NCBI RefSeq assembly: GCF_030408395.1
Contig: NZ_CP046980.1
Location: 2,356,001 to 2,420,000 of the forward strand
DNA from: Corynebacterium aquatimens
Lineage (GTDB): Bacteria > Actinomycetota > Actinomycetes > Mycobacteriales > Mycobacteriaceae
Reading direction: 5' to 3'
Length of the DNA stretch: 64,000 bases
Shown piece after piece: positions 1-64,000 of the stretch. The number at the start of each line of letters is the position of its first letter. Position 1 is the stretch's first letter. The notes beneath the pieces are model-generated. The model made no database searches, was not told the origin of the DNA, and saw nothing but the letters and a program-made list of their open reading frames with translations. The position numbers were made by a program, and so were the translations under genes.

Positions 1-131
1 CCGAACCGATCGGGCTGGCCCTTCTCTTCTTGTGGTTGCTACTGCCCATCGTGCCGCTGGCCCTCGCAGCCACCCGCCGCCTGCCACGGGCCTCCCGCCG
101 CGGCTATCAGGCAGACAGATCAGAAAGGTAG
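1..131 (+). CDS. C-terminal fragment of a membrane protein (truncated by window edge)
   Basis: Reading from base 3 gives an open frame of 42 codons ending at TAG 129-131. It starts with a strongly hydrophobic stretch (IGLALLFLWLLLPIVPLALA) and then a basic tail (RR..R..RR), the look of a last transmembrane helix followed by a cytoplasmic end. The last 25 bases overlap the end of the convergent glycosyltransferase gene. The rest of the gene lies outside the window. In related genomes multi-spanning envelope proteins lie beside this glycosyltransferase, but the fragment is too short to name. Confidence 0.5.
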   Translation, partial: EPIGLALLFLWLLLPIVPLALAATRRLPRASRRGYQADRSER

Positions 132-1168
132 GCCTCAAAGGCACGGCCGGTCTCGTCCCAGCTGTACTGGGCGGCACGTTCCTGCGCGGCAGCACCGAGG
201 CGATCGCGTAGGTGGCGGTCCCGGATCAGTGCCTGGGTGGCGTCGATAAGTTCGGTGCGGGAGTCAACCAGTAGTCCTGTGACCTGATCGTTGATCGAAT
301 CGCGGAGGCCGCCGGCGGCGCGGTAACCGATCGTCGGCACGCTATGTTGCGCGGCCTCCAGCACCGCGATCCCCCACCCTTCTTTGAGCGACGGCATGAG
401 CTGCGCATAGGCGCGCGAGAGCAGCGCATGCTTGAGGCTGTCGCTCACGTGGCCATGGAAAACCACGCGCTCGCCCAGGTCAGACGCGTAAGAACGCAGC
501 TGGTCCTCCCACCACCCAGAGCCGATGATGTCCAGAACCACATCCGCCGTGTCGGCCAGAGACCGCACGACGTCGATGGCGTGCTCGATCTGCTTGTGCG
601 GCACTAGGCGCGACAGGGTGACCAGATGGATCCGGCCGTCGTCGGGCAAAACAGGAAAATCAGGCACCGGGTCAAGGCCGTTGGCAATGATCGTCGCCCC
701 CGCACCGAGTTCCGCGAGGTCAGCGGCGGATGCCTCCGACACCGTCACGTAGTGCGGGTACACACGCGGCGCCACGCGCGACTCCAAAAACCACCCCAGC
801 CGCCCGATCCACGGACCAGCGACCGGCCATTGGCTGCGGTGGCAGTGGTGCGTCAGCGCCACCACGGGCCGCCGCGTGTACAACTTCGCAAAAAAGGGCA
901 CGCCATTTTGCGTATCCACAATCACATCCGGCCTATTCCGCCACACGGCGAACGGGGCTCGCAGGTACACCGAATACTTGCCGCCGGCGCGTTCGTAGCG
1001 GATGCCGTCGCGAAGCGAGCGACGCGACGCGTCAGTGTGAAGCGACGTGCGATAAATGACCTCGTGGCCACGCGCGGCCAGGTACTCCCCGACGCGCTCG
1101 AGGTAGCGTTCCGACCCGCCGCCCTGGGGGTGAGTAGAGTCCCGCCAGCACAAAAGCAGAATTTTCAT
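107..1168 (-). CDS. GT4-family glycosyltransferase
   Basis: The 353-residue product begins MKILLLCWRD with a glycine-rich GGGSER loop, typical of GT-B fold GT4 enzymes. The C-terminal half carries the family donor-binding pattern (TLSRLVPHKQ, then SLKEGWGIAVLEAA with the E-x7-E-like glutamates, then DSRTEL). It should transfer a sugar from a nucleotide donor on the cytoplasmic side; the acceptor is unknown. The frame extends upstream to a GTG at 1225, but I chose ATG 1168 because the fold starts there. A TACAAT box lies just upstream of 1225. Its divergent neighbour is a MtrP-like methyltransferase, as in other corynebacteria and around Rv0224c/Rv0225 of M. tuberculosis, which suggests an envelope role. 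Confidence 0.82.
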   Translation of the reverse strand: MKILLLCWRDSTHPQGGGSERYLERVGEYLAARGHEVIYRTSLHTDASRRSLRDGIRYERAGGKYSVYLRAPFAVWRNRPDVIVDTQNGVPFFAKLYTRRPVVALTHHCHRSQWPVAGPWIGRLGWFLESRVAPRVYPHYVTVSEASAADLAELGAGATIIANGLDPVPDFPVLPDDGRIHLVTLSRLVPHKQIEHAIDVVRSLADTADVVLDIIGSGWWEDQLRSYASDLGERVVFHGHVSDSLKHALLSRAYAQLMPSLKEGWGIAVLEAAQHSVPTIGYRAAGGLRDSINDQVTGLLVDSRTELIDATQALIRDRHLRDRLGAAAQERAAQYSWDETGRAFEAYLSDLSA

Positions 1169-1266
1169 GAGCCGAGCGCCACACAGCTTCCCCCAGGCAT
1201 TTTTCCTGGCATAGTCATGGGACACGATTGTAGCCGGGGCATTGCGCGCTCTGTAAGGTCCAACGC

Positions 1267-2055
1267 ATGAAGAACACGAGACGCCTGGCTACTTTCGCGC
1301 GCTCGTGGAGGCTGCTGCGCTCATTTCGCCACGAGCAGACGCGCCCGGACATCTTTTACTCCGGCCTCGCTCATGACACAAGCATGCTTATCGACGCGTT
1401 GTGGCGCGACCTCGCGCGCCCCAACGAAGACCTGACGGGGAAGTCTGTGCTGGACGTTGGGGGTGGTCCGGGGTACTTCGCCAAGGAATTTGAGCGGTTG
1501 GGGGCATGGTATGTCGGGGTGGAGCCGTCGGTAAGCGAGATGGCTGCGGCTGGCTTGAGCGGCTATGGCGCGCTGCGCGGCGAGGGCGAGGCTCTGCCGA
1601 TCCGCGATAACGCGTTTGACGTGGTGTTTTCTTCAAACGTCGCGGAGCATATCGCCGACTGGCGGGCGATGGGGGCTGAGATGCTGCGCGTTGTGAAGCC
1701 GGGTGGACTCGTGGTGATGAGTTACACCGTGTGGCTGGGCCCGTTCGGCGGGCACGAGACCGGGCTGTGGCAGCACTACATCGGCGGCGAGTACGCGCGG
1801 CGGCGCTACCAGCGGGTTCACGGGCATCCGCCGAAGAACGTGTGGGGCACCTCGCTGTTCGCGGTGAGCGCGCGCGAGGGCCTTGAGTGGGCCCGCGCTG
1901 TTGCTGGCCCAGCCCCCAGCGCAGCCAGCACCCCGGCTGTCTCAGCATGGCGCGCATTCCCGCGCTATCACCCCTGGTGGGCGTGGTGGGTCACCAAGGT
2001 CCCCGTGCTTCGCGAGTTCGCGGTGTCAAACTTAGTCATAGTCCTGAAGGCATAA
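1267..2055 (+). CDS. mtrP: SAM-dependent methyltransferase, MtrP-like
   Basis: The 262-residue class I methyltransferase has motif I VLDVGGGPGYFAKEF near residues 60-74, an acidic E in YVGVEPS, and the motif IV region FDVVFSSNVAEHIADW, as in Methyltransf_11 proteins. It sits beside pck, where C. glutamicum carries MtrP, a putative methyltransferase reported to be needed for efficient trehalose-mycolate transport. That fits the envelope genes downstream here. The match rests on position and family, not alignment. The chemical substrate is unknown. The stop codon is followed after one base by a palindromic element (2057-2142). Confidence 0.75.
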   Translation: MKNTRRLATFARSWRLLRSFRHEQTRPDIFYSGLAHDTSMLIDALWRDLARPNEDLTGKSVLDVGGGPGYFAKEFERLGAWYVGVEPSVSEMAAAGLSGYGALRGEGEALPIRDNAFDVVFSSNVAEHIADWRAMGAEMLRVVKPGGLVVMSYTVWLGPFGGHETGLWQHYIGGEYARRRYQRVHGHPPKNVWGTSLFAVSAREGLEWARAVAGPAPSAASTPAVSAWRAFPRYHPWWAWWVTKVPVLREFAVSNLVIVLKA

Positions 2056-2056
2056 C

Positions 2057-2142
2057 TATACTTCGATGATCCATAAGGAACCCCGCAACCTTCTACCCTG
2101 CGGAAACCTTATTAGAAAAATCGCATACTGCATCGAAGTATA
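2057..2142. repeat. Palindromic element family A, copy 1 (86 bp)
   Basis: Terminal inverted repeats TATACTTCGATG and CATCGAAGTATA flank 62 bp with the core CCTGCGGAAACC. The same ends and core recur at 8357-8442, 40291-40386 and 41312-41397. This copy lies between the methyltransferase stop and the pck terminator, with no gene attached. It looks like a non-autonomous (MITE- or REPIN-like) element. Confidence 0.85.
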
Positions 2143-2153
2143 CTTTCTCGACC

Positions 2154-2181
2154 AAAAAAGCGGCCCGTAAGGGGCCGCTTT
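2154..2181 (-). terminator. Rho-independent terminator of pck
   Basis: A perfect stem AAAGCGGCCC / GGGCCGCTTT has a five-base loop. Read on the minus strand it is followed by a run of T. Half of the stem (GGGGCCGCTTTAG) is duplicated at 2203-2215, next to the pck stop. Confidence 0.85.
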
Positions 2182-2216
2182 AGGCGAGGGGCCAGCTCTG
2201 AGGGGCCGCTTTAGGG

Positions 2217-4031
2217 TTAGAGCTGGGCCTTGGTCTTGGCCAGTTCGTCGAAGATCTCGCCTGGGACGCGGTCGCCCAGGGTCTTCAGGTACTCCTCGCC
2301 CTCGGTGAGGTCGTTGTCCCACTTCTCGGGGTCGGCGTCAAGCGCTTCCTTGATGTCCTCGAGCGGGGTGTCCAAACCTTCGAGGTCCAGGTCCTCGGCG
2401 CGGGCGGTGAGACCTGCGGCGGTCGGCTCGGCCTCAACGCGGCCCTCGATGCGGTCAACGATCCACTTCAGAACGCGGGAGTTCTCGCCGAAGCCCGGCC
2501 ACAGGAAGCGGCCGTCGGTGCCGCGGCGGAACCAGTTGACCAGGAAGATCGCGGGCAGTTTGTCGCCGCCCTTGTTGCCCATGTCGATCCAGTTCTGGAA
2601 GTAGTCACCCACGTTGTAGCCGATGAACGGCAGCATCGCCATCGGGTCGTGGCGCAGGGAGCCGACCTTGGCTTCTAGGGACGCAGCGGTCTGGCCGGAG
2701 GACAGCAGGGATCCGATCATGGTTCCGTGGTTCCAGTCGCGTGCCTGGGAAACCAGCGGAACGGTGTCCGGGCGGCGGCCACCGAACAGGATCGCGTCGA
2801 CCTTAACGCCCCTCCAGTCGTCGAATTCCTCGGCCGCGGATGGGCACTGGGAGATTGCAACGCAGTAGCGGGAGTTCGGGTGAGCTGCAACTTCGCCGGA
2901 TTCCGGCGTCCAGTCGTTGCCGCGCCAGTCAATGAGGTGCTCCGGCACGTCACCGTCCATGCCCTCCCACCAGACGTCACCGTCATCGGTGAGGGCGACG
3001 TTGGTGAACAAGGTGTTACCCGGCTCCATGGTTTCCATGGCGATCGGGTTGGAGGCGTAGTTCGTGCCCGGCGCGACACCGAAAAAGCCGTTTTCGGGGT
3101 TCACGGCGTACAGCCCGTCGTCACGAAGCTTGAGCCACGCGATGTCGTCGCCCACGACCTCGGACTTCCAGCCAGGCACCGTCGGGGTGATCATGGCCAG
3201 GTTGGTCTTGCCACATGCGGACGGGAATGCCGCGGTCATGTGGTAGTTCTTGCCCTCCGGGCTGATCAGCTTGAGGATCAGCATGTGCTCTGCCATCCAG
3301 CCTTCCTCGCGCGCCATGACGGACGCGATGCGCAGGGCGTAGCACTTCTTTGCCAGGATGGCGTTGCCGCCGTAGCCGGATCCGTAGGACCAGATCTCCT
3401 TGGTCTCCGGGAACTGGGAAATGTACTTGGTGTCGTTGCACGGCCATGCAACGTCTTCCTCACCCGGCTCCAGCGGAGCGCCGACGGAGTGGAGGCAGTG
3501 CACGAAGTCACCGTCGGGGCCAATCTTGTCCAGCGCCTCCTGGCCCATGCGGGTCATGATGCGCATGGACAGCACAACGTACTCGGAGTCGGTGAGCTGC
3601 ACGCCCAGCTTCGGGTCCGGGTCGCCCAAGGGGCCCATGCAGAACGGCACAACGTACATGGTGCGGCCCTTCATGGAGCCACGGAAGTGCTCACGCATTT
3701 CCGCCTTGAGCTCCTCCGGGTCGACCCAGTTGTTGGTCGGGCCAGCGCCGTCCTCAGTCGGGGTGGAAATAAAGGTGCGGGATTCCACACGCGCCACGTC
3801 CGACGGGTGGGAACGCGCCAGGAAGCTGTTCGGACGCTTCTCCGGGTTGAGCTTGATCAGCGTGCCCTTTTCCACGAGTTCGGTGGTCAGGCGGTCCCAT
3901 TCCTCATCGGAGCCGTCCGCGAACACGACACGTTCCGGCTGGAACAGATCCACTGCCTCATTAATCCAGGCAATCAGCTGTTCGTTCTCGGTGGGGGCGG
4001 TGCCTTGAAGACCCTTCACTGCAGTGGCCAT
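2217..4031 (-). CDS. pck: Phosphoenolpyruvate carboxykinase (GTP)
   Basis: The 604-residue protein is full length for the GTP-dependent PEPCK family. It carries the P-loop [13 protein letters not shown], followed by the metal- and substrate-binding stretch VVGDDIAWL and the conserved VNWFRRG. It converts oxaloacetate and GTP to PEP, GDP and CO2, the first step of gluconeogenesis, in the cytosol. The start ATG has a good AGGAG ribosome site eight bases upstream. It is monocistronic with its own terminator. The upstream region (4032-4342), shared with trmB, should hold its carbon-source-responsive promoter. Confidence 0.97.
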
Positions 4032-4342
4032 TAGTTCTCCTCTTGGGTTGGCTCGGTACGCAACTTTTTGTTAACCCCAGCGTATCGGAGTCTCAGCCAT
4101 ACCGCGAACACACCCAATGTATGCATTCACGCCCGCTCGAAGTTCCGCTTCACTACCCCCGTTCACGCCCACCCAATTCCCCCGAAAAACTACGCCCGAT
4201 GCCATTATCACCCCCTTCGCGGTGGTCAGTCGGTTTGGTGGGGAGGGGATCGTCGATAAGCAAAAGCTCTCTTAAGCGTGGCTAAGCTTCGCTGCGGATG
4301 CCCCTATTTGGGGGCGTGTACCGCGAAGTTAGAATTAACAGA
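4032..4342. promoter_or_regulatory. Divergent promoter region between pck and trmB
   Basis: This 311-bp intergenic region contains no plausible gene. It holds the pck ribosome site, one copy of the dispersed CGTCGATAAGC motif (4251-4261), a GCCCC/GGGGC hairpin near 4300-4316, and a TAGAAT -10 hexamer at 4330-4335. The hexamer lies eight bases before the GTG of trmB, implying a leaderless transcript. Regulator sites for pck are expected here but I could not assign one. Confidence 0.6.
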
Positions 4343-5095
4343 GTGAATGACCGCAACTCCATGGGCGAGCTCCCGCACGGCCGCCCACCGCAAACCGAAT
4401 TCGACACCGGCCTTGACTACCCGCGTCTGGGCTCGGTGACCTTCCGCCGCGGCACGCTGACCGAGAACCAGGAGAAACTGTTCAACGACAACTGGCCGCG
4501 CCTGGGCATGGTCTTGTCAGATCAACTGATTGATTTCGACGCATGGTTCGGCCGCGCGGGCCACCCCACGATCGTAGAGATCGGCTCGGGCACAGGCACA
4601 TCCACCGCCGCGATGGCCGTCCACGAACCCGACACCAACATCATCGCGGTTGAGCTGTACAAACCCGGCCTGGCCAAACTGTTGGGCACGGTGGTGCGCG
4701 AAGAAATCGACAACATTCGCATGGTGCGCGGCGACGGCGTCGAGGTCCTCGCGCGCATGATCCCCGACGCGTCACTAAAAGGCGTGCGCATCTTCTTCCC
4801 CGACCCCTGGCCCAAAGCCCGCCACCACAAGCGCCGCATCGTTCAGACAGGCACGCTCAATTTAATCGCACGCAAGCTTATCGACGGCGGGGTTTTACAC
4901 GTAGCCACCGACCACGCCGACTACGCCGAATGGATCGATGAGCTGGTCAACGCCGAGCCGCAACTTAACTTCAAGGGCTTTCCGTGGGAAGATTCACCCA
5001 TCATTACTGACCGCCACGTGATCACCAAGTTCGAGGGCAAAGGCTTGGACAAAGACCACGTAATCCGCGAGTACCTGTGGGTTAAGGAGAGCTAG
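4343..5095 (+). CDS. trmB: tRNA (guanine-N7-)-methyltransferase
   Basis: The 250-residue TrmB family protein has a SAM-binding [16 protein letters not shown], then [23 protein letters not shown] and the diagnostic [16 protein letters not shown]. It makes m7G46 in tRNA variable loops. The frame is open upstream to 4298, but GTG 4343 is preferred because a TAGAAT -10 box ends eight bases before it (leaderless start). The stop overlaps the next start (TAGTG), so it is co-translated with cmpL1. TrmB next to an MmpL3-type gene is also the mycobacterial order (Rv0208c-Rv0206c). Confidence 0.93.
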
Positions 5096-7383
5096 TGTTT
5101 TACCGCTGGGGCCGTTTCGCCTACCGCCACCGAAAAATCATCCCGGTGGCGGTCGTCGCGTTAATCCTGCTCATGCAGGTTCTTTTCGGCTCCCAGTTGG
5201 CTAACCGGCTTTCCCAAGAAGGCTGGGAGGACCCGCGGGCGGATTCCACGATCGGCGCCCAGATCGAACAAGACACCTTCGGCCGCGACAACACCGGCGA
5301 CGTGATCCTCATCGGCGCAACCAAAGACCAGGGCCAGGCGTTACGCGAGCAGTTCCCACAGCAGATCGAATTCATCCAGCCCGCGCAAGGCTTCGTCACC
5401 ATCGGTCTCGCCGGCGACGGTGAACAGACCCTCAAGGACTACCGCGCAATCCAGCCTGCCTTGGAGGAACTTCGCGACACATCGGGCGTGAAGATCGCCG
5501 GCGCCACCGCCATCGCCGACGAACTGGACCGCGGCATGGCCGACGACATCGCCCGCGCCGAAAAGATCGGCCTGGTCTTCGTGGCCATCATCCTGCTCAT
5601 CGTCTTCGGCGGCGTCGTCGCGGCCGGCATGCCCCTGATCGTGGGCATCTTGTCCATCATCGGATCACTGTCCGTCCTGGCGATCCTGGCCCAATTCCAG
5701 CAGGTCAACGTCTTCTCCCAGTCCATCATCACCCTGCTCGGCCTCGGCCTGGCAATCGACTACGGGCTGTTTATGGTGTCACGCTTCCGTGAGGAGCTCT
5801 CTCGCATACGCTCGCTCGCTCCTCACGAGAGGGCTGACATTCGCTCGCTCGCTCCTCACGAGGGGGACGACATTCGCTCGCTCGCTCCTCACGAGGGGGA
5901 TCCCGCCGAGCGCGAACTCAGCAGCGACGACATCGAGGAAGCCGTCGCCGAAACCACCGCCACCGCCGGCGAGACCGTGATCTTCTCCGCCCTCATGATC
6001 GGCGTGGCGCTATCGGGGTTGCTCATGTTCCCGCAGGCGTTCTTAAAGTCGGTTGCCTACGGCGCGATCTCCGCTGTGGTCTTCGCGGCGATCATATCCG
6101 TCACGGTGCTGCCGTCGATCTTCGGCCTTCTGGGCCCGAACATCGACAAGTTCTCCATCCGCCGCGTCGGCGAACCCAGCCGCTTCTGGGCACAAATCCC
6201 CGCCTGGGCGATGAAGAACTCCAAACTCACTATCGTCACCGTCGGCGGCGCACTAGTGCTCCTCACCGTGCCGATCGCCGGCATCACCTTCGGCGGCATC
6301 AACGAGTCCTACCTTCCGCCAAGCAACGCCGTGCGCCAGGCCCAAGACCAGTTCAACGCAGACTACCCGCAGTACCGCACCGACCCGATCAAGCTGGTCA
6401 TCGAGGGCGCAGACGACGCTCAGCTCGGCCAGATCGTCATGCAGACCCGCCAAGTCACCGGGCTCGCGTCCCCGCTCGAGCCCTCGCAAGCCACCAAGGA
6501 CGGCATCAACGTTCTCTCCGGGACGTTAGAGGACCGGAATGGTGGGGAGGCCGTCGTTAAGCAATTGCGCGCGATTGATGCGCCGGAAGGCGTCGAGCTG
6601 TACGTGGCCGGCACCCCCGCGATGGAGGTCGAGTCGATCGAGGCGCTGCTTGAGCGCCTGCCGTGGATGGCGCTGTACATGATTGTGGCGACGTTCATCC
6701 TCATGGCCATCGTGTTCCGCTCCGCGATCCTGCCCGCGAAGGCCGTCATCATGAACGCGCTGGGCATCGGCGCGACGCTGGGCTTCCTCACGCTGGTCTT
6801 TGTCAACGGCGTGGGCAGCGGCGTGTTCAACTTCACGCCTGGGCCGTTGATGAGCCCCGTGCTGGTGCTCATCATCGCGATTCTGTATGGCCTATCCACT
6901 GACTACGAGGTCTTCTTGGTCTCGCGCATGGTGGAGGCCCGCCGCAAGGGTGCGTCGACGGACCGCGCAATTATCGACGGCACCTCCCATACCGGCTCGA
7001 TCATCACCGCTGCCGCCGCCATCATGATCGTGGTTGCCGCGGCGTTTGCCATGAGCGACATCGTGATGATGAAGTACATCTCCTTCGGGTTGATCTTCTC
7101 ACTGGCGCTCGATGCGACACTGATCCGCTTGGCTCTGGTACCTGCGGTGATGCACGAACTGCGCGAGGATAACTGGTGGGCGCCGCGGTGGATGCGGAGG
7201 GCTCCAGCTGCTCCAGCTGCTCCTCAGCGTGCTCTGCCCTCCCCTGCGCAGCCCGAGACCGCCATTGACAACACCGTTCTGACCCCGCAGCACGCCCGCT
7301 CTGGCGTGAGCGTGGAAGAGAACTCCCAGCTCATTCCGTTCGATGAGCTGATGAAGAGGCTCAACGGCCCCGATGAACGCTAG
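5095..7383 (+). CDS. cmpL1: MmpL3-type RND lipid transporter (CmpL1-like)
   Basis: The 762-residue membrane protein has the RND/MmpL layout: TM1, a periplasmic domain, five TMs, and then the same again. Both halves carry the proton-relay Asp-Tyr pair (GLAIDYGLFMVSRFREE and GLSTDYEVFLVSRMVEA). Its position between trmB and the accD3-pks13-fadD32 cluster matches C. glutamicum CmpL1, the trehalose monomycolate flippase. It starts at GTG overlapping the trmB stop, with GGAGAG upstream. One oddity is a triple 11-residue in-frame repeat (IRSLAPHE..., residues 238-270) in the cytoplasmic loop after TM4. The C-terminal tail is Ala/Pro-rich. Confidence 0.92.
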   Translation: MFYRWGRFAYRHRKIIPVAVVALILLMQVLFGSQLANRLSQEGWEDPRADSTIGAQIEQDTFGRDNTGDVILIGATKDQGQALREQFPQQIEFIQPAQGFVTIGLAGDGEQTLKDYRAIQPALEELRDTSGVKIAGATAIADELDRGMADDIARAEKIGLVFVAIILLIVFGGVVAAGMPLIVGILSIIGSLSVLAILAQFQQVNVFSQSIITLLGLGLAIDYGLFMVSRFREELSRIRSLAPHERADIRSLAPHEGDDIRSLAPHEGDPAERELSSDDIEEAVAETTATAGETVIFSALMIGVALSGLLMFPQAFLKSVAYGAISAVVFAAIISVTVLPSIFGLLGPNIDKFSIRRVGEPSRFWAQIPAWAMKNSKLTIVTVGGALVLLTVPIAGITFGGINESYLPPSNAVRQAQDQFNADYPQYRTDPIKLVIEGADDAQLGQIVMQTRQVTGLASPLEPSQATKDGINVLSGTLEDRNGGEAVVKQLRAIDAPEGVELYVAGTPAMEVESIEALLERLPWMALYMIVATFILMAIVFRSAILPAKAVIMNALGIGATLGFLTLVFVNGVGSGVFNFTPGPLMSPVLVLIIAILYGLSTDYEVFLVSRMVEARRKGASTDRAIIDGTSHTGSIITAAAAIMIVVAAAFAMSDIVMMKYISFGLIFSLALDATLIRLALVPAVMHELREDNWWAPRWMRRAPAAPAAPQRALPSPAQPETAIDNTVLTPQHARSGVSVEENSQLIPFDELMKRLNGPDER
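5806..5904 (+). repeat. Three tandem 33-bp repeats inside cmpL1
   Basis: Units start at 5806, 5839 and 5872. Each contains CGCTCGCTCGCTCCTCACGA and encodes IRSLAPHE plus three variable residues. The length is a multiple of three, so copy-number change would keep the frame. The repeat falls just after the first Asp-Tyr relay helix, in a loop predicted to face the cytoplasm. Confidence 0.95.
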
Positions 7384-8356
7384 CGCCGTCCGGAAATGGG
7401 TGAGCTGGCTCGCGCCGGTTGCGCTGCTCATCGTGCTGCTTATCCTGTTCCGCGAGCAGCTTCCATTCCTTGGTCAGGCGTTTGACGCTCTTCGTCATGC
7501 CGAACCGCTTCCGGTAGGGCTTACGGTGGTGAGCGCGTTTTTAGCCATCGTGGCCATGGCGACGGTCATGCGTCTCTTGCTGCGCGGCACGCGCGCGACG
7601 CTGTGGTCCTGCACGGGCCTCACGCTGGCCTCTAACGCCTGGTCAACGACCATTCCCGGCGGCCCCGCCTTCTCCGCGTGGATGACCTACCGCGTGCAGC
7701 GCACCTGGGGCGCGTCTAACGGCCTGTGCGGATGGTTCTTTGTCATTAGCGGCGCCTTATCCACGGCATGGATGGTCCTCCTCGGGATCGCCGCCGTTGT
7801 CTTTCTTGGTGCCGAACTGTCATGGATCGCGCTCGTGGCTACGCTGTTGATCAGCGTAATTGTCATCGCGGGGCTGTTCTGGGCGACGTTGAACCCGGAC
7901 GTTGTGAAACGGTGGCTGCGGTTCGTTCCGGTCAAGCTGCGCACCAAGCTGGAATCCGTGGTCGACCAAGTCGCTGCGATCCGGATGAGTCCCGGGCAGT
8001 TCGCTGTCACCGCACTGTTTTCGCTGCTCAACCGGCTCTGTGACGTGATCACGCTCTACCTCAGCGTCTGGGCCGTCACCGGCACCGCACCTGGCACAAC
8101 CGCTGGGCTCAACGAAACCACTATTCAGGGAATCACCTTGGCATTCATCATGACCAAGCTCGCCGGAATGGCCCAAGTCACCCCCGGCGGGCTGGGCACT
8201 GTGGAGCCGGTCGCTACCGCCGCCCTGGTCGCCTCGGGGCTGACCCTGGTGTCGGCCACAGCCGCGACACTGATCTACCGGATCGTGTCATTCGCCCTGA
8301 TCACCGCGATCGGCTGGATCATCTACTTCATTGCGTACCGTAGCCGACCGAATTAG
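7373..8356 (+). CDS. Integral membrane protein, UPF0104/YbhN-like (lysylphosphatidylglycerol synthase TM family)
   Basis: The 327-residue protein has seven to eight hydrophobic helices and the family signature of small residues and prolines around TWST.IPGGPAFSAW.TYR and GGLGTVE. Members resemble the flippase domain of MprF and are often annotated UPF0104. The ATG lies 11 bases inside the end of cmpL1, so the two are translationally coupled. That points to a role with the mycolate transporter, as for the membrane genes beside mmpL3 in mycobacteria. The exact function is unknown. The stop codon directly abuts element A copy 2. Confidence 0.75.
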   Translation: MNASAVRKWVSWLAPVALLIVLLILFREQLPFLGQAFDALRHAEPLPVGLTVVSAFLAIVAMATVMRLLLRGTRATLWSCTGLTLASNAWSTTIPGGPAFSAWMTYRVQRTWGASNGLCGWFFVISGALSTAWMVLLGIAAVVFLGAELSWIALVATLLISVIVIAGLFWATLNPDVVKRWLRFVPVKLRTKLESVVDQVAAIRMSPGQFAVTALFSLLNRLCDVITLYLSVWAVTGTAPGTTAGLNETTIQGITLAFIMTKLAGMAQVTPGGLGTVEPVATAALVASGLTLVSATAATLIYRIVSFALITAIGWIIYFIAYRSRPN

Positions 8357-8442
8357 TATACTTCGATGTTTTTGACATAATCTGCAACACCGTGACCTGC
8401 GCTTTTACCATCGCCGACCGGGCGGTTTTCCATCGAAGTATA
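8357..8442. repeat. Palindromic element family A, copy 2 (86 bp)
   Basis: The element has 12-bp terminal inverted repeats TATACTTCGATG / CATCGAAGTATA and the core GACCTGCGCTTTTACC beginning 37 bases from the left end. It begins at the base after the TAG of the preceding gene and ends 28 bases before the DUF3054 gene. No gene is attached. Confidence 0.85.
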
Positions 8443-8470
8443 CTGCGACCCCGTGCGCTAGGGTGAAGGC

Positions 8471-8821
8471 ATGAAGATTACTAGACCCACTGCGCTCGCC
8501 TTGGACTTTGTCGCGATCGCGGCTTTTGCACTCATGGCTCGGGCAGCCCACCAGTCGGAAACCATGCCGTTCAACTTCGCCGGCTGGGTGTCCACCGTGT
8601 GGCCGTTCGCGCTCGGTGTAGCACTGGGCTGGCTGATCACCCGCCAGAACAAGGGCGTGATCATCTGGCTGGTCACCGTGGTGACCGGCCTAGTCATCTG
8701 GGGAATCCGCAACCAGGCGCTGCCGCACTGGTCATTCGTGATCGTGGCCACCGTCATGTCCGCGCTGCTCATGCTCGGCTGGCGCGGGGTGGCATCGCTT
8801 GTTGGGAAGCGAAAAGCCTAG
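8471..8821 (+). CDS. DUF3054 family membrane protein
   Basis: The 116-residue protein has four predicted helices. It matches the DUF3054 pattern: LDFVAIAAFALMAR near the start, PFNFAGWVSTVWPFALGVALGWLI in the middle, and a helix with GWRG near the end. The family is common in actinobacteria and has no assigned function. It starts at ATG 8471 after a weak GGTGAAGG site. A bidirectional terminator follows. Confidence 0.8.
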   Translation: MKITRPTALALDFVAIAAFALMARAAHQSETMPFNFAGWVSTVWPFALGVALGWLITRQNKGVIIWLVTVVTGLVIWGIRNQALPHWSFVIVATVMSALLMLGWRGVASLVGKRKA

Positions 8822-8831
8822 CAAGGAGAAA

Positions 8832-8871
8832 AAGTAGCCCGTCTGCAACAAATGTCGCGGACGGGCTACTT
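8832..8871. terminator. Bidirectional terminator
   Basis: A stem of AAGTAGCCCGTC pairs with GACGGGCTACTT across a 16-base loop. The flanking run of A before the stem becomes a T run on the minus strand. It separates the plus-strand DUF3054 gene from the minus-strand peptide/accD3 transcripts. Confidence 0.8.
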
Positions 8872-8895
8872 AAGTGCTTGGGCTAATCGTGCGGC

Positions 8896-8976
8896 TTAGC
8901 GCGGCAGGAAAGGCGCGATGAAGCCGTAGATGAGGGCGATCAGGTCACCCAGGATGTCAACAGCACTGCTCAGCAT
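8896..8976 (-). CDS. Possible 26-residue hydrophobic peptide (candidate small porin-like peptide)
   Basis: A short frame starts ATG 8974-8976, preceded by a strong GAGGAGAG ribosome site, and ends TAA 8896-8898. A terminator with a minus-strand T run follows 24 bases later. The peptide begins MLSSAVDILGDL and ends FIAPFLPR. It is mostly hydrophobic, with two aspartates four residues apart. I recall that corynebacterial cell-wall porins (PorA/PorH type, about 40-60 residues) have been reported near mycolate genes in other species, so a porin-like or other secreted amphipathic peptide is possible. This is inference; no homology can be checked here. It lies downstream of accD3 on the same strand. 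Confidence 0.45.
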   Translation of the reverse strand: MLSSAVDILGDLIALIYGFIAPFLPR

Positions 8977-9072
8977 AGATCTCTCCTCACTTTAAGTCCG
9001 GCCGATTCATTTACGCGGCGAATAAAAACTGGCTTTCAATCTATCTATGAATCGCAGCGATGTCCAAGAGCG

Positions 9073-10626
9073 TTACATCGGGCGGATCGCGTGCTTCTTC
9101 GGCAGGTCCTTCGTCTGCTTCGTGGCCAGCTGGCGCAGGGCCCGGCGCAGGGTCAGGCGCGTCTCCGAGGGCTGGATCATGGCGTCGATGAAGCCACGCT
9201 CGGCGGCGACGTATGGGCTGGTCATGGTCTCGTCGTAGAAGTCCATGAACATCTTCTTCATCATGGCGCGCTGATCCGGATCCTCCACGGCGGCGAGCTG
9301 CTTGCCTTGGATCATCACGGCGGCAGCGGCAGAGCCCATCACGGCGATTTGCGCGGTGGGCCACGCGAAGTTCAAGTCACCGGTCAAGTTCTTTGAACCC
9401 ATCACGGCGTACGCACCGCCGTAGGCTTTGCGCACGATCAGCGTGACCTTGGGCACGGTTGCCTCCACCACGGAGAACGCCAGTTTGGCGCCGCGGTGGA
9501 TCAGGCCGACTTTCTCCTGCTCCACACCGGGCAGATACCCCGGGGTGTCCACCACGAAGATCAGCGGCAGGTTGTAGGCATCACAGGTCTGGATGAAGCG
9601 CGCGCCCTTATCGGCCGCAGCGGCATCGATACACCCCGCGAAGTGCAGTGGGTTGTTGGCCACGAACGCGACTGGCCGGCCGTCGATACGCCCGATGGCG
9701 CAGATCAAGTTCGGCGCGTAGTTCTCTTGGATCTCCAAGATCTCCTCGTCGTCGCCGAGCTGGACCAGCAGGTCCATCATGTCGTAGCCCGCGTTGGTGT
9801 CGTCCGGCATGAACGTGTCCAGCGCGGAATCGTCGAGGTCCTCGTCGGCGGGCGCCCACACGACAGGCGGGTCGTCGAAGGTCGACGTGGGCAGGTGCCC
9901 CAGCAGGTCGCGGACGAAATCGAAGGCCTCTTCCTCGCTCGGCACGACCACGGAGACGTTTCCGTTGAGCTCCTGCTGGCGTGCGCCGCCGAGCTCCGCC
10001 GAGGAGATGTCCTCACCCGTGACCTCCTTGATCACGGCCGGGCCGGTCACGTACATCTCCGCCTGGCCCTCGACCGCGACGATGAAGTCCGTGGTCACCG
10101 GCGCATACACAGCACCACCGGCGGATTTGCCCAGCATGATGGAGATCTGCGGGCTGCGACCACTCAACGGCATCTGGCGCCGCGCGATCTCCGAATACAT
10201 CGCCAGCGATGTCACCGCGTCCTGAATGCGCGCGCCACCGGAATCCTGGATACCAATCACCGGGCAGCCGATCTTGATGGCAAACTCCATGACCTCAACC
10301 ACCTTGCGGCCAAAGGTCACGCCCACCGAACCGCCGTAGACGGTTTTGTCGTGGGCGTAGATCGCCACCGGCCGGCCGTCAATACGCCCGTAGCCAGTCA
10401 CAACACCGTCGGAAAACACGGCCTCAGGGTCGCCCGGCGTGCGCGCGAGGGCCCCGATTTCAACGAAGGACCCTTCGTCGAGAAGCGCGTGAATGCGTTG
10501 GCGCGGCGTCGTTTGACCTGCCTCGTCGCGGCGAGCACGCGCGCGCTCCGAGCCGGGGTCTTGCGCGAGCTCAAGGCGATCGCGCAGGTCAGCGAGCTTT
10601 TCGTTGGTGGTCTGCGGTGCGGACAC
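9073..10626 (-). CDS. accD3: Acyl-CoA carboxylase beta subunit (mycolate pathway)
   Basis: The 517-residue carboxyltransferase has the family's two crotonase-like halves. Visible oxyanion-hole glycines are in DSGGARIQDAV (N half) and FVVDTPGYLPG / VRKAYGGAYAVMGSK (C half). It is the orthologue by position of M. tuberculosis accD4. With the biotinylated alpha subunit, AccE and a partner beta subunit it carboxylates a long-chain acyl-CoA to give the extender for Pks13. The GTG start follows the pks13 stop by one base with an AAAGGAG site, so it is the last gene of the pks13 transcript. Confidence 0.95.
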   Translation of the reverse strand: MSAPQTTNEKLADLRDRLELAQDPGSERARARRDEAGQTTPRQRIHALLDEGSFVEIGALARTPGDPEAVFSDGVVTGYGRIDGRPVAIYAHDKTVYGGSVGVTFGRKVVEVMEFAIKIGCPVIGIQDSGGARIQDAVTSLAMYSEIARRQMPLSGRSPQISIMLGKSAGGAVYAPVTTDFIVAVEGQAEMYVTGPAVIKEVTGEDISSAELGGARQQELNGNVSVVVPSEEEAFDFVRDLLGHLPTSTFDDPPVVWAPADEDLDDSALDTFMPDDTNAGYDMMDLLVQLGDDEEILEIQENYAPNLICAIGRIDGRPVAFVANNPLHFAGCIDAAAADKGARFIQTCDAYNLPLIFVVDTPGYLPGVEQEKVGLIHRGAKLAFSVVEATVPKVTLIVRKAYGGAYAVMGSKNLTGDLNFAWPTAQIAVMGSAAAAVMIQGKQLAAVEDPDQRAMMKKMFMDFYDETMTSPYVAAERGFIDAMIQPSETRLTLRRALRQLATKQTKDLPKKHAIRPM

Positions 10627-10627
10627 G

Positions 10628-13600
10628 TTACTCCTTTACGTCGCGGTCGCCGTTGAGCCATTCGGTCATTTTCTCACCCACGATGCCAATCGCGGGCTCA
10701 TCCACGACCGCCAGGTGGTCGCCCGGCAGGTGGACAATCTCCAGGTCATCGACAATTTTCGCCCAGCCGCCGTCTTCCGCGATGTCCGCGTACGCCGGCT
10801 CCAGCATGATCGCGCCATCGTGCATGCGCTCAGAGCGGAACAAAAGCACAGGCTTATCGACGGCCGCCCACCGCTGCATATCCACCTTCGCGAGAATCTG
10901 GTTGTCCACGAAGCTGGCCCGCTGGTGCTCGAGGACTCCTGCTGCCAGGCCGTTGTCGGAACCGCCCGCGGCGGCGAGATAGCTGGTCAGCATCTCGATG
11001 AGAGCGTCTTCGCCCTGGGTTTCCAGCATCTCGTAGGGGACCTCGACATCCAGGTCGTAGGTCTCTTTGGCGAAGGCCGCGTAGCGCTCCCACCGTGCCT
11101 TAACGTTTTCCGGGGTATCCGGCGTGGGGTTGCGCGGCCGGGTGGTGTCCAGCAAAGCGATGAACTTCACCTCGGGGATCACTGAGTCCCCATCAGCGCC
11201 CGCGCGAAGCTGCTGAAGCTGATGCGCGACCTCGTAGGCCAGCGCCCCGCCGAAGGACCAGCCGCCCAGGACGATGGGGCCGCCATCGGCGAGCTCGATG
11301 ATGTCGGGCAGGTACTCCTTGACGCGGTCTTGAAGTGATCCTTCGAGGCGCTCCAGGCCGTAGACCGGAACGTCTTGGGGAAGGCGCCTGGTCAGGGGCT
11401 CGTAGACGACGTTGGATCCGCCAGCGGGGTGGAAGAGGAACACGGCTGGTGGCTGAGAACCGTCACCAGTGCGATCCGTGTCCTGTCGCGGCCGAAGCAC
11501 TCGAACGTTGCCCTCGACCGGAGTTTCTAGGCCCTCGCGCACTAGGTCGGCCAACTGCTCGAGAGCGGTAGCACCCTTCACATTGTCGGCGGTGATGCCG
11601 ATCCCGGAGCGCTCCGTGAGGTGACCCGCGATGTTTGCCGCCTGTTCGTCGGTGATCCCGGGCAGGTGGCTGGTCACGCCGGCGGGGGCAGCGCCGGTGT
11701 ACTTCGACCAGGCGCCGAAGACCATGCGCTCAGACGCGTCGCGGGGGGCGACGCGGGGCACGCTCGCCACGGCGTCTTCCACCAGCGCAATCACGTCTGC
11801 GACCGACGCATCCCGCAAAGCCTGAAGGTCAAGCGGCGGGATCTGGAAGTCGTTCTCCACGCGGTTCTTAATGCGCATACCCATCAGCGAATCCAGGCCG
11901 AGGTCAATGAGCGGAAGCTCATCAGGCAGGTCTTCGGCGTCATAGCCCATGGACTCGGAGACGATGAACCGCAGGTGCTCAGCCACGGGCGTGCCCGGGG
12001 TCCACGTCGCGGTCGATGCGGAGGCGGGGGCGACACCAGAGGTAGTGCTGGGGGATTCTGGCGCCGGGGCGGGTACGGCGGCAGCGGGGGCAACCGATAC
12101 GCGCGCCGTCGCCGCGGACCCAGCGAAACCTTCCGCCAACAGCGAGGCCCCGGAGTAAATTTTCACGGCCACACCAGCGGGGTTGGTCGATGCGATGGTG
12201 GTGATCTCACCAGAGGCAGGGAGCGTCGCGTGCTCCACGACCTGCGCGCTCGCGCTCGCGGCATCGGTACCGATCAGGTCAGCGGCGGCCTGCTCCACCA
12301 GCTGGAGCGCGGAGAACACGGAATCGGCCGAGGCGGAGTACGCCACCGAGCCGTCGGGAAGCGAGACGCGACCGCTGGACGCGCTGCCGGAGCTTGGCCG
12401 CGCGGTAGTCCAAAAAGGCGTCTTCTTAAATGCGGTCTTCGGCACGTCGATACGCGGGCCGGAGCCCAACATCGCAGCGAAATCAACCGGCATACCCTGC
12501 ACGTATAGCTTCGCGGCGAGGTCGGAGAGGGTCTCCACCTCTTCTTCTTTTCGCTTCAGGGAGAAAAGAAGCTGCGCGTCGGGTTTGCCCACGGAAAACG
12601 CTGTGTTCATCATGCCCATCAGCGCAACCGGGTTCGGCGAAATCTCCACGAACGTCGTGTGGCCCGCGGCGAACGCGGCCTCCGTCGCATCCTGGAAATA
12701 GACCGGGTGGTTGGTCATGTAGGTGAAGTACTCCACGTCGTGGACGACAGCACCGACGCCATAGGTCTTGCCCCTATGCACGGACGAAAACAGCGGCGTG
12801 TGCAGCGGCTTCGGCGTAATACCAGCGATTTCCGCGGCGAGCTCACCCAAAATCGGATCAAGCATCGAGGTGTGCCCCGCGCCGCGCACGCCCAGCTTGC
12901 GCGCAAATTTTTCGCCTTCAAGCTTGTCGACGAGGAAATCAACCGCCTTGCCCGGCCCACCGACCGTGGTCATCCCGGGACCTGCGTAGACGGCCGGCTC
13001 CACACCGGTGGCCTCGGGGTGCTCCGCGATGAATTCGGTGAGTTCCTCTCGCGACAACTCGACGACAGCCATGGCGCCTTCACCGTCAGTACCAGCCAGA
13101 ACCTGCTCGCCCTCCCCCATCAGGCGGGCGCGCGCACAGGCGATGATGATGGCGTCCTCGGCGCTCAAACCGCCTGACGCGTAGGCAGCGCCCATCTCAC
13201 CCATGGACATTCCCATGGTGGCGGCGGGGCGAATGCCAAAGCTTGCCATAAGATCAGTCAGCGCGATCTGGATCGCGGTAATGGTGACCTGGCCGGTCTC
13301 GGTGTCGTACGTCTTCTCGTCATCAAGAATGATGTCCAGCATCGACCAGCCGGATTCCACGCCCACGACCTTATCCAGCTCTTCGATCCGCTTCTTAAAC
13401 GGCGGGTAGATCTCCACCAGGCGCTTGGCCATCTTGCGGTGCTGGGAGCCGAACCCGGAATACACAAAGACCGGGCCCATCGTGGACGGGGCGTCCTGGC
13501 TGACCACCCCGGTCGTTGTTTTTCCTTCAGCGACGGAGCTGAGCCCCTTCACGGCGGCCTCGATCGTGTCCGCGGTGACCACGGCGGCGCTGCGGCCGTG

Positions 13601-15373
13601 GTTGCGCGTGGCCAGCGAGCGCGCGATGGCGGGAAGATCGGAATCCGAATGCTTCGTCGATTCCAGCCACTGCGCGATCTGCGCGGCAGATTCCTTGCGG
13701 CGCGACGGCAACAGGCCGCTGACCGGCAGCGCAACGCGGTTAGGGTTGTCCGGGTCAATGAACCGCGTGGCCTCGTGGGCGCCAACGTAGTCGGTGAGGA
13801 CAACGTGGGCGTTGGTGCCACCAAAACCAAAACCGGAAACACCCGCGACGCGGCGGCCGGAGTACTGTGGCCATTCGCGGGGATCCTCGACGACCTCGAT
13901 CGTGGAGAAATCAATAAATCGGTTGCCTTCGGTGAAGTTGGCGGTCGGCGGCACGGTGTCGTGGCCAAGCGCCTCGATCACCTTGATCAGCGCGGCGACG
14001 CCCGCCGCGGATTCGGTGTGGCCGATGTTCGACTTCGCCGATCCGAGCAGCAGCGGCTCAGCGTCCGAGCGCCCCTCCCCCAACACAGTGGACAACGCAC
14101 TGGCCTCGATCGGGTCGCCCAGGACTGTACCGGTGCCGTGGGCCTCCACCAGGTCCACGGTTGATGGATCCACGCCCGCGTCCGCGTACGCCCGGCGCAG
14201 AACGTCTACCTGCGCGTCCGGGTTCGGAGCGGTCAAACCGTTGGAGTGACCATCCGAGTTCGTCGCCGAACCCTTGATCACGCCCAGGATCTCATCGCCA
14301 TCAGCCTCAGCGTCCTCGAGGCGCTTCAGCACGATGAAGCCCGCTCCCTCCGAGCGCACGAAACCATCAGCGTCGTCGGAAAAAGCGTGGATCTTACCCG
14401 TCGGCGAAATCACGCCGAGCTCCGCAAAAGCGGTGGAAATAAACGGCGACGCCAAAATGTTCACGCCACCGGCCAACGCCACATCAGCCTCGCCGTCACG
14501 CAGCGCACGCACCGCGTGGTGCACGCTGACCAGCGATGATGAACACGCGGTATCCACGTTCATCGACGGACCGCGGAAGTCAAAAGCATAGGAAATACGG
14601 TTCGGGATGATCGAGCTCGACGTACCCGTCAGCGCGTACGCGTGCGCTTCCGCCGGATCGGCAGCGACGATCAGCCCGTAGTCATTCGAGGAGGAGCCGA
14701 CGAACACACCAACCGACTCCCCACGCAGGCTCGACGGCGGAATGTGCGCGTCCTCCAAAGCCTCCCAGGCCAGCTCAAGCATGATCCGCTGCTGCGGGTC
14801 CATGTTCGCAGCTTCCAGCGGCGACAGACCGAAAAACTCATTGTCAAAGCTCGTGATGTCATCCAGGTACCCGCCCTGGACGTTGAGGTCACGGATCTTG
14901 TTCATCATGACCTCATCACCCGCGTAGGTGCTCCAGCGCCCTTCCGGCAGCGAACCGGTCACGCACCGGCCCTCGACCAGCAGTTTCCAGTACTCCTCCG
15001 GGTTATCTGCCTGCGGGAAGCGCCCGGCGCGGCCGATAATGGCTACGTCGTGGCCGCGGTGGGCGTCGCGATGCGGGGTCCGCATCGCGTCGTCGTCAAG
15101 CGATGTGCCCTGCGTTTGCGCACTGATGAGCCCGTTGGCCAGCTCGCGGATGGTGGGGTACTGGTACGCCACCGTGGGGTCGAGCTTGACGCCCAGCAGG
15201 TTCTCCAGCTCGCCGGACAAAATGATGACATCGCGCGAGCTTAGGCCCAGCTGCTCCAGCGGAACGTCGGGGGCTTGTGCCTTATCGACGGTCGTCTGCG
15301 TCGCTTTTTCAGTCCAGGCGACCAGCCATTCGATGAGGTCCGTTTCGGTCATGTGTGGAGTTTGGTTACTCAC
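10628..15373 (-). CDS. pks13: Mycolic acid condensing polyketide synthase Pks13
   Basis: The 1581-residue type I synthase has the Pks13 order ACP-KS-AT-ACP-TE. The N-terminal ACP serine lies in LGLSSRD (about residue 46). The KS cysteine is in DTACSSSLV (about 277), with EAHGTGT and NIGHTESAAG after it. The AT serine is in GMSMGE (about 723), the second ACP serine in LGLDSLMGM (about 1160) and the thioesterase serine in GGWSFGG (about 1371). It joins two fatty chains into the beta-keto mycolate precursor and releases it to trehalose. The GTG start overlaps the end of fadD32 by eight bases; ATG 15352 is an alternative. The overlap implies tight stoichiometry with FadD32. Confidence 0.97.
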   Translation of the reverse strand: MSNQTPHMTETDLIEWLVAWTEKATQTTVDKAQAPDVPLEQLGLSSRDVIILSGELENLLGVKLDPTVAYQYPTIRELANGLISAQTQGTSLDDDAMRTPHRDAHRGHDVAIIGRAGRFPQADNPEEYWKLLVEGRCVTGSLPEGRWSTYAGDEVMMNKIRDLNVQGGYLDDITSFDNEFFGLSPLEAANMDPQQRIMLELAWEALEDAHIPPSSLRGESVGVFVGSSSNDYGLIVAADPAEAHAYALTGTSSSIIPNRISYAFDFRGPSMNVDTACSSSLVSVHHAVRALRDGEADVALAGGVNILASPFISTAFAELGVISPTGKIHAFSDDADGFVRSEGAGFIVLKRLEDAEADGDEILGVIKGSATNSDGHSNGLTAPNPDAQVDVLRRAYADAGVDPSTVDLVEAHGTGTVLGDPIEASALSTVLGEGRSDAEPLLLGSAKSNIGHTESAAGVAALIKVIEALGHDTVPPTANFTEGNRFIDFSTIEVVEDPREWPQYSGRRVAGVSGFGFGGTNAHVVLTDYVGAHEATRFIDPDNPNRVALPVSGLLPSRRKESAAQIAQWLESTKHSDSDLPAIARSLATRNHGRSAAVVTADTIEAAVKGLSSVAEGKTTTGVVSQDAPSTMGPVFVYSGFGSQHRKMAKRLVEIYPPFKKRIEELDKVVGVESGWSMLDIILDDEKTYDTETGQVTITAIQIALTDLMASFGIRPAATMGMSMGEMGAAYASGGLSAEDAIIIACARARLMGEGEQVLAGTDGEGAMAVVELSREELTEFIAEHPEATGVEPAVYAGPGMTTVGGPGKAVDFLVDKLEGEKFARKLGVRGAGHTSMLDPILGELAAEIAGITPKPLHTPLFSSVHRGKTYGVGAVVHDVEYFTYMTNHPVYFQDATEAAFAAGHTTFVEISPNPVALMGMMNTAFSVGKPDAQLLFSLKRKEEEVETLSDLAAKLYVQGMPVDFAAMLGSGPRIDVPKTAFKKTPFWTTARPSSGSASSGRVSLPDGSVAYSASADSVFSALQLVEQAAADLIGTDAASASAQVVEHATLPASGEITTIASTNPAGVAVKIYSGASLLAEGFAGSAATARVSVAPAAAVPAPAPESPSTTSGVAPASASTATWTPGTPVAEHLRFIVSESMGYDAEDLPDELPLIDLGLDSLMGMRIKNRVENDFQIPPLDLQALRDASVADVIALVEDAVASVPRVAPRDASERMVFGAWSKYTGAAPAGVTSHLPGITDEQAANIAGHLTERSGIGITADNVKGATALEQLADLVREGLETPVEGNVRVLRPRQDTDRTGDGSQPPAVFLFHPAGGSNVVYEPLTRRLPQDVPVYGLERLEGSLQDRVKEYLPDIIELADGGPIVLGGWSFGGALAYEVAHQLQQLRAGADGDSVIPEVKFIALLDTTRPRNPTPDTPENVKARWERYAAFAKETYDLDVEVPYEMLETQGEDALIEMLTSYLAAAGGSDNGLAAGVLEHQRASFVDNQILAKVDMQRWAAVDKPVLLFRSERMHDGAIMLEPAYADIAEDGGWAKIVDDLEIVHLPGDHLAVVDEPAIGIVGEKMTEWLNGDRDVKE

Positions 15374-17192
15374 CCAAGAACTTCTTTCTATTCACCCTGC
15401 GCGCGATCTTTCCGGACGTGGACCTAGCAATCTCACCCGGCGCGCGGAACTCCACGACCTCCGGCGAGATGCCGTGGGTTGCTGTCACCGCGGCGCGGAT
15501 CGCATCCTCGGCCGCAGCGTCGCCCTCTTCGCTCGCGCCATCAGCGCGTTCAACGAGCACAATGAGCTTCTCGACGTCCTCGCCTGGCACCGCGAACGCC
15601 GCCACCGAATCTGCACGGACGTGGCCGGATGCCTCCTGCACGGTGGCCTCGATGTCCTGCGGGTAGTGGTTGCGACCGGCGATGACGATGAGGTCCTTGA
15701 CGCGACCGGTGATGTAGATCTGTCCATCGTGGATGCCCACGAGGTCACCCGTGGCCAGCCATGTACCGGAATTATCGCCCTCGGAGCCGTCCACGTTACT
15801 CCCAGAGATCTCAAGGGAGTTCCCGAACGTTTCGTGGGTTTCGTCCTCGCGATTGAGGTAGCCCGACGCGAGGTTCTCCCCGCGCAGCCAGAGCTCACCA
15901 ATCCGGTCCTCATCACCTTCGCCGTTGGCGTAGACGGCCTGGCCGTCGACGACGATGGCGTAATCCATGTTGCCCACTGCCTGGCCGTTGGATGCAAAAG
16001 CGATCCCGTTCGACTCATCGTCGCCCACGACAACGAGCCTGCCGTCCGCAACCGCATCGCGGTCGAAGTGCGTGAACACGGGGCGCTCCGGTGTCTGCGG
16101 CGTGGTGACAATCAGGGTGGCCTCGGCCAGACCGTAGCTCGGGCGGAGCACAGTCTGGTCCAGGTTGGATTCACCGAATGCATCGATGAAGCTGGTCAGC
16201 GCCGCCTTGGTGACGGGCTCGGAGCCGATGATCATGCCGTCGACGTACTGGAAGTCCAGGTCAGCTGGGTTCTCCGGCTTGGCGTAGCGCGCAGCCAGAT
16301 CCAGCGCGAAGTTCGGCACGACTGTGTAGACGAAGTTCTCCTCGTCCCCCTCGCGCGCGGTGAGCTGGTCAATCCAGCGCTTCGGCTGCTGGATAAAGTC
16401 GCGCGGGTTCATCAACTCCCACGGCATGCCCAACATAGTGACCAAAACCGCGATGATGATGCCCATGTCGTGGTGCAGCGGCAGCCAGTGAACCAAGCGC
16501 AGCGGGAACTTCAGCTCCGCAGCGTTGTAGATCTGCAAGATGTTGGTCATGATCGCCCGGTTGGTCAGCACAACGCCAGCCGGCAGGCGGGTCGAACCAG
16601 AGGTGTACTGCAAGAAGGCGATGTCATCGATCTGATCCAGCCCGTCAGGCAGCTCGTAGCTCTCCGCGAGAGAATCCGGCAGCGAATCAACCACCAACAC
16701 GCGCGGACGCTCCGGCTTGGGAACGGGCGCGAAAAACTCGCGCACCGCCTTCGCGCCAGCATTGTTTGTCAAAACCGTCGTGGCACCGCTGTCCGCCAGC
16801 ACCGCCGTAAGCTGCTCGCCGTGGCCAGGCTCGTTCGGGTCATAGAGCGGCACCGGAACCTGGTTGGCGTACAGCGCACCCATGAAACCAAAGAGATACT
16901 CCGGCGAGTTCGCCGCCATGATCGCCACGCGATCACCCGGCTGACCGATCTGCTGGAGGCGCGTGGCCACCGCCTTGATGCGCGTGATCACGTCTGCGCG
17001 CGTGAAATCAACTGCTACGCCTTCGCGGTCTTCGGAGAAATCCCAGTAGCGCAGGGCGTGAAGCTCCCCGCCACCGAACTCCGCGGAACCTTGATAAAGG
17101 GACTCGCACAGCTGCGCCAGCGAGAGCTCCGACGGCAGGTCAATCCGATCATTCTCGTCATAGAACTGGTAGAGGAGAGCTTCAATATCCAT
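15366..17192 (-). CDS. fadD32: Long-chain fatty-acyl-AMP ligase FadD32
   Basis: The 608-residue FAAL has the AMP-binding core LQYTSGSTRLPAGVVLTNRA, a central GYLNRE..THETFGN region, WLATGDLVGIHDGQIYITGRVKD and the C-terminal lysine region ARSTSGKIARRVNRKK. It activates the meromycolate-equivalent fatty acid and loads it on the N-terminal ACP of Pks13. The frame runs up to 17261, inside the next gene upstream. I take ATG 17192 (MDIEALLYQFYDEN), which leaves a 26-base gap. It is called fadD2 in C. glutamicum. Confidence 0.95.
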   Translation of the reverse strand: MDIEALLYQFYDENDRIDLPSELSLAQLCESLYQGSAEFGGGELHALRYWDFSEDREGVAVDFTRADVITRIKAVATRLQQIGQPGDRVAIMAANSPEYLFGFMGALYANQVPVPLYDPNEPGHGEQLTAVLADSGATTVLTNNAGAKAVREFFAPVPKPERPRVLVVDSLPDSLAESYELPDGLDQIDDIAFLQYTSGSTRLPAGVVLTNRAIMTNILQIYNAAELKFPLRLVHWLPLHHDMGIIIAVLVTMLGMPWELMNPRDFIQQPKRWIDQLTAREGDEENFVYTVVPNFALDLAARYAKPENPADLDFQYVDGMIIGSEPVTKAALTSFIDAFGESNLDQTVLRPSYGLAEATLIVTTPQTPERPVFTHFDRDAVADGRLVVVGDDESNGIAFASNGQAVGNMDYAIVVDGQAVYANGEGDEDRIGELWLRGENLASGYLNREDETHETFGNSLEISGSNVDGSEGDNSGTWLATGDLVGIHDGQIYITGRVKDLIVIAGRNHYPQDIEATVQEASGHVRADSVAAFAVPGEDVEKLIVLVERADGASEEGDAAAEDAIRAAVTATHGISPEVVEFRAPGEIARSTSGKIARRVNRKKFLGE

Positions 17193-17218
17193 AAAACTAA
17201 ATGTTACCGTGTTGTGAC

Positions 17219-18148
17219 CTACTGGGAATCGATAGTTTGGCGCGCCCACTGCAACGTCCACTCGCTGGCCGTTGAGCCGGGGATCACGTTGGGGTTCGAC
17301 GCGTACTGCGCGTGGACTCCCTGCGCGCCGACCAGCTCGTTGGCACGGCCGATCGCATCCCCTACACCCATCGGGGCATCGCAGATCGTGTCATCGGGGG
17401 CACAAATCTCATACGCTCGATCATTCAGGGAGCCAAATCCGCCGTCGCGCGCGCCGCGCATGGTCGCGCCCGGCGTCACCGCCTGCACCACCGCATTGAG
17501 CGGCTGCAACGCAATCTCAGCACCGATGCCACCCAGTGGGTTGCCGGGGTTCACGCCCACACCATTTTCACGGCGCCCGTCCGCGATCATCACCGCGCCG
17601 AGTACACGATCGGCGTCGACAACGCCACGCCCGTTACCGATATCGCTGGCCACGTCGCCCACGATCACCGCGCCCTGGGAAAACCCGGCCATGATGAACT
17701 TGGTCTGCGGGCAGGTCTGTGCCACGTACTTCAGCTCGCCGTTCAGCTTCGCCGTTCCCTCATCGCGGGATTCGTCATACGGCATCTCCCTGCGCCCGTG
17801 CGGCGTCTGGATGTTGCGGAACTGCGCGGTGTACGGCACGGTGAAAACGCGCACGTCACCAATGTCGTAGCTCTGCTGCAGCGGCCCGGTAATAGAGAGC
17901 ATGTAACTCTTCGGGTTCGCCCGCGGCGCAAACGGATCATCGTCCGGCGCCGACTCCCAGGTCCCCGGAACGGAGATGAACTCCACCTTCGGGCACCAGT
18001 CCGGCCCGACCGCTTGGGTTTCAGTTTCTTTCCCCGGCCCCGGTGGCGTTGGGACCGGCACGTTCTTTCCGCCCTGCGTCACGGCGAGCGCGACCACGGC
18101 CGCGACCGCCAGAACCGCAAGAGCAATCCATACAGCACGTTTCCGCAC
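17219..18148 (-). CDS. Cutinase-like lipase/esterase (Rv3802c-like)
   Basis: The 309-residue protein has an N-terminal signal anchor (RKRAVWIALAVLAVAAVVALAVT), a Pro-rich linker, then a cutinase domain. The nucleophile elbow is GFSQG (serine about 155), with a conserved Asp candidate in VMIADGRRE and cysteines flanking (CPQ and CAPDDTIC). Rv3802c, in the same position between fadD32 and fbpA in M. tuberculosis, is an essential envelope phospholipase/thioesterase linked to mycolate homeostasis. This protein should be extracytoplasmic. It is co-transcribed with fadD32 and the lipoprotein gene. Confidence 0.9.
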   Translation of the reverse strand: MRKRAVWIALAVLAVAAVVALAVTQGGKNVPVPTPPGPGKETETQAVGPDWCPKVEFISVPGTWESAPDDDPFAPRANPKSYMLSITGPLQQSYDIGDVRVFTVPYTAQFRNIQTPHGRREMPYDESRDEGTAKLNGELKYVAQTCPQTKFIMAGFSQGAVIVGDVASDIGNGRGVVDADRVLGAVMIADGRRENGVGVNPGNPLGGIGAEIALQPLNAVVQAVTPGATMRGARDGGFGSLNDRAYEICAPDDTICDAPMGVGDAIGRANELVGAQGVHAQYASNPNVIPGSTASEWTLQWARQTIDSQ

Positions 18149-18169
18149 GTGCGCCTCCTACTTGACCAG

Positions 18170-18625
18170 TTACGGGCAGACTGTCGCGCGCGCCGAGTCG
18201 TCGATAAGCTTCGTCAGCTCCTCAAACGACAGGGACGTGCGCTGCTGCTCAATGAGTTGCCCAGCGACCGCATCGCGCGTGACCATATTGTCGGCGCACA
18301 CGCCCTGAGCAGTGCTGATGAGCACCTGCTCGTCGCCCTCAACATTCACTCCGGCGTCCCGCAGGCGGTTCAAAAATTCCTCATCGCCCGTAGGGATCTC
18401 CGCAGCGGTCGGCTCTTCGCTGACCTCACGCGCCGGGCCCTCGTTGCTCGCGGGCTCGCTTTCGCTCGGCGCATTTTCGCTTGACGACGCACTGGCTTGC
18501 GTAGTCACCGTCGGAACCGCAGATTTCGACGCAGGCGCATCGTTTTCAACGGTCTCCTTACCGCCGCACGCAGCGAGCGAGAAAGCCGTGGCCGCTGCGA
18601 GCGTTACTGCTACTAGCTTGCGCAT
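18170..18625 (-). CDS. Small lipoprotein, DUF732-like
   Basis: The 151-residue protein has a signal peptide ending in the lipobox LAAC (cysteine at residue 20), then a long Ser/Glu/Ala-rich low-complexity linker. A compact C-terminal domain starts at FLNRLRDAGVNV and contains VCADN and a final CP, two cysteines likely to pair. This pattern resembles DUF732 secreted proteins of mycolate bacteria. The ATG directly abuts the stop of cmytA upstream, so the pair is translated together. Its role is unknown; the context suggests it assists the mycoloyltransferases or the cutinase. Confidence 0.75.
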   Translation of the reverse strand: MRKLVAVTLAAATAFSLAACGGKETVENDAPASKSAVPTVTTQASASSSENAPSESEPASNEGPAREVSEEPTAAEIPTGDEEFLNRLRDAGVNVEGDEQVLISTAQGVCADNMVTRDAVAGQLIEQQRTSLSFEELTKLIDDSARATVCP

Positions 18626-20584
18626 TTAGCGACCCTTCTCGCGAACGATGCCCGCGACCTCGTTGTAGCCGCCGTGCTGGAAATCAATGGTGGTGCCGCC
18701 CGGAATCGCACGCATGTCTGACGTCGGCCAGCCGAAGCGTCCCTGCTCCCAGCCGTTCTTGCCCCACTCTTCGAAGGTGGCGCCGAACTTGATGAACTTC
18801 GCGCCGGTCTGCGGCGACCAGTAGATGTTTCCGTGCTCGAACTCCTGGAACGCGCCGCCCTTGATCAGGCGCTCGTTGGACTTAGGGAAGCCCAGCTCAG
18901 AGTGAGCGGTCTTCATCTCGCCGTACTTCCTACCAATCTCCCCGTAGACAACAAACGCTTGGTTCTGCTCGTTGCGTGCAACGTAGCCGCCTTGGAATTT
19001 CTGCACGAAGCCGTTGCGGACTGGGATCGCGTCTTCAACCGGGTAGCCCAGCGGGCCCGCCTCAAACTTCGCGGTACCCCAGGCCTTGACCATGTCGGCC
19101 GGGATCGGGACAGCACCCGTTTCCGGGGTCCAGTAGATAGAACCATTCTGGAAGTGCGCGAAGCGGCCCTTGCCGTCCGGAGTCTTCTGCTCGCCGGTCA
19201 GCGGGAAGCCCAGCCAGCCGTTCGCGGCACCATTGCCGTTGTAGGTAGCCAGAATTGCACCAAACAGAACCTGCGCGCCGGTCTCCGGCGACCAGAACGC
19301 CGCACCGTTGCGGAAGTCCTGGGCCTTGCCCCTACCGTCTGCCACGTCATACTCGTTGTTCACGCAGGATCCAATCTGGCCAGCCTTGGTTGCTTCCGCA
19401 ATCGCGCCTATCGGTGCACACTGCGCGCCGCGGTCTTCCTTCGCAACGCCGAGGGCGTCGGCCATCTTCGGCCATGCCTGCGTCATCTCGTACTGCCAGT
19501 ACGGCCACGCGTGGACGCCGGAGGGGCGGTAGACAGTGGTGATCGGGATGCCAGCGCGCTTCGCGTACCCCTCAAAGGTCTGCGTTGACATGCGGGAAAT
19601 GACCTCCAGGCCCACACCAGCCGGCACAGCTGGGCCGGTTGCCACGGAACCAGGCTTGCCAAAGTCATCGGTGCCGGAACCGGCGGAGACGTACACGGTC
19701 TTGCCCTTCAGGTTCGCAATCCCCAGCTTCGGATCGTGTTCGACCCAGTCCTGGGAGCCCATCGGGCCCCACATGGCCTCCGCGTCGTAGCCGCCGGCGT
19801 CCCTCATGGCCGCCTTGATCGCCATCGGCATACCGGTGGTTGTTGTGTCCAGGTAACCGGAGAAGGAGCCGACGAACTCAAACAGGTGCGGGTTGCGCTG
19901 AGCTAGGTTCATCGCGGCGGTACCACCCATGGACAGACCAACAACAGCGCGCTTTCCGTTGGAGCGGAACTGGTTGGTCATGATCGGGATCAGCTCCTTG
20001 GTTAGGAACGTCTCCCACATGTAATGCTTGCCGTTGTCGGCTTTCTGCCAGTCACTGTAGAAGGAGGACTCACCGCCGACGGGAAGAACGACATTCACAT
20101 TCTTGTCTGCGTAAAACTGCTCAATGTTGGTCTCAATCGTCCAACCATTTTCGTCGTCACGCGCGCGCAGGCCGTCGAGCGCCCACACCTCTGGGAAGGT
20201 GGCGTTCGGGTTCTGGCCCCAGTCGCGGGCAAGCAGTACCTCAACGCGGATCGGCTTGCCAGGCATGGCTGCGGAGTTGATGTCCAGCGCGACTCGGCGC
20301 TGCGTGATCCACTTAATGCGCTGAACCGACACGTCCTTCGGCAGGCCTTCGATCTTCGGGTTTTCCTGCTCCTTGAGCGTTGGCCGCTGCGGCGGGTCAG
20401 CCGGGCGGACCAAATCAGAAAGACCGCGGCCGCTGCTCAGCTGCGAAGACAAGTCGCTGCTCATCTGCGCAGCGGCTGGAACAGCCGTGACTACCACGGC
20501 GCAGGCAGCCCCGATGGCAACGGTCTTCTTTGTTGCAGAGGCCGGCTTTTTGTTAGCGGGGGAACGTCGAGGTGAAACGCGCAT
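18626..20584 (-). CDS. cmytA: Trehalose corynomycoloyltransferase with C-terminal LGFP repeats
   Basis: The 652-residue antigen-85-type enzyme has a basic N terminus and an export signal (VAIGAACAVVVTAVPAAAQ), then an alpha/beta-hydrolase esterase domain. The nucleophile is in GLSMGGTAAM (serine about 216), with the substrate helix WQTEF-like region and a late HAW histidine (GVHAWPYW). From about residue 400, four to five LGFP-type repeats (for example LGFPLTGEQ, LGYPVEDA, LGFPKSNE, FGWPTSD) should bind the wall. It transfers corynomycolate between trehalose molecules and to arabinogalactan. C. glutamicum Cop1/CmytA has the same extended architecture. Confidence 0.95.
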   Translation of the reverse strand: MRVSPRRSPANKKPASATKKTVAIGAACAVVVTAVPAAAQMSSDLSSQLSSGRGLSDLVRPADPPQRPTLKEQENPKIEGLPKDVSVQRIKWITQRRVALDINSAAMPGKPIRVEVLLARDWGQNPNATFPEVWALDGLRARDDENGWTIETNIEQFYADKNVNVVLPVGGESSFYSDWQKADNGKHYMWETFLTKELIPIMTNQFRSNGKRAVVGLSMGGTAAMNLAQRNPHLFEFVGSFSGYLDTTTTGMPMAIKAAMRDAGGYDAEAMWGPMGSQDWVEHDPKLGIANLKGKTVYVSAGSGTDDFGKPGSVATGPAVPAGVGLEVISRMSTQTFEGYAKRAGIPITTVYRPSGVHAWPYWQYEMTQAWPKMADALGVAKEDRGAQCAPIGAIAEATKAGQIGSCVNNEYDVADGRGKAQDFRNGAAFWSPETGAQVLFGAILATYNGNGAANGWLGFPLTGEQKTPDGKGRFAHFQNGSIYWTPETGAVPIPADMVKAWGTAKFEAGPLGYPVEDAIPVRNGFVQKFQGGYVARNEQNQAFVVYGEIGRKYGEMKTAHSELGFPKSNERLIKGGAFQEFEHGNIYWSPQTGAKFIKFGATFEEWGKNGWEQGRFGWPTSDMRAIPGGTTIDFQHGGYNEVAGIVREKGR

Positions 20585-20646
20585 GGGTAATTGCCCTTCA
20601 TGTAGAGATGCACAAATGGGTCAGCGACTATCCTGGCACCGCCGCC

Positions 20647-20667
20647 CCGTGGGTTCCCCTCCCACGG
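20647..20667. other. Hairpin upstream of cmytA
   Basis: A perfect 7-bp inverted repeat CCGTGGG / CCCACGG has a seven-base loop. It lies between the cmytB stop and the cmytA start. It could be an attenuator or the 3' end of the cmytB mRNA. A GATAGT -10-like box for cmytA lies near 20630 on the minus strand. Confidence 0.5.
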
Positions 20668-20743
20668 CGCGGGCCTAAATAGGTGAGCTTCGTCGCAAAG
20701 TTTAAGTTTTACTTTAGACTTTAGGCGATGACACGCCGAAGAT

Positions 20744-21754
20744 CTACCAAGCTCGCATGTGGTTAAGAACAAGCGGCTTGGTCTTCGCCAGCTGGCTGCC
20801 GAACTGGTTCCAGTTGTGCAAGCCGGCAGACGGGTAATCCGTCACTGGGTTCAGACCCTCAGCGCGAGCCTTCGCTTCCCAGATGCGGGTGGTGGCGCGG
20901 GCACCAGCTTCCAGCGCAGTCGCAGAAGCCTGGATGTCCAATGGCAGCGGGCCATCGTTCGGGGCCGGAACACCGGTAGCGGCAGAGACGTACACGGAGG
21001 TGTTGCGCAGGCGGTTCATGTTCAAGAACGGGTCGTTCTCAAAACGCAGCGGCGAGACAACCGGACCCCACATGGCGTTGAGGTTGTAACCACCAGCATC
21101 AAGCAGTGCCACGCGCAGCATCGTCTGCATACCCGGCAGCGTGGTGGTCAGGTACCCAGAGAAGGACAGAACCTGGCGGAACTGCTGCGGGTACTTCGCT
21201 GCCAAGTTCATCGCGGCCGTTCCACCCATGGACAACCCGGCGATGGAGTTGTTGTTCGGCGCAACACCGAAGTGGCGCTGCAGGTATGGCGGGAGCTCCT
21301 TGGTCAAGAACGTCTCCCACTTGTAGTTCACCATCTGGTTGCCAAACTTGGCGGGAGCGAACCAGTCGGCGTAGAAGGAACCTTCACCGCCAACCGGCAT
21401 CACCAACGTGATGTTGGTGTTTTCGTAAATACGCGCCGCGTTGGTGTCTACCAGCCAGGCGTTGGAACGATTCGTCGCGCGCAGCCCGTCCAGAAGGTAC
21501 AGGCCAGCGTTACCCCCGCGCGTTGCCGGAACGATCTGCATGGTGATGTTGCGGCCCATTGCTGGAGAGAACACGTCACAGCGCTGGACCCAGAACTTCG
21601 TGCGATCCCACTCGCACTTTCCAGTCGCGTCCGGGCGGAGCCATCCGCGCGGGTTCGCCTCCGCTTCCTGCGGCGCAGCGAACATCATTAACAGTGCAGC
21701 CAGCGCAGCCACGATGGCAATAGCAGAGCGGCGCGCAGAACGAGTCGCAGTCAT
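20744..21754 (-). CDS. cmytB: Trehalose corynomycoloyltransferase (antigen 85 type, short form)
   Basis: The 336-residue protein has a signal peptide (IAIVAALAALLMMFAAPQEAEA) and an antigen-85 fold. The nucleophile serine is in GLSMGGTAAM (about 174), and a late histidine lies in GLHNWNQFG. It lacks the LGFP extension of CmytA. It is an extracytoplasmic acyltransferase that builds trehalose dimycolate and mycoloylates the arabinan. The frame extends to a TTG at 21763, but AGGTGG lies nine bases before ATG 21754, so that start is used. It follows aftB after a 119-bp gap containing a GTCACA-type motif, so it probably has its own promoter. Confidence 0.93.
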   Translation of the reverse strand: MTATRSARRSAIAIVAALAALLMMFAAPQEAEANPRGWLRPDATGKCEWDRTKFWVQRCDVFSPAMGRNITMQIVPATRGGNAGLYLLDGLRATNRSNAWLVDTNAARIYENTNITLVMPVGGEGSFYADWFAPAKFGNQMVNYKWETFLTKELPPYLQRHFGVAPNNNSIAGLSMGGTAAMNLAAKYPQQFRQVLSFSGYLTTTLPGMQTMLRVALLDAGGYNLNAMWGPVVSPLRFENDPFLNMNRLRNTSVYVSAATGVPAPNDGPLPLDIQASATALEAGARATTRIWEAKARAEGLNPVTDYPSAGLHNWNQFGSQLAKTKPLVLNHMRAW

Positions 21755-21821
21755 TGGATTCAATCCACCTATCTCAAAGCTTGGAAATTTTTGCGATTAC
21801 ACACAGGACTATCGCAAAGTC

Positions 21822-21836
21822 GTCACACATTGTTAC
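21822..21836. promoter_or_regulatory. GTCACA-N-GTTAC motif upstream of cmytB (MtrA-like)
   Basis: GTCACACATTGTTAC lies about 70 bases upstream of the cmytB start. A near copy, GTCACACATGTAACA, occurs upstream of the amidase gene (36552-36566). Direct GTCACA/GTAAC-type half-sites are the reported pattern for the response regulator MtrA, which controls fbpB and wall hydrolases in mycobacteria. Assignment is by motif resemblance only. Confidence 0.4.
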
Positions 21837-21873
21837 CGCGATGTTATCAATGGCGGCCAAGATCTTCCACCCG

Positions 21874-23691
21874 CTAGCCGCCGGTGCGTACCGGCCAATA
21901 GACCTGCGGGCCGTGGAGGCCCACGTCCTCACCGTCGTCGATACGCTTCAGCGTCTGCTCATCTAAGTAGCTCGCGGGGTCCTTCTCCAGCTCCAGCGTC
22001 CGCCCCGTAGTCAGCGCAAACTTCACATTCTTGGCAAAGCGCTTCACGCTCATCGGCTCACGCGATGTCGCAAGCAACTCATTGATCTCAGGCGTCCGCA
22101 ACGCCGCGCGCGCTTGCAAGAGCTTTTGCTTATCGACGCCATCCGGCAACCGATCCGGATCCACCGCCGTATCCGCGTATTGCCAATATCTAGGGAGGAA
22201 CTTGTCGTGGCCGATCCGACCTTCGTCGATACGCGGTTGGCGCGCAGCGAGCGGAGTGGCAAGCCCAATGGTTTCCAACACACGCGCGTCCAAGCCCACG
22301 TTCATGCCTGTCATGCCCAAGTTGGTCATGTAAATGGTCGGCGGAATGTTGAGCAGATCGGTCTCCGCCTCCACCCTCGGGAACGGGTCCCACACGTATT
22401 CCTTCGGGTTCTCCGAAATCCGCACGAGCGAAAACGCAGCCACGTTGTCTTCTACTGCCTGCGGAACTGTTGCATTCCAGTTACGCATCAAGTCGACACC
22501 CAAGAAATCATCTGCATTGTGCGGGGGATCCCCGGGTTCGCGCAGCATGATCGCGGTCCAGAACTCGCGCTCATCAACGATCGTCAGGTCAGTAGGCTCA
22601 AGATCAAAAGGATCAAAGCCAAGCGCGTGGCCCCGATACACAACGATTGACGCCCACACGACGACCACGCCCAACGCTAACCCGCTCAGCGCGCGAAGCG
22701 GCAGCGCCGCAACCGGCATCAGCAACGCGAACAATGGGAGCAACACCATGCGTCCATGCATGAAGTCCCCGCCTACGCGGACGACGTAGAGCAAGTGCAG
22801 CAGCCCGCACGCGACAACCACACCCACGACGAGGAGTTCGCGCGATTCCAACCGCTGGCCGAACCACACCCCGAGCCCCACCACAAGCAGCAACGGCAGC
22901 CACAACCAATATGTCCCCACGGTGTCCCACACGTACGCCGCGCCGACGCCCCACGCTGAATCAGACGCGGACTTCGCCACCGCCGTGTGCGGTGTGAGCA
23001 GGCCGTAATAACCCATCCGGAATAATTCGTACCCCGCTGGCACCGGGAGCGCCGCCGCGGCGATGAGACTAATGCGCTTCCACTGCCGCCAGTACACGAC
23101 GATGAGCATCAGCCCAGTCGCCGCCCCATACAGCGCGAGTTCCGGCCTGACCAGCCACGACAGCCCGCCCCAGAACGCTAACGCGTACAGCAGCCATCCG
23201 GACCCTACTTCGCGCCATCGCGCCCACGCCACGAGCCCGGCGAACCACACCCCAAACCAGGCCAGCGACAACCCCCACTCCAACCCGGACGTTGCAAAGT
23301 CCCTGGCTGGCGGCAGCGAAAGGTAAATAATTCCACCGAAAGGCGCAACCATCCCGGGCCACGCGCGCTGCCACAGCGCCCCCGATGCCCAGGTCGCCAC
23401 GACGACACCGCCGACCGTGCACAGCAACGCCAACCACAGCGCAACCGCCTCAAGCCGAACGCCAGGCACCCACCCGAACGCGGCAATCAGGTACTGCCAC
23501 AACGTCGATGTGTTGGCCTCCACGCGTTCGCCGGCATTGAACACGGGGCCGTTGCCAGCAAGAATATTGCGAACAGTGCGCAACACGATCAGCCCATCGT
23601 CGCTCATCCAGCGGCGGGACCAACCGCCCCACCAAGCGAAAACGCCTGCGACGAGCGCAGACGCCGCTAGCGAAACACGAGCTTTATTCAT
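21874..23691 (-). CDS. aftB: Terminal beta-(1->2) arabinofuranosyltransferase AftB
   Basis: The 605-residue GT-C enzyme has about ten N-terminal helices and a periplasmic C-terminal domain. The first external loop holds the acidic catalytic pair MSDDGLIVLRTVRN and the family stretch ERVEANTSTLWQ. Lipid-linked DPA is the donor, and it caps arabinan chains before mycolate attachment. It occupies the Rv3805c position, between a mycoloyltransferase and ubiA. The start ATG 23691 is 10 bases after the ubiA stop on the same strand, so it belongs to the glfT2-PAP2-ubiA-aftB operon. Confidence 0.93.
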   Translation of the reverse strand: MNKARVSLAASALVAGVFAWWGGWSRRWMSDDGLIVLRTVRNILAGNGPVFNAGERVEANTSTLWQYLIAAFGWVPGVRLEAVALWLALLCTVGGVVVATWASGALWQRAWPGMVAPFGGIIYLSLPPARDFATSGLEWGLSLAWFGVWFAGLVAWARWREVGSGWLLYALAFWGGLSWLVRPELALYGAATGLMLIVVYWRQWKRISLIAAAALPVPAGYELFRMGYYGLLTPHTAVAKSASDSAWGVGAAYVWDTVGTYWLWLPLLLVVGLGVWFGQRLESRELLVVGVVVACGLLHLLYVVRVGGDFMHGRMVLLPLFALLMPVAALPLRALSGLALGVVVVWASIVVYRGHALGFDPFDLEPTDLTIVDEREFWTAIMLREPGDPPHNADDFLGVDLMRNWNATVPQAVEDNVAAFSLVRISENPKEYVWDPFPRVEAETDLLNIPPTIYMTNLGMTGMNVGLDARVLETIGLATPLAARQPRIDEGRIGHDKFLPRYWQYADTAVDPDRLPDGVDKQKLLQARAALRTPEINELLATSREPMSVKRFAKNVKFALTTGRTLELEKDPASYLDEQTLKRIDDGEDVGLHGPQVYWPVRTGG

Positions 23692-23701
23692 TCGCCAGCT
23701 T

Positions 23702-24697
23702 CTAACCGATAGCCGGAATCACATACACAGCCATCGCAATCGTGGCCAGCCACAGCAACGCCAACGCCTGAAGCACGCGGTCATTCAACGCGATCTCATC
23801 CGGCGCACCACCGTTACCGCGGTCCACATCAGCCGCGTAGCGCAGGATCGCGATGATGAACGGAACCATAGAAATCTGGTACCACACGCCCTGGTCCGTC
23901 GGCACAGCGTTGGACAGCGTGAAGCCCCACAGCGCGTAAGACATCACGACAGCCGTCGCGGACAGCGTCCACACAAAGCGCAGGTACGTCTGCGTGTACC
24001 CCTGCAAGGACTTCCGGATCTTCGCACCGGTTTGCTCCGCGAGCAACAGCTCCGCGTATCGCTTACCGGAGGCCATGAACAGCGAACCGAACGCTGCAAC
24101 CAACAGGAACCATTGCGAAAGCTCAATGCCAGCAGCCACGCCACCGGCCATCGCGCGAAGCATGAACCCGGACGACACCAGCGCGATATCAATCACCGGG
24201 ATGTGCTTCCAGCCGAAGCAGTAGCCGAGCTGGAGCACAATGTAGGTGCCAACCACAATGGCCAACCCCACCCCGGACGTTGCCAACAGCGACAACCCGA
24301 TCGCGGCGACAATCAGCACCACCGACATCACGTACGCCAAGTTAATCGGCAACATGCCAGACGCAATCGGGCGGAACCGCTTCGTCGGGTGCTGCCTGTC
24401 GCTTTCAACGTCACGGGCGTCATTGACCAAGTAGATCGACGACGCCGCGAAGCAGAACACCACGAACGCCAAAACAATATCCAGCGCCGTGTTGGTAGTG
24501 AACGAGTCGAATCCTGCAGCCAGCGGCGCCGCAACGACCAAAACGTTCTTCACCCACTGCTTGGGGCGAAGACCCTTGATCATCGCATCGACCAAATTCC
24601 GCGGTGGCTTCTTCGCGCGCGGAATGTCCACGCCTTCCGTGTGCGGTTCGGGTTTGAGGAAGGGCTCTTTCACCGGTTCCTGAACTGGCTCAGTCAC
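23702..24697 (-). CDS. ubiA: Decaprenyl-phosphate phosphoribosyltransferase (UbiA/DprA)
   Basis: The 331-residue UbiA-fold prenyltransferase has about nine helices after a charged N terminus. The first Asp motif is VNDARDVESDRQHPTKRFRPIASG; the second acidic region is IPVIDIALVSSGFMLRAMAGG. It couples PRPP with decaprenyl phosphate, the first step to the arabinose donor DPA. It is the orthologue by position of Rv3806c. The start overlaps the PAP2 gene by four bases (ATGA-type overlap), so donor synthesis enzymes are coupled. Confidence 0.95.
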   Translation of the reverse strand: MTEPVQEPVKEPFLKPEPHTEGVDIPRAKKPPRNLVDAMIKGLRPKQWVKNVLVVAAPLAAGFDSFTTNTALDIVLAFVVFCFAASSIYLVNDARDVESDRQHPTKRFRPIASGMLPINLAYVMSVVLIVAAIGLSLLATSGVGLAIVVGTYIVLQLGYCFGWKHIPVIDIALVSSGFMLRAMAGGVAAGIELSQWFLLVAAFGSLFMASGKRYAELLLAEQTGAKIRKSLQGYTQTYLRFVWTLSATAVVMSYALWGFTLSNAVPTDQGVWYQISMVPFIIAILRYAADVDRGNGGAPDEIALNDRVLQALALLWLATIAMAVYVIPAIG

Positions 24698-25212
24698 TTC
24701 GTCTGCCTCTCAATCTCAATTGCGGCTCGCGCGACTCCCACCCCAAGCGCAGCTCCAGCGAGCGTGTCCGTGGGGTAGTGAACGCCGAGCACCATCCGAG
24801 ACAGCATCATAATTGGGATTCCTACCAACGGAACCTTAGAACCGGTAATGTCCGCCAAGTGCACCATCGCGGCGGACGTCGACGTCGCGTGCGAACTGGG
24901 GAAAGACAGCTTCGACGGCGTCGACACACCGACCTTCACCCGCGGGTCGTGGGGCCTCCGCCGGCGAACGATGCGTTTCAACACCACCGACGCTGCATGC
25001 GCCGTGAACGCCCCGAGGCCCATCGCGATCCACTTCCGCCGCTCATCTTCGTTCTTCCGTTGAGCAACGCCACCAAGCGCGGCGATCCCCATCCACCCCA
25101 GCGCGTGCTCACCAAAGTGCGACAGCCCTCGCGCCGTCGGCAGCACTCCCGGAGTGCCGTAGAGCGTGTCCTGAACAGCGACAAGAAGGTCGCTTTCTGC
25201 CTTATTGCTCAC
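24694..25212 (-). CDS. PAP2-type decaprenylphosphoryl-5-phosphoribose phosphatase
   Basis: The 172-residue membrane protein carries the three PAP2 signatures: KRIVRRRRP, SFPSSHATSTSA and SRMVLGVHYPTDTLAG. It matches Rv3807c, proposed to remove the 5-phosphate after UbiA on the way to decaprenylphosphoryl-ribose. It overlaps both neighbours (11 bases with glfT2, 4 with ubiA). Confidence 0.93.
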   Translation of the reverse strand: MSNKAESDLLVAVQDTLYGTPGVLPTARGLSHFGEHALGWMGIAALGGVAQRKNEDERRKWIAMGLGAFTAHAASVVLKRIVRRRRPHDPRVKVGVSTPSKLSFPSSHATSTSAAMVHLADITGSKVPLVGIPIMMLSRMVLGVHYPTDTLAGAALGVGVARAAIEIERQTK

Positions 25213-27118
25213 GGAAGATCTTCTCCCATTCTTCGTGGCTGGTCAGCGCGTGTTTCGCCTCACGGTACGCACGGGTTAGCTCCGGCCACCGCGCGACGAT
25301 TTCCTTCTGGAGTTCCTTCGTTTGCTTCACCAGGTCGTCGGTAAGCTGCTTATTCCGCTTGCGAAACGCGACGCCGGTGCCGCCCGCGGTCGCAACGGTC
25401 GCCGAGTCCACGCGCGAGAGCGTGTACCACCGCGCCTCCTCCGCTGTCAGCCGCAGCTGCGGGGCCTCCCAATGCGCACGATCTTCGGGTTTACGCATGT
25501 GAAGCACGGTTTTCACGGCCCACGGAATCTTCTTCACCTTCGCCAAGCGTCCCCCAACGACCTTCGTCGGCACGCCAGGAGCACCCGTCGGCGCGGGCAG
25601 TTCGCTTGCCGACGACACCACCCGCGCATCGTCATAATCCTTCCGCACCCCCTGAATTCGCGGCAGCGACGATTCGAGAATGTCAAACAGTTGATCAGGA
25701 CCAGCCAAGAAGTCCTTCATGGCCTCGATCTGAATCGCCATGGTGGAGTACTCCATGCACATCGCGTGCTTGTACGTGGACTTCAGCATGGACTTCATAA
25801 TTCCCTCGGGCCCACCGTCGTGGTACATCGCGGCGACGATGAGGCGGTTACGCAGGTGGAAATAGGCCTGCCAATCAATCGCGTCGTCCTTATCCGCCCA
25901 GGCCATGTGCCAAATCGCGGCGCCCGGCCACGTGACCGTCGGAAAGCCTGCGGCTCCCGCGCGAAGCGAATACTCGGTGTCGTCCCACTTGATAAAGAGG
26001 GGCAGCGGAAGCCCAATTTCCTCGCACACCTCGCGGGGGAACAGGCACATCCACCAGCCGTTATAGTCCACGTCAATGCGGCGGTGCAGCGCGCGCGACG
26101 TGGTCTTTTTCGGGTCCAGCTCCTCTTCCTGGGTGCCGGTGTAACCCAGCGGGTACTTCGCAAAATCGTGGTCGTAGACGGCGTGCTCCGCCGCGCCCCA
26201 CATGAAATCGGCGCGGTTGACCTTCTCACCGCTCGTGCGCAACTGCGAACGATCCTGGAGGTTGAGCATTTGCCCGCCAACCAAAATCGGGTCCTTGGCG
26301 TACCGCGCTGCCTGAACCGCGCGCAAAATCGAGTCCGGCTCAATCGCGATATCGTCGTCCATGTAGAGAATGTACGGCGCATCCGTCGAGGTCAAAGCCT
26401 CATACATGATACGGGAGTAGCCTCCCGAGCCGCCCAGGTTCCCCTGCGGGAAAATCCTCAACCGGCCGCCCAGCTTCGCCTCCGCGTCAGCAAAATCAGG
26501 TTCATCCGCCGGGTGCTGGTTGCCCTGGTCCGGCATGAGCACGTCCGAAATCGCGCCGAGCACCAACGGATCCTCCGCCAGCGCGTGCAGCGCGTTCACG
26601 GCGTCGCGCGGACGGTTGAAGGTCGGAATGCCTACCGCTACCTTCTTCTCCCCCCGTGGCTGCGCACCGGCAGGGGCGTACCAGCCCGCATTCGCAATCG
26701 TCGTCACGCTCTCTGCTGTGACGTCGAACCACAGCCAGCCGCCATCCTCGAAGTTGTTCAGTGCGAGCGGGATCACCACGCGTTCATCCTGCGCCTCGAC
26801 GCTGGTCACCGCGATGCGCGTGCCGTCGTGCTTCGAGCGGTACACGCTGATCGCCGCGGCACCCTCCACGTCCATCGCGAGCACAACCTCGCCTATCGAC
26901 GACCACCGCGACCAATACCCCGCCGGAAACGCATTGAAGTACGTTTCAAAGCTGACCTCGGCGCCCGCCGGAATCGTTACCCTGCTGCGGTCCGGCCAGG
27001 TCAATCGCTCCTTGTTCTGCTCCGCTTCGATCAGATAGAGCATCCGCACGTCATGCGGATCCCCCTTGCGCGGCAGAAGCAAACGCACCAAAACATCTAA
27101 ATCCATATCCACGCCCAC
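25202..27118 (-). CDS. glfT2: Galactofuranosyltransferase GlfT2
   Basis: The 638-residue GT2-family polymerase has an N-terminal beta-rich domain, then a GT-A domain starting KVAVGIPTFNRP. Metal-binding ILYMDDDIAIEPDS, the acceptor aspartates in FIKWDDTEYSLR, and the histidine in IWHMAWADKDD are all present. It uses UDP-Galf, made by Glf encoded further on (35259-36443), to extend the galactan. Start choices are GTG 27118, GTG 27112 or ATG 27106 (MDLDVLVRLLLP); no clear ribosome site distinguishes them. It is the first gene of the operon that runs to aftB. Confidence 0.96.
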   Translation of the reverse strand: MGVDMDLDVLVRLLLPRKGDPHDVRMLYLIEAEQNKERLTWPDRSRVTIPAGAEVSFETYFNAFPAGYWSRWSSIGEVVLAMDVEGAAAISVYRSKHDGTRIAVTSVEAQDERVVIPLALNNFEDGGWLWFDVTAESVTTIANAGWYAPAGAQPRGEKKVAVGIPTFNRPRDAVNALHALAEDPLVLGAISDVLMPDQGNQHPADEPDFADAEAKLGGRLRIFPQGNLGGSGGYSRIMYEALTSTDAPYILYMDDDIAIEPDSILRAVQAARYAKDPILVGGQMLNLQDRSQLRTSGEKVNRADFMWGAAEHAVYDHDFAKYPLGYTGTQEEELDPKKTTSRALHRRIDVDYNGWWMCLFPREVCEEIGLPLPLFIKWDDTEYSLRAGAAGFPTVTWPGAAIWHMAWADKDDAIDWQAYFHLRNRLIVAAMYHDGGPEGIMKSMLKSTYKHAMCMEYSTMAIQIEAMKDFLAGPDQLFDILESSLPRIQGVRKDYDDARVVSSASELPAPTGAPGVPTKVVGGRLAKVKKIPWAVKTVLHMRKPEDRAHWEAPQLRLTAEEARWYTLSRVDSATVATAGGTGVAFRKRNKQLTDDLVKQTKELQKEIVARWPELTRAYREAKHALTSHEEWEKIFREQ

Positions 27119-27196
27119 AAGAGTAGTTCACAAGTGTTTCTTCACCGGGAAATTCGCTCACCGGCGGTGTCGCGTCCGCGTGTTAGTCTGCGCCGT

Positions 27197-28378
27197 ATGC
27201 GTGAAAGCAACCGCTTCGTTCCCCTTATGTACACCGCAATGGTGCTGGCCCTCATCCAGGCCGCTGTCACCCTCCCGTTCAAGAACCCGGGGACGGACTT
27301 CACGCCCGTGTGGAACGCGGCGCGAAAGTACCTCGCTGGTCAGCCGGTTTTCGATTCCGACTACACGATCGACATGCCGCACTACCTCTACACTCCGGGC
27401 GGCACCGTCGTCATCGCGCCACTCGGCCTCTTCCCTGATCAGCCCACCGCGCGCCTCATCTTCCTCGCGCTCGGCGCACTCAGCATCGTCGCGGCGATCG
27501 CCATCGCCACACGCTTATCGACGACGACTTACTTCCACACCGTTTTTCCCCTTGCCGTCACCACCTTTTTCCTAAGCCCGGAACCTGTCCGGACGACCCT
27601 TTACCTCACCAACATCAACGGTTTTCTGCTGCTCCTCTTAGTTGTCTTCGTGTGGATGTGCCTGCGCACCAAAGACGCCGGACTGCGCGGCCACCTGAGC
27701 CGCCCTGAGACCTACATCGCCGGCATCGCCGCTGGCATCGCGATCACGGTCAAACCACAGTTCGCAGTGATCCTCATCGTGCCGCTCGCCTTCGGCCAAC
27801 TCGCCGCGATCGTCACCGCGGGCCTGACCTTCGTCGTCCTTTTTGCGATCGGCTGGTTTACCATCGCTGCGCCGGACCTGTTCTTCAGCAACCTGGTCCC
27901 CTACCTCAGCGAACCACGACCCCGCTACAACGGATCCGTCGGCGGCCTTGGCATTCTGTTCGGCTGGCCGTCATGGCTGGTCACTCTCCTCACCATCGTC
28001 GTCGTCGCCTCAACCGCTGCCGCCATTGCCGCCCTGTGGCCCTGGCGTAAAGCGGACCCAGTTATGTGGTCCTTCGCCACCATTGCCGCATGCCTTGCCG
28101 GTGGCTTCATGGCCAGCGGCCTTCTTCAGTTCTACTACGCAATTTGGCTCATCCCCTTTGTTCTTACCCTCATCCGTCAACGCTCCCCTATGCATTGGCC
28201 GCTGACGTTTCTCATTATAGCACTAATGTTCGCTAATCCTGGATGGCCAAAAACGGATATTCCAGCCCTGAATATTGCTTTGGGCAATCTTCCCGCGTTC
28301 GCTTTCCTAGCCTTACCGATTGTTATCGCAGCGTGGGCAGCGTTTAACCGACCCCTTCCCGCGGAAACCGATTCGTAA
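27197..28378 (+). CDS. GT87-family (DUF2029) membrane glycosyltransferase
   Basis: The 393-residue protein has about ten helices. The first outer loop has GTDFTPVWNAARKYLAGQPVF followed by YLYTPGGTVVIAPL, the GT87 pattern seen in polyprenyl-phosphate-sugar enzymes such as AftC and PimE. It probably adds a pentose or mannose from a lipid donor outside the membrane; the acceptor is unknown. The frame is open to 27134, but ATG 27197 is chosen because a TAGTCT -10 box ends seven bases before it (leaderless). The gene is divergent from glfT2. The last 200 bases are more AT-rich than the rest. Confidence 0.75.
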   Translation: MRESNRFVPLMYTAMVLALIQAAVTLPFKNPGTDFTPVWNAARKYLAGQPVFDSDYTIDMPHYLYTPGGTVVIAPLGLFPDQPTARLIFLALGALSIVAAIAIATRLSTTTYFHTVFPLAVTTFFLSPEPVRTTLYLTNINGFLLLLLVVFVWMCLRTKDAGLRGHLSRPETYIAGIAAGIAITVKPQFAVILIVPLAFGQLAAIVTAGLTFVVLFAIGWFTIAAPDLFFSNLVPYLSEPRPRYNGSVGGLGILFGWPSWLVTLLTIVVVASTAAAIAALWPWRKADPVMWSFATIAACLAGGFMASGLLQFYYAIWLIPFVLTLIRQRSPMHWPLTFLIIALMFANPGWPKTDIPALNIALGNLPAFAFLALPIVIAAWAAFNRPLPAETDS

Positions 28379-28408
28379 AAATTTATCGAAAAAGTTTTCG
28401 TAACACCC

Positions 28409-28438
28409 TTGCACATCGAACGAGTGTTTCGGTAGATT
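28409..28438 (+). promoter_or_regulatory. SOS (LexA-box) promoter of the HNH gene
   Basis: A TTGCAC -35 (28409-28414) and a TAGATT -10 (28433-28438) are spaced 18 bp apart. CGAACGAGTGTTTC (28417-28430) lies exactly between them and fits the Gram-positive LexA box CGAACRNRYGTTYC at every position. Repressor binding here would block RNA polymerase. Confidence 0.8.
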
Positions 28439-28474
28439 GGTGGTATCGGGCAGGAAATTGAAAAGGGGGTCCCG

Positions 28475-29908
28475 ATGAGCACAAGGGCTGACGGAGACGG
28501 CGGAGGGTCGTCGAAAATTGGCGCTCCAGAACCGTATTTCACGGTGGAGCGCTTTGAGGAAAGTATGGTGGCTGCCGCGCACATCGCGCGCGAAGCTGAG
28601 TACTCACTGTTTTCTTGTTTCTCCGAGCCAGGGTTCGGAGAAATTGATATGGACTTAACTGTTGCGGGGTATCAGCGCGACACCGGCATGAATAAACGCG
28701 CGATCACTAGGGCCGTGCTGGGCTACGCGCGCTTGCAGGATCTGCCCATGCTCAGGGCGCTGCAGGAAGAATCGAAACTTCTTGATGTATCGCGGCTGGC
28801 AGCGATCGACACGGTCATGAGCGATCTTGGGAATGCTGTCGATGGCTGCGTCTACGTGGCAATCGACGAATTTCTGGTAGATCTGTTCACGCCAACGTCA
28901 CCAAACCAAGCATTCCCCGGCACGGGAACTATCTACTACCACCTTCCTCGCATAATCGGGCAGATTGATCCGGGGCTGCGCTATGACCGTGCGCGTCGTA
29001 AACGGCGGGAAAAGCAAGCGGAGGAGAGGGCGACGGTAGCGTTCATCAGCCGCGCGGGCGGAAAGACGATGGAGTACGACGCCGATAACGCAACCATTGC
29101 GGCGGTACGGGAGTTCATTGAAGCCACCGCACGGGAGCAGGAAATTTCTCCCGCGGATGCAATCACGATGCTCCTCACCGGGAAGATCACTCCGTCGCCG
29201 AACATCACACTGTTTGGATACGTGCCCACCGCTCCCAGCGATCAAGGCGGCCAGCCAATCGACGGCGCCGCGGTCTACTTCCCCGCATCTGGGTGGACAA
29301 ATACTCACGGGCTGGCGTCACTAGAGGAAATGGGCGGAACGGATGGTGCACGCTTGATCCATTTGGAAGGGGTCGAGTCAGAAGAAACCACCAGCTACAC
29401 ACCCACCGCTCGGATGAAGGCCTTCTGCGCCGGGCGGGACGGAACGTGTCTCTGGCCTGGGTGTTCGCTCAAAGCGGAGAAATGTCAGCTAGACCACCGC
29501 GTGCCGTTCGATGAGGGCGGACCTACAACCCCAGGAAACCTGTTCAGCTTGTGCCAACACCATCACAACGTGAAGACAGATCGCAGGGCCTACTACCTCG
29601 TTGATCCCAGTAGCGGTGACATTGTTTGGCTGTTCGATGACGGAACGTACGCCCTCAACCAGCCGGACGGGTTCATCGGTGACCATCTAACCCCGCGGGA
29701 CCCACAGTGGAAGCAAACGCTGACCGACATCCAGGTTGCTCGCCGGCATGCGTCCGAGTTCTACGCCAGAGCTCACGCCATCGCCGACAAGATTGAGAAC
29801 GCCTACGACAGGAAGGAGGACCCCGCCGAGCTATTCAAGGAACTGCACGAGCTTGAGCAGCTGTACGGGATCAGCTTCAACACCTCCCTGCTTCGGCCGC
29901 CGTTCTAA
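28475..29908 (+). CDS. DUF222/13E12-family HNH endonuclease
   Basis: The 477-residue protein has an N-terminal DUF222-like helical region and a C-terminal HNH nuclease module (about residues 318-368). The module carries CxWPGC, then the core LDHRVPFDEGGPTTPGNLFSLCQHHHNVKT. Zinc cysteines and the catalytic His (DH) and Asn are all present, so it should be active. A 60-residue helical tail follows. The start ATG has an AAAGGGGG site. A perfect LexA box lies in its promoter; I recall that members of the mycobacterial 13E12 family belong to the SOS regulon. Its biological role is unknown. The end overlaps the convergent antiporter gene by four bases. Confidence 0.9.
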   Translation: MSTRADGDGGGSSKIGAPEPYFTVERFEESMVAAAHIAREAEYSLFSCFSEPGFGEIDMDLTVAGYQRDTGMNKRAITRAVLGYARLQDLPMLRALQEESKLLDVSRLAAIDTVMSDLGNAVDGCVYVAIDEFLVDLFTPTSPNQAFPGTGTIYYHLPRIIGQIDPGLRYDRARRKRREKQAEERATVAFISRAGGKTMEYDADNATIAAVREFIEATAREQEISPADAITMLLTGKITPSPNITLFGYVPTAPSDQGGQPIDGAAVYFPASGWTNTHGLASLEEMGGTDGARLIHLEGVESEETTSYTPTARMKAFCAGRDGTCLWPGCSLKAEKCQLDHRVPFDEGGPTTPGNLFSLCQHHHNVKTDRRAYYLVDPSSGDIVWLFDDGTYALNQPDGFIGDHLTPRDPQWKQTLTDIQVARRHASEFYARAHAIADKIENAYDRKEDPAELFKELHELEQLYGISFNTSLLRPPF

Positions 29909-31500
29909 TCCGGCTGGCTGAAGTGAGGGGGCATCGATAAGGAGTGACGGTCTTTCGCGATGACCATGCGATCGAGTTCTTCCAGTACAGCGTCGACATC
30001 CGCCGGGTTGTACTGACGCTCCTTGCGTGCGCTTTGAAGTTCGGCGGTTGCGGCCTCAAGAGCAATCCGCTGCATGTCAGCGGCTGCTTTTCGTGCGCGC
30101 AAAAATGATTCCCGGCGTTGCCTTGAGCCCTCCGGGTCCGCTTGCCTGCGCTCTGCCAGGGTGTCGAGCCATTCCTGAACCATGTCGAAAGATTCAGGGG
30201 CAAGCGCGGGTCCGTGCTCTTGGACCGCCCGTCGCGCGGCCTCATAGGCGCGTTCGTTGAGCTCCGCGTTCACCTTGTCACCGTGGGCGTCGGGACCGTG
30301 CTCCAAGTCGAGCTGCCGCACGAGCCAAGGCAGGAGCATTCCGGGAATAACCATTGTGAAGGTAAGGACGGAAAGAGCAATGACCGATAGCTCGTGGTGG
30401 TACTTGGTGGTTCCCGCGGGGATGGACAAAACCAACGCCAATGTCACGAGCCCACGCATTCCTGCCCAGGTCATGAGGAGCACTTCTTGCAGGCGCAACG
30501 GCGCCACGTCGTGGCGATCCTTCGCGCGGTTAACCCTGCACAGCACCCACATCCAAAGGAATCGAACAGCAAAGGCAACAACAGAAAGCACCAGCCCGAT
30601 CCCGACGGCCTCCCACACCATGGTCCCGGCGTGGTCGATTGCGTCACGCACGCTCATGCCGATCAGCCCGAAGGCGACACCGGTGAAAAGCATCTCTACC
30701 GTCTCCCAGAAGGAGTGTCCTGACAACCGGTCCTCGGCGGTGAGCGTCGCGCGCGAACTCATTTCGACCGCCGCAATCACGATCGCGATAACGCCAGAGG
30801 CATGGATCTCCTCAGCCGCGATGAACACGGCGAAAGGGATGACCCAGGTGAACGCGGTGCGAATAACGGAATCAGGGACGGTGTTAACAAACTTCGCCGC
30901 CAAACGCCCGACCACTAGGCCGATGATCACCGCAGCGACGGCTGAATAGAGAAACTTTACAAATCCCTCACTGAAGTCCACTTCGCTGCCGGCCACCAGC
31001 GCGGTTAATGCCACATTGAAGGCAACGATGGACGCCGCGTCGTTGAATAGCCCCTCCGTTTGCAGCGTTCCGGTGATCCTCTTTGGGATTCCCGCGGGCC
31101 CCGCCACGGCATCAACGGCCACTGGATCCGGTGGCGCGATCGCAGATGCAAGCACCATCGCGCCGGCGATTCCGACCCCCGGCATCAGCCACATCGATGT
31201 CGCGGTCAGCGCTGCGATAGTCAGAAACACCAGCACAACCGACATGGTGAGCACCACGTTGAGCTGCGCCCGAATCATCCCCCAACTGGTTCTGCGCGCC
31301 AGCGACCACAACAGCGGTGGAAGGAAGATCGGCAGAATCAGTTCGGCGGGAATGGAGATCGTCTCAATCCCCGGAATAAAAAGCACGGGCGCCACCGCGA
31401 TGGTCAGTAGCGCAGGCCACGGCAGCCCGGTGCGCTCGCCTAGCGCTGCGACGAGGGCGGTGGCGAGGAGGAGAGCGATAACAGCGATGAAGATTGACAC
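29905..31500 (-). CDS. Na+/H+ antiporter, CPA1 (NhaP/SLC9) family
   Basis: The 531-residue protein has about twelve helices, then a 130-residue charged cytoplasmic tail. The family ion-binding helix is seen in LQTEGLFNDAASIVAFN (the ND pair) and the preceding SAIAPPDPVAVDAVAG. It exchanges Na+ (or K+) for protons across the inner membrane. A longer frame exists up to 31683, but GTG 31498-31500 is used because the first helix starts there (VSIFIAVIALLL). A TATTAA -10-like box lies about ten bases upstream. Confidence 0.88.
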   Translation of the reverse strand: MSIFIAVIALLLATALVAALGERTGLPWPALLTIAVAPVLFIPGIETISIPAELILPIFLPPLLWSLARRTSWGMIRAQLNVVLTMSVVLVFLTIAALTATSMWLMPGVGIAGAMVLASAIAPPDPVAVDAVAGPAGIPKRITGTLQTEGLFNDAASIVAFNVALTALVAGSEVDFSEGFVKFLYSAVAAVIIGLVVGRLAAKFVNTVPDSVIRTAFTWVIPFAVFIAAEEIHASGVIAIVIAAVEMSSRATLTAEDRLSGHSFWETVEMLFTGVAFGLIGMSVRDAIDHAGTMVWEAVGIGLVLSVVAFAVRFLWMWVLCRVNRAKDRHDVAPLRLQEVLLMTWAGMRGLVTLALVLSIPAGTTKYHHELSVIALSVLTFTMVIPGMLLPWLVRQLDLEHGPDAHGDKVNAELNERAYEAARRAVQEHGPALAPESFDMVQEWLDTLAERRQADPEGSRQRRESFLRARKAAADMQRIALEAATAELQSARKERQYNPADVDAVLEELDRMVIAKDRHSLSMPPHFSQPD

Positions 31501-31550
31501 GGGGGTCAGTTTAATAGGGCACCCGATCAACCCGTGGCGGGAAGATTGGG

Positions 31551-31598
31551 AAGATAGTAAAGATAGTAAAGATACAAAAGATAGTAAGAGATAGTAAG
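31551..31598. repeat. 9-bp tandem repeats in the leader of the ATPase gene
   Basis: AAGATAGTA occurs at 31551, 31560 and 31578. An AAGATACAA variant lies at 31569, AAGATTGGG just before, and AGATAGTAAG after. The period is nine bases, and the array ends seven bases before the ATPase ATG. It contains several GATAGT -10-like hexamers, so repeat number could alter promoter strength or ribosome access. Confidence 0.85.
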
Positions 31599-31604
31599 GC
31601 GACG

Positions 31605-32780
31605 ATGATAGCCCTTCCACGTAACCCCTACACAGCCACGGTCGGCAAAACCCCGCCCGTGTTTGTCGGACGTGCGGATGCAATCGCAGACTTCAAAGCT
31701 GCACTTTACGACGGCCCCGGCAGCCACGAACGCATTTCGATTGTCACCGGCCCCCGCGGGATCGGCAAGACTGCGTTGCTCAACGAGTTCGAACACATCG
31801 CGCGACTTAATTCATGGCACGTCATCTCGGAGACCGCCACAAGCGGGTTCACCGAGCGGATTCGCGACCGCGCCGTACGGCTTCTCGACGAACAGTCCGA
31901 CGCCCCGAAACGCCGGATCAGCGGAGTCACCGGCCCTCTCAACTTCGGACTGACGACAGAATCGGTACCCGCCTATGCGCCCGCGCCCACGCTGCGCTCA
32001 TCCTTAGAAAACTTTCTAGAATTCCAATCCGCAAAAGATGCTTCACTCGGACAGGACCCCGTCGGGCTTCTCATCACACTCGATGAACTGCATTACGCCC
32101 AGATGGACGAGATCATCGACTTCGGAACCTCTATCCAACACCTTGTCCGCGAAAACCGGGAGATCGCAGTGACCATGGCGGGGATTCCGGGGGCCGTGAA
32201 ACCGTTGCTAGCTGCCGATGAAGGCCGCAATCCCGTGACATTCCTCCGTCGAGCCAACCGCATTGAGATGGACATGGTCCCCTTCGACGATGTCCGCGTC
32301 GCCTTGGAACAACCCGCCGCTGACGTGGGTGTCTCATGGGACCCAGACGCGCTCGGTACAGCAGCTGAGGCAACCGGTGGTTACCCTTTCATGATTCAAC
32401 TGGTCGGCCAGCACGCGTTCCGGAACCAGACTGCTCACGTCATAACCAACGAGTCCGTTGAACTCGGCATCGTGAGTGCGCGCCGGAAACTCGGGCAACT
32501 CGTCCACGAGCCGTCCCTCGGAGACCTCTCCGAAGTGGACCGAACCTTCCTCACCGCGATGTCGAAAGATGATGGGCCATCTAATATGTCCGACATTGCG
32601 CAGCGGATGGGGGTCAACTCCCAGTACGCGGGCAACTACCGCAAACGGCTCATCGACGCCGAAATGATCCGCCCGACGTCGTACGGTCACGTGGATTTCG
32701 AGCTGCCCTACATGCGCGAGTATCTTCGTCTCCACCCAGCTTCCGACGCCATGGACCAGCTGACTATTTGGCCGGAATGA
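31605..32780 (+). CDS. AAA-type ATPase with C-terminal winged-helix domain
   Basis: The 391-residue protein begins RNPYTATVGKTPPVFVGRADAI, the usual entry to AAA_16/ORC-like ATPases. Walker A is VTGPRGIGKTAL (about 48-55) and Walker B LLITLDELHYA (about 156-166). A sensor-like arginine region and a C-terminal winged helix (MSDIAQRMGVNSQYAGNYRKRLIDAEMI, about 328-360) follow. Proteins of this build are often annotated simply as ATP-binding proteins and may sense ligands or nucleic acid. No partner gene is obvious. The next genes on the strand encode zinc-ribbon proteins. It lies in the accessory stretch between glfT2 and glf. Confidence 0.75.
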   Translation: MIALPRNPYTATVGKTPPVFVGRADAIADFKAALYDGPGSHERISIVTGPRGIGKTALLNEFEHIARLNSWHVISETATSGFTERIRDRAVRLLDEQSDAPKRRISGVTGPLNFGLTTESVPAYAPAPTLRSSLENFLEFQSAKDASLGQDPVGLLITLDELHYAQMDEIIDFGTSIQHLVRENREIAVTMAGIPGAVKPLLAADEGRNPVTFLRRANRIEMDMVPFDDVRVALEQPAADVGVSWDPDALGTAAEATGGYPFMIQLVGQHAFRNQTAHVITNESVELGIVSARRKLGQLVHEPSLGDLSEVDRTFLTAMSKDDGPSNMSDIAQRMGVNSQYAGNYRKRLIDAEMIRPTSYGHVDFELPYMREYLRLHPASDAMDQLTIWPE

Positions 32781-32846
32781 ACGAGCCCGCTATTGCGTTA
32801 GATAACGAAAATTTTTCATACGGATAAAATCATCGCGCTCATCTGC

Positions 32847-32869
32847 CTAATGTTGAGTTAAAACGTTAG
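32847..32869. promoter_or_regulatory. Imperfect inverted repeat before the zinc-ribbon genes
   Basis: CTAATGTT pairs with AACGTTAG (seven of eight) across seven bases. It overlaps the likely promoter and ends just before the AGGGAGG ribosome site of the gene at 32883. It is a candidate operator; no regulator is assigned. Confidence 0.45.
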
Positions 32870-32882
32870 GGAGGTTCGATTC

Positions 32883-33551
32883 ATGGACTTGCTTTCATCG
32901 CAAGCTGACAACAGCAGCGCCGCCAAGAAACCGTGCCCCACATGCCAGCGCGAGTTCGATTTAGCTGATGCAGAGACGTTTCCGCTGCATTTAGAAAAAC
33001 GCGGTATTAGCTGGGTCACGTGCCCTTCGAGTTTCGCCGAGCCCGAACAAGAGTTCAAAACTCGAGTCTCCGAGATTAAAGCCCCCGCTCCCGTATTCAA
33101 GCCCGCCGACAAACCGGGTCAAACTAAGGCTGAAGCTCAATCCCCTGCCAAAACACGACCCGTCACTGCGCCAGTTGTCAAAGCTACGGAGCAAAAGCGG
33201 ACGGTGAGTTCGCATGCCGCAGAACTGGGTTCTGCCTCGCAGGTGCGACACACGAGACCGGTCCCACAACCGCAGAAGCTGTCATTGAGGAAAAACGGGA
33301 CAGTAAAGTGCCCTGGCTGTAAAACAGTTCTCTCGCTCAATCCAGAGAAGAACTATCTTCCAGTTCACCACGACCCCAAAAAACGTAAGAAAGAGCGAGA
33401 GGAACGAGCACAACAGCGAAGAGAACAGCGTCGTGAACAACGCCTGTCTGATTCGTATGCGCTATACGCACACGACAGTTTCGGACGCAGTGACGACGGT
33501 TTCGAACCACACGAACGAATGCGGGGTGAAACCAATCTCCGTCGAACTTGA
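32883..33551 (+). CDS. Hypothetical protein with two zinc-ribbon-like modules
   Basis: The 222-residue protein is of unknown function. Module 1 has KPCPTCQREF with a later LHLEKRG and a cysteine in VTCPSS (C-x2-C, H, C). Module 2 has VKCPGCKTVLSL with VHHDPKKR. Between them is a Pro/Ala/Lys-rich linker, and after them a highly basic stretch KKRKKEREERAQQRREQRREQR. The pattern suggests nucleic-acid binding. It is soluble, with no signal peptide. A strong GGGAGG site precedes ATG 32883. Base composition is less GC-rich than the envelope genes. Its last 119 bases overlap the next reading frame. Confidence 0.65.
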   Translation: MDLLSSQADNSSAAKKPCPTCQREFDLADAETFPLHLEKRGISWVTCPSSFAEPEQEFKTRVSEIKAPAPVFKPADKPGQTKAEAQSPAKTRPVTAPVVKATEQKRTVSSHAAELGSASQVRHTRPVPQPQKLSLRKNGTVKCPGCKTVLSLNPEKNYLPVHHDPKKRKKEREERAQQRREQRREQRLSDSYALYAHDSFGRSDDGFEPHERMRGETNLRRT

Positions 33552-33915
33552 GAGCGACGGAAGCACCCGATGCCCGCTCTGCAGTCACAGAGTCTGGGTC
33601 AACCTTCAGCGATGCCGCCTCGAGCCACACACGATTGACGAAACAGGTCGCTATTGCTCAGCAGTCGGTCGCAAGGTCAGAATCGAAAGCGCTCCATCCC
33701 GACGGACCTCATACTTTCCAGAACAGCTTCACGCCCAGATGACAGAACCCGCATCTCTCGTCGAAACCTTGGATTCTTTCGAAAAGGCGCTCGTGAGAAT
33801 GAAAGCGAATGAATCCGAAAAACCTAGAAAGAAGCAGAAGAAAAGGAAAAGGCGGGACGACCTACCCTTCCAAATATATCTGGGTGGATCCCCCGGCTCT
33901 GGTCGGAAGCGGTAG
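33433..33915 (+). CDS. Hypothetical zinc-ribbon protein overlapping the previous gene
   Basis: The frame is +1 relative to the previous gene. The maximal frame starts GTG 33433 (160 residues); ATG 33457 and GTG 33526 are alternatives, the last leaving only 26 bases of overlap. It carries a third module of the same type, STRCPLCSHRVW with EPHTIDETGRYC, and a basic tail KPRKKQKKRKRR. Because the module is a clear relative of those in the upstream protein, the two frames may be a split gene or a translationally coupled pair. Function is unknown. Confidence 0.5.
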   Translation: MNNACLIRMRYTHTTVSDAVTTVSNHTNECGVKPISVELESDGSTRCPLCSHRVWVNLQRCRLEPHTIDETGRYCSAVGRKVRIESAPSRRTSYFPEQLHAQMTEPASLVETLDSFEKALVRMKANESEKPRKKQKKRKRRDDLPFQIYLGGSPGSGRKR

Positions 33916-33941
33916 TTTCGCCCGAGGATGGCGGGAAGAAG

Positions 33942-34514
33942 CTAGACACCGAGGATCAAGCGCAAACCTTCGCGGAGGTCCCCGACAACACGATCTGCCT
34001 CCGCTTCATCGGCCCCTAGGTTGTCGATGGTCAAGCCGTTCACCAACGCCGTGACCAGTCGCGCCTTTCGCTCAGCTTGGTCCACGTCGCCCAGTGCCTC
34101 TACGACCGTTTGCTGGAAGCCGCGGAGCACCTGACTGTAAAGGTCGGCAATCCACTCGCGCGTTGCTGACGCTGAGCCGTAGGTAACCCACATCGCCGCG
34201 TCCTCGAGACGCTCGCCGCCAAGGGGGAGAAGTTCAGATAGCTGCACCACCCGGGCCTCGAATACATCGTTGGGGATCGGCGCCTCTTCAAGACGAGCCG
34301 TCTGCCGCTGAATGGAGCGAATGAACGCATGCGCCAGCAGGATCTCCTTGTTCGGGGCGTGGTACTGCACGGAGCCCGCAGCGAGACCAGATTCTTTGGC
34401 CACTTCGCGCACGCTCACTGCGTCGAGGCCGCGGGAAGCGATGATCCTAATGGTCGCATCGGCAACGGCAGCAGCCGATTCCGAGAACTGATGGTCCAGC
34501 GAAAAATCATTCAT
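33942..34514 (-). CDS. TetR-family transcriptional regulator
   Basis: The 190-residue protein has an N-terminal helix-turn-helix ASRGLDAVSVREVAKESGLAAGSVQYHAPNKEILLAH typical of TetR, then a variable ligand-binding half. ATG 34514 (MNDFSLDHQF) is preferred over an upstream frame reaching 34676, because that would run through the operator region. The gene is divergent from the GAP membrane gene, and tandem palindromes lie between them. It should repress both its own gene and the GAP gene. The ligand is unknown. Confidence 0.88.
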   Translation of the reverse strand: MNDFSLDHQFSESAAAVADATIRIIASRGLDAVSVREVAKESGLAAGSVQYHAPNKEILLAHAFIRSIQRQTARLEEAPIPNDVFEARVVQLSELLPLGGERLEDAAMWVTYGSASATREWIADLYSQVLRGFQQTVVEALGDVDQAERKARLVTALVNGLTIDNLGADEAEADRVVGDLREGLRLILGV

Positions 34515-34539
34515 GGTTGCACACAAGCCTAGTCTGTCG

Positions 34540-34568
34540 TACGTTCGTAAGGGTCCCATACGTTCGTA
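34540..34568. promoter_or_regulatory. Tandem TetR operator
   Basis: Two copies of TACGTTCGTA (34540-34549 and 34559-34568) are spaced 19 bases start to start. Each is a dyad TACG-tt-CGTA. They sit between the divergent TetR and GAP genes and overlap a TACGAT -10-like box at 34567-34572. Confidence 0.75.
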
Positions 34569-34587
34569 CGATAAAAGGTTTCCCGCC

Positions 34588-36506
<1,919 letters not shown>

Positions 36507-36527
36507 CTAAATATCACTTTGATGCCC

Positions 36528-36566
36528 TATAGTTCGCACTGATCTATCTTTGTCACACATGTAACA
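36528..36566 (+). promoter_or_regulatory. Promoter and GTCACA motif of the amidase gene
   Basis: A TATAGT -10 (36528-36533) is followed in the leader by GTCACACATGTAACA (36552-36566), close to the motif upstream of cmytB. An AGGAG ribosome site precedes the ATG. The GTCACA/GTAACA pair resembles reported MtrA half-sites, and MtrA is known for wall-hydrolase control. Confidence 0.5.
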
Positions 36567-36579
36567 GCAGGAGCGTTTC

Positions 36580-38634
36580 ATGCGAATCAACCGCCGACTC
36601 AATCAAAAGCGAAAGACTCCGGTGATTGCCGCTGTCATGTCGCTGGCGCTCGTCGCTGGTGGCGTGGCTGGCGTGACCACCATCGAAAAAACCCAGGACG
36701 TCGCTCCCGAGGTCCCCGAAGTGGTCACCGAGAGCGCTTCGCTTAGCGACGGCGACAGTGTCGTCGTCCCGGACCCCGCCGTGGCTGCACAGGGTGAGGG
36801 CGAAGCTGCCCGCACCGTAAAAGAATTTTACCGCGAGAACGAATTCTCCATGTTCGCGCTGAACTGGGAAGGTAACCGCGACATCGTCTCCTACGTCCGC
36901 GCCGAACGTGAGCCGGGCGTCTGGTCAGAATGGTACGAGCTGCCTGAACTGGAAGGCCCCGACGGCCAGGAGGCTGACGGCACCGACATCATCTGGATCG
37001 AGCCGACGCACAGGATCCAGGTTTCCACCGGAAACGTGGACCTCGTTGAAGCTGACATTCCGCCAGCACCGGAGGACGGTGCAGCGCCTGAGCAGGCACC
37101 AGCTCCAGCCCCGGCTCCCGCCGCTACGAACTACGGCGACATCGCACCGGTCGCGGACGAGGTTCCGTTCGCTCCCGCTCCAGTAGCCCCCGGCGCGCCC
37201 GCACCGGCACCGGCGCCAGCTGAGCCCGTAGCACCGGCACCGATTGACGGCGTGACCGACGGCGAAGCCGTGGTCCAGGAGCCACCAGCCGACGAGCCGG
37301 TGGAGCACACCACTGCATCCGACATCGAAGCAATCTTCGTCGACCCGGGTGAAGGAACTGCCGAAAACCCGATCGCACCGGCCGCAAACGCATATTCCTG
37401 GGCAATGCCCAAGGTGATCACCCGTGCCCAGTGGGGTGCCGGGGCATCATCGACCCCGTACTACTCGGAGCCGGTGAAGGCCGCAACGGTGCACCACACC
37501 GCGGGTTCCAACAACTACACCGAGGCAGAGTCAGCAGGCATTGTTCGAGGTATCTGGACGTACCACGCCATCAACAATCGTTGGGGCGACATTGGGTACA
37601 ACGCCCTCGTCGATAAGTACGGCAATATCTACGAAGGCCACGCGGGCGGTCTCGACCGTGGCCCGCAGGGCGCCCACGCCTATGGCTTTAACAACAACAC
37701 CTTCGGCATCTCAATCTTGGGTAACTACGAGGAGGCCACCCCAACGCAGGCATCGCTGCGCGCCGTCGGTGAGATGATCGGCTGGAAGGCCGCGGTTCAC
37801 AACTTCGACCCGACCAGCACCGTCTACCTCAACGGCCGGACCCTGCCCGCCATCTTCATGCACAAGGACGTGGGCAACACCGCGTGCGCGGGTAGGTACG
37901 TAGAAAAACAGATGCCGTACATCCGCCAAACCGCAAAGGCGAAATACAACCAGCTCAAGGGAAGCACTGGCTGGGTTCCATCGACGACGACCACGCAGGA
38001 GCCGACACCAAGCGGCGAGACCGGAACGAACACTGGAACAACCGGCAAAACCGGAACAACAGACGCCGGCGACAACACCATGATCAACAACCTGGTGGAG
38101 GCTTCCAGCATGATCTCCTTCGAGAAGCTTGCTGCAGGCGATCCGTTGGCCATCGCTACCGCGATCGGCACCGTGATCGGCGCGCTGCTCTTGGCAGCTG
38201 CGGGCGCGGGTTTGCTTCCCCAGCTTGGCAAGGCTGGTAATGCCGAGATCATCCCGGGCGTGAACCTGGCCAAGGCTCTTCCGTTCGTCGGTAAGGCGAT
38301 TGAGATTTCCGGCAACCAGAAGGCGAACGACGCCTGGACCACCTTCGAACCGATCCTGGGCAAGCTCGTTGGCACGGTGGCCGGCGCGGGCGGCACCCCC
38401 TACGCATTCTTCGACAACGGCATCGCAACCGAGGGCATCGGTGGCGACGAGATCCTGATGGGCCCAGAGCTGTCGTCGGCATGGCTGAAGCAGGGCGGCG
38501 ACTTGGGTGCGCTGGGCAGGCCAGTCAAGGATGAGTCGGCGCCCACCAACGGCGACTTCCGCATCTCCTTCGAGCGCGGCTTCATTTACTACGACGCGAA
38601 AACGGGTGTCGTCGACGTGACCATCGATAAATAA
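36580..38634 (+). CDS. Secreted PGRP-type N-acetylmuramoyl-L-alanine amidase
   Basis: The 684-residue protein has a signal peptide (VIAAVMSLALVAGGVAGV), a 200-residue region rich in Pro/Ala/Glu, then a PGRP/amidase_2 domain (about 277-450). Zinc-site residues are in TVHHTAGSNN and HKDVGNTACAGRY, with the GDIGYNALVDKYGNIYEGH core. A Thr/Gly linker, a hydrophobic helix (AIATAIGTVIGALLLAAAGAGLL) and a C-terminal region with LGFP-like LGRPVKDE follow. It should cleave the stem peptide from MurNAc, or bind it, outside the cell. It corresponds in position to Rv3811, next to glf. Confidence 0.88.
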   Translation: MRINRRLNQKRKTPVIAAVMSLALVAGGVAGVTTIEKTQDVAPEVPEVVTESASLSDGDSVVVPDPAVAAQGEGEAARTVKEFYRENEFSMFALNWEGNRDIVSYVRAEREPGVWSEWYELPELEGPDGQEADGTDIIWIEPTHRIQVSTGNVDLVEADIPPAPEDGAAPEQAPAPAPAPAATNYGDIAPVADEVPFAPAPVAPGAPAPAPAPAEPVAPAPIDGVTDGEAVVQEPPADEPVEHTTASDIEAIFVDPGEGTAENPIAPAANAYSWAMPKVITRAQWGAGASSTPYYSEPVKAATVHHTAGSNNYTEAESAGIVRGIWTYHAINNRWGDIGYNALVDKYGNIYEGHAGGLDRGPQGAHAYGFNNNTFGISILGNYEEATPTQASLRAVGEMIGWKAAVHNFDPTSTVYLNGRTLPAIFMHKDVGNTACAGRYVEKQMPYIRQTAKAKYNQLKGSTGWVPSTTTTQEPTPSGETGTNTGTTGKTGTTDAGDNTMINNLVEASSMISFEKLAAGDPLAIATAIGTVIGALLLAAAGAGLLPQLGKAGNAEIIPGVNLAKALPFVGKAIEISGNQKANDAWTTFEPILGKLVGTVAGAGGTPYAFFDNGIATEGIGGDEILMGPELSSAWLKQGGDLGALGRPVKDESAPTNGDFRISFERGFIYYDAKTGVVDVTIDK

Positions 38635-38647
38635 GCGCTAGCACCAG

Positions 38648-40213
38648 CTAGGCAAGGTCCAAGCTACGCTCCACCGCGGCATCCCACTGCCACACCAGCC
38701 GGTCCCTTTCGGGGCCGGCCATTGTGTTTTCCCAGATGGTATCGCCGCCGAGGCTGAAGGGTTTCTCGATGAGGCCCGCACCGATCCCGGCGGCGCTCGC
38801 CGCACCCATCACGGTCGTCTCCATGTTGTCGGGGCGCACGACCGCCGAGTCCAAAATGTCGGCCTGCATCTGCATGAGCAGGGAGTTCGCTGTCATTCCG
38901 CCGTCGACACGCAAGCGCTCAACCGCGATGTCAGAGTCCTTCTCCATCGCGGCGACCACCTCGCGGGTCTGCAGACACGTCGCCTCAAGCGCGGCGCGAG
39001 CAATATGACGCTTATCGACGAACCGGGTCAACCCCGTCATCACTCCCCGCGCGTCCGGGCGCCAACGCGGGGCGAACAGCCCAGAAAACGCTGGGACGAT
39101 GACCACGCCGCCTGAGCTGTCGACTTCGGCGGCGAGCCTCTCCGATTCTTCAGCGCTGGAGATGATGCCGAGCTGATCGCGCAGCCACTGGATCAAAGAG
39201 CCACCGACCGCGACGGAACCTTCAAGGGCGTAAACGGGGGCCTCGCCCTTGTTCTGGTAGGCGACTGTGGTGAGCATGCCGTGATCAGAAAACTGTGGTT
39301 CCGCACCGGTGTTGAGCAGCATGAACAGGCCAGTGCCATAGGTCATTTTTGCGTCGCCCACATCGAGGCAGCCTTGGCCGAACAACGCGGCCTGCTGGTC
39401 GCCGAGGACCCCCGTGATCGGCACATCGCGGGAACCTTTGCGGCGGCGCATCGTGCCAAACAGCCCGAAACTCGGGCGAATCTCCGGCAGGATTTCCCTC
39501 GGAACACCGATCTCTTGGCAGAGGTCGTCGTCCCATTCGAGCGTTTCCAAATCCATGAGCAGCGTGCGCGACGCGTTGGTGACGTCGGTGACGTGCTGTG
39601 CCCTGCCTCGGATGCCGAGGCGGTCGAACATGCCGCCTTCCTTCATCCCCCGCCGGACCGCCCGGGCGCCGCCCGTGAGGTTCCAGATCAGCCAGGTATC
39701 GATCGTGCCCGCCAGCAGATCACCCCGTTCCGCCTGTTCGCGCGCACCTTCAACGTTGTCCAGGATCCACGCCCACTTCGGCCCGGCCGGATACGAGTTC
39801 GCCAGCAAGCCGGTCGTGCGCAGGTAGCGCTCTTTGTCTTCACCGCTGCGAGTTGCGGTTTTCTTTTTGCCGTCGCCACGATTGATCGGGAAATTCTCCG
39901 TGCGCGTGTCCTGCCACACGATCGCGTTGTAGATCGGCTTGCCCGTGTGTTTGTCCCAGATCACCGCGGTCTCGCGCTGGTTGGTGACTCCGACTGCGTC
40001 GAGGTCTTCCAGCTCTAGATCCGCCTCGACCAGCGCCTCCGTAATCGCGCGGCGGGTATTGCCCCAGATCTCCTGGGGGTCATGCTCCACCCAGCCCTCG
40101 CGGGGCATGATTTGCTCATGCTCAAACTGTGCGGTGCCAACGACCTCGCCTTCATCCGTGGTGATGAAGCACCTCGTTGACGTCGTCCCCTGATCAATGG
40201 CGGCAATATACAT
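38648..40213 (-). CDS. glpK: Glycerol kinase
   Basis: The 521-residue FGGY-family kinase has [13 protein letters not shown] at the N terminus, [31 protein letters not shown], the adenine-side [15 protein letters not shown] and the C-terminal [17 protein letters not shown]. It phosphorylates glycerol to glycerol-3-phosphate, which supplies phospholipid synthesis; two PlsC genes follow nearby. It is a single gene facing the amidase. The insert [15 protein letters not shown] near residue 115 is charged and looks lineage-specific. Confidence 0.96.
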
Positions 40214-40290
40214 GCAGATATTAAACCGTGTTTTATCTGTGACCGTGGCGAAAGCCCGGCTGTTGAAATCCCCACCCTCACCCGCCGCAG

Positions 40291-40386
40291 TATACTTCGA
40301 TAATTCATAAGCTATTGTGCATATGGTTTCCGCATTTCAGGGCTGTGCGGTTGAGGGCAGAAATCTCCCAAAATCATCGAAGTATA
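40291..40386. repeat. Palindromic element family A, copy 3 (96 bp)
   Basis: Ends TATACTTCGAT and ATCGAAGTATA flank a core (ATGCGGAAACC, here on the minus strand). Orientation is reversed relative to copies 1, 2 and 4, and one arm is ten bases longer. It lies 132 bp upstream of the nuclease-like gene at 40519, with copy 4 on the other side. Confidence 0.85.
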
Positions 40387-40518
40387 CCGATTCGATTATC
40401 CACAGGTCTCCCAAATTCCACAGGGCTCCCAGCGCCTGAAAACCAGCGTGTCCACATTCCTGCCAAGATGTTCAACACGCGGACCGCAGGGGGCAGACCG
40501 CTTTTAACAGGGGGAACC

Positions 40519-41301
40519 ATGGACCAAGAACAGGAATTACAATCCATCATCGAGTCACTGAATAGCTGCAGGTCAGCTGTTGTAACCGGACCAGCTGCGG
40601 CAAAGCTCATGGGTGTAGCCACCCTCAGCTGGGCCACAACCACTGATCTTTTGCTCCGTGACGGTGCGAAACCACCGGTCAAATCCAAACGGGGTGGACG
40701 GATCGTCTACCGGAGCAGTTATTTAAGTTCAAGCGACGTTCGCATTCTGGATGGGATCGCCATCGTGAGACCAATCCGCATGCTCTTCGACATCTTTCGC
40801 TACTACGGCCGGCTGGAATGCCTCGTTGCCATCGAATCGCTCCGTAATCAATTGCCCAGAACCTTCACGATCCCGTACCTTTTAGAATCATCAGAGCACT
40901 TATCGGGCTCGCGCGGGATCCGAGAGTTCCGCGAGCTGATCGCGTTTTCAGTGGATACGTCGCAAAGCCCACTGGAAACCGTTGCCCGCGACATCCTTCT
41001 GCGCATCCCGGAGGTGACCAGCCTACGTGCCCAAGTGCGCATTTCCTACCTGGGTGAATACGGTGAACCGCGAACCGCCTTCGTCGATTTTTTGATCAAC
41101 GAGTTCGTCGCCGTCGAACTTGACGGCCGCGTAAAGTACAACGGCACGTACGGCGATCCGCTCACAATCATGATCGATGAGCGCTTCCGAGAGAAGAAGA
41201 TCCAGCAGCAAGGAAAGCTTGTGCTTCGCTTCGGCTGGCGCGAAGTCATGAATGGGGAATTCGAGGCCGAGATCCGCGCGTTCCTTAGGGCTTTCAACTA
41301 A
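40519..41301 (+). CDS. AbiEi/DUF559-like protein with Vsr-type nuclease core, bracketed by family A elements
   Basis: The 260-residue protein has an N-terminal half (AVVTGPAAAKLMGV, then GIAIVRPIRMLFDIFRYYG) resembling actinobacterial proteins annotated as AbiEi antitoxin-like. Its C-terminal half has a PD-(D/E)xK/Vsr-like pattern: TAFVDFLINEFVAVELDGRVKY, then a basic FREKKIQQQGKLVLRFGW. It is clearly homologous to the protein at 60885-61784 over its whole length. ATG 40519 has an AGGGGG site; the frame is open further up, into element A3. Element A4 begins 10 bases after the stop. No AbiEii-type toxin gene is adjacent, so a classical type IV toxin-antitoxin role is not supported. Confidence 0.75.
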   Translation: MDQEQELQSIIESLNSCRSAVVTGPAAAKLMGVATLSWATTTDLLLRDGAKPPVKSKRGGRIVYRSSYLSSSDVRILDGIAIVRPIRMLFDIFRYYGRLECLVAIESLRNQLPRTFTIPYLLESSEHLSGSRGIREFRELIAFSVDTSQSPLETVARDILLRIPEVTSLRAQVRISYLGEYGEPRTAFVDFLINEFVAVELDGRVKYNGTYGDPLTIMIDERFREKKIQQQGKLVLRFGWREVMNGEFEAEIRAFLRAFN

Positions 41302-41311
41302 GCGGAGTCAG

Positions 41312-41397
41312 TATACTTCGATGAATTTCCGGGATTTGGTCAGCGCTATGACCTGCGCAAACCATATTAGGTTTTGTGCATATCCAATCGAAGTATA
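41312..41397. repeat. Palindromic element family A, copy 4 (86 bp)
   Basis: Ends TATACTTCGATG and ATCGAAGTATA flank the core GACCTGCGCAAACC, 38 bases from the left end. It starts 10 bases after the stop of the nuclease-like gene and pairs with copy 3 upstream to bracket it. Confidence 0.87.
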
Positions 41398-41403
41398 CCG
41401 GCT

Positions 41404-41434
41404 GGGGCCAGGGGCCAGGGGCTGGGGCTGGGGG
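41404..41434 (+). other. G-quadruplex-forming sequence
   Basis: Five runs of four or five G are separated by loops of two or three bases (GGGGCCA, GGGGCCA, GGGGCT, GGGGCT, GGGGG). The tract fills the gap between element A4 and the stop codon of the HAD gene. By composition it could form a stable G-quadruplex on the plus strand. Confidence 0.8.
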
Positions 41435-42259
41435 CTAGAACCAGCGCTCGAGCACCTGCGCGACCCCGTCGCTATCGTTGTCGCCGGTGATGTAGTCCGC
41501 GGCGTCGTGGACGATGGGGGCCGCGTTGCCCATGGCCACGCCAAGGCCAGCCCACGCGAGCATTTCCACGTCGTTGGGCATGTCGCCGAACGTGATGGTG
41601 TCAGCGGCAGTGAGTCCGTAATGCGCGGCAAGGGTGGAAACACCAGTAGCTTTAGTGATTCCCGGCGCGGCGATTTCGATGAGACCCTCGTCCATGGAAT
41701 AGGTGACGTGGGCGTCGTCCGCGTCAACCAGCGGGGCAATGATGTCAAACATCTCCGCTGAGTTCATGGTCGGGTGGCGCACCAAGAGTTTCGCGGCGGG
41801 AACCGACACGAGTTCCCGGATGGTGACCTTTCCGTAGCCGATGTCCCACAGGTCAGGGTTGTAATCCTGGGTAATCAGGAAGCATTCGTCTTCCGGGTCC
41901 AGCGCCGAGCTGCCCACGCGCTCCACTCCCCAGCCGATGCCGCTGGGCATCGCAGATGCCACGGCTGAGACGATGTCCGCCATGACATCCGGCTCCAGCT
42001 CGTGGCGGGCCAGAATGCTATCCGACGACGGGTCGTACAGCACCGCGCCGTTTGCGCACACACAAATCGGAGAGATCGGCAGCTGATCTAGTACCGGGGT
42101 GAGCCAGCGGTGGGGACGCCCCGTCGCCAAGCCGAACTTCGCCCCCGAGCGGACGGCGCGCATGATCACGTCACGCAGGCGCGGAGTAACGCGGTTCGTG
42201 CTGTTTAAAAACGTTCCGTCGATGTCGCTGACTATGAGTTTCGGGGCGCCGGTGGACAT
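41435..42259 (-). CDS. HAD-superfamily (Cof-like) phosphatase
   Basis: The 274-residue enzyme has motif I VSDIDGTFLNS, threonine/serine motif II in GLATGRPH, and motif IV TFGDMPNDVEMLAWAGLGVAMGNA, with a C2-type cap between. It should dephosphorylate a small metabolite; the substrate cannot be told from sequence. Its start overlaps the stop of the upstream plsC by one base, and it ends the serS-plsC-plsC-HAD minus-strand run. Confidence 0.9.
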   Translation of the reverse strand: MSTGAPKLIVSDIDGTFLNSTNRVTPRLRDVIMRAVRSGAKFGLATGRPHRWLTPVLDQLPISPICVCANGAVLYDPSSDSILARHELEPDVMADIVSAVASAMPSGIGWGVERVGSSALDPEDECFLITQDYNPDLWDIGYGKVTIRELVSVPAAKLLVRHPTMNSAEMFDIIAPLVDADDAHVTYSMDEGLIEIAAPGITKATGVSTLAAHYGLTAADTITFGDMPNDVEMLAWAGLGVAMGNAAPIVHDAADYITGDNDSDGVAQVLERWF

Positions 42260-43116
42260 TATTTTTGTGCTTTCTTTCGTTCCCGCTCTTCCTTTTCGCG
42301 GCGGTTGAGTTCGCGTGCTTCCTCCGGGGTCGGGGCGGACCCACCCATGGAAGCGGGCATCCAGTCTAAGCCCGGTTCGAAGGGGCCGAACTTGTCGCTG
42401 TACATCTGCCGCGCTTCATCAAGAAGCTGTTGTACTGCATCAACCAGGCGCGCGGTGGCTTCTTCAGGGGTGCCGTCGGTGGGCACGGGTGGGCCGACGT
42501 TAACAATGATCGGGTAGCCGGTGCGGCCAAGTTCCTTTTTACGGCCCTTGGTCCAGATGCGCTGGGAGCCCCAGATCGCGCACGGCACGAGCGGTACGTC
42601 GGCTTTCTGCGCGATGCGGGCGGCACCGGATTTCCAGTCGGAGAGCTCGAAGGAACGCGACAGGGTGCCATCGGGAAAGATGCCCACGTACTCACCGTTT
42701 TTGAGGCTCTCTACCGCGGCGTCAATGCTGGCAGCGCCGCGAGACCGGTCGACGGGGATCTGCTTGCCGCCGTTGGAAATCCAGCGGGTGAACGGGTCGT
42801 CCCACAGTTCCTTTTTGGCCATGTAGCGCACGGGGCGGCGGCCGCGGACAAGGCCCGGGAGTGCGCCCGCGACGAAGTCGTAGTAGCCGGTGTGGTTGGC
42901 GGCCATGAGCACGCCGCCTGACGTGGGGATGTGTTCGGAGCCGTGGATGTAGTACTTCACGCCTTGCAGGCTCATCACCGGAACCATGATGTCCTTCACC
43001 AGGTGGTGGGTCCACTCATTGCGCCACGTCCACCCCGGCTGAGTGGGGACGACTTCATCGGTTTCGGGAACGAGGAATACGTGGCTATCAACGCGGTAAC
43101 CTGCTGGAACAGACAC
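42259..43116 (-). CDS. 1-acyl-glycerol-3-phosphate acyltransferase (PlsC family), copy 1
   Basis: The 285-residue protein has the acyltransferase HX4D motif AANHTGYYDF, the substrate motif GKQIPVDRSRG, and FPDGTLSRS. It should transfer an acyl chain to lysophosphatidate at the inner membrane. The C-terminal end is Lys/Glu-rich. It lies two bases after the second PlsC gene and is a paralogue of it, probably from a tandem duplication. Confidence 0.9.
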   Translation of the reverse strand: MSVPAGYRVDSHVFLVPETDEVVPTQPGWTWRNEWTHHLVKDIMVPVMSLQGVKYYIHGSEHIPTSGGVLMAANHTGYYDFVAGALPGLVRGRRPVRYMAKKELWDDPFTRWISNGGKQIPVDRSRGAASIDAAVESLKNGEYVGIFPDGTLSRSFELSDWKSGAARIAQKADVPLVPCAIWGSQRIWTKGRKKELGRTGYPIIVNVGPPVPTDGTPEEATARLVDAVQQLLDEARQMYSDKFGPFEPGLDWMPASMGGSAPTPEEARELNRREKEERERKKAQK

Positions 43117-43118
43117 GA

Positions 43119-43958
43119 TTATGATCCTTTTTCTGCCTGCTTAGCCAGTTTCTCAGCGCGTTCGCGCTTCTGTGTTTCATTCGCCGCTTCGAGCGTTGGG
43201 GCCGAGCCGCCCAAGGAGGCCGGCATCCACGGTTCGCCCTTGGGGAAGGGGCCAAATTTCTCGGCGTACTCGGAATGGTTGCGTGTAAGAAGCTCCTCCA
43301 TCGCGGCTTTGACGCGCGCGGTGTCCTCCTCCGGGTTGCCGGTGGTGTACACGGGCTCGCCGTAGGACAGGATGACGGGTGTCTTCGAGCGACCCAGGTT
43401 CTTCGGCAGATCCTTAGTCCAGATGCGCTGGGAGCCCCAGATCACGGTGGGGATCATGGCAACGCCGGCTTCGTCGGCGATGCGGGCGGCCCCCGTCTTG
43501 AATTCCGCTAGCTCAAAGCTGCGGGAGATCGTCGACTCAGGGAAGATTCCAACCAGCCCGCCGCTGCGAAGCCACCGCACCGCCTCATCGATAGAGGCAG
43601 CGCCCGCGGCGCGGTCCACCGGCACGTGCTTCATCCACCGCATAAGCGTGCCGACGACCGGAGTGTCAAACACTTCGACCTTGGCCATGAAGCGCACCAA
43701 ACGTTTGCCCCGCAGATGCGGCCCGATACCCGCGAAGATGAAGTCGTAGTACCCGGTGTGATTGATCACGAAGATCGCGCCGTCCCGCTCCGGCACGTTT
43801 TCCGCGCCGCGCACGATGAAGCTCAGGCCCTGGGCCCGCATAACGCGCTTGAATGCGGAGATCACAAACTGGTAGAACGGCTCTTTCGACTCCGTCGGGT
43901 GCGGATGTACATCCGGCAGCGCATCCGGAATGCGGAACAGCTTATCCACGACTTTCAT
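43119..43958 (-). CDS. 1-acyl-glycerol-3-phosphate acyltransferase (PlsC family), copy 2
   Basis: The 279-residue paralogue of the neighbouring gene has INHTGYYDF, KHVPVDRAAG and FPESTISRSFE. The start ATG 43958 is one base after the serS stop, with GAAAGAAG upstream, so it is coupled to serS. It has the same role as copy 1; the pair may differ in acyl or head-group preference. Confidence 0.9.
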   Translation of the reverse strand: MKVVDKLFRIPDALPDVHPHPTESKEPFYQFVISAFKRVMRAQGLSFIVRGAENVPERDGAIFVINHTGYYDFIFAGIGPHLRGKRLVRFMAKVEVFDTPVVGTLMRWMKHVPVDRAAGAASIDEAVRWLRSGGLVGIFPESTISRSFELAEFKTGAARIADEAGVAMIPTVIWGSQRIWTKDLPKNLGRSKTPVILSYGEPVYTTGNPEEDTARVKAAMEELLTRNHSEYAEKFGPFPKGEPWMPASLGGSAPTLEAANETQKRERAEKLAKQAEKGS

Positions 43959-43959
43959 G

Positions 43960-45228
43960 TCACTTCTTTCCCCTCTTTGGAACAAGTACGTCCTTGCCTA
44001 CCCACGGCCGCAGCGCCTCAGGCACAACCACGGATCCGTCTTCTCGCTGGCCGTTTTCCAAGATAGCCACGAGCCAGCGCGTGGTGGCCAGCGTGCCGTT
44101 GAGCGTGGCCGCGGTCTGGGCTTTTCCGTCTGCGTCACGGAAGCGCGTGCCTAGACGGCGTGCTTGGAAGGTCGTGCAGTTCGACGTCGAGGTCAGCTCG
44201 CGGTAGGTCCCCTGCGACGGCACCCACGCTTCCGTATCAAATTTGCGCGCGGCGGAAGAGCCCAGGTCACCTGCAGCAACGTCGATGATGCGGTACGGAA
44301 CCTCGACCGCAGCGAGCATCTCGCGCTCAAGCCCGAGCAGTTTTTGGTGCATCTCCTCTGCCTCTTCCGGCTGGCAGTAGACGAACATCTCCAGTTTGTC
44401 GAACTGGTGGACGCGCAGAATGCCGCGCGTGTCTTTGCCATAGGAGCCAGCTTCTCGACGGAAGCAGCTCGACCACCCTGCGTACAGCTTCGGGCCCTCG
44501 GACAAATCGATGATTTCGTCCCTGTGGTAGCCAGCCAGTGCTACCTCGGATGTTCCAACGAGGTAGAGGTCATCGCGCTCGAGGTAGTAAATCTCTTCAT
44601 CATGCGCATCTAAGAAGCCGGTTCCAGCCATGATCTCCGGCCGCACGAGCACCGGCGGGATCATCACCGTAAAGCCTGCTTCGCGTGCCTTTTGGGCCGC
44701 GAGCATCAACATTCCCAACTGCAGCCACGCACCATCGCCGACTAGGTAGTAGAAGCGTGCGCCACCAACCTCAGCGCCCCGGGCCACGTCGATGATCCCC
44801 AGTGATTCGCCAAGTTCCAGGTGATCTTTGACCTCAAAGTCGAACTCGCGTGGACTACCCACGTGCTCGAGGACCTCAAAGTCTTCTTCCCCACCCGCGG
44901 GCGCACCGGCGATCACGTTAGCGATCGCGTACTGCAGTTCATTGACCGTTGCCTCAGCAGATTTCTGCGCTTCCTCGGCTTCTTTGACCTTGGCTTTCAG
45001 TTCGTTGGACCCCTCCAACAGCGCCGGGCGGTCTTCTGGGGCCGCCTGCCCGATCTTTTTGCCAAACGCTTTCTGCTCAGCCCGGAGGGTGTCCGCCGAC
45101 TGGATCGCAGCGCGCCGCTTTTCATCAGCCTCAAGCAAACGGTCTACCAACCCGGGGTCCTCACCACGGGCAACCTGGGAGGCACGCACAACATCCGGGA
45201 ATTCACGCAGGTACTTAAGATCAATCAC
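43960..45228 (-). CDS. serS: Seryl-tRNA synthetase
   Basis: The 422-residue class II synthetase has the N-terminal coiled-coil arm (about 25-105) and a catalytic core with motif 2 [28 protein letters not shown] and motif 3 [17 protein letters not shown]. Seryl-tRNA formation is in the cytosol. GTG 45228 ([13 protein letters not shown]) matches the family N terminus and lies seven bases after a TAAGGT -10-like box (leaderless). GTG 45234 is two codons longer. Confidence 0.96.
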
Positions 45229-45295
45229 GCTCACTACCTTACCGACAACTTATCCCCAGAAATGTTAGGAAGATCCGCGATCTGGAGGCATGATT

Positions 45296-46354
45296 GTGGG
45301 TATGGCTTTTAAGGGATCGTCGATAAGCATTCGTGCTCTGCTCTGCGCTGCGCTCGTGGGCGCGGGCGGAATGGGTGCGTACGCTGGGGCGACGGGTTTT
45401 GAGCTCGGCGCAAAGGACGAGGCTGGGACGAACCACGCCGCGCCGACGAACGCCCCGAAGGACGAACCGATCGCACCGTTCACCACCGCGGACAAGGGCG
45501 AGTGCCTCACGTGGAACGTCGCGCCGGACGGGCAGATTTCCGGTTTTGAGAAAGCATCCTGTGCCGGTGAGCACCGTTTTGAGGTGTCTTCCCGTGAAGA
45601 TTTGAGCACCTACCCGATTGGGGAGTTCGGCCCCGACGCGCCGCCGCCGAACCCCACCCGCCAAGCGCAGCTGCGCGAGGAACTCTGCCAGGCGCAGACC
45701 AAGAACTACCTTGAGGGGCGCTACGATCCCGCCGGCCGCTACTCCATCGCCCCGATTCTTCCCCCAGCTCAGGCGTGGGAAAAGGGCGACCGTACGATGC
45801 TGTGCGGCATCCAGGAAACCGATCAAAATGGCGCCCCAATCTTGACGACGGGCCGGGCGGCCGAGCAAGATCAGGCCCGCGTCACGCCCGTGGGACGCTG
45901 CATTATTACGGACGAGGCGAACACCGCGAGCGAGGTCGAGTGCAGCGAAGTTCACCACATTGAGATAACCAGCATCGAGGACTTGGCGCCCGTGTTCCCG
46001 GACCGCACACCAACCGTGGAGCAGCAAGACGAGTACCTGCAGAAACGCTGCACCGCCGCGGCGGAGGAATTCCTTGGCGGGGAAGAAAACCTCTACCAGT
46101 CGACGCTCCAGGTGTACTGGGGCACCTCGCCGCAGCCAGCGTGGGACGGCGGTTCCCGCAGAGTCAATTGCGGCTTGATTTTCGCCCGCGACAACCGCTT
46201 CGCTGCCTTGAAGGGCTCCGCGACAGCGGGCCGCGAGGGCTTTACTATCGACGGAAAACCCCCGGCCAAGCAGCCCGAACGTCGCCCGCTTCGCTCTGAA
46301 CAGCGGCCGCAGGACCCGCCGCCGCCGGCCCCCGAAGAAGGCGCAGCGCCGTAA
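45296..46354 (+). CDS. Secreted protein with two septum-formation-like domains
   Basis: The product is about 352 residues. After a hydrophobic N-terminal anchor (IRALLCAALVGAGGMGAYAGATG) it has two related domains, each with paired cysteines and an ECxxW/H pattern: GECLTWN...ASCAGEHRFEV and GRCIITDE...VECSEVHHIEI. These match the septum-formation (pfam13845-like) family. The C-terminal tail is Arg/Pro-rich. The GGAGG at 45284 suits GTG 45296 better than ATG 45290. It contains the CGTCGATAAGC motif at codons 8-11. The stop overlaps the next start (TAATG). Confidence 0.75.
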   Translation: MGMAFKGSSISIRALLCAALVGAGGMGAYAGATGFELGAKDEAGTNHAAPTNAPKDEPIAPFTTADKGECLTWNVAPDGQISGFEKASCAGEHRFEVSSREDLSTYPIGEFGPDAPPPNPTRQAQLREELCQAQTKNYLEGRYDPAGRYSIAPILPPAQAWEKGDRTMLCGIQETDQNGAPILTTGRAAEQDQARVTPVGRCIITDEANTASEVECSEVHHIEITSIEDLAPVFPDRTPTVEQQDEYLQKRCTAAAEEFLGGEENLYQSTLQVYWGTSPQPAWDGGSRRVNCGLIFARDNRFAALKGSATAGREGFTIDGKPPAKQPERRPLRSEQRPQDPPPPAPEEGAAP

Positions 46355-46701
46355 TGCACCCCGTCGACGACGAAGTTTTCGAATCGCTTATCGACGATGC
46401 ACTTGACGCCCTCCCCGACCATGTCACCGCGCACATGCACAATGTTGTGGTCTTGGCACGCGACTATAACGAGGACAACCCGGAACTGCTTGGCCTCTTC
46501 GAAGGCGTGCCGCTGCCGGAACAGCATGCGAACCACACCGGCTACCTTCCAGAGGCGATCTTCGTGTACAAAGAGCCCCTCGAGCAGATGTGCGCTGACC
46601 TTGACGAGCTAGCGCACGAAGTCCGCGTCACCGTTTTCCATGAGGTGGGGCACTACTTTGGTCTCGAAGAGCACGAGCTCCACCAGCTGGGATGGGGTTA
46701 G
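46354..46701 (+). CDS. Small zincin-type metallopeptidase
   Basis: The 115-residue protein has the zinc site HEVGHYFGLEEHEL (HExxH...E/H) near the C terminus, as in the pfam06262 'metallopeptidase family' proteins. It is cytoplasmic, with no signal. The substrate is unknown. It is translationally coupled to the septum-formation-like gene and ends four bases inside the convergent phosphatase gene. Confidence 0.85.
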   Translation: MHPVDDEVFESLIDDALDALPDHVTAHMHNVVVLARDYNEDNPELLGLFEGVPLPEQHANHTGYLPEAIFVYKEPLEQMCADLDELAHEVRVTVFHEVGHYFGLEEHELHQLGWG

Positions 46702-47339
46702 TCAACGGCGAAGCCGGTGTCCTGGTTGTGCGCCGCTCCCCACTGGATGAGTTCCCAGTCGCCGAAGTCCCCAACGGGATTAATCACCACGTATTCGCAG
46801 TTGGGTAGGTACGCGCGCGTGGCAAACTGGGAGTCCACGGATGTCGCGTTGGCAGCGTAGGCGCGGATCGCGCCTCCGTGGCTGACCACCACGACGTTAT
46901 CGTCGCGGGCGGCTTCCTCATAGGGACGCAGCCCGGCGCGGTAGCGTCCGAGGAACTGGGTGAGTGTTTCCCCGCCGTCCACCTGCGCATCTAGATTGCG
47001 GGCGAAGTAGCCAGCGACGGAGGACAGGTAGCCCAGGTGCGCTTCGGGGGAGTTTTGCATTTCAAATCGCCCGGCGGAGATTTCCTGGATCCCAACCAGC
47101 TCTTCCAGCTCGGCGCCGGCCTGCTCCAAGTAGGCGCCAAAGGCCTGCCGCCCAGTGTGCTGCGCGCGGATGGCCTGGGATGTCGCGATCCGCGCGGGCG
47201 CGAAACGCTTAATGATTTCCGCGCCGGCATCGCGTGCCTGTTGCTGTCCGAGTTCGGTCAGGTCAGCGCCGGGCAGCGCAGTGTCCAGCGCGCGGGTCAC
47301 GTTGGAAGTGGTCTGTCCGTGCCGAAGGAGAATTAGCAT
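46698..47339 (-). CDS. Histidine phosphatase (phosphoglycerate mutase-like)
   Basis: The 213-residue protein has the catalytic LLRHGQTTSN at the N terminus, TSQAIRAQHTGRQ with the arginine, and the second histidine in VVSHGGAIRAYA. It acts as a phosphatase on a small metabolite. ATG 47339 lies seven bases inside the end of pheA. The longer frame up to 47480 is not needed. In related corynebacteria this gene follows pheA. Confidence 0.9.
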   Translation of the reverse strand: MLILLRHGQTTSNVTRALDTALPGADLTELGQQQARDAGAEIIKRFAPARIATSQAIRAQHTGRQAFGAYLEQAGAELEELVGIQEISAGRFEMQNSPEAHLGYLSSVAGYFARNLDAQVDGGETLTQFLGRYRAGLRPYEEAARDDNVVVVSHGGAIRAYAANATSVDSQFATRAYLPNCEYVVINPVGDFGDWELIQWGAAHNQDTGFAVD

Positions 47340-48286
47340 TGGTGCCCTTCCCGCGCGGCGGTAACCCACTTGGTCGCCTGCTCGATGTGTTCGGAGGTGA
47401 ACGCGTCTTCTCGGGTGGCCCGCTCGGATCCGAAGCGGGGCCAGGAGCCAAGGAAGCTGATCTCGGTGGACCGCAACCACAGGCTGCGCAGGGCCTCAGC
47501 TACCGGTACGTCATCAATGTGTCCGACTAGATCAACGTAGAAGTTGTACGTGTTCGCCTCCACGCGCGTGGGGCGCGATTCAATGCGGGACAGGTCCACG
47601 CCGCGGTAGGCGAATTCCTGCAGCGCACCCACCAAGGTGCCGGGCTCATTAGGGAGCTGGAAGATCACGGACGTGCGGTCCTCACCCGTCCGCGGCGTTG
47701 GTCGGCCTGACGGCCCCACCAGAACGAAACGGGTGCGTGCCCCAGCGATGTCCGCCACGTCGCGGGCAACAACGTCAAGGCCGAACATGTCTGCCGCGCG
47801 CAGCGGGGCCGCTGCCACATCCGCATCCCCATCAGCCACGGCCTGCGCGGCGGCGGCGTTGGAACTCGCTGGCTGGAACGCCGCCCCCGGCACGTTCGCG
47901 CGCATCCACTGCTTGACCTGGGAATACGCCACTGGGTGCGTCGATAAGCGTGGGGCTCTTAAGTCCGCAAGCTCTTTGAGATCCGTTCCGGGGCGCACCA
48001 TGATGGCGAAAGTAATGGGCAGCTCCACCTCGCGGTAAATCTGTGCGGACGGCGCCTCAATCAGGGCATCCGCCGTCGTCGTCACCGATCCGTCGACAGA
48101 ATTCTCTATCGCCACCACCGCGTAATCCGCTTTACCCGTGTGTACCGCATCAAGCGCTTCAAACGGGGAATCGACGGATTGCGGCTTGATCTCACCATCG
48201 ATGTACGGGGCAAACGCCCACAACGCTTCCTCCGTGAAAGTCCCCCGGGGGCCAAGAAAAGCGACAGTTTTTGTGGGTTCACTCAT
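47333..48286 (-). CDS. pheA: Prephenate dehydratase
   Basis: The 317-residue protein begins TVAFLGPRGTFTEEAL, the PDT signature. It has the catalytic-site threonine region DVAGARTRFVLVG and a C-terminal ACT domain with GALQEFAYRGVDLSRIESRPTR for phenylalanine feedback. It makes phenylpyruvate from prephenate. ATG 48286 is chosen: a TAAACT -10 box lies about ten bases upstream, giving a very short or absent leader. A 96-bp divergent promoter separates it from the LCP gene. Confidence 0.95.
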   Translation of the reverse strand: MSEPTKTVAFLGPRGTFTEEALWAFAPYIDGEIKPQSVDSPFEALDAVHTGKADYAVVAIENSVDGSVTTTADALIEAPSAQIYREVELPITFAIMVRPGTDLKELADLRAPRLSTHPVAYSQVKQWMRANVPGAAFQPASSNAAAAQAVADGDADVAAAPLRAADMFGLDVVARDVADIAGARTRFVLVGPSGRPTPRTGEDRTSVIFQLPNEPGTLVGALQEFAYRGVDLSRIESRPTRVEANTYNFYVDLVGHIDDVPVAEALRSLWLRSTEISFLGSWPRFGSERATREDAFTSEHIEQATKWVTAAREGHQC

Positions 48287-48382
48287 GGCCCCCGAGTTTA
48301 CCCGCTGCCGCACAGTCACGTTCGTGCTCAACTCTCCGCTAGCCTCAACCATCCATCAAGGTTGCACCGTTAGGCTCTGACC
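48287..48382. promoter_or_regulatory. Divergent promoters of pheA and the LCP gene
   Basis: The minus strand has TAAACT about 10 bases before ATG 48286. The plus strand has TAGGCT (48370-48375) about seven bases before ATG 48383. Both transcripts would be leaderless or nearly so. No ribosome site is visible for either. Confidence 0.55.
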
Positions 48383-49612
48383 ATGCCTATCACTCCGCAC
48401 TCGAATGATCCCCGCGACAACCTGGGTGATTACGTGATCGGTGCGGACGGAAAACCCATCGTGGACCGCTACGGCCGCCCCGTGCTCAAGCGCCCCGCAC
48501 CAGCCCCGCAGCACACAACCCCGCAGCACAACCGCCCCAAGCAGTACATGCCCAGCGAGGAGCCCCAGGCCACCGAGTACCAGCCCGCCGAGTACCAGCC
48601 ACGCCGCGTGCCAGACCTCGGCGAGCGCCGCTACCAGCCGAAACAACCACGTCCGAAACAACCACGGCCGCAAAAGCCGCGCCCGAATCAGCAGCGCCCG
48701 AACAAGCAGCGCCCGCGCACCCCACGGATCGGCTGCGGCTGCGGCTCACTGATTGCGGTGCTTGTGACGCTGGTGATCGTCGTTACGCTGTTTGCGGACG
48801 CGAAGCTCAACCGTGTGGATGCGATGCCGGATGACCACGTGAAAAACACTGCGGGAACGAACTGGTTGATTGTTGGCTCCGATTCACGGCAGGGGTTGAG
48901 CCAAGAGGAGGTTGACCGTCTGGGAACGGGCGGTGACCTTGGCCAGGGGCGCACGGACACAATCATGCTGCTGCACATCCCCAACGCGGGCACGGCGACG
49001 TTGGTCTCCATTCCGCGTGATTCCTACGTGGAAATTCCTGGGTACGGCTACGACAAGATCAACGCCGCGTTCGCGTTCGGCGGCCCAGAACTTTTGGCCA
49101 CGACGGTTGAGCAGAACACGGGCCTGCGCGTAGACCATTACGCGGAGATCGGCATGGGCGGCCTGGCCGGCATGGTTGATGTCGTTGGCGGCGTGGAAAT
49201 CTGCGTGGAGGAAGCGATCCAGGATCCGTTGGCAAACCTGGATGTCCAGGCAGGATGCCAGAAGATGGATGGGCCGACCGCGTTGGGATACGTGCGCACG
49301 CGTGCCACAGCGCAGGGTGATTTGGATCGCGTCGCGCGTCAGCGTCAATTCCTCGGTGCGCTCATGGATCGCGTGCTTTCGCCCGGGGTTATGCTCAATC
49401 CCTTCCGCGCGATAGCCCTGGCTACGAGGGGTCCGGGCTTGTTCATCGTCGATAAGCATGATCATGTCTGGCACCTCGCACGCGTCGCGCTGGCCATGCG
49501 CGGCGTCCAAACGGAGACCGTACCCATCGGTGGATTTCAGGACACAGAAGTCGGCAGCGTTGTCTTGTGGGACGAGGCTCAAGCCGACGCTCTCTTCGCG
49601 CGCTTGCGCTAG
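48383..49612 (+). CDS. LytR-CpsA-Psr family glycopolymer ligase
   Basis: The 409-residue protein has an N-terminal cytoplasmic tail of about 115 residues rich in Pro/Gln/Arg repeats (QPRPKQPRPQKPRP...), one transmembrane helix (GSLIAVLVTLVIVVTLFADA) and an extracellular LCP domain. Conserved LCP residues are in LIVGSDSRQG, GRTDTIMLLHI, SIPRDSYVEIPGYGYDKINAAF and YVRTRATAQGDLDRVARQRQFL. Corynebacterial LcpA links arabinogalactan to peptidoglycan; this gene has the C. glutamicum LcpA position downstream of pheA. The symbol is withheld because several LCP paralogues exist. Confidence 0.92.
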   Translation: MPITPHSNDPRDNLGDYVIGADGKPIVDRYGRPVLKRPAPAPQHTTPQHNRPKQYMPSEEPQATEYQPAEYQPRRVPDLGERRYQPKQPRPKQPRPQKPRPNQQRPNKQRPRTPRIGCGCGSLIAVLVTLVIVVTLFADAKLNRVDAMPDDHVKNTAGTNWLIVGSDSRQGLSQEEVDRLGTGGDLGQGRTDTIMLLHIPNAGTATLVSIPRDSYVEIPGYGYDKINAAFAFGGPELLATTVEQNTGLRVDHYAEIGMGGLAGMVDVVGGVEICVEEAIQDPLANLDVQAGCQKMDGPTALGYVRTRATAQGDLDRVARQRQFLGALMDRVLSPGVMLNPFRAIALATRGPGLFIVDKHDHVWHLARVALAMRGVQTETVPIGGFQDTEVGSVVLWDEAQADALFARLR

Positions 49613-50098
49613 CAGCACGCTTATCGACGATCCCCTCCCAACTGCAGCCCGTCTGGTCAGTCATCTGACAAGAAGCTCTCTTCGGATCTGCTCATGTCCT
49701 CCTCCAAGGACAAGGGCAGCACCGCCATGGACTGGCTGAGGTTCGCGGGCCGGGCGCACAGTGGTCCGCGCGGTTACGAATCAAACGACACCCCCACTTT
49801 CCCGTTGTTCATCCGGGAGGGTGGGGGTGTTGTTGTCTTGGGTCGTTCTTGCATAAAACTTACGTCTCAGTTGTTTATAAGTCACGGGGGTAAGTAGTAG
49901 GGGTAGTGATTTTAGCTTTCTAATCAATCATTAAGGTTAGCTCGTGCTAAGTTCTATCTTCGAGAGCAACAGTTTTCACAGATGAACCGCATTATGTGAG
50001 GTGAAAAGGGAAAATGTCGCTCCAAAAGGACTAGGAAGCGATTCTTAACCTTTTTCTACTCCCCACATACTGACTTAAGTTTCCTGAAAGGTAACCCA
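49613..50098. other. 486-bp intergenic region before the surface-protein gene
   Basis: The region holds a CGTCGATAAGC motif (minus orientation, 49619-49629), a terminator (49785-49840), and then a 250-bp AT-rich stretch without a convincing gene. In that stretch a dyad TTAGC-tcgt-GCTAA (49937-49950) sits in a TTAAGGTTAGC context slightly reminiscent of iron-regulator boxes. A CTGAAAGG ribosome site precedes ATG 50099. A short frame at 49694-49897 runs through the terminator and is not credible. Confidence 0.6.
49785..49840 (+). terminator. Terminator after the LCP gene
   Basis: The stem ACGACACCCCCAC...CCCG pairs with CGGG...GTGGGGGTGTTGT around a loop containing TTCATC. The same stem-loop plan (CACCCCCA...TTCATCCGGGAG...TGGGGGTG) recurs at 54781-54823, on the far side of the surface-protein gene. 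Confidence 0.8.
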
Positions 50099-53000
50099 AT
50101 GTCCAAGATGAACACCGCACGCCGCCGCGGAACCACCATTGCGGCAGCCGCACTGTCCCTGGCGCTCGTCGCCCCAGTCCTCCAGCCGATCGCTGCACCG
50201 GTGGCACTGCCCGCCGCGCAGGCTGCAGAAGCGACCACGACCGCCACAAGCGCCTCGAATCTGCAGAGCCGGCCTACACAGGTCCTCGAGGCGGACGCGT
50301 ACGCCAACGGCTACGTCAAGAGCGCGACGGATCTGACCAACGCAAAGCACACGGTTTCCGGTCGCGCGTACGTCTACCGCACCACTTCGGACGCCCAGGG
50401 CTACGACCCTTCGCTTTCCACCACCGGCGAAAGCCGCACCCCCGTGCCAGAAGGCACCGTGGTGAAACTCCAGTGGATGGACGACGACGGCGCGGTTTCG
50501 CCGATCTACACCGCGAAAACCACGAACACCAAGGGCCGCGACTCCGACCCGAAGAACGTGACCTCAAACTTCAGCCCATCGGGCCCTGGTGCGTACGCAT
50601 TTGATCTCCGCGAGGGGTTCGTCGACGCTAACGGCCGTAAGCACATCTACAACGCCACGGGCGGCCAGATGGTGAAGATCTGGATTGATCCGTACAAGGA
50701 TCCGATGACCGGAAACATGCAAAACATGCTGCGTGTTGCGCCGGGTGGTACTCCGGGTACCTTCGGTGCCGCCGGTGGTCTGCTCTGGAACAACCTCGGC
50801 TCGTTCCCGTTCGCCGGTCAGAACCTTCAGAGGACTGCAATTTGGATGAACGAGGTCCCCGAACCGCGTAACGACGGTTCGAACTACATGACCAAGCCTC
50901 GCAAACAGTGGATCGAGGACAATGCTGGCCCGCTTAAGCGTCTTGCCGGCGGTGAGATTTCCAGCCCGAAGTACCAGACGCCAAAGCAGCCGATCGAATA
51001 CACCGTAAGCGGTCAGGTCTGGCGCGAAATCGACTTCGGCCAAGGCGTGAGCAAGAGCGCCGTGGGCAACGAAGTCACGCAGACCTTCGACCCCTACGAT
51101 GCGAAGATCGCAGACGGCAAGTACTCCGTCGTGCTCACCATGCTCACCGAGGAAGCTGCGCAGTCCTACAAGGTTGCGATGAACGGCACCAACCCGGCAA
51201 AGCGTGCCGAGGCGACCAAGAAGTGGCTCGAAGACTACCGCGCCAAGGGCCAGGACCCAATCGTCGCAACGGTTAAGGCACCCGTGATCGGTAGCCACTA
51301 CACCGCCCGCTTCCCCAAGGAAGCCTTCGACAAGACCAACGCGAATTCCATCTACGGCTTCTTGGTCGATGAGAACGAGCAGATTGTGACTTCGTACTCC
51401 ACCTACAACAATGCTGAGTACGCATACCCACGTCGCAACCGCATGCTGAACCCGAAGAACGGTAGCCTCCAGGCCCCGACCGACATCACGTCGCTGCGTG
51501 AGCCGTTCCTGCAGGGCAACAACCGCTGGATCAACGTCAACTTCGCTGCACCGATCACCAATGAGGCACGTATCGACATTCTTGAGTACGACGTCTTCAA
51601 CAACCCGGCGCCGCACGGCACTCCACTTGAGGTACGCGTTGACGGTGAACTCTCCAACATGCGTAACCGCATTGTGTGGACGAAGAATAACCAACGCAGT
51701 GATGACGACGCGACGAAGATCGAGGACACCGCCCTGCAGGTCTGTGAAATTGAGACCGTCGAAGATGCGAAGAAGTGCACCTTCACCGCGTGGGACCTTG
51801 ATGGGGATAAGAAGGTCAACGACGGTGACGTTCTTACTGCGACGCTGTACTTCGACAACTACCCGATTTCGCGCGACTCCGTGGTCGTCCTGGGCGACAA
51901 GCAGAACTCCCAGTACCAGCCGAGCTACCCGCACACTCAGATCCCGAAGGGCGAGTCGCGAGAGATCAAGCCAACCTGGACCGATGGTAAGGGTAACCCC
52001 ATCAATCCTCCGGTTGACTCCGAGGGGAACGGCCCGACATTCGAGCTCGAGCCCGGCGTGACCGGTATCCCGGAGTCCATCACTGTGGCACCTGACGGCA
52101 CCGTCGTCGTGACAGGTGAGACACCGGTTGGCAAGTACCAGATCCCCGTCGTTGTGACCTACCCGGATGGTTCACGCGAGATCGTTACCGCCAAGGTCGA
52201 CGTGGTCAACGGCAGCGACGCGACGAACACCACCCCGCGTTGGGACAACACCTCCACCCCGGCCGGCGAGCCGGTGAAGGTCCCGAACACCGGTGACCCA
52301 ATCCCTGCAGGCAGCACGGTCGAGGTAACCTCCGACAAGAACTGGACCGTTACCACTACCCCTGAAGGCGTCGTCACAGTCACTCCGCCGGCTGATGCAA
52401 AGACCGGCGACAAGTCCACGATCACGGTCACCGTGACGTACCCTGATGGTTCCGTCGACGTTGAGAAGTTCACCGTCACCGTGGACAATAAGGACGGTGG
52501 CGACAACGCTGCGACCACCACCCCGAACTGGGACAATCAGGAGACCACGCCGGGTGAACCGGTGAAGGTTCCGAACACCGGTGACCCGCTGCCCGAGGGC
52601 ACGAAGGTCACCCCGACCATCCCCAACAACCCGGGTGGTTGGACCGTCGATGTAGACGGCGACGGCACCATTACCGTGACGCCGCCGAAGGACTCCCAGG
52701 TCGGCGACAAGATCGAGGTCGAGGTCGACGTAACGTACCCGGACGGTTCCAAGGACAAGGAAACCTTCACGGTCACCGTCGTCGATGTTGTGGATGTCTA
52801 CACGGTTGGGTACCCGAACACCAAGGTCAAGGTCGGCGAATCCGAGACCGCATCCCCGGTGTTCAGCACCAACCCGAAAGAGAAGAACTTCACCGAGGTT
52901 CCCGGCGCCAAGAACGACCACGACGGCCTGTGGTCCGTCGGTAAGCCTGGCGTCCGCGACGGAAAAGTGAAGGCTACCGCACCGAACCAGGACAAGCTGG

Positions 53001-54736
53001 CGAAGGCGTTCACGGACACGCGCGACCGAATCGTTAAGGGCCAGTGCGAACCGGGCAAGGTTGCACCGGAGGACATCAAGAGGATCATCGAGGAGATCAA
53101 GAAGCTCTTCTCTGCTGGTACCGCTGTGGATGTCACGTTCGAAGCGGGTGCAACTCCATCGAAGAACGTACCGGTTCGTTTCACGCTGGTGGATGCTAAC
53201 GGCAAGCCGTTGGCTGACAGTGATGACTGGGATGGCGACGGTAAGAGCAACGAGGATGAAATCCGCGACTGCGAAAACCCGCTCAACCCAAGTGACCAGA
53301 AGGCACCGGACTGGAACGACACCTCAACCACCCCGGGCCAGCCTGTCGTCGTGGAAAACACCGGTGGCCCGGTCAAGCCGGGCACCACGGTGGAGATCTC
53401 TGATCCCACCAAGGGCAAGGTCGAAATCGACCCGACCACCGGCGACATCACCTTCGTTCCAAGCGACGACTTGAAGCCGGGCGACAAGGTCACCGTTGTG
53501 GTCAAGGATCCTGAGGGCAACAAGATCGATGAATTCACCATCGAGATCGTTGCTGAGAACCCGGACTGGAACGACGCGGAAACCCAGCCGAACAAGCCGG
53601 TAGAGGTCAAGAATGAAGGCGGCCCAGTTCGCCCTGGCACCACGGTCAAGGTCACGGATCCGACGAAGGGCACTGCGACGATCGATCCGAACAGCGGTGA
53701 CATCACCTTCACTCCGAGCCCGAACATGGAACCAGATGACGTCGCGTTCATCGTCGTCACCGGACCAGATGACAAGGAGATTGACACCTTCCACGTCACG
53801 GTCGTGGTCAGCGAGCCGTACTGGAACGACGCTTCCACCCCGGCGGACAAGCCGGTCACCATCCCGAACGAGGGTGGTCCGACCAAGCCTGGCACCACCG
53901 TCACCGTTGAAGGCGGCGAGGGCAAGGGCACCGCGAAAATCGATGACAACGGCAACATCACGTTCACCCCGGGTGACAACGCGAAGCCGGGCGACAAGAT
54001 TACGGTGACGGTGAAGGACCCGTCGGGCAACATCATCGACACGATCACCGTCACGGTGAAGGACCCGACCAAGGTAGTCGAGCCGCCGATTTACAACTCG
54101 GGTACGGATACCACCACGGTGACTACGACGGTGGAGAAGTGGACAGGCCTGTCCAGCCACCTGCCGGACCGCGATCACTGCATCGCTACGCTGGCAAGCT
54201 TCGGTATTCCGCTGGCACTGCTGATTCCGGTTGGTATCGTGGCTGCCGCTGGCCTACCGGGTCTGCAGCCGATGATGGACCAGGTCAGCGTCCAGATCAA
54301 GCAGGCCAACACGAACCTGCAGCAGTCACTGGGTGTCTTCAACCCAGAGGTCGCCCGCGTGGCAGCGCAGATCGACGCGCAGCTCGCACCGGTCGGTCTG
54401 AACCTCGCGCAGGCGGCGATCGGCCTGGCACTGCTGGCAGCCGGTATTGCGGCGATCGTCTCGGTCTACAAGGCCTGTGTTGACCCGAACGGTGTCCAGG
54501 TCCTGTCCTCGACTGGCAGCAGCGGACGCGGTGCAGGCAAGGGTTCGGACAAGAAGAAGTCCACGTCCCCGACCACCACGTCGACGACCAGCGCAGCGAC
54601 TGAGCCCAAGCCGTCTGAGCCCACGTCGACTAAGTCCAAGCCGTCTGAGCCCACGACGACTGAGTCCACGTCGACTGAGCCCACGTCGACTGAGTCCACC
54701 ACCACGGCCCCGACCACCACGCCGGAGTCGAACTAG
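50099..54736 (+). CDS. Large repeat-rich surface protein (YPDG/Rib-like repeats)
   Basis: The 1545-residue secreted protein begins with a signal peptide (ALSLALVAPVLQPIAAPVALPAAQAAEA). A 600-residue globular N region follows, then two Rib-like YPDG repeats (about 705-905, each ending VTYPDGS...FTVTV). A linker holds a calcium-loop-like DSDDWDGDGKSNEDE (about 1040-1055), followed by three further repeats (about 1068-1327, each with WND and GGPxxPGTTV). Two hydrophobic helices (about 1364-1386 and 1440-1459) precede a Thr/Ser/Pro/Glu tail. There is no LPxTG motif. It is probably an adhesin or surface-layer-type protein held by the C-terminal helices. Repeats invite copy-number change. Confidence 0.88.
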   Translation: MSKMNTARRRGTTIAAAALSLALVAPVLQPIAAPVALPAAQAAEATTTATSASNLQSRPTQVLEADAYANGYVKSATDLTNAKHTVSGRAYVYRTTSDAQGYDPSLSTTGESRTPVPEGTVVKLQWMDDDGAVSPIYTAKTTNTKGRDSDPKNVTSNFSPSGPGAYAFDLREGFVDANGRKHIYNATGGQMVKIWIDPYKDPMTGNMQNMLRVAPGGTPGTFGAAGGLLWNNLGSFPFAGQNLQRTAIWMNEVPEPRNDGSNYMTKPRKQWIEDNAGPLKRLAGGEISSPKYQTPKQPIEYTVSGQVWREIDFGQGVSKSAVGNEVTQTFDPYDAKIADGKYSVVLTMLTEEAAQSYKVAMNGTNPAKRAEATKKWLEDYRAKGQDPIVATVKAPVIGSHYTARFPKEAFDKTNANSIYGFLVDENEQIVTSYSTYNNAEYAYPRRNRMLNPKNGSLQAPTDITSLREPFLQGNNRWINVNFAAPITNEARIDILEYDVFNNPAPHGTPLEVRVDGELSNMRNRIVWTKNNQRSDDDATKIEDTALQVCEIETVEDAKKCTFTAWDLDGDKKVNDGDVLTATLYFDNYPISRDSVVVLGDKQNSQYQPSYPHTQIPKGESREIKPTWTDGKGNPINPPVDSEGNGPTFELEPGVTGIPESITVAPDGTVVVTGETPVGKYQIPVVVTYPDGSREIVTAKVDVVNGSDATNTTPRWDNTSTPAGEPVKVPNTGDPIPAGSTVEVTSDKNWTVTTTPEGVVTVTPPADAKTGDKSTITVTVTYPDGSVDVEKFTVTVDNKDGGDNAATTTPNWDNQETTPGEPVKVPNTGDPLPEGTKVTPTIPNNPGGWTVDVDGDGTITVTPPKDSQVGDKIEVEVDVTYPDGSKDKETFTVTVVDVVDVYTVGYPNTKVKVGESETASPVFSTNPKEKNFTEVPGAKNDHDGLWSVGKPGVRDGKVKATAPNQDKLAKAFTDTRDRIVKGQCEPGKVAPEDIKRIIEEIKKLFSAGTAVDVTFEAGATPSKNVPVRFTLVDANGKPLADSDDWDGDGKSNEDEIRDCENPLNPSDQKAPDWNDTSTTPGQPVVVENTGGPVKPGTTVEISDPTKGKVEIDPTTGDITFVPSDDLKPGDKVTVVVKDPEGNKIDEFTIEIVAENPDWNDAETQPNKPVEVKNEGGPVRPGTTVKVTDPTKGTATIDPNSGDITFTPSPNMEPDDVAFIVVTGPDDKEIDTFHVTVVVSEPYWNDASTPADKPVTIPNEGGPTKPGTTVTVEGGEGKGTAKIDDNGNITFTPGDNAKPGDKITVTVKDPSGNIIDTITVTVKDPTKVVEPPIYNSGTDTTTVTTTVEKWTGLSSHLPDRDHCIATLASFGIPLALLIPVGIVAAAGLPGLQPMMDQVSVQIKQANTNLQQSLGVFNPEVARVAAQIDAQLAPVGLNLAQAAIGLALLAAGIAAIVSVYKACVDPNGVQVLSSTGSSGRGAGKGSDKKKSTSPTTTSTTSAATEPKPSEPTSTKSKPSEPTTTESTSTEPTSTESTTTAPTTTPESN

Positions 54737-54746
54737 TAAATAGCTT

Positions 54747-54770
54747 GGGTCAGATGGGCTGATCTGACCC
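54747..54770. terminator. Hairpin just after the surface-protein stop
   Basis: A perfect 9-bp stem GGGTCAGAT / ATCTGACCC has a six-base loop, 10 bases after the stop codon. No T run follows directly, so it may act with the next stem-loop. Confidence 0.65.
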
Positions 54771-54780
54771 CCACAAACGT

Positions 54781-54823
54781 GGCACCCCCATCTCCTGTCG
54801 TTCATCCGGGAGATGGGGGTGCC
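54781..54823. terminator. Bidirectional terminator between surface protein and permease
   Basis: The stem GGCACCCCCATCTCC / GGAGATGGGGGTGCC is 15 bp with a 13-base loop containing GTTCATCC. It is followed by CTTT and separates convergent genes. It is a close relative of the stem-loop at 49785-49840. Confidence 0.88.
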
Positions 54824-54834
54824 ACCCTTTACGC

Positions 54835-56298
54835 TTAATGGCCGCCGGGGACGGGGTTGCTCACGCCGGGGACTTTGTGGCGGCCGGTGATGTAGTACAT
54901 GGCTACGGCAATGACCGAGAAGGCAAGGCCGACAAAGAAGGCCACGCGGAAGTCCGGCAACCACAGCATGATCCCGAAGGTGAACAGGATAAAGAAGATG
55001 GCAAAGTACTGGCCCCATGGCCACAACGGGACCTTGTAGTCAAGGGAGGACAGCTCTTCGGGGGACATCTTTCGTCGAGAAGCGAGGTGCGCAAGCAGAA
55101 TCATGAGCCACACGAAGATGGTGGCGAATGTTGCTAGCGACGCGACGATTTCAAACACGCGGTCCGGGATGTAGGTGTTGGCCACCACGCCGATGACCAT
55201 GACGGCTAGGAGGATCACGGTGGTCATGACGGGAACACCACGGACGGTTTTAGCCATGACCTTCGGGGCGAACTCCTGCTTGGCCAGTCCGGTGAGCACG
55301 CGGCCGGCGCCGAAGAGGTCCGCGTTGATGGCGGACAGCGCGGCGGTAATGACCACGACGTTGAGCAGCGCAGCCGCCCAGTTCACGCCGAGGGCGCTGA
55401 AGATCTGAACAAACGGAGACTCGTCGCCGGTGATGGAGCGCCACGGGTTGATCATCAAAATGACCAGGATGGCTAAGACGTAAAACACCAGGATGCGCAC
55501 CGGGACGGTGTTGATTGCCTTGGGGATGGAGGACTTGGGGTCCTCAGCCTCAGAACCGGCGACGCCGATGATTTCCGTGCCACCGAAGGCGAAGAGCACA
55601 AGGATGAAGGACGACACCATTCCGCTGAAACCGTTGGGGAAGAATCCGCCGTCGTTGACCAGGTTCGCAGGTCCGGTGGAGGCGGAATCGGACAGGCCGA
55701 ACGCCAATACCGCGGCGCCGGCGATGATCATGGCGATCACCGCGCCGACCTTGACCACCGTGAACCAGAACTCGAGTTCACCAAAGGCTTTGGTGCTGGC
55801 TAAGTTGGCGGCACCGACGATGAGCAGGGCGGCCACAATCCACACCCACCGGTTCACGTCGGGGAACCAAAACCCCATGTAGATGCCAATCGCGGTGAGG
55901 TCCGCCAGCGCCACGATCACCATCTCAAACGCGAACATCCAGCCGGTCAGGTAACCGGCGGCACCGCCCATGTGGGCGCGGGAATATTCGGCGAAAGAGC
56001 CGGTAACGGGGTGGCGGACGGACATCTCACCTAAGGCGCGGAGCATGAAATACACCACCGCACCGCCGAGCAGGTACACCAGTAACACGGACGGACCGGC
56101 GGCCTGAATCGCGCCGGCAGAGCCGTAGAACAGGCCCGTACCAATCGCCGAGCCCAGCGCAATGAAGTTCAGGTGGCGGGTCTTCAGTCCGCCGCGGCGG
56201 ACCACCTGCGGCGGTGTGGAACCGGCAGGATCCGTGGGATCGGTTGCGGAAATTACCGTAGTTGGGCGTGGCGCATCGGCGCGCGGATTCTCAGTCAC
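54835..56298 (-). CDS. Amino-acid permease, APC superfamily
   Basis: The 487-residue protein has twelve helices. The first has the APC signature HLNFIALGSAIGTGLFYGSAGAIQAAGPSVLLVYLL, and the second region PVTGSFAEYSRAHMGGAAGYLTGWMF matches the amino-acid transporter motif of the AAT subfamily. It should import a neutral, aromatic or GABA-type amino acid with protons; the exact substrate is not readable. It is monocistronic, ending at the shared terminator with the surface protein. Confidence 0.92.
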   Translation of the reverse strand: MTENPRADAPRPTTVISATDPTDPAGSTPPQVVRRGGLKTRHLNFIALGSAIGTGLFYGSAGAIQAAGPSVLLVYLLGGAVVYFMLRALGEMSVRHPVTGSFAEYSRAHMGGAAGYLTGWMFAFEMVIVALADLTAIGIYMGFWFPDVNRWVWIVAALLIVGAANLASTKAFGELEFWFTVVKVGAVIAMIIAGAAVLAFGLSDSASTGPANLVNDGGFFPNGFSGMVSSFILVLFAFGGTEIIGVAGSEAEDPKSSIPKAINTVPVRILVFYVLAILVILMINPWRSITGDESPFVQIFSALGVNWAAALLNVVVITAALSAINADLFGAGRVLTGLAKQEFAPKVMAKTVRGVPVMTTVILLAVMVIGVVANTYIPDRVFEIVASLATFATIFVWLMILLAHLASRRKMSPEELSSLDYKVPLWPWGQYFAIFFILFTFGIMLWLPDFRVAFFVGLAFSVIAVAMYYITGRHKVPGVSNPVPGGH

Positions 56299-56366
56299 CC
56301 GCTCATGCTATGCACACGCACTAAAAATATCCGAAACGGGTCAGCGCATAAACCCTAAAAGGGGGA

Positions 56367-57320
56367 TTAAATGGTCACTTGCCGTGACTTGATGTTCTCC
56401 AACTGCTTGCGCTCGTCGGCGGAGAGCTGAGCGTCGTTTGCGTATTCCTTCTCAATCTCTGCGTTGAGGCGCTGAAGATCTGCCACGTACGTGTCGGGGG
56501 CGACCTCCGGGTCGAGGTCAAACACCGGCACTACCAATCCGTGGGTGCGGAAGGTTCCGGCCAACTTGGTGCCCTCGCCAAGGTTCAGCTCGCCGCGCGC
56601 CGCGATGCGGGCCAAGGCGTTGAGCAGCTGTGCCTCATTGTCGTCGGGGCGCACCCAGCGGATGTGCGCCTTGCCGCCGCCGGGGTTGACCCACCACGCG
56701 GAGCCCGCCACGCCGGGGCCAGTGGGCACCTTCGTGGACGGCACAATCGCGGCGTTCGCGTTGTTCAGCGCCTGCGCCAGCTGCGGGTTCAGCCCAGCCG
56801 GCCTGTCCCCCGCCGCATCGCCTGACTGCGCAAACCACCAGTTGAAGTCCTCGTGCTCCGTGATCTCCAGTTCGACCGACGGGTCCACCAGGTCTTTCAG
56901 CTCCGGCTGGTTGCCGTCAGCGATAGTGGACACCAAGGTCTCGCCCGGCGCGGCATCGGCCACCCAGTTCAGCGCATACGCCAAGTCTTTGTGCGGGTTG
57001 TGGGAATGCGCTTGGACCTGCAGCGCTACGAAGCGGTCGCCGCCTTCTTCCTCCGGTCGTCGCAAAGCAGCGCCCGCGCCCGGCAGGACGGTGACGACGT
57101 GGACGGGGATTTCCCCGCGAACGGTGACCGTCGTGGTCGCGGACGGCACGAACTCCTGCAGCGCAACCAGGTCGGTCTCCGAAGCGAAGCCCGCAAAGGG
57201 CCGAGGGTCTTTCTGGAAAGCCTCGCGCTCTGCGGCGCGTGCAGCTAGCTTCGCTTGACGACGACTCATGCCCTCCGGCACATCCGTCTGCTTGCGATCT
57301 TTGCGGTTCCTTTTAGCCAT
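56367..57320 (-). CDS. DUF5926 family protein
   Basis: The 317-residue cytosolic protein has a basic N terminus (MAKRNRKDRKQTD and RRQAKLAARAAERE), then a mixed alpha/beta region with VALQVQAHSHNPHKDLAYALNWV and SAWWVNPGGGKAHIRWVRPDDNEAQLLNALARIAA. It resembles the actinobacterial DUF5926 family, of unknown function. ATG 57320 is used; the frame is open to 57338. The start overlaps the GDPD gene by eight bases, so the two are co-translated. A nearby TACGCT may be a -10 box. Confidence 0.75.
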   Translation of the reverse strand: MAKRNRKDRKQTDVPEGMSRRQAKLAARAAEREAFQKDPRPFAGFASETDLVALQEFVPSATTTVTVRGEIPVHVVTVLPGAGAALRRPEEEGGDRFVALQVQAHSHNPHKDLAYALNWVADAAPGETLVSTIADGNQPELKDLVDPSVELEITEHEDFNWWFAQSGDAAGDRPAGLNPQLAQALNNANAAIVPSTKVPTGPGVAGSAWWVNPGGGKAHIRWVRPDDNEAQLLNALARIAARGELNLGEGTKLAGTFRTHGLVVPVFDLDPEVAPDTYVADLQRLNAEIEKEYANDAQLSADERKQLENIKSRQVTI

Positions 57321-58125
57321 GGAGACCAGCGTACCCACCCGTCGACGCCGCCAGCGCTTCTGGGTAGAGGACCTCTAGCGCCAGCTGTGGCTGGTCGGTA
57401 GCGAAGGCGTCCACGCGGTTGTCGCGGCACCAGCGCATATCCGCCGGGTTGTTCACGGTCCAGGTGTAGGTCTTCAGGCCTTTGAAGTGCAGCAGTTCCC
57501 GGCGCGCCTTGAGGTGCGTGATGCCTGGGCCCACGCCGTAGGGACGCGAAAGCATGCAGTTGTTTTTGTTCCACTTCTTCTCGCGTAGACGGAACAGGTA
57601 ATAAGTTTCAAGGTCCGGCACGGCGTCCGCGAAGTAGCGCATCGCGCGGTGGGAGAAAGAGATCAGGTGGACACGCGGGTCCTCCAGCATCCCGCGGTGC
57701 CACAGGGTGCGCACGGTCTGCTCATCGACCTCGGGGCCGTAGCGGGTGGGGTGCTTGGTCTCAATGTAGATGTGCTTGCCGGGGTGGTCGTCGAGGATGT
57801 CCAGCAGCTCGTCGAGAAGCAGGACGCGCTGCGGGTCCTCCGCCGTACCGTAGTTGAGCTCGCGCATGTCGCTAAAATCCATCTTCGCCACCCGACCGCG
57901 GCCGTTTGAGCAGCGGTTAACCGTATTGTCGTGGTGGACCACCAGCTTGCCGTCGCGCGTTAGGCGTACGTCGCACTCGATGCCGTGGATCGGCAGCTTG
58001 AGCGCCTCTTGGAACGCTCGCGGCGTCGACTCCGGGTACAGGCCACTCGCCCCGCGGTGCGCGATGATGTGCGGGCCAGCCTCAACGGTTGTTGGCGGTG
58101 CTGGCGTAACGACGGAAGCAGTCAC
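57313..58125 (-). CDS. Glycerophosphodiester phosphodiesterase
   Basis: The 270-residue GDPD TIM-barrel protein has the catalytic IIAHRGASGLYPESTPRAFQEAL (His and Glu), IECDVRLTRDGKLVVHHDNTVNRCS (metal Glu and Asp, catalytic His) and YIETKHPTRYG. It hydrolyses glycerophosphodiesters to glycerol-3-phosphate and an alcohol. There is no signal peptide, so it acts in the cytosol. It is the first gene of a two-gene unit with DUF5926. Confidence 0.93.
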   Translation of the reverse strand: MTASVVTPAPPTTVEAGPHIIAHRGASGLYPESTPRAFQEALKLPIHGIECDVRLTRDGKLVVHHDNTVNRCSNGRGRVAKMDFSDMRELNYGTAEDPQRVLLLDELLDILDDHPGKHIYIETKHPTRYGPEVDEQTVRTLWHRGMLEDPRVHLISFSHRAMRYFADAVPDLETYYLFRLREKKWNKNNCMLSRPYGVGPGITHLKARRELLHFKGLKTYTWTVNNPADMRWCRDNRVDAFATDQPQLALEVLYPEALAASTGGYAGLHG

Positions 58126-58321
58126 CCCACCAACGTTAGGCAGCCAGCCTCGGGATCGCTCTGTTCGCAGGCGTATATAACGTGTTGTTCACCGAAAATT
58201 GACCGAGGCGTTCAAGCGAGTTTGGTTTTTCTGTGGCATCGTTCACACTACCGCGCCGAAGTGGCGCCATCTGATCCCGACTGCCCCCTACGCACAAGGG
58301 TTTTTTGTCACAATAGGGGGC

Positions 58322-60208
58322 ATGAAATTTCCGTCGCTAAGCATGCTCGGCTCTGTGGCGCTCCACGCACCGCTGATTGCGGCGGAGGTGCTCACGGACC
58401 TCACGCCGGGCCTGCGGCTGGCGGGCGTGCGCCGGCTGCCGTCGAATATGGCGGCGGGAATCGTCGGCGCGGAAGCCGCAGCATGGAGCGCCGTCTCCCC
58501 CTCGCTGCTGCCGCACCCGTGGTGGGTCACCGCAGCTAACGTGGGCATTTGCCAAACCGCGGGGCACACCGTGGGCACCACTGTCGCGAACGTCGTCGAC
58601 GCCGTGCAAGGCCAGCTCGGGGTGCGGCCGCCATCCAAGTGGCGGCACAGGCTGTACATGGGCACGCAGATCACCATGAGCTTGGCCACCGTGGGCGCCT
58701 ACGTCAGCGCCGCTCGCCGCAGGCCAGAGCAAGCCCAGCTTATCGACGACTCCGAGCGCGCCTCCGGCCTCACCTACCTCGGCGGAATCGCGGCTGGTTC
58801 CATGGGGTACGGCGCACTGCTGCTGATCGGGGAGGGCATCCAGATTTTCGCCGACACCTTTAATAAGGAACTGCGCCGGTGGATGCCGTCCTACGCCTCG
58901 TGGCCACTCGTCGTGGCGGGGCTGGGCGCGCTTGGCTTCCTCCTCGGCGACAAGGTGGTCGTGCGGCGAATCCTCACCAATGCGTATAAGAACGCCGAGG
59001 AACTGAACAAGGAATTCCTGCCCGGCGCGCCACGCCCCGTCGAACCGCAGCGTTCTGGGTCACACGCGTCGTTGGAGCGCTGGCGTTTCCTCGGCCGCCA
59101 GGGCCGCGCCGTCGTCGCCGGCGGCCCGCGCGCCCGCGACATCGCCGCCGTCATGGGCCCGGCCCCGTCCCCTGGCGGCGCTGCCGGCGCCTCCTCTGCT
59201 CCATCCCTCTTTGATGGCGCTGCCATCAAAGAGCCCATCCGCGTCTTCATCGGCCTGAAAGACCGCACGCCGGAGGAGCAGGCCGAAAAGGTTCTGCGCG
59301 AACTTGACCGCACCGATGCCTGGTCGCGCAAAGCGATCGCGGTGTTGTCGTCGGCTGGCACGGGATGGATCAGTGACTATCACACCTCTGGCCTGGAGTT
59401 TCTCTTGCGCGGCGACACCGCTATCGCGGCGATGCAGTACTCCTTCATGCCGTCGGCGTTTTCCTATGCTTCCGACCGCGAAGCCCCGACGCGTTCGGCA
59501 TCGGTGCTGCTCGCGGCGATCCAGGAGCGCCTTGACGCGATGCCCGCGGACAAGCGTCCCCGGCTTTACGTCGGCGGCGAATCCCTGGGCGCGTACGGCA
59601 TCTCCGACTCCTTCGATTCCCCGAAGGCAATGCTCGAGCGTATCGACGGCGCCGTCTTCACCGGCACCCCCGGCTTCACCCAGGCCCATTCGATTTTGAC
59701 CCAATCCCGCGACAAGGGCAGCCCGGAGCGCGTCCCCGTTGTCGACGGCGGGCGCCACGTCCGATTCGCCGCCCATGAGGACCACCTGCGCCACACTTTC
59801 GACGGCTCAGACTACGCCAACGACTGGGAGTTCCCCCGCGTCGTGTTCGCCCAACACGCCTCTGACCCGGTGGTGTGGTGGGACTGGCCCCTGTTGTTCC
59901 GCCGCCCCGACTGGCTGCGCGAACCCGGTTCCCGTCGTGTCCCCGCCCCGGACGCCCAGCACCTTGACGTCCTGCATTCCATGTATTGGATGCCCTTTGT
60001 CACCTGGTGGCAGGTGGGCGTCGACCAGCTGTCCTCACTCGAGCCCGAGGGCGGCCACGGCCACCAGTACTGGCGCGAAACCGTCGCCTACTGGAACGCA
60101 GTCCTGGACGCCGGCGCCACCGAGGAACAGATCGACGCCATCTACGAGTGGATCCACGCCGACTCCACCAAAATCCGCGCGACCAACATCACCGACCCCA
60201 GCCGCTAA
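58322..60208 (+). CDS. Membrane-anchored alpha/beta hydrolase (Abhydrolase_9-like)
   Basis: The 628-residue protein's N half has four or five hydrophobic helices (for example LMGLGALGFLLGDKVVVRR-like segments). The C half is an alpha/beta-hydrolase domain with the nucleophile in YVGGESLGAYG and late Asp/His candidates (HASDPVVWWDWPLL and HGHQYW). It matches the pfam10081 architecture found in mycolate bacteria, where the reaction is unknown. ATG 58322 follows GGGGG and is chosen over an in-frame start at 58199, which lacks a signal. It contains the CTTATCGACG motif at 58738. Confidence 0.8.
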   Translation: MKFPSLSMLGSVALHAPLIAAEVLTDLTPGLRLAGVRRLPSNMAAGIVGAEAAAWSAVSPSLLPHPWWVTAANVGICQTAGHTVGTTVANVVDAVQGQLGVRPPSKWRHRLYMGTQITMSLATVGAYVSAARRRPEQAQLIDDSERASGLTYLGGIAAGSMGYGALLLIGEGIQIFADTFNKELRRWMPSYASWPLVVAGLGALGFLLGDKVVVRRILTNAYKNAEELNKEFLPGAPRPVEPQRSGSHASLERWRFLGRQGRAVVAGGPRARDIAAVMGPAPSPGGAAGASSAPSLFDGAAIKEPIRVFIGLKDRTPEEQAEKVLRELDRTDAWSRKAIAVLSSAGTGWISDYHTSGLEFLLRGDTAIAAMQYSFMPSAFSYASDREAPTRSASVLLAAIQERLDAMPADKRPRLYVGGESLGAYGISDSFDSPKAMLERIDGAVFTGTPGFTQAHSILTQSRDKGSPERVPVVDGGRHVRFAAHEDHLRHTFDGSDYANDWEFPRVVFAQHASDPVVWWDWPLLFRRPDWLREPGSRRVPAPDAQHLDVLHSMYWMPFVTWWQVGVDQLSSLEPEGGHGHQYWRETVAYWNAVLDAGATEEQIDAIYEWIHADSTKIRATNITDPSR

Positions 60209-60367
60209 CCCCCACCCCGCCGCCGCGCCACCCCGCCGGCCCCCGCGCACCCCGCCGCCTCGTCCCGCTGGCCCCGCATCACCCCGCCGCCGCGCCCCAC
60301 TCGCCCCGCCGCGACCCTCCGCGCCCCCCTTTTCGTCTCCAACGCGTCGATCACACGCCCCATTCCT

Positions 60368-60452
60368 TGAGTGGTTCGGCCACTCAGCGTTACTTTCCAA
60401 GGAAAACCGCAGGTCGCGCACCGCGAGTTTCCTTGAGTGGTTCGGCCACTCA
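60368..60452. repeat. Palindromic element family B, copy 1 (85 bp)
   Basis: Two dyads TGAGTGG-ttcgg-CCACTCA lie 66 bases apart (starts 60368 and 60434). The second extends to a 13-bp perfect arm TTTCCTTGAGTGG (60428-60458). Between them, on the minus strand, is the core GACCTGCGGTTTTCC, 37 bases from one end. Confidence 0.88.
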
Positions 60453-60549
60453 AGGAAACGGGCAAACACGGCATGCGCGCGGCCTGTTGCGGCGCGACCC
60501 TCCGCGCCCCCGTTTCGTCTCCAACGAGTCGATCACACGCCCCATTCCT

Positions 60550-60634
60550 TGAGTGGTTCGGCCACTCAGCGTTATTTTCCATGGAAAACCGCAGGTCGCG
60601 CACCGCGAAATTCCTTGAGTGGTTCGGCCACTCA
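60550..60634. repeat. Palindromic element family B, copy 2 (85 bp)
   Basis: It has the same plan as copy 1, with dyads at 60550 and 60616, again 66 bases apart, and the same core. It lies within the second unit of the 183-bp duplication and differs from copy 1 at only a few positions. Confidence 0.88.
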
Positions 60635-60884
60635 AGGAAACGTGCAATCACGGCATGCGGCGCGGCTGGATGTGGCACGTTCGGATGCGGCGCGGCTCGG
60701 TGCGTTGCGACCTGGTACATCGCGGCCCGATGTTGCGGCCTGCTGCGTCGCGGCCTGATGCGTCGCGGCCGAGGCAATCACCGCCTCAGACCTGCATGCA
60801 CGCAGGATGTCCGAACGCTGTTTGGGGGTGGCTCAACCGCTTTCTCCGGAAAGCATGGAACCTTGGCCCAGTTTTCTGAGTCCA

Positions 60885-61784
60885 ATGAATATGGGTTTGA
60901 GAAAAAATGATTATGGGGCGTTGCTGGGTGGGGTCGTCGATAAGCGTGATCCTGCGTTTAGAGCATTGATGAAGAAGGGCATGAAACCTGGGACCTTTGT
61001 GACGGTAGCGGGCCCGTACGTGTGCGAGCATGCAGCGTACAAGGCGCTTCGACCGTATGAAAAGCACTGGTTGCGCGCGTTTCTTCGGGGGAAGCTGGCC
61101 AAGAAGTCAATCGTCATGGGTAAATCGGCGGCTCGGTTGCTTGGGATGCCGCTGATTTTGCGGTCAGAGGAGATGGTCGAGTTTGTCACGAGGGCGACGG
61201 GCCATCCGCAGCCGCCGCGGGGGTGTGTGTACCGACGGGCGTCCATCGAGGACCATGAGATCACGACGGTCCACGGTATTGCGGTGACGACCCCCGCGCG
61301 GACGGCAATCGACATTGCCAGATACCACGGCTTCGCCGACGGCTTGGTGGCGATGGACGCGTTCCTGCGTGAGTTCGGCACTCGCGAGGAGCTTGAGGCC
61401 ACGCTGGCTTCAATGCCACGGTTCAAGAACAAAAGGCTCGCCCGCAGCTGCATCGCCTTCGCGGACGCGGATGCGCAGTCAGCGGTAGAAAGTTTCGCGC
61501 GCGCAGCGTTGATTGAGGCCGGGATCACCGGCGTTAGCCTGCAGTTTCCTGTCGAGATTTACTTTGTTGACCTGTGCATTGACGGCTGGTTGTTGATCGA
61601 AATCGACGGCGCCGTCAAATACGAGGAGGACACCCGTGAGGCATTGCTGCGGGAGCGCCAGCGGGAGAAGAGGATTCTCAACCTGGGGTATCGGATGCTT
61701 CGTTTTTCGGCGAAGGAGATCATTGCACATCCCCAGGGGTTTGTCCGGGAGGTTCTCAAGGCCCTGGGGTCCCGGCACACGTAG
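60885..61784 (+). CDS. AbiEi/DUF559-like protein with Vsr-type nuclease core, bracketed by family B elements
   Basis: The product is about 299 residues. The middle region has the actinobacterial AbiEi-like pattern (SIVMGKSAARLLGMPL, then HGIAVTTPARTAIDIARYHGFADGLVAMDAFLR). The C-terminal part is a nuclease-like core: YFVDLCIDGWLLIEIDGAVKYEE, then RERQREKRILNLGYRMLRFSAKEI (about 226-275). It aligns with the 40519-41301 protein block for block. Start is uncertain: ATG 60885, 60891 or 60855. Elements B1 and B2 lie upstream and B3 begins 18 bases after the stop. No toxin partner gene is adjacent. Confidence 0.72.
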   Translation: MNMGLRKNDYGALLGGVVDKRDPAFRALMKKGMKPGTFVTVAGPYVCEHAAYKALRPYEKHWLRAFLRGKLAKKSIVMGKSAARLLGMPLILRSEEMVEFVTRATGHPQPPRGCVYRRASIEDHEITTVHGIAVTTPARTAIDIARYHGFADGLVAMDAFLREFGTREELEATLASMPRFKNKRLARSCIAFADADAQSAVESFARAALIEAGITGVSLQFPVEIYFVDLCIDGWLLIEIDGAVKYEEDTREALLRERQREKRILNLGYRMLRFSAKEIIAHPQGFVREVLKALGSRHT

Positions 61785-61801
61785 CTGAGGCTGGGTTTCG
61801 C

Positions 61802-61886
61802 TGAGTGGCCGCACCACTCAAGGTTGGTTGTCGCGGAAACCCCCAGGTCGCGGCTCGCTGAAATCCTTGAGTGGTGCGGCCACTCA
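61802..61886. repeat. Palindromic element family B, copy 3 (85 bp, diverged)
   Basis: Dyads TGAGTGG-ccgca-CCACTCA (61802) and TGAGTGG-tgcgg-CCACTCA (61868) are again exactly 66 bases apart. The inside has diverged but keeps GGAAACC...CAGGTCGCG. It lies just downstream of the nuclease-like gene and upstream of the msrA stop. Confidence 0.85.
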
Positions 61887-61910
61887 CGCTTGACGACGGC
61901 TCCCCCGCCG

Positions 61911-62564
61911 CTAAATCCCGCAGGCGACCCCGGTGGAGTGGTGCGGGCAGTACCCGTTAGGCACCTTGTGTAGGTACTGCTGGTGTTCGTCCTCGGCTAG
62001 GTAGTAGGTGACGCCGTCGCGCTCGACGCTGGCGACTTCGGTGGTGATCTGCCCGAACCCGGCGCTGCTCAGCGACTGTTGGTACTCAGCGATCCAGCCG
62101 CGGATCTGCTCCGCCTCGGCTTCGGTGTCGGTGTAGAACGCGGAGCGGTACTGCGTGCCCACGTCGTTTCCCTGCCGGAAGCCCTGCGTCGGGTCGTGCG
62201 CCTCCAGCGCGGCGCGCACGAGATCCTTCAGGCCAACCCGCGCGGGGTCGTAGACCACTTCGACCAGTTCCACGTGGTTCGTCTGCCCCGAGCACACTTC
62301 GCGGTACGTCGGGTTGGGCGTCACCCCGCCGCCGTAGCCCACCGACGTGGCCTCCACACCGGGGGTTTCCCAGAACATTTTCTCCGCCCCCCAGAAGCAT
62401 CCCAGCCCCACGAGCAGGCGTTTGTGCCCCTCGTTCCACGGCCCCGTAATCGGCGTCCCCAGCACAGCGTGGGGCGCGGGGTGCGGCAGAATCGGCTCCG
62501 GGCGGCCCGGCAGGGCGTCATGCTTATCGACGAGTTCAGGACTACGACCAAACGGGAAGAACAT
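61911..62564 (-). CDS. msrA: Peptide-methionine (S)-S-oxide reductase
   Basis: The 217-residue MsrA has the catalytic GLGCFWGAEKMFWETPGVEATSVGYGGG, the conserved YDPARVGLKDLVRAALEAHDPTQG and GTQYRSAFY, and C-terminal HQQYLHKVPNGYCPHHSTGVAC supplying resolving cysteines. It repairs oxidised methionine in the cytosol. It is divergent from sodA, so two oxidative-defence genes share a 130-bp regulatory region. Codons near the start contain the CTTATCGACG motif. Confidence 0.95.
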   Translation of the reverse strand: MFFPFGRSPELVDKHDALPGRPEPILPHPAPHAVLGTPITGPWNEGHKRLLVGLGCFWGAEKMFWETPGVEATSVGYGGGVTPNPTYREVCSGQTNHVELVEVVYDPARVGLKDLVRAALEAHDPTQGFRQGNDVGTQYRSAFYTDTEAEAEQIRGWIAEYQQSLSSAGFGQITTEVASVERDGVTYYLAEDEHQQYLHKVPNGYCPHHSTGVACGI

Positions 62565-62694
62565 ACCTGTTTAACGGATTGGTAACGGCAAAAATTCCCG
62601 CATGTCCCTACTATGGGGACGCAACGGGCACGCGAGCCCGCCGCGCCACGGACGCGGAATGAGAAAAAATCGCACTAAAGAAAGGTTTATGACA

Positions 62695-63297
62695 ATGGCT
62701 GTTTACGAACTTCCTGAGCTCCCCTACGCATACGACGCACTGGAGCCGCACATTTCCGCTGAGATCATGGAGCTGCACCACTCCAAGCACCACGCAACCT
62801 ACGTTGCTGGCGCAAACGCTGCCCTCGAGGCCATCGAGGCTGAGCGTAACGGTGAGGCTAACCCGGACAAGCTGCGCGCGCTGTCCAAGAACCTCGCGTT
62901 CAACCTGGGTGGCCACACCAACCACTCCATTTTCTGGCAGAACATGAGCCCGAACGGTGGCGGCGAGCCGACCGGTGAGCTGGCTGCTGCTATCGAGCGT
63001 GACTTCGGCTCCTTCGAGGGCTTCAAGAAGCAGTTCGCTGGCGTTGCTACTTCCATCCAGGGTTCCGGCTGGGCTGTGCTTGGCTACGACCACATCGCTG
63101 GCCGCCTGATCATCCAACAGATGACTGACCAGCAGGGCAACATCTCCGTGGACTTCACCCCGGTTCTCATGCTGGACATGTGGGAGCACGCTTTCTACCT
63201 GCAGTACAAGAACGTGAAGCCGGACTACGTTGCGGCATGGTGGAACGTTGTCAACTGGGACGACGTCGCGCAGTGCCTGGCAAAGGCCGCTGCCTAA
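62695..63297 (+). CDS. sodA: Superoxide dismutase (Mn/Fe)
   Basis: The 200-residue SOD has metal ligands in MELHHSKHHATYV (His), GGHTNHSIFWQNM (His) and LDMWEHAFYLQYKNVKPDY (Asp and His). The Gly-rich NGGGEPTG loop is as in actinobacterial Mn-type enzymes. It removes superoxide. ATG 62695 (MAVYELPELPYAYD) is used because GAAAGG lies nine bases upstream; ATG 62689 is too close, and the longer frame from 62602 is unsupported. Confidence 0.96.
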   Translation: MAVYELPELPYAYDALEPHISAEIMELHHSKHHATYVAGANAALEAIEAERNGEANPDKLRALSKNLAFNLGGHTNHSIFWQNMSPNGGGEPTGELAAAIERDFGSFEGFKKQFAGVATSIQGSGWAVLGYDHIAGRLIIQQMTDQQGNISVDFTPVLMLDMWEHAFYLQYKNVKPDYVAAWWNVVNWDDVAQCLAKAAA

Positions 63298-63310
63298 GCA
63301 CCTGCTTATC

Positions 63311-63332
63311 GACGGCCGGTTTGCCGGCCGTC
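63311..63332 (+). terminator. Hairpin after sodA
   Basis: A perfect 9-bp stem GACGGCCGG / CCGGCCGTC has a four-base loop, 13 bases after the stop. Its left edge overlaps one copy of the dispersed GCTTATCGACG motif (63304-63314), so the motif may contribute to the stem's base. There is no T run. Confidence 0.7.
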
Positions 63333-63337
63333 CCACC

Positions 63338-63370
63338 GTCGATCGCTGGATAGCGATCGACGCGTACAAT
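63338..63370 (+). promoter_or_regulatory. Promoter with large palindromic operator before the MFS gene
   Basis: GTCGATCGCT and AGCGATCGAC form a perfect 10-bp inverted repeat around four bases (63338-63361). A TACAAT -10 hexamer (63365-63370) follows directly. The palindrome covers the -35 position, so a bound dimer would block transcription. The GTG start lies eight bases after the -10, implying a leaderless mRNA. Confidence 0.75.
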
Positions 63371-63378
63371 CAAAGTGC

Positions 63379-64000
63379 GTGGAGAAAGGCAGCCCGGAGT
63401 ATCGTCGCGCGATAGTCGCGATGTTTGCAGCCGGGCTGTCTATTTTTAATTCCCTGTACTTCGTGCAGGCGATGCTGCCGACGTTCGTGGATGAGCTCGG
63501 AATGAGTGAAGCCGAGGCGGCCCTGGCGGTGTCGGCAACGACGGGGATGTTGGCGTTGTTCATCGTGCCGGCCTCGATCCTGTCGGAGCGTTTTGGCCGC
63601 GGCAGGGTGTTGGTTATTTCGGCGCCGCTCGCCGCGGCGGTGGGCTTAGCGCTGCCACTGGCCACGAATGGTGCGCAGCTCATTGCGTTGCGCGCAGTGC
63701 AGGGCGTTGCCATCGCGGGAACGCCGGCGGTGGCCATGACCTGGATTTCGGAGGAAATGTCCCCGTCGGCCGCACCAGGGGCGATGGGGCTGTATGTGTC
63801 TGGGTCGTCGATAGGCGGCCTGCTCGGTCGCCTCATTCCAGCCTTCGCGGTGGACTTTGTGGGGTGGCGCTGGGCGGTGCTGTTGGCGTCGTTAAGCGCG
63901 CTGGCCTGCTCTGTCGCAATGGCGTTCCTGCTGCCTGCGCAGCGGAACTTCACGCCGAAGCCGCTGCGGGTGGGACGCGAATTTTCTGCGATGGCCAATC
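63379..64000 (+). CDS. MFS transporter, N-terminal part (truncated by window edge)
   Basis: An open frame from GTG 63379 runs to the end of the window without a stop. It has six or more helices and MFS features: LPTFVDELGMSEAEAALAVSATTGM, the loop 2-3 motif SILSERFGRGRVLVIS, LIALRAVQGVAIAGTPAVAMTWISEEM and GSSIGGLLGRLIPAF. The profile fits drug or small-molecule exporters of the YnfM/AraJ kind. The regulator that binds the upstream palindrome is not in the window. Confidence 0.88.
   Translation, partial: MEKGSPEYRRAIVAMFAAGLSIFNSLYFVQAMLPTFVDELGMSEAEAALAVSATTGMLALFIVPASILSERFGRGRVLVISAPLAAAVGLALPLATNGAQLIALRAVQGVAIAGTPAVAMTWISEEMSPSAAPGAMGLYVSGSSIGGLLGRLIPAFAVDFVGWRWAVLLASLSALACSVAMAFLLPAQRNFTPKPLRVGREFSAMAN

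What the first reader, a model, noticed from the sequence alone, without database searches (positions are those of the whole stretch)
60368..61886. Second homologous nuclease-like gene bracketed by a different palindromic element family
The 299-residue homologue at 60885-61784 has two B elements upstream and one downstream. Each B element is two TGAGTGG-N5-CCACTCA dyads with starts exactly 66 bases apart in all three copies, although loops and interiors have diverged. Conserved spacing despite sequence drift argues for function rather than recent copying. Two independent examples of gene plus matched element in one 64-kb window make chance association unlikely.
Basis: partly seen in the sequence, partly recalled or inferred. 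Interest (0 to 1): 0.88.

Follow-up and report, generated by a model that had tools for sequence, protein, structure and literature searches.

The report
Nucleases partnered with private palindromic repeats
In this bacterium and its actinobacterial relatives, genes of one DNA-cutting-enzyme family tend to sit beside their own private families of short palindromic repeats, some of them scattered round the genome, which looks like an unrecognised kind of miniature mobile DNA served by a nuclease instead of a transposase.

Summary
Confirmed, and larger than reported. The gene at 60885-61784 encodes an AbiEi-like domain fused to a Vsr/DUF559-type PD-(D/E)XK nuclease. Its three B elements belong to a dispersed family of 14 complete pairs, all with the 66-bp period; the pair pattern is absent from 60 other genomes. 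Six further paralogues here each lie beside other repeats. Of 98 homologous loci in 55 genomes, 50 carry a matching repeat upstream and downstream; of the other 48, 29 have a paired inverted element on at least one side. Controls: msrA flanks 0 of 30; paired elements 8 of 88. Ends mostly differ between loci; the paired architecture recurs. The module is absent from the orthologous site in relatives.

Best reading (inferred): the nuclease recognises the ends of its own family and drives their spread or persistence, working like REPIN-RAYT 'REPtrons' without being one, as the enzyme is no HuH transposase. Binding, cutting and movement are untested, and no target-site duplication was found. Ten library searches showed no such association in print; most subscription journals are not held.

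The parts
60368..60452 (+). B element 1: dyads 60368-60386 and 60434-60452, core CGCAGGTCGCG between; ssDNA folding z -6.93
60550..60634 (+). B element 2: dyads 60550-60568 and 60616-60634; ssDNA folding z -6.13
60885..61784 (+). Nuclease B: 299-aa AbiEi-like domain (residues 12-194) + Vsr/DUF559 PD-(D/E)XK domain (197-299); D229, E239, D241, K245 invariant in 25 aligned sequences
61802..61886 (+). B element 3, 17 nt after the stop codon; ssDNA folding z -6.95
40290..40387 (+). A element upstream of nuclease A (98 bp, the longest of nine extracted pairs)
40519..41301 (+). Nuclease A, 260-aa paralogue; lacks the N-terminal segment of B that is modelled as a winged helix; no Pfam match
41311..41398 (+). 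A element downstream of nuclease A
8356..8443 (+). Solo A element, absent in G020 and G021; the TAG stop of the upstream ORF (8354-8356) straddles its left edge
2056..2143 (+). Solo A element, left end with one change (CTATACTTCGATG)
58199..60208 (+). Flanking gene (Abhydrolase_9); its orthologue lies next to msrA in 9 of 14 relatives compared
61911..62564 (-). Flanking gene msrA (PMSR), convergent with the nuclease

Best explanation
A REPIN-like system run by a nuclease. SHOWN: a family of AbiEi-like/PD-(D/E)XK (Vsr-type, DUF559/MTES_1575) proteins, most of whose genes examined lie beside short elements (mostly 60-105 bp where a whole element aligned) made of two end units, mostly inverted to each other, several with two motif copies per end at a 14-bp period. 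Ends mostly differ from locus to locus. Dispersed solo copies were seen for five of the seven families of this genome and for two families of relatives. INFERRED: the protein binds the ends of its own family, as AbiEi proteins bind paired inverted repeats, and the Vsr-type domain nicks or cuts there, probably on cruciform or hairpin DNA exposed during replication. Repair then copies or inserts the ~90-bp unit elsewhere, so elements spread in trans while the gene, bracketed by two copies, moves or is inherited with them. The chemistry of insertion is unknown.
Against: No movement was observed and no same-species strains were available. Binding and cutting were not tested. No target-site duplication in 24 solo copies. 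41 of 69 loci lack matched flanks on both sides, and 19 of 48 unmatched loci show no inverted pair at >=26. 15 of 47 elements show neither inverted nor direct pairing at >=20. One G020 element folds no better than shuffles (z -0.06). One protein pair with ratio 0.78 (L124/L126) has unlike elements; the Mantel r is small and partly reflects shared ancestry of loci. Only 1 of 25 homologues matches AbiEi_1 by sequence. Nuclease A lacks the winged-helix segment, so that segment cannot be the general reader of DNA. L070 and L128 in one genome share an element type. No universal core. Two tries for further clean empty sites failed.
Confidence: 0.6

Rival explanations
1. Operator model: the elements are binding sites by which the AbiEi-like protein regulates itself (and perhaps other genes or chromosome structure); the dispersed copies arose by some past unrelated process and are kept as sites.
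For: AbiEi and Rv2827c autoregulate by binding paired inverted repeats in their promoters (PMC7319586, passages). Many elements lie upstream of the gene.
Against: Copies also lie downstream of the stop codon and between convergent genes (9 of 17 loci, by eye on mechanical ORFs), where no promoter is expected. An operator model does not explain why two dispersed families tested are found only in the genome holding their nuclease or why the nuclease residues stay invariant.
Confidence: 0.15
2. Selfish nuclease model: the enzyme cuts chromosomes or invading DNA, and the elements are marks that protect, attract or repair (homing-like persistence or addiction); their spread is a by-product.
For: Catalytic domain close to the homing endonuclease I-Bth0305I. 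AbiEi models of the defence library match (best E 1.8e-11). Nearest other protein only about 43% identical, i.e. fast turnover.
Against: The gene lies between genes, not inside a conserved gene. No match in 50,697 phage records. No DUF1814 toxin among the two genes adjacent to B. Ends are paired and spaced, more than a single recognition site needs.
Confidence: 0.13
3. Passenger model: an ordinary transposase moves the elements as MITE-like ends, and the nuclease gene is cargo between two copies.
For: A gene between two similar ends resembles a composite element. I looked only at loci that hold this protein, so other cargo between such ends would not have been seen.
Against: No target-site duplication. 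Protein and element similarity are correlated. The families tested genome by genome are private to the genome with the nuclease.
Confidence: 0.07
4. Integron-like model: elements are attC-like recombination sites and the nuclease gene a cassette.
For: Length, paired inverted ends and variable interior recall attC sites (from memory).
Against: Ends differ between families and many copies are solo, not cassette arrays. No integrase was looked for in the genome.
Confidence: 0.02

Closest known systems
REPIN / RAYT (TnpA-REP) 'REPtrons' (PMC3116915, PMC8266576, PMC3733652)
   Same: Gene for a DNA-processing enzyme flanked by short palindromic repeats; dispersed doublets able to fold into hairpins; tandem clusters; several distinct single-copy enzymes per genome each with its own repeat class; co-divergence of enzyme and repeat.
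   Different: Enzyme is an AbiEi-like + Vsr/DUF559 PD-(D/E)XK nuclease, not an HuH tyrosine transposase; no GTAG tag within 10 nt of the ends of the seven window elements; seen here in the genus, order and class of this genome.
AbiE type IV toxin-antitoxin antitoxins (AbiEi, Rv2827c)
   Different: Carries a nuclease domain; no DUF1814 toxin among the two genes adjacent to B; candidate sites are dispersed, not only in the promoter.
EDxHD homing endonucleases (I-Bth0305I) and Vsr
   Different: Gene lies between genes and is accompanied by a multicopy element family; no methylase partner was looked for.
TIR-flanked RAYT-like 'TIRtrons' (PMC3733652, passages)
   Same: Gene flanked by inverted repeats some of which also form dispersed families.
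   Different: Tyrosine transposase instead of a PD-(D/E)XK nuclease.

Membership tests
REPIN-RAYT (REPtron) | HuH tyrosine transposase (IS200/IS605-like) | tested here: not met
   Pfam gives DUF559, MTES_1575 and AbiEi_1 only at E <= 0.01; fold of the C-terminal domain is PD-(D/E)XK
REPIN-RAYT (REPtron) | Repeat doublets, inverted, able to form hairpins | tested here: met
   25 of 47 elements at >=24 against 1 of 2122 mismatched; B and A fold with z -3.4 to -6.95. B units are self-palindromic and in direct order; 15 of 47 elements fail the pairing test; one G020 element has z -0.06
REPIN-RAYT (REPtron) | Gene flanked by its own repeat class, which is also dispersed | tested here: met
   flanking: 50 of 98 loci; dispersal tested for some families only
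REPIN-RAYT (REPtron) | GTAG tetranucleotide at element end (one REP group) | tested here: not met
   none within 10 nt of the ends of 7 window elements; other families not tested
AbiE type IV toxin-antitoxin | Adjacent DUF1814 nucleotidyltransferase toxin | tested here: not met
   neighbours of B are Abhydrolase_9 and PMSR; other loci not scanned
AbiE type IV toxin-antitoxin | AbiEi fold | tested here: met
Homing endonuclease (EDxHD) | Cuts an allelic site that lacks its gene; often inside an intron or intein | tested here: inconclusive
   gene lies between genes and its site is empty in relatives; cutting cannot be tested
DDE-type MITE/IS | Target-site duplication | tested here: not met
   24 solo copies: identical stretches of 5 or more in 2 of 24, about 11% in mismatched flanks
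Vsr-like PD-(D/E)XK nuclease | Catalytic fold and conserved acidic residues | tested here: met

The most novel reading that the evidence does not exclude
A new class of bacterial miniature mobile DNA: element populations replicated or inserted by AbiEi-Vsr-type nucleases rather than transposases, widespread in Actinomycetes, with each nuclease co-evolving with its own ends, i.e. an independent invention of the REPIN-RAYT lifestyle.
Probability: 0.5. Interest if true: 0.93.

Novelty: categorically new. Interest (0 to 1): 0.88.

Why it matters
It offers a concrete partner and a testable target for a very common unexplained protein family: relatives matched in 100 of 148 sampled genomes of the class at E <= 1e-20. 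It would explain dispersed palindromic repeats in these genomes that match no Rfam family in the window. If a nuclease without transposase chemistry can spread 90-bp elements, that is a new route for mobile DNA. Because families come with their own enzyme, dozens of natural protein-site pairs are available to decode how the protein reads DNA.

Tried and rejected
A universal core motif: ACCTGC occurs in 6 of 47 elements against 5.4 expected, so rejected across taxa; the most enriched 6-mer was CGCAAA, 9 of 47 against 1.0. A core is nevertheless shared by several families inside this genome. Target-site duplication: none beyond control. Insertion into terminator hairpins (complementary flanks): A 11.1 against 11.0 in controls, B 10.8 against 11.4, rejected. 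Known RNA family: 0 Rfam matches in the window. Defence-system filing: only AbiEi models of PADLOC match; NCBIfam none. Phage origin: no match; plasmids: 9 records, 26-33% identity, none covering 80%. Further clean empty sites at smc and menB failed because the neighbouring genes differ. A scan with the gene beside the window's solo A element found no relative.

Controls and dropped rows. An early msrA control gave three high scores (L132, L134, L150) because those loci are cut by contig ends; with coordinates corrected it gave 0 of 30. In the same of 40 window ORFs reached >=36: nuclease B (62) and a 1546-aa repeat protein (47); nuclease A scored 30 there because its ORF was opened inside the element. 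The 69 loci are all 65 places plus four own paralogues; two of them carry a stop inside (L087, L101). The 29 class loci are the ones handed out, one or none per genome, of matches in 100 genomes; the weakest passes (L174 39, L191 43) are GC-rich and may be background, and the highest mismatched scores there come from loci that resemble each other. Three near-duplicate elements (L194, L098, L197) were dropped, not. The control is 29 of 30 msrA loci (L130 dropped, it holds the nuclease) and 59 of the 80 menB loci (L294-L353 without L325); most menB loci are from other genera. One search compared 15 of the 30 msrA loci (own plus 14 relatives).

Literature: ten searches. One search listed 14 papers with DUF559; I saw only the listing, and no title or abstract start is about such repeats. 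AbiEi with DUF559: 0 papers. Seen of papers: PMC3116915 outline and Discussion; PMC7319586 passages; PMC8266576 outline and one section; PMC3733652 passages; the rest listings only. attC anatomy and general facts on homing endonucleases, Vsr and PD-(D/E)XK catalysis are recalled.

Full report
CHECK OF THE OBSERVATION. The window lies in a 2.52-Mb genome, G000, at 2356001-2420000. It is probably a Corynebacterium, because the closest named homologues are from that genus; the record itself is unnamed. The three B elements, the two dyads in each, the 66-bp spacing and the 299-aa ORF are as described. Ten matches with up to 3 mismatches compare with 2.39 expected by shuffling. The first homologue, at 40519-41301, is bracketed by a different element, GTATACTTCGAT...ATCGAAGTATAC.

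THE ELEMENTS ARE A GENOME-WIDE FAMILY. The exact B dyad occurs 30 times in this genome (reversed control 1). The paired form, with a gap of 40 to 60 allowed, occurs 14 times here, each time with period 66, and in none of 60 other genomes. The dyad arms are invariant by construction of the search; the core CAGGTC was not demanded and is present in 14 of 14, while much of the rest drifts. The two unpaired dyads, at 79557 and 641398, have a decayed partner by eye. The A motif gives 24 hits on both strands; nine pairs extracted are 87 to 98 bp long, six of them 88. In 9 of 17 solo-element loci the neighbours are convergent, judged by eye on mechanical ORFs.

PARALOGUES AND THEIR FAMILIES. The genome holds seven nuclease paralogues (one is split into two matches; no stop inside any). 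Repeats with different ends lie beside all seven, on both sides or one: L001=B, L006=A, L002, L003, L004, L005 and L007 (read by eye). Copies away from the nuclease were seen for A, B, the L003 family (four tandem copies near 1402 kb), the L004 family (L214) and the L005 family (L201, L212), i.e. 5 of 7; for L002 and L007 none was seen, and no search with their end motifs was run.

GENERALITY AND CONTROLS. I took 69 homologous loci: all 65 places of the 61-genome search at E <= 1e-20 and four more own paralogues. The best local alignment of 700 bp upstream against 700 bp downstream reached >=36 in 28 of 69, against 5 of 828 mismatched pairs from different genomes and 2 of 200 from the same genome. 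In 29 further loci handed out from a class-wide search it was 22 of 29; mismatched pairs gave 27 of 812, a higher background than in the genus. msrA loci gave 0 of 30. In all, 50 of 98 loci and 38 of 55 genomes have at least one matched pair. Of the 48 loci without a match, 29 have a paired inverted element at >=26 on at least one side, against 8 of 88 msrA/menB loci; of the 50 matched loci it is 34. Alignments show ends that differ from locus to locus, except between close relatives. Examples are GGTAACA-N7-GGTAACA (L111), GTGCAGACCT-N4-GTGCAGACCT (L078), AACCGGCTACC (L114) and CCAGCGAAT (L103), with inverted copies at the other end and a 14-bp period. The L111 pattern was found only in its own genome among 61, on two contigs.

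ARCHITECTURE AND CO-DIVERGENCE. The two halves of an element are complementary at >=24 in 25 of 47, against 1 of 2122 mismatched halves and 2 of 470 other segments; 15 of 47 show no pairing of either kind at >=20. As single DNA strands the three B elements fold with z -6.1 to -6.95, two A elements with -3.4 and -4.35, three of the L111 family with -5.5 to -7.3, two solo copies in G020 with -0.06 and -2.7, and two window controls with -0.5 and -0.3. Protein similarity and element similarity are correlated over 50 elements (Mantel r 0.15; 2 of 2000 permutations reach it). The nine most similar element pairs all come from protein pairs with score ratio above 0.5; one similar protein pair (0.78) has unlike elements. 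Shared ancestry of whole loci contributes to this.

PRESENCE AND ABSENCE. I compared the msrA loci of 14 relatives (of 29 fetched). The nuclease matches none; in 9 of 14 the hydrolase orthologue is the neighbour of msrA, in L131, L132, L133 and L136 almost touching it; in the other five (L134, L135, L140, L142, L144) something else lies there. Here 1702 bp with three B elements and the nuclease lie between the two genes. The solo A element at 8356 is absent in G020 and G021, where the upstream reading frame runs on; here its stop codon straddles the left edge of the element. In the close species pair G020/G021 the CCTAAACCCGGA family has solo copies whose surroundings do not match, but the two sites followed up gave no clean empty counterpart. 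No target-site duplication beyond control was found in 24 solo copies.

MECHANISM. Shown: association, private families where tested, recurrent architecture, invariant nuclease residues, presence/absence between species. Inferred: recognition of the ends, cutting there, and spread or maintenance of the elements through repair. AbiEi relatives bind paired inverted repeats (PMC7319586, passages), which makes recognition plausible. The anatomy parallels REPIN-RAYT as described in PMC3116915 (Discussion) and PMC8266576, down to several distinct single-copy enzymes per genome, tandem clusters and co-divergence. The enzyme is unrelated to HuH transposases, so I do not file it as a member.

NOVELTY. 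Ten searches of the held library (23, 24, 45, 46, 70, 75, 76, 77, 93, 102) showed no description of such an association; most subscription papers are not held. I rate the system as categorically new in its enzyme-element pairing while working like a known lifestyle; the mechanism claim stands at 0.6.

Noticed in passing
G000 genome: L201-L224; window 60403-60418, 60585-60600, 61837-61852, 8391-8406: Several families with different ends share one core, CGNGACCTGNGNNTTT (24 hits genome-wide, 0 for the reversed control). Core follows the host, ends follow the nuclease; unexplained.
   Followed up: partly
L202, L207 (TCCTGACGAT..TGACACC) and L203 (GATTCGCGAAATT): Solo elements with the shared core but end motifs that by eye match none of the seven nuclease families in this genome: possible orphan families.
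   Followed up: no
window 8354-8360: The stop codon of the upstream ORF straddles the left edge of a solo A element; G020 and G021 have a longer C-terminus there.
   Followed up: yes
L028:1420-2160 (G000 about 1402.2-1403.0 kb): Tandem array of period 213-216 bp made of an L003-family element next to half an A element.
   Followed up: no
window 5805-5903: Three tandem 33-bp repeats beginning CATACGCTCGCTCGCTCCTCACGAG or CATTCGCTCGCTCGCTCCTCACGAG.
   Followed up: no
window 49792-49826 and 54785-54819: Two similar 35-nt palindromes flank a 1546-aa repeat-protein ORF at 50099-54736, possibly terminators.
   Followed up: no
L003:1504-2475: One paralogue has a long Gly/Ser-rich insertion within its nuclease domain.
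   Followed up: no
L070 and L128 (G036, about 10 kb apart): Two different nuclease genes with the same element ends (GCAAATACCCAGCCCTGGAA) next to both, an exception to one family per nuclease.
   Followed up: no
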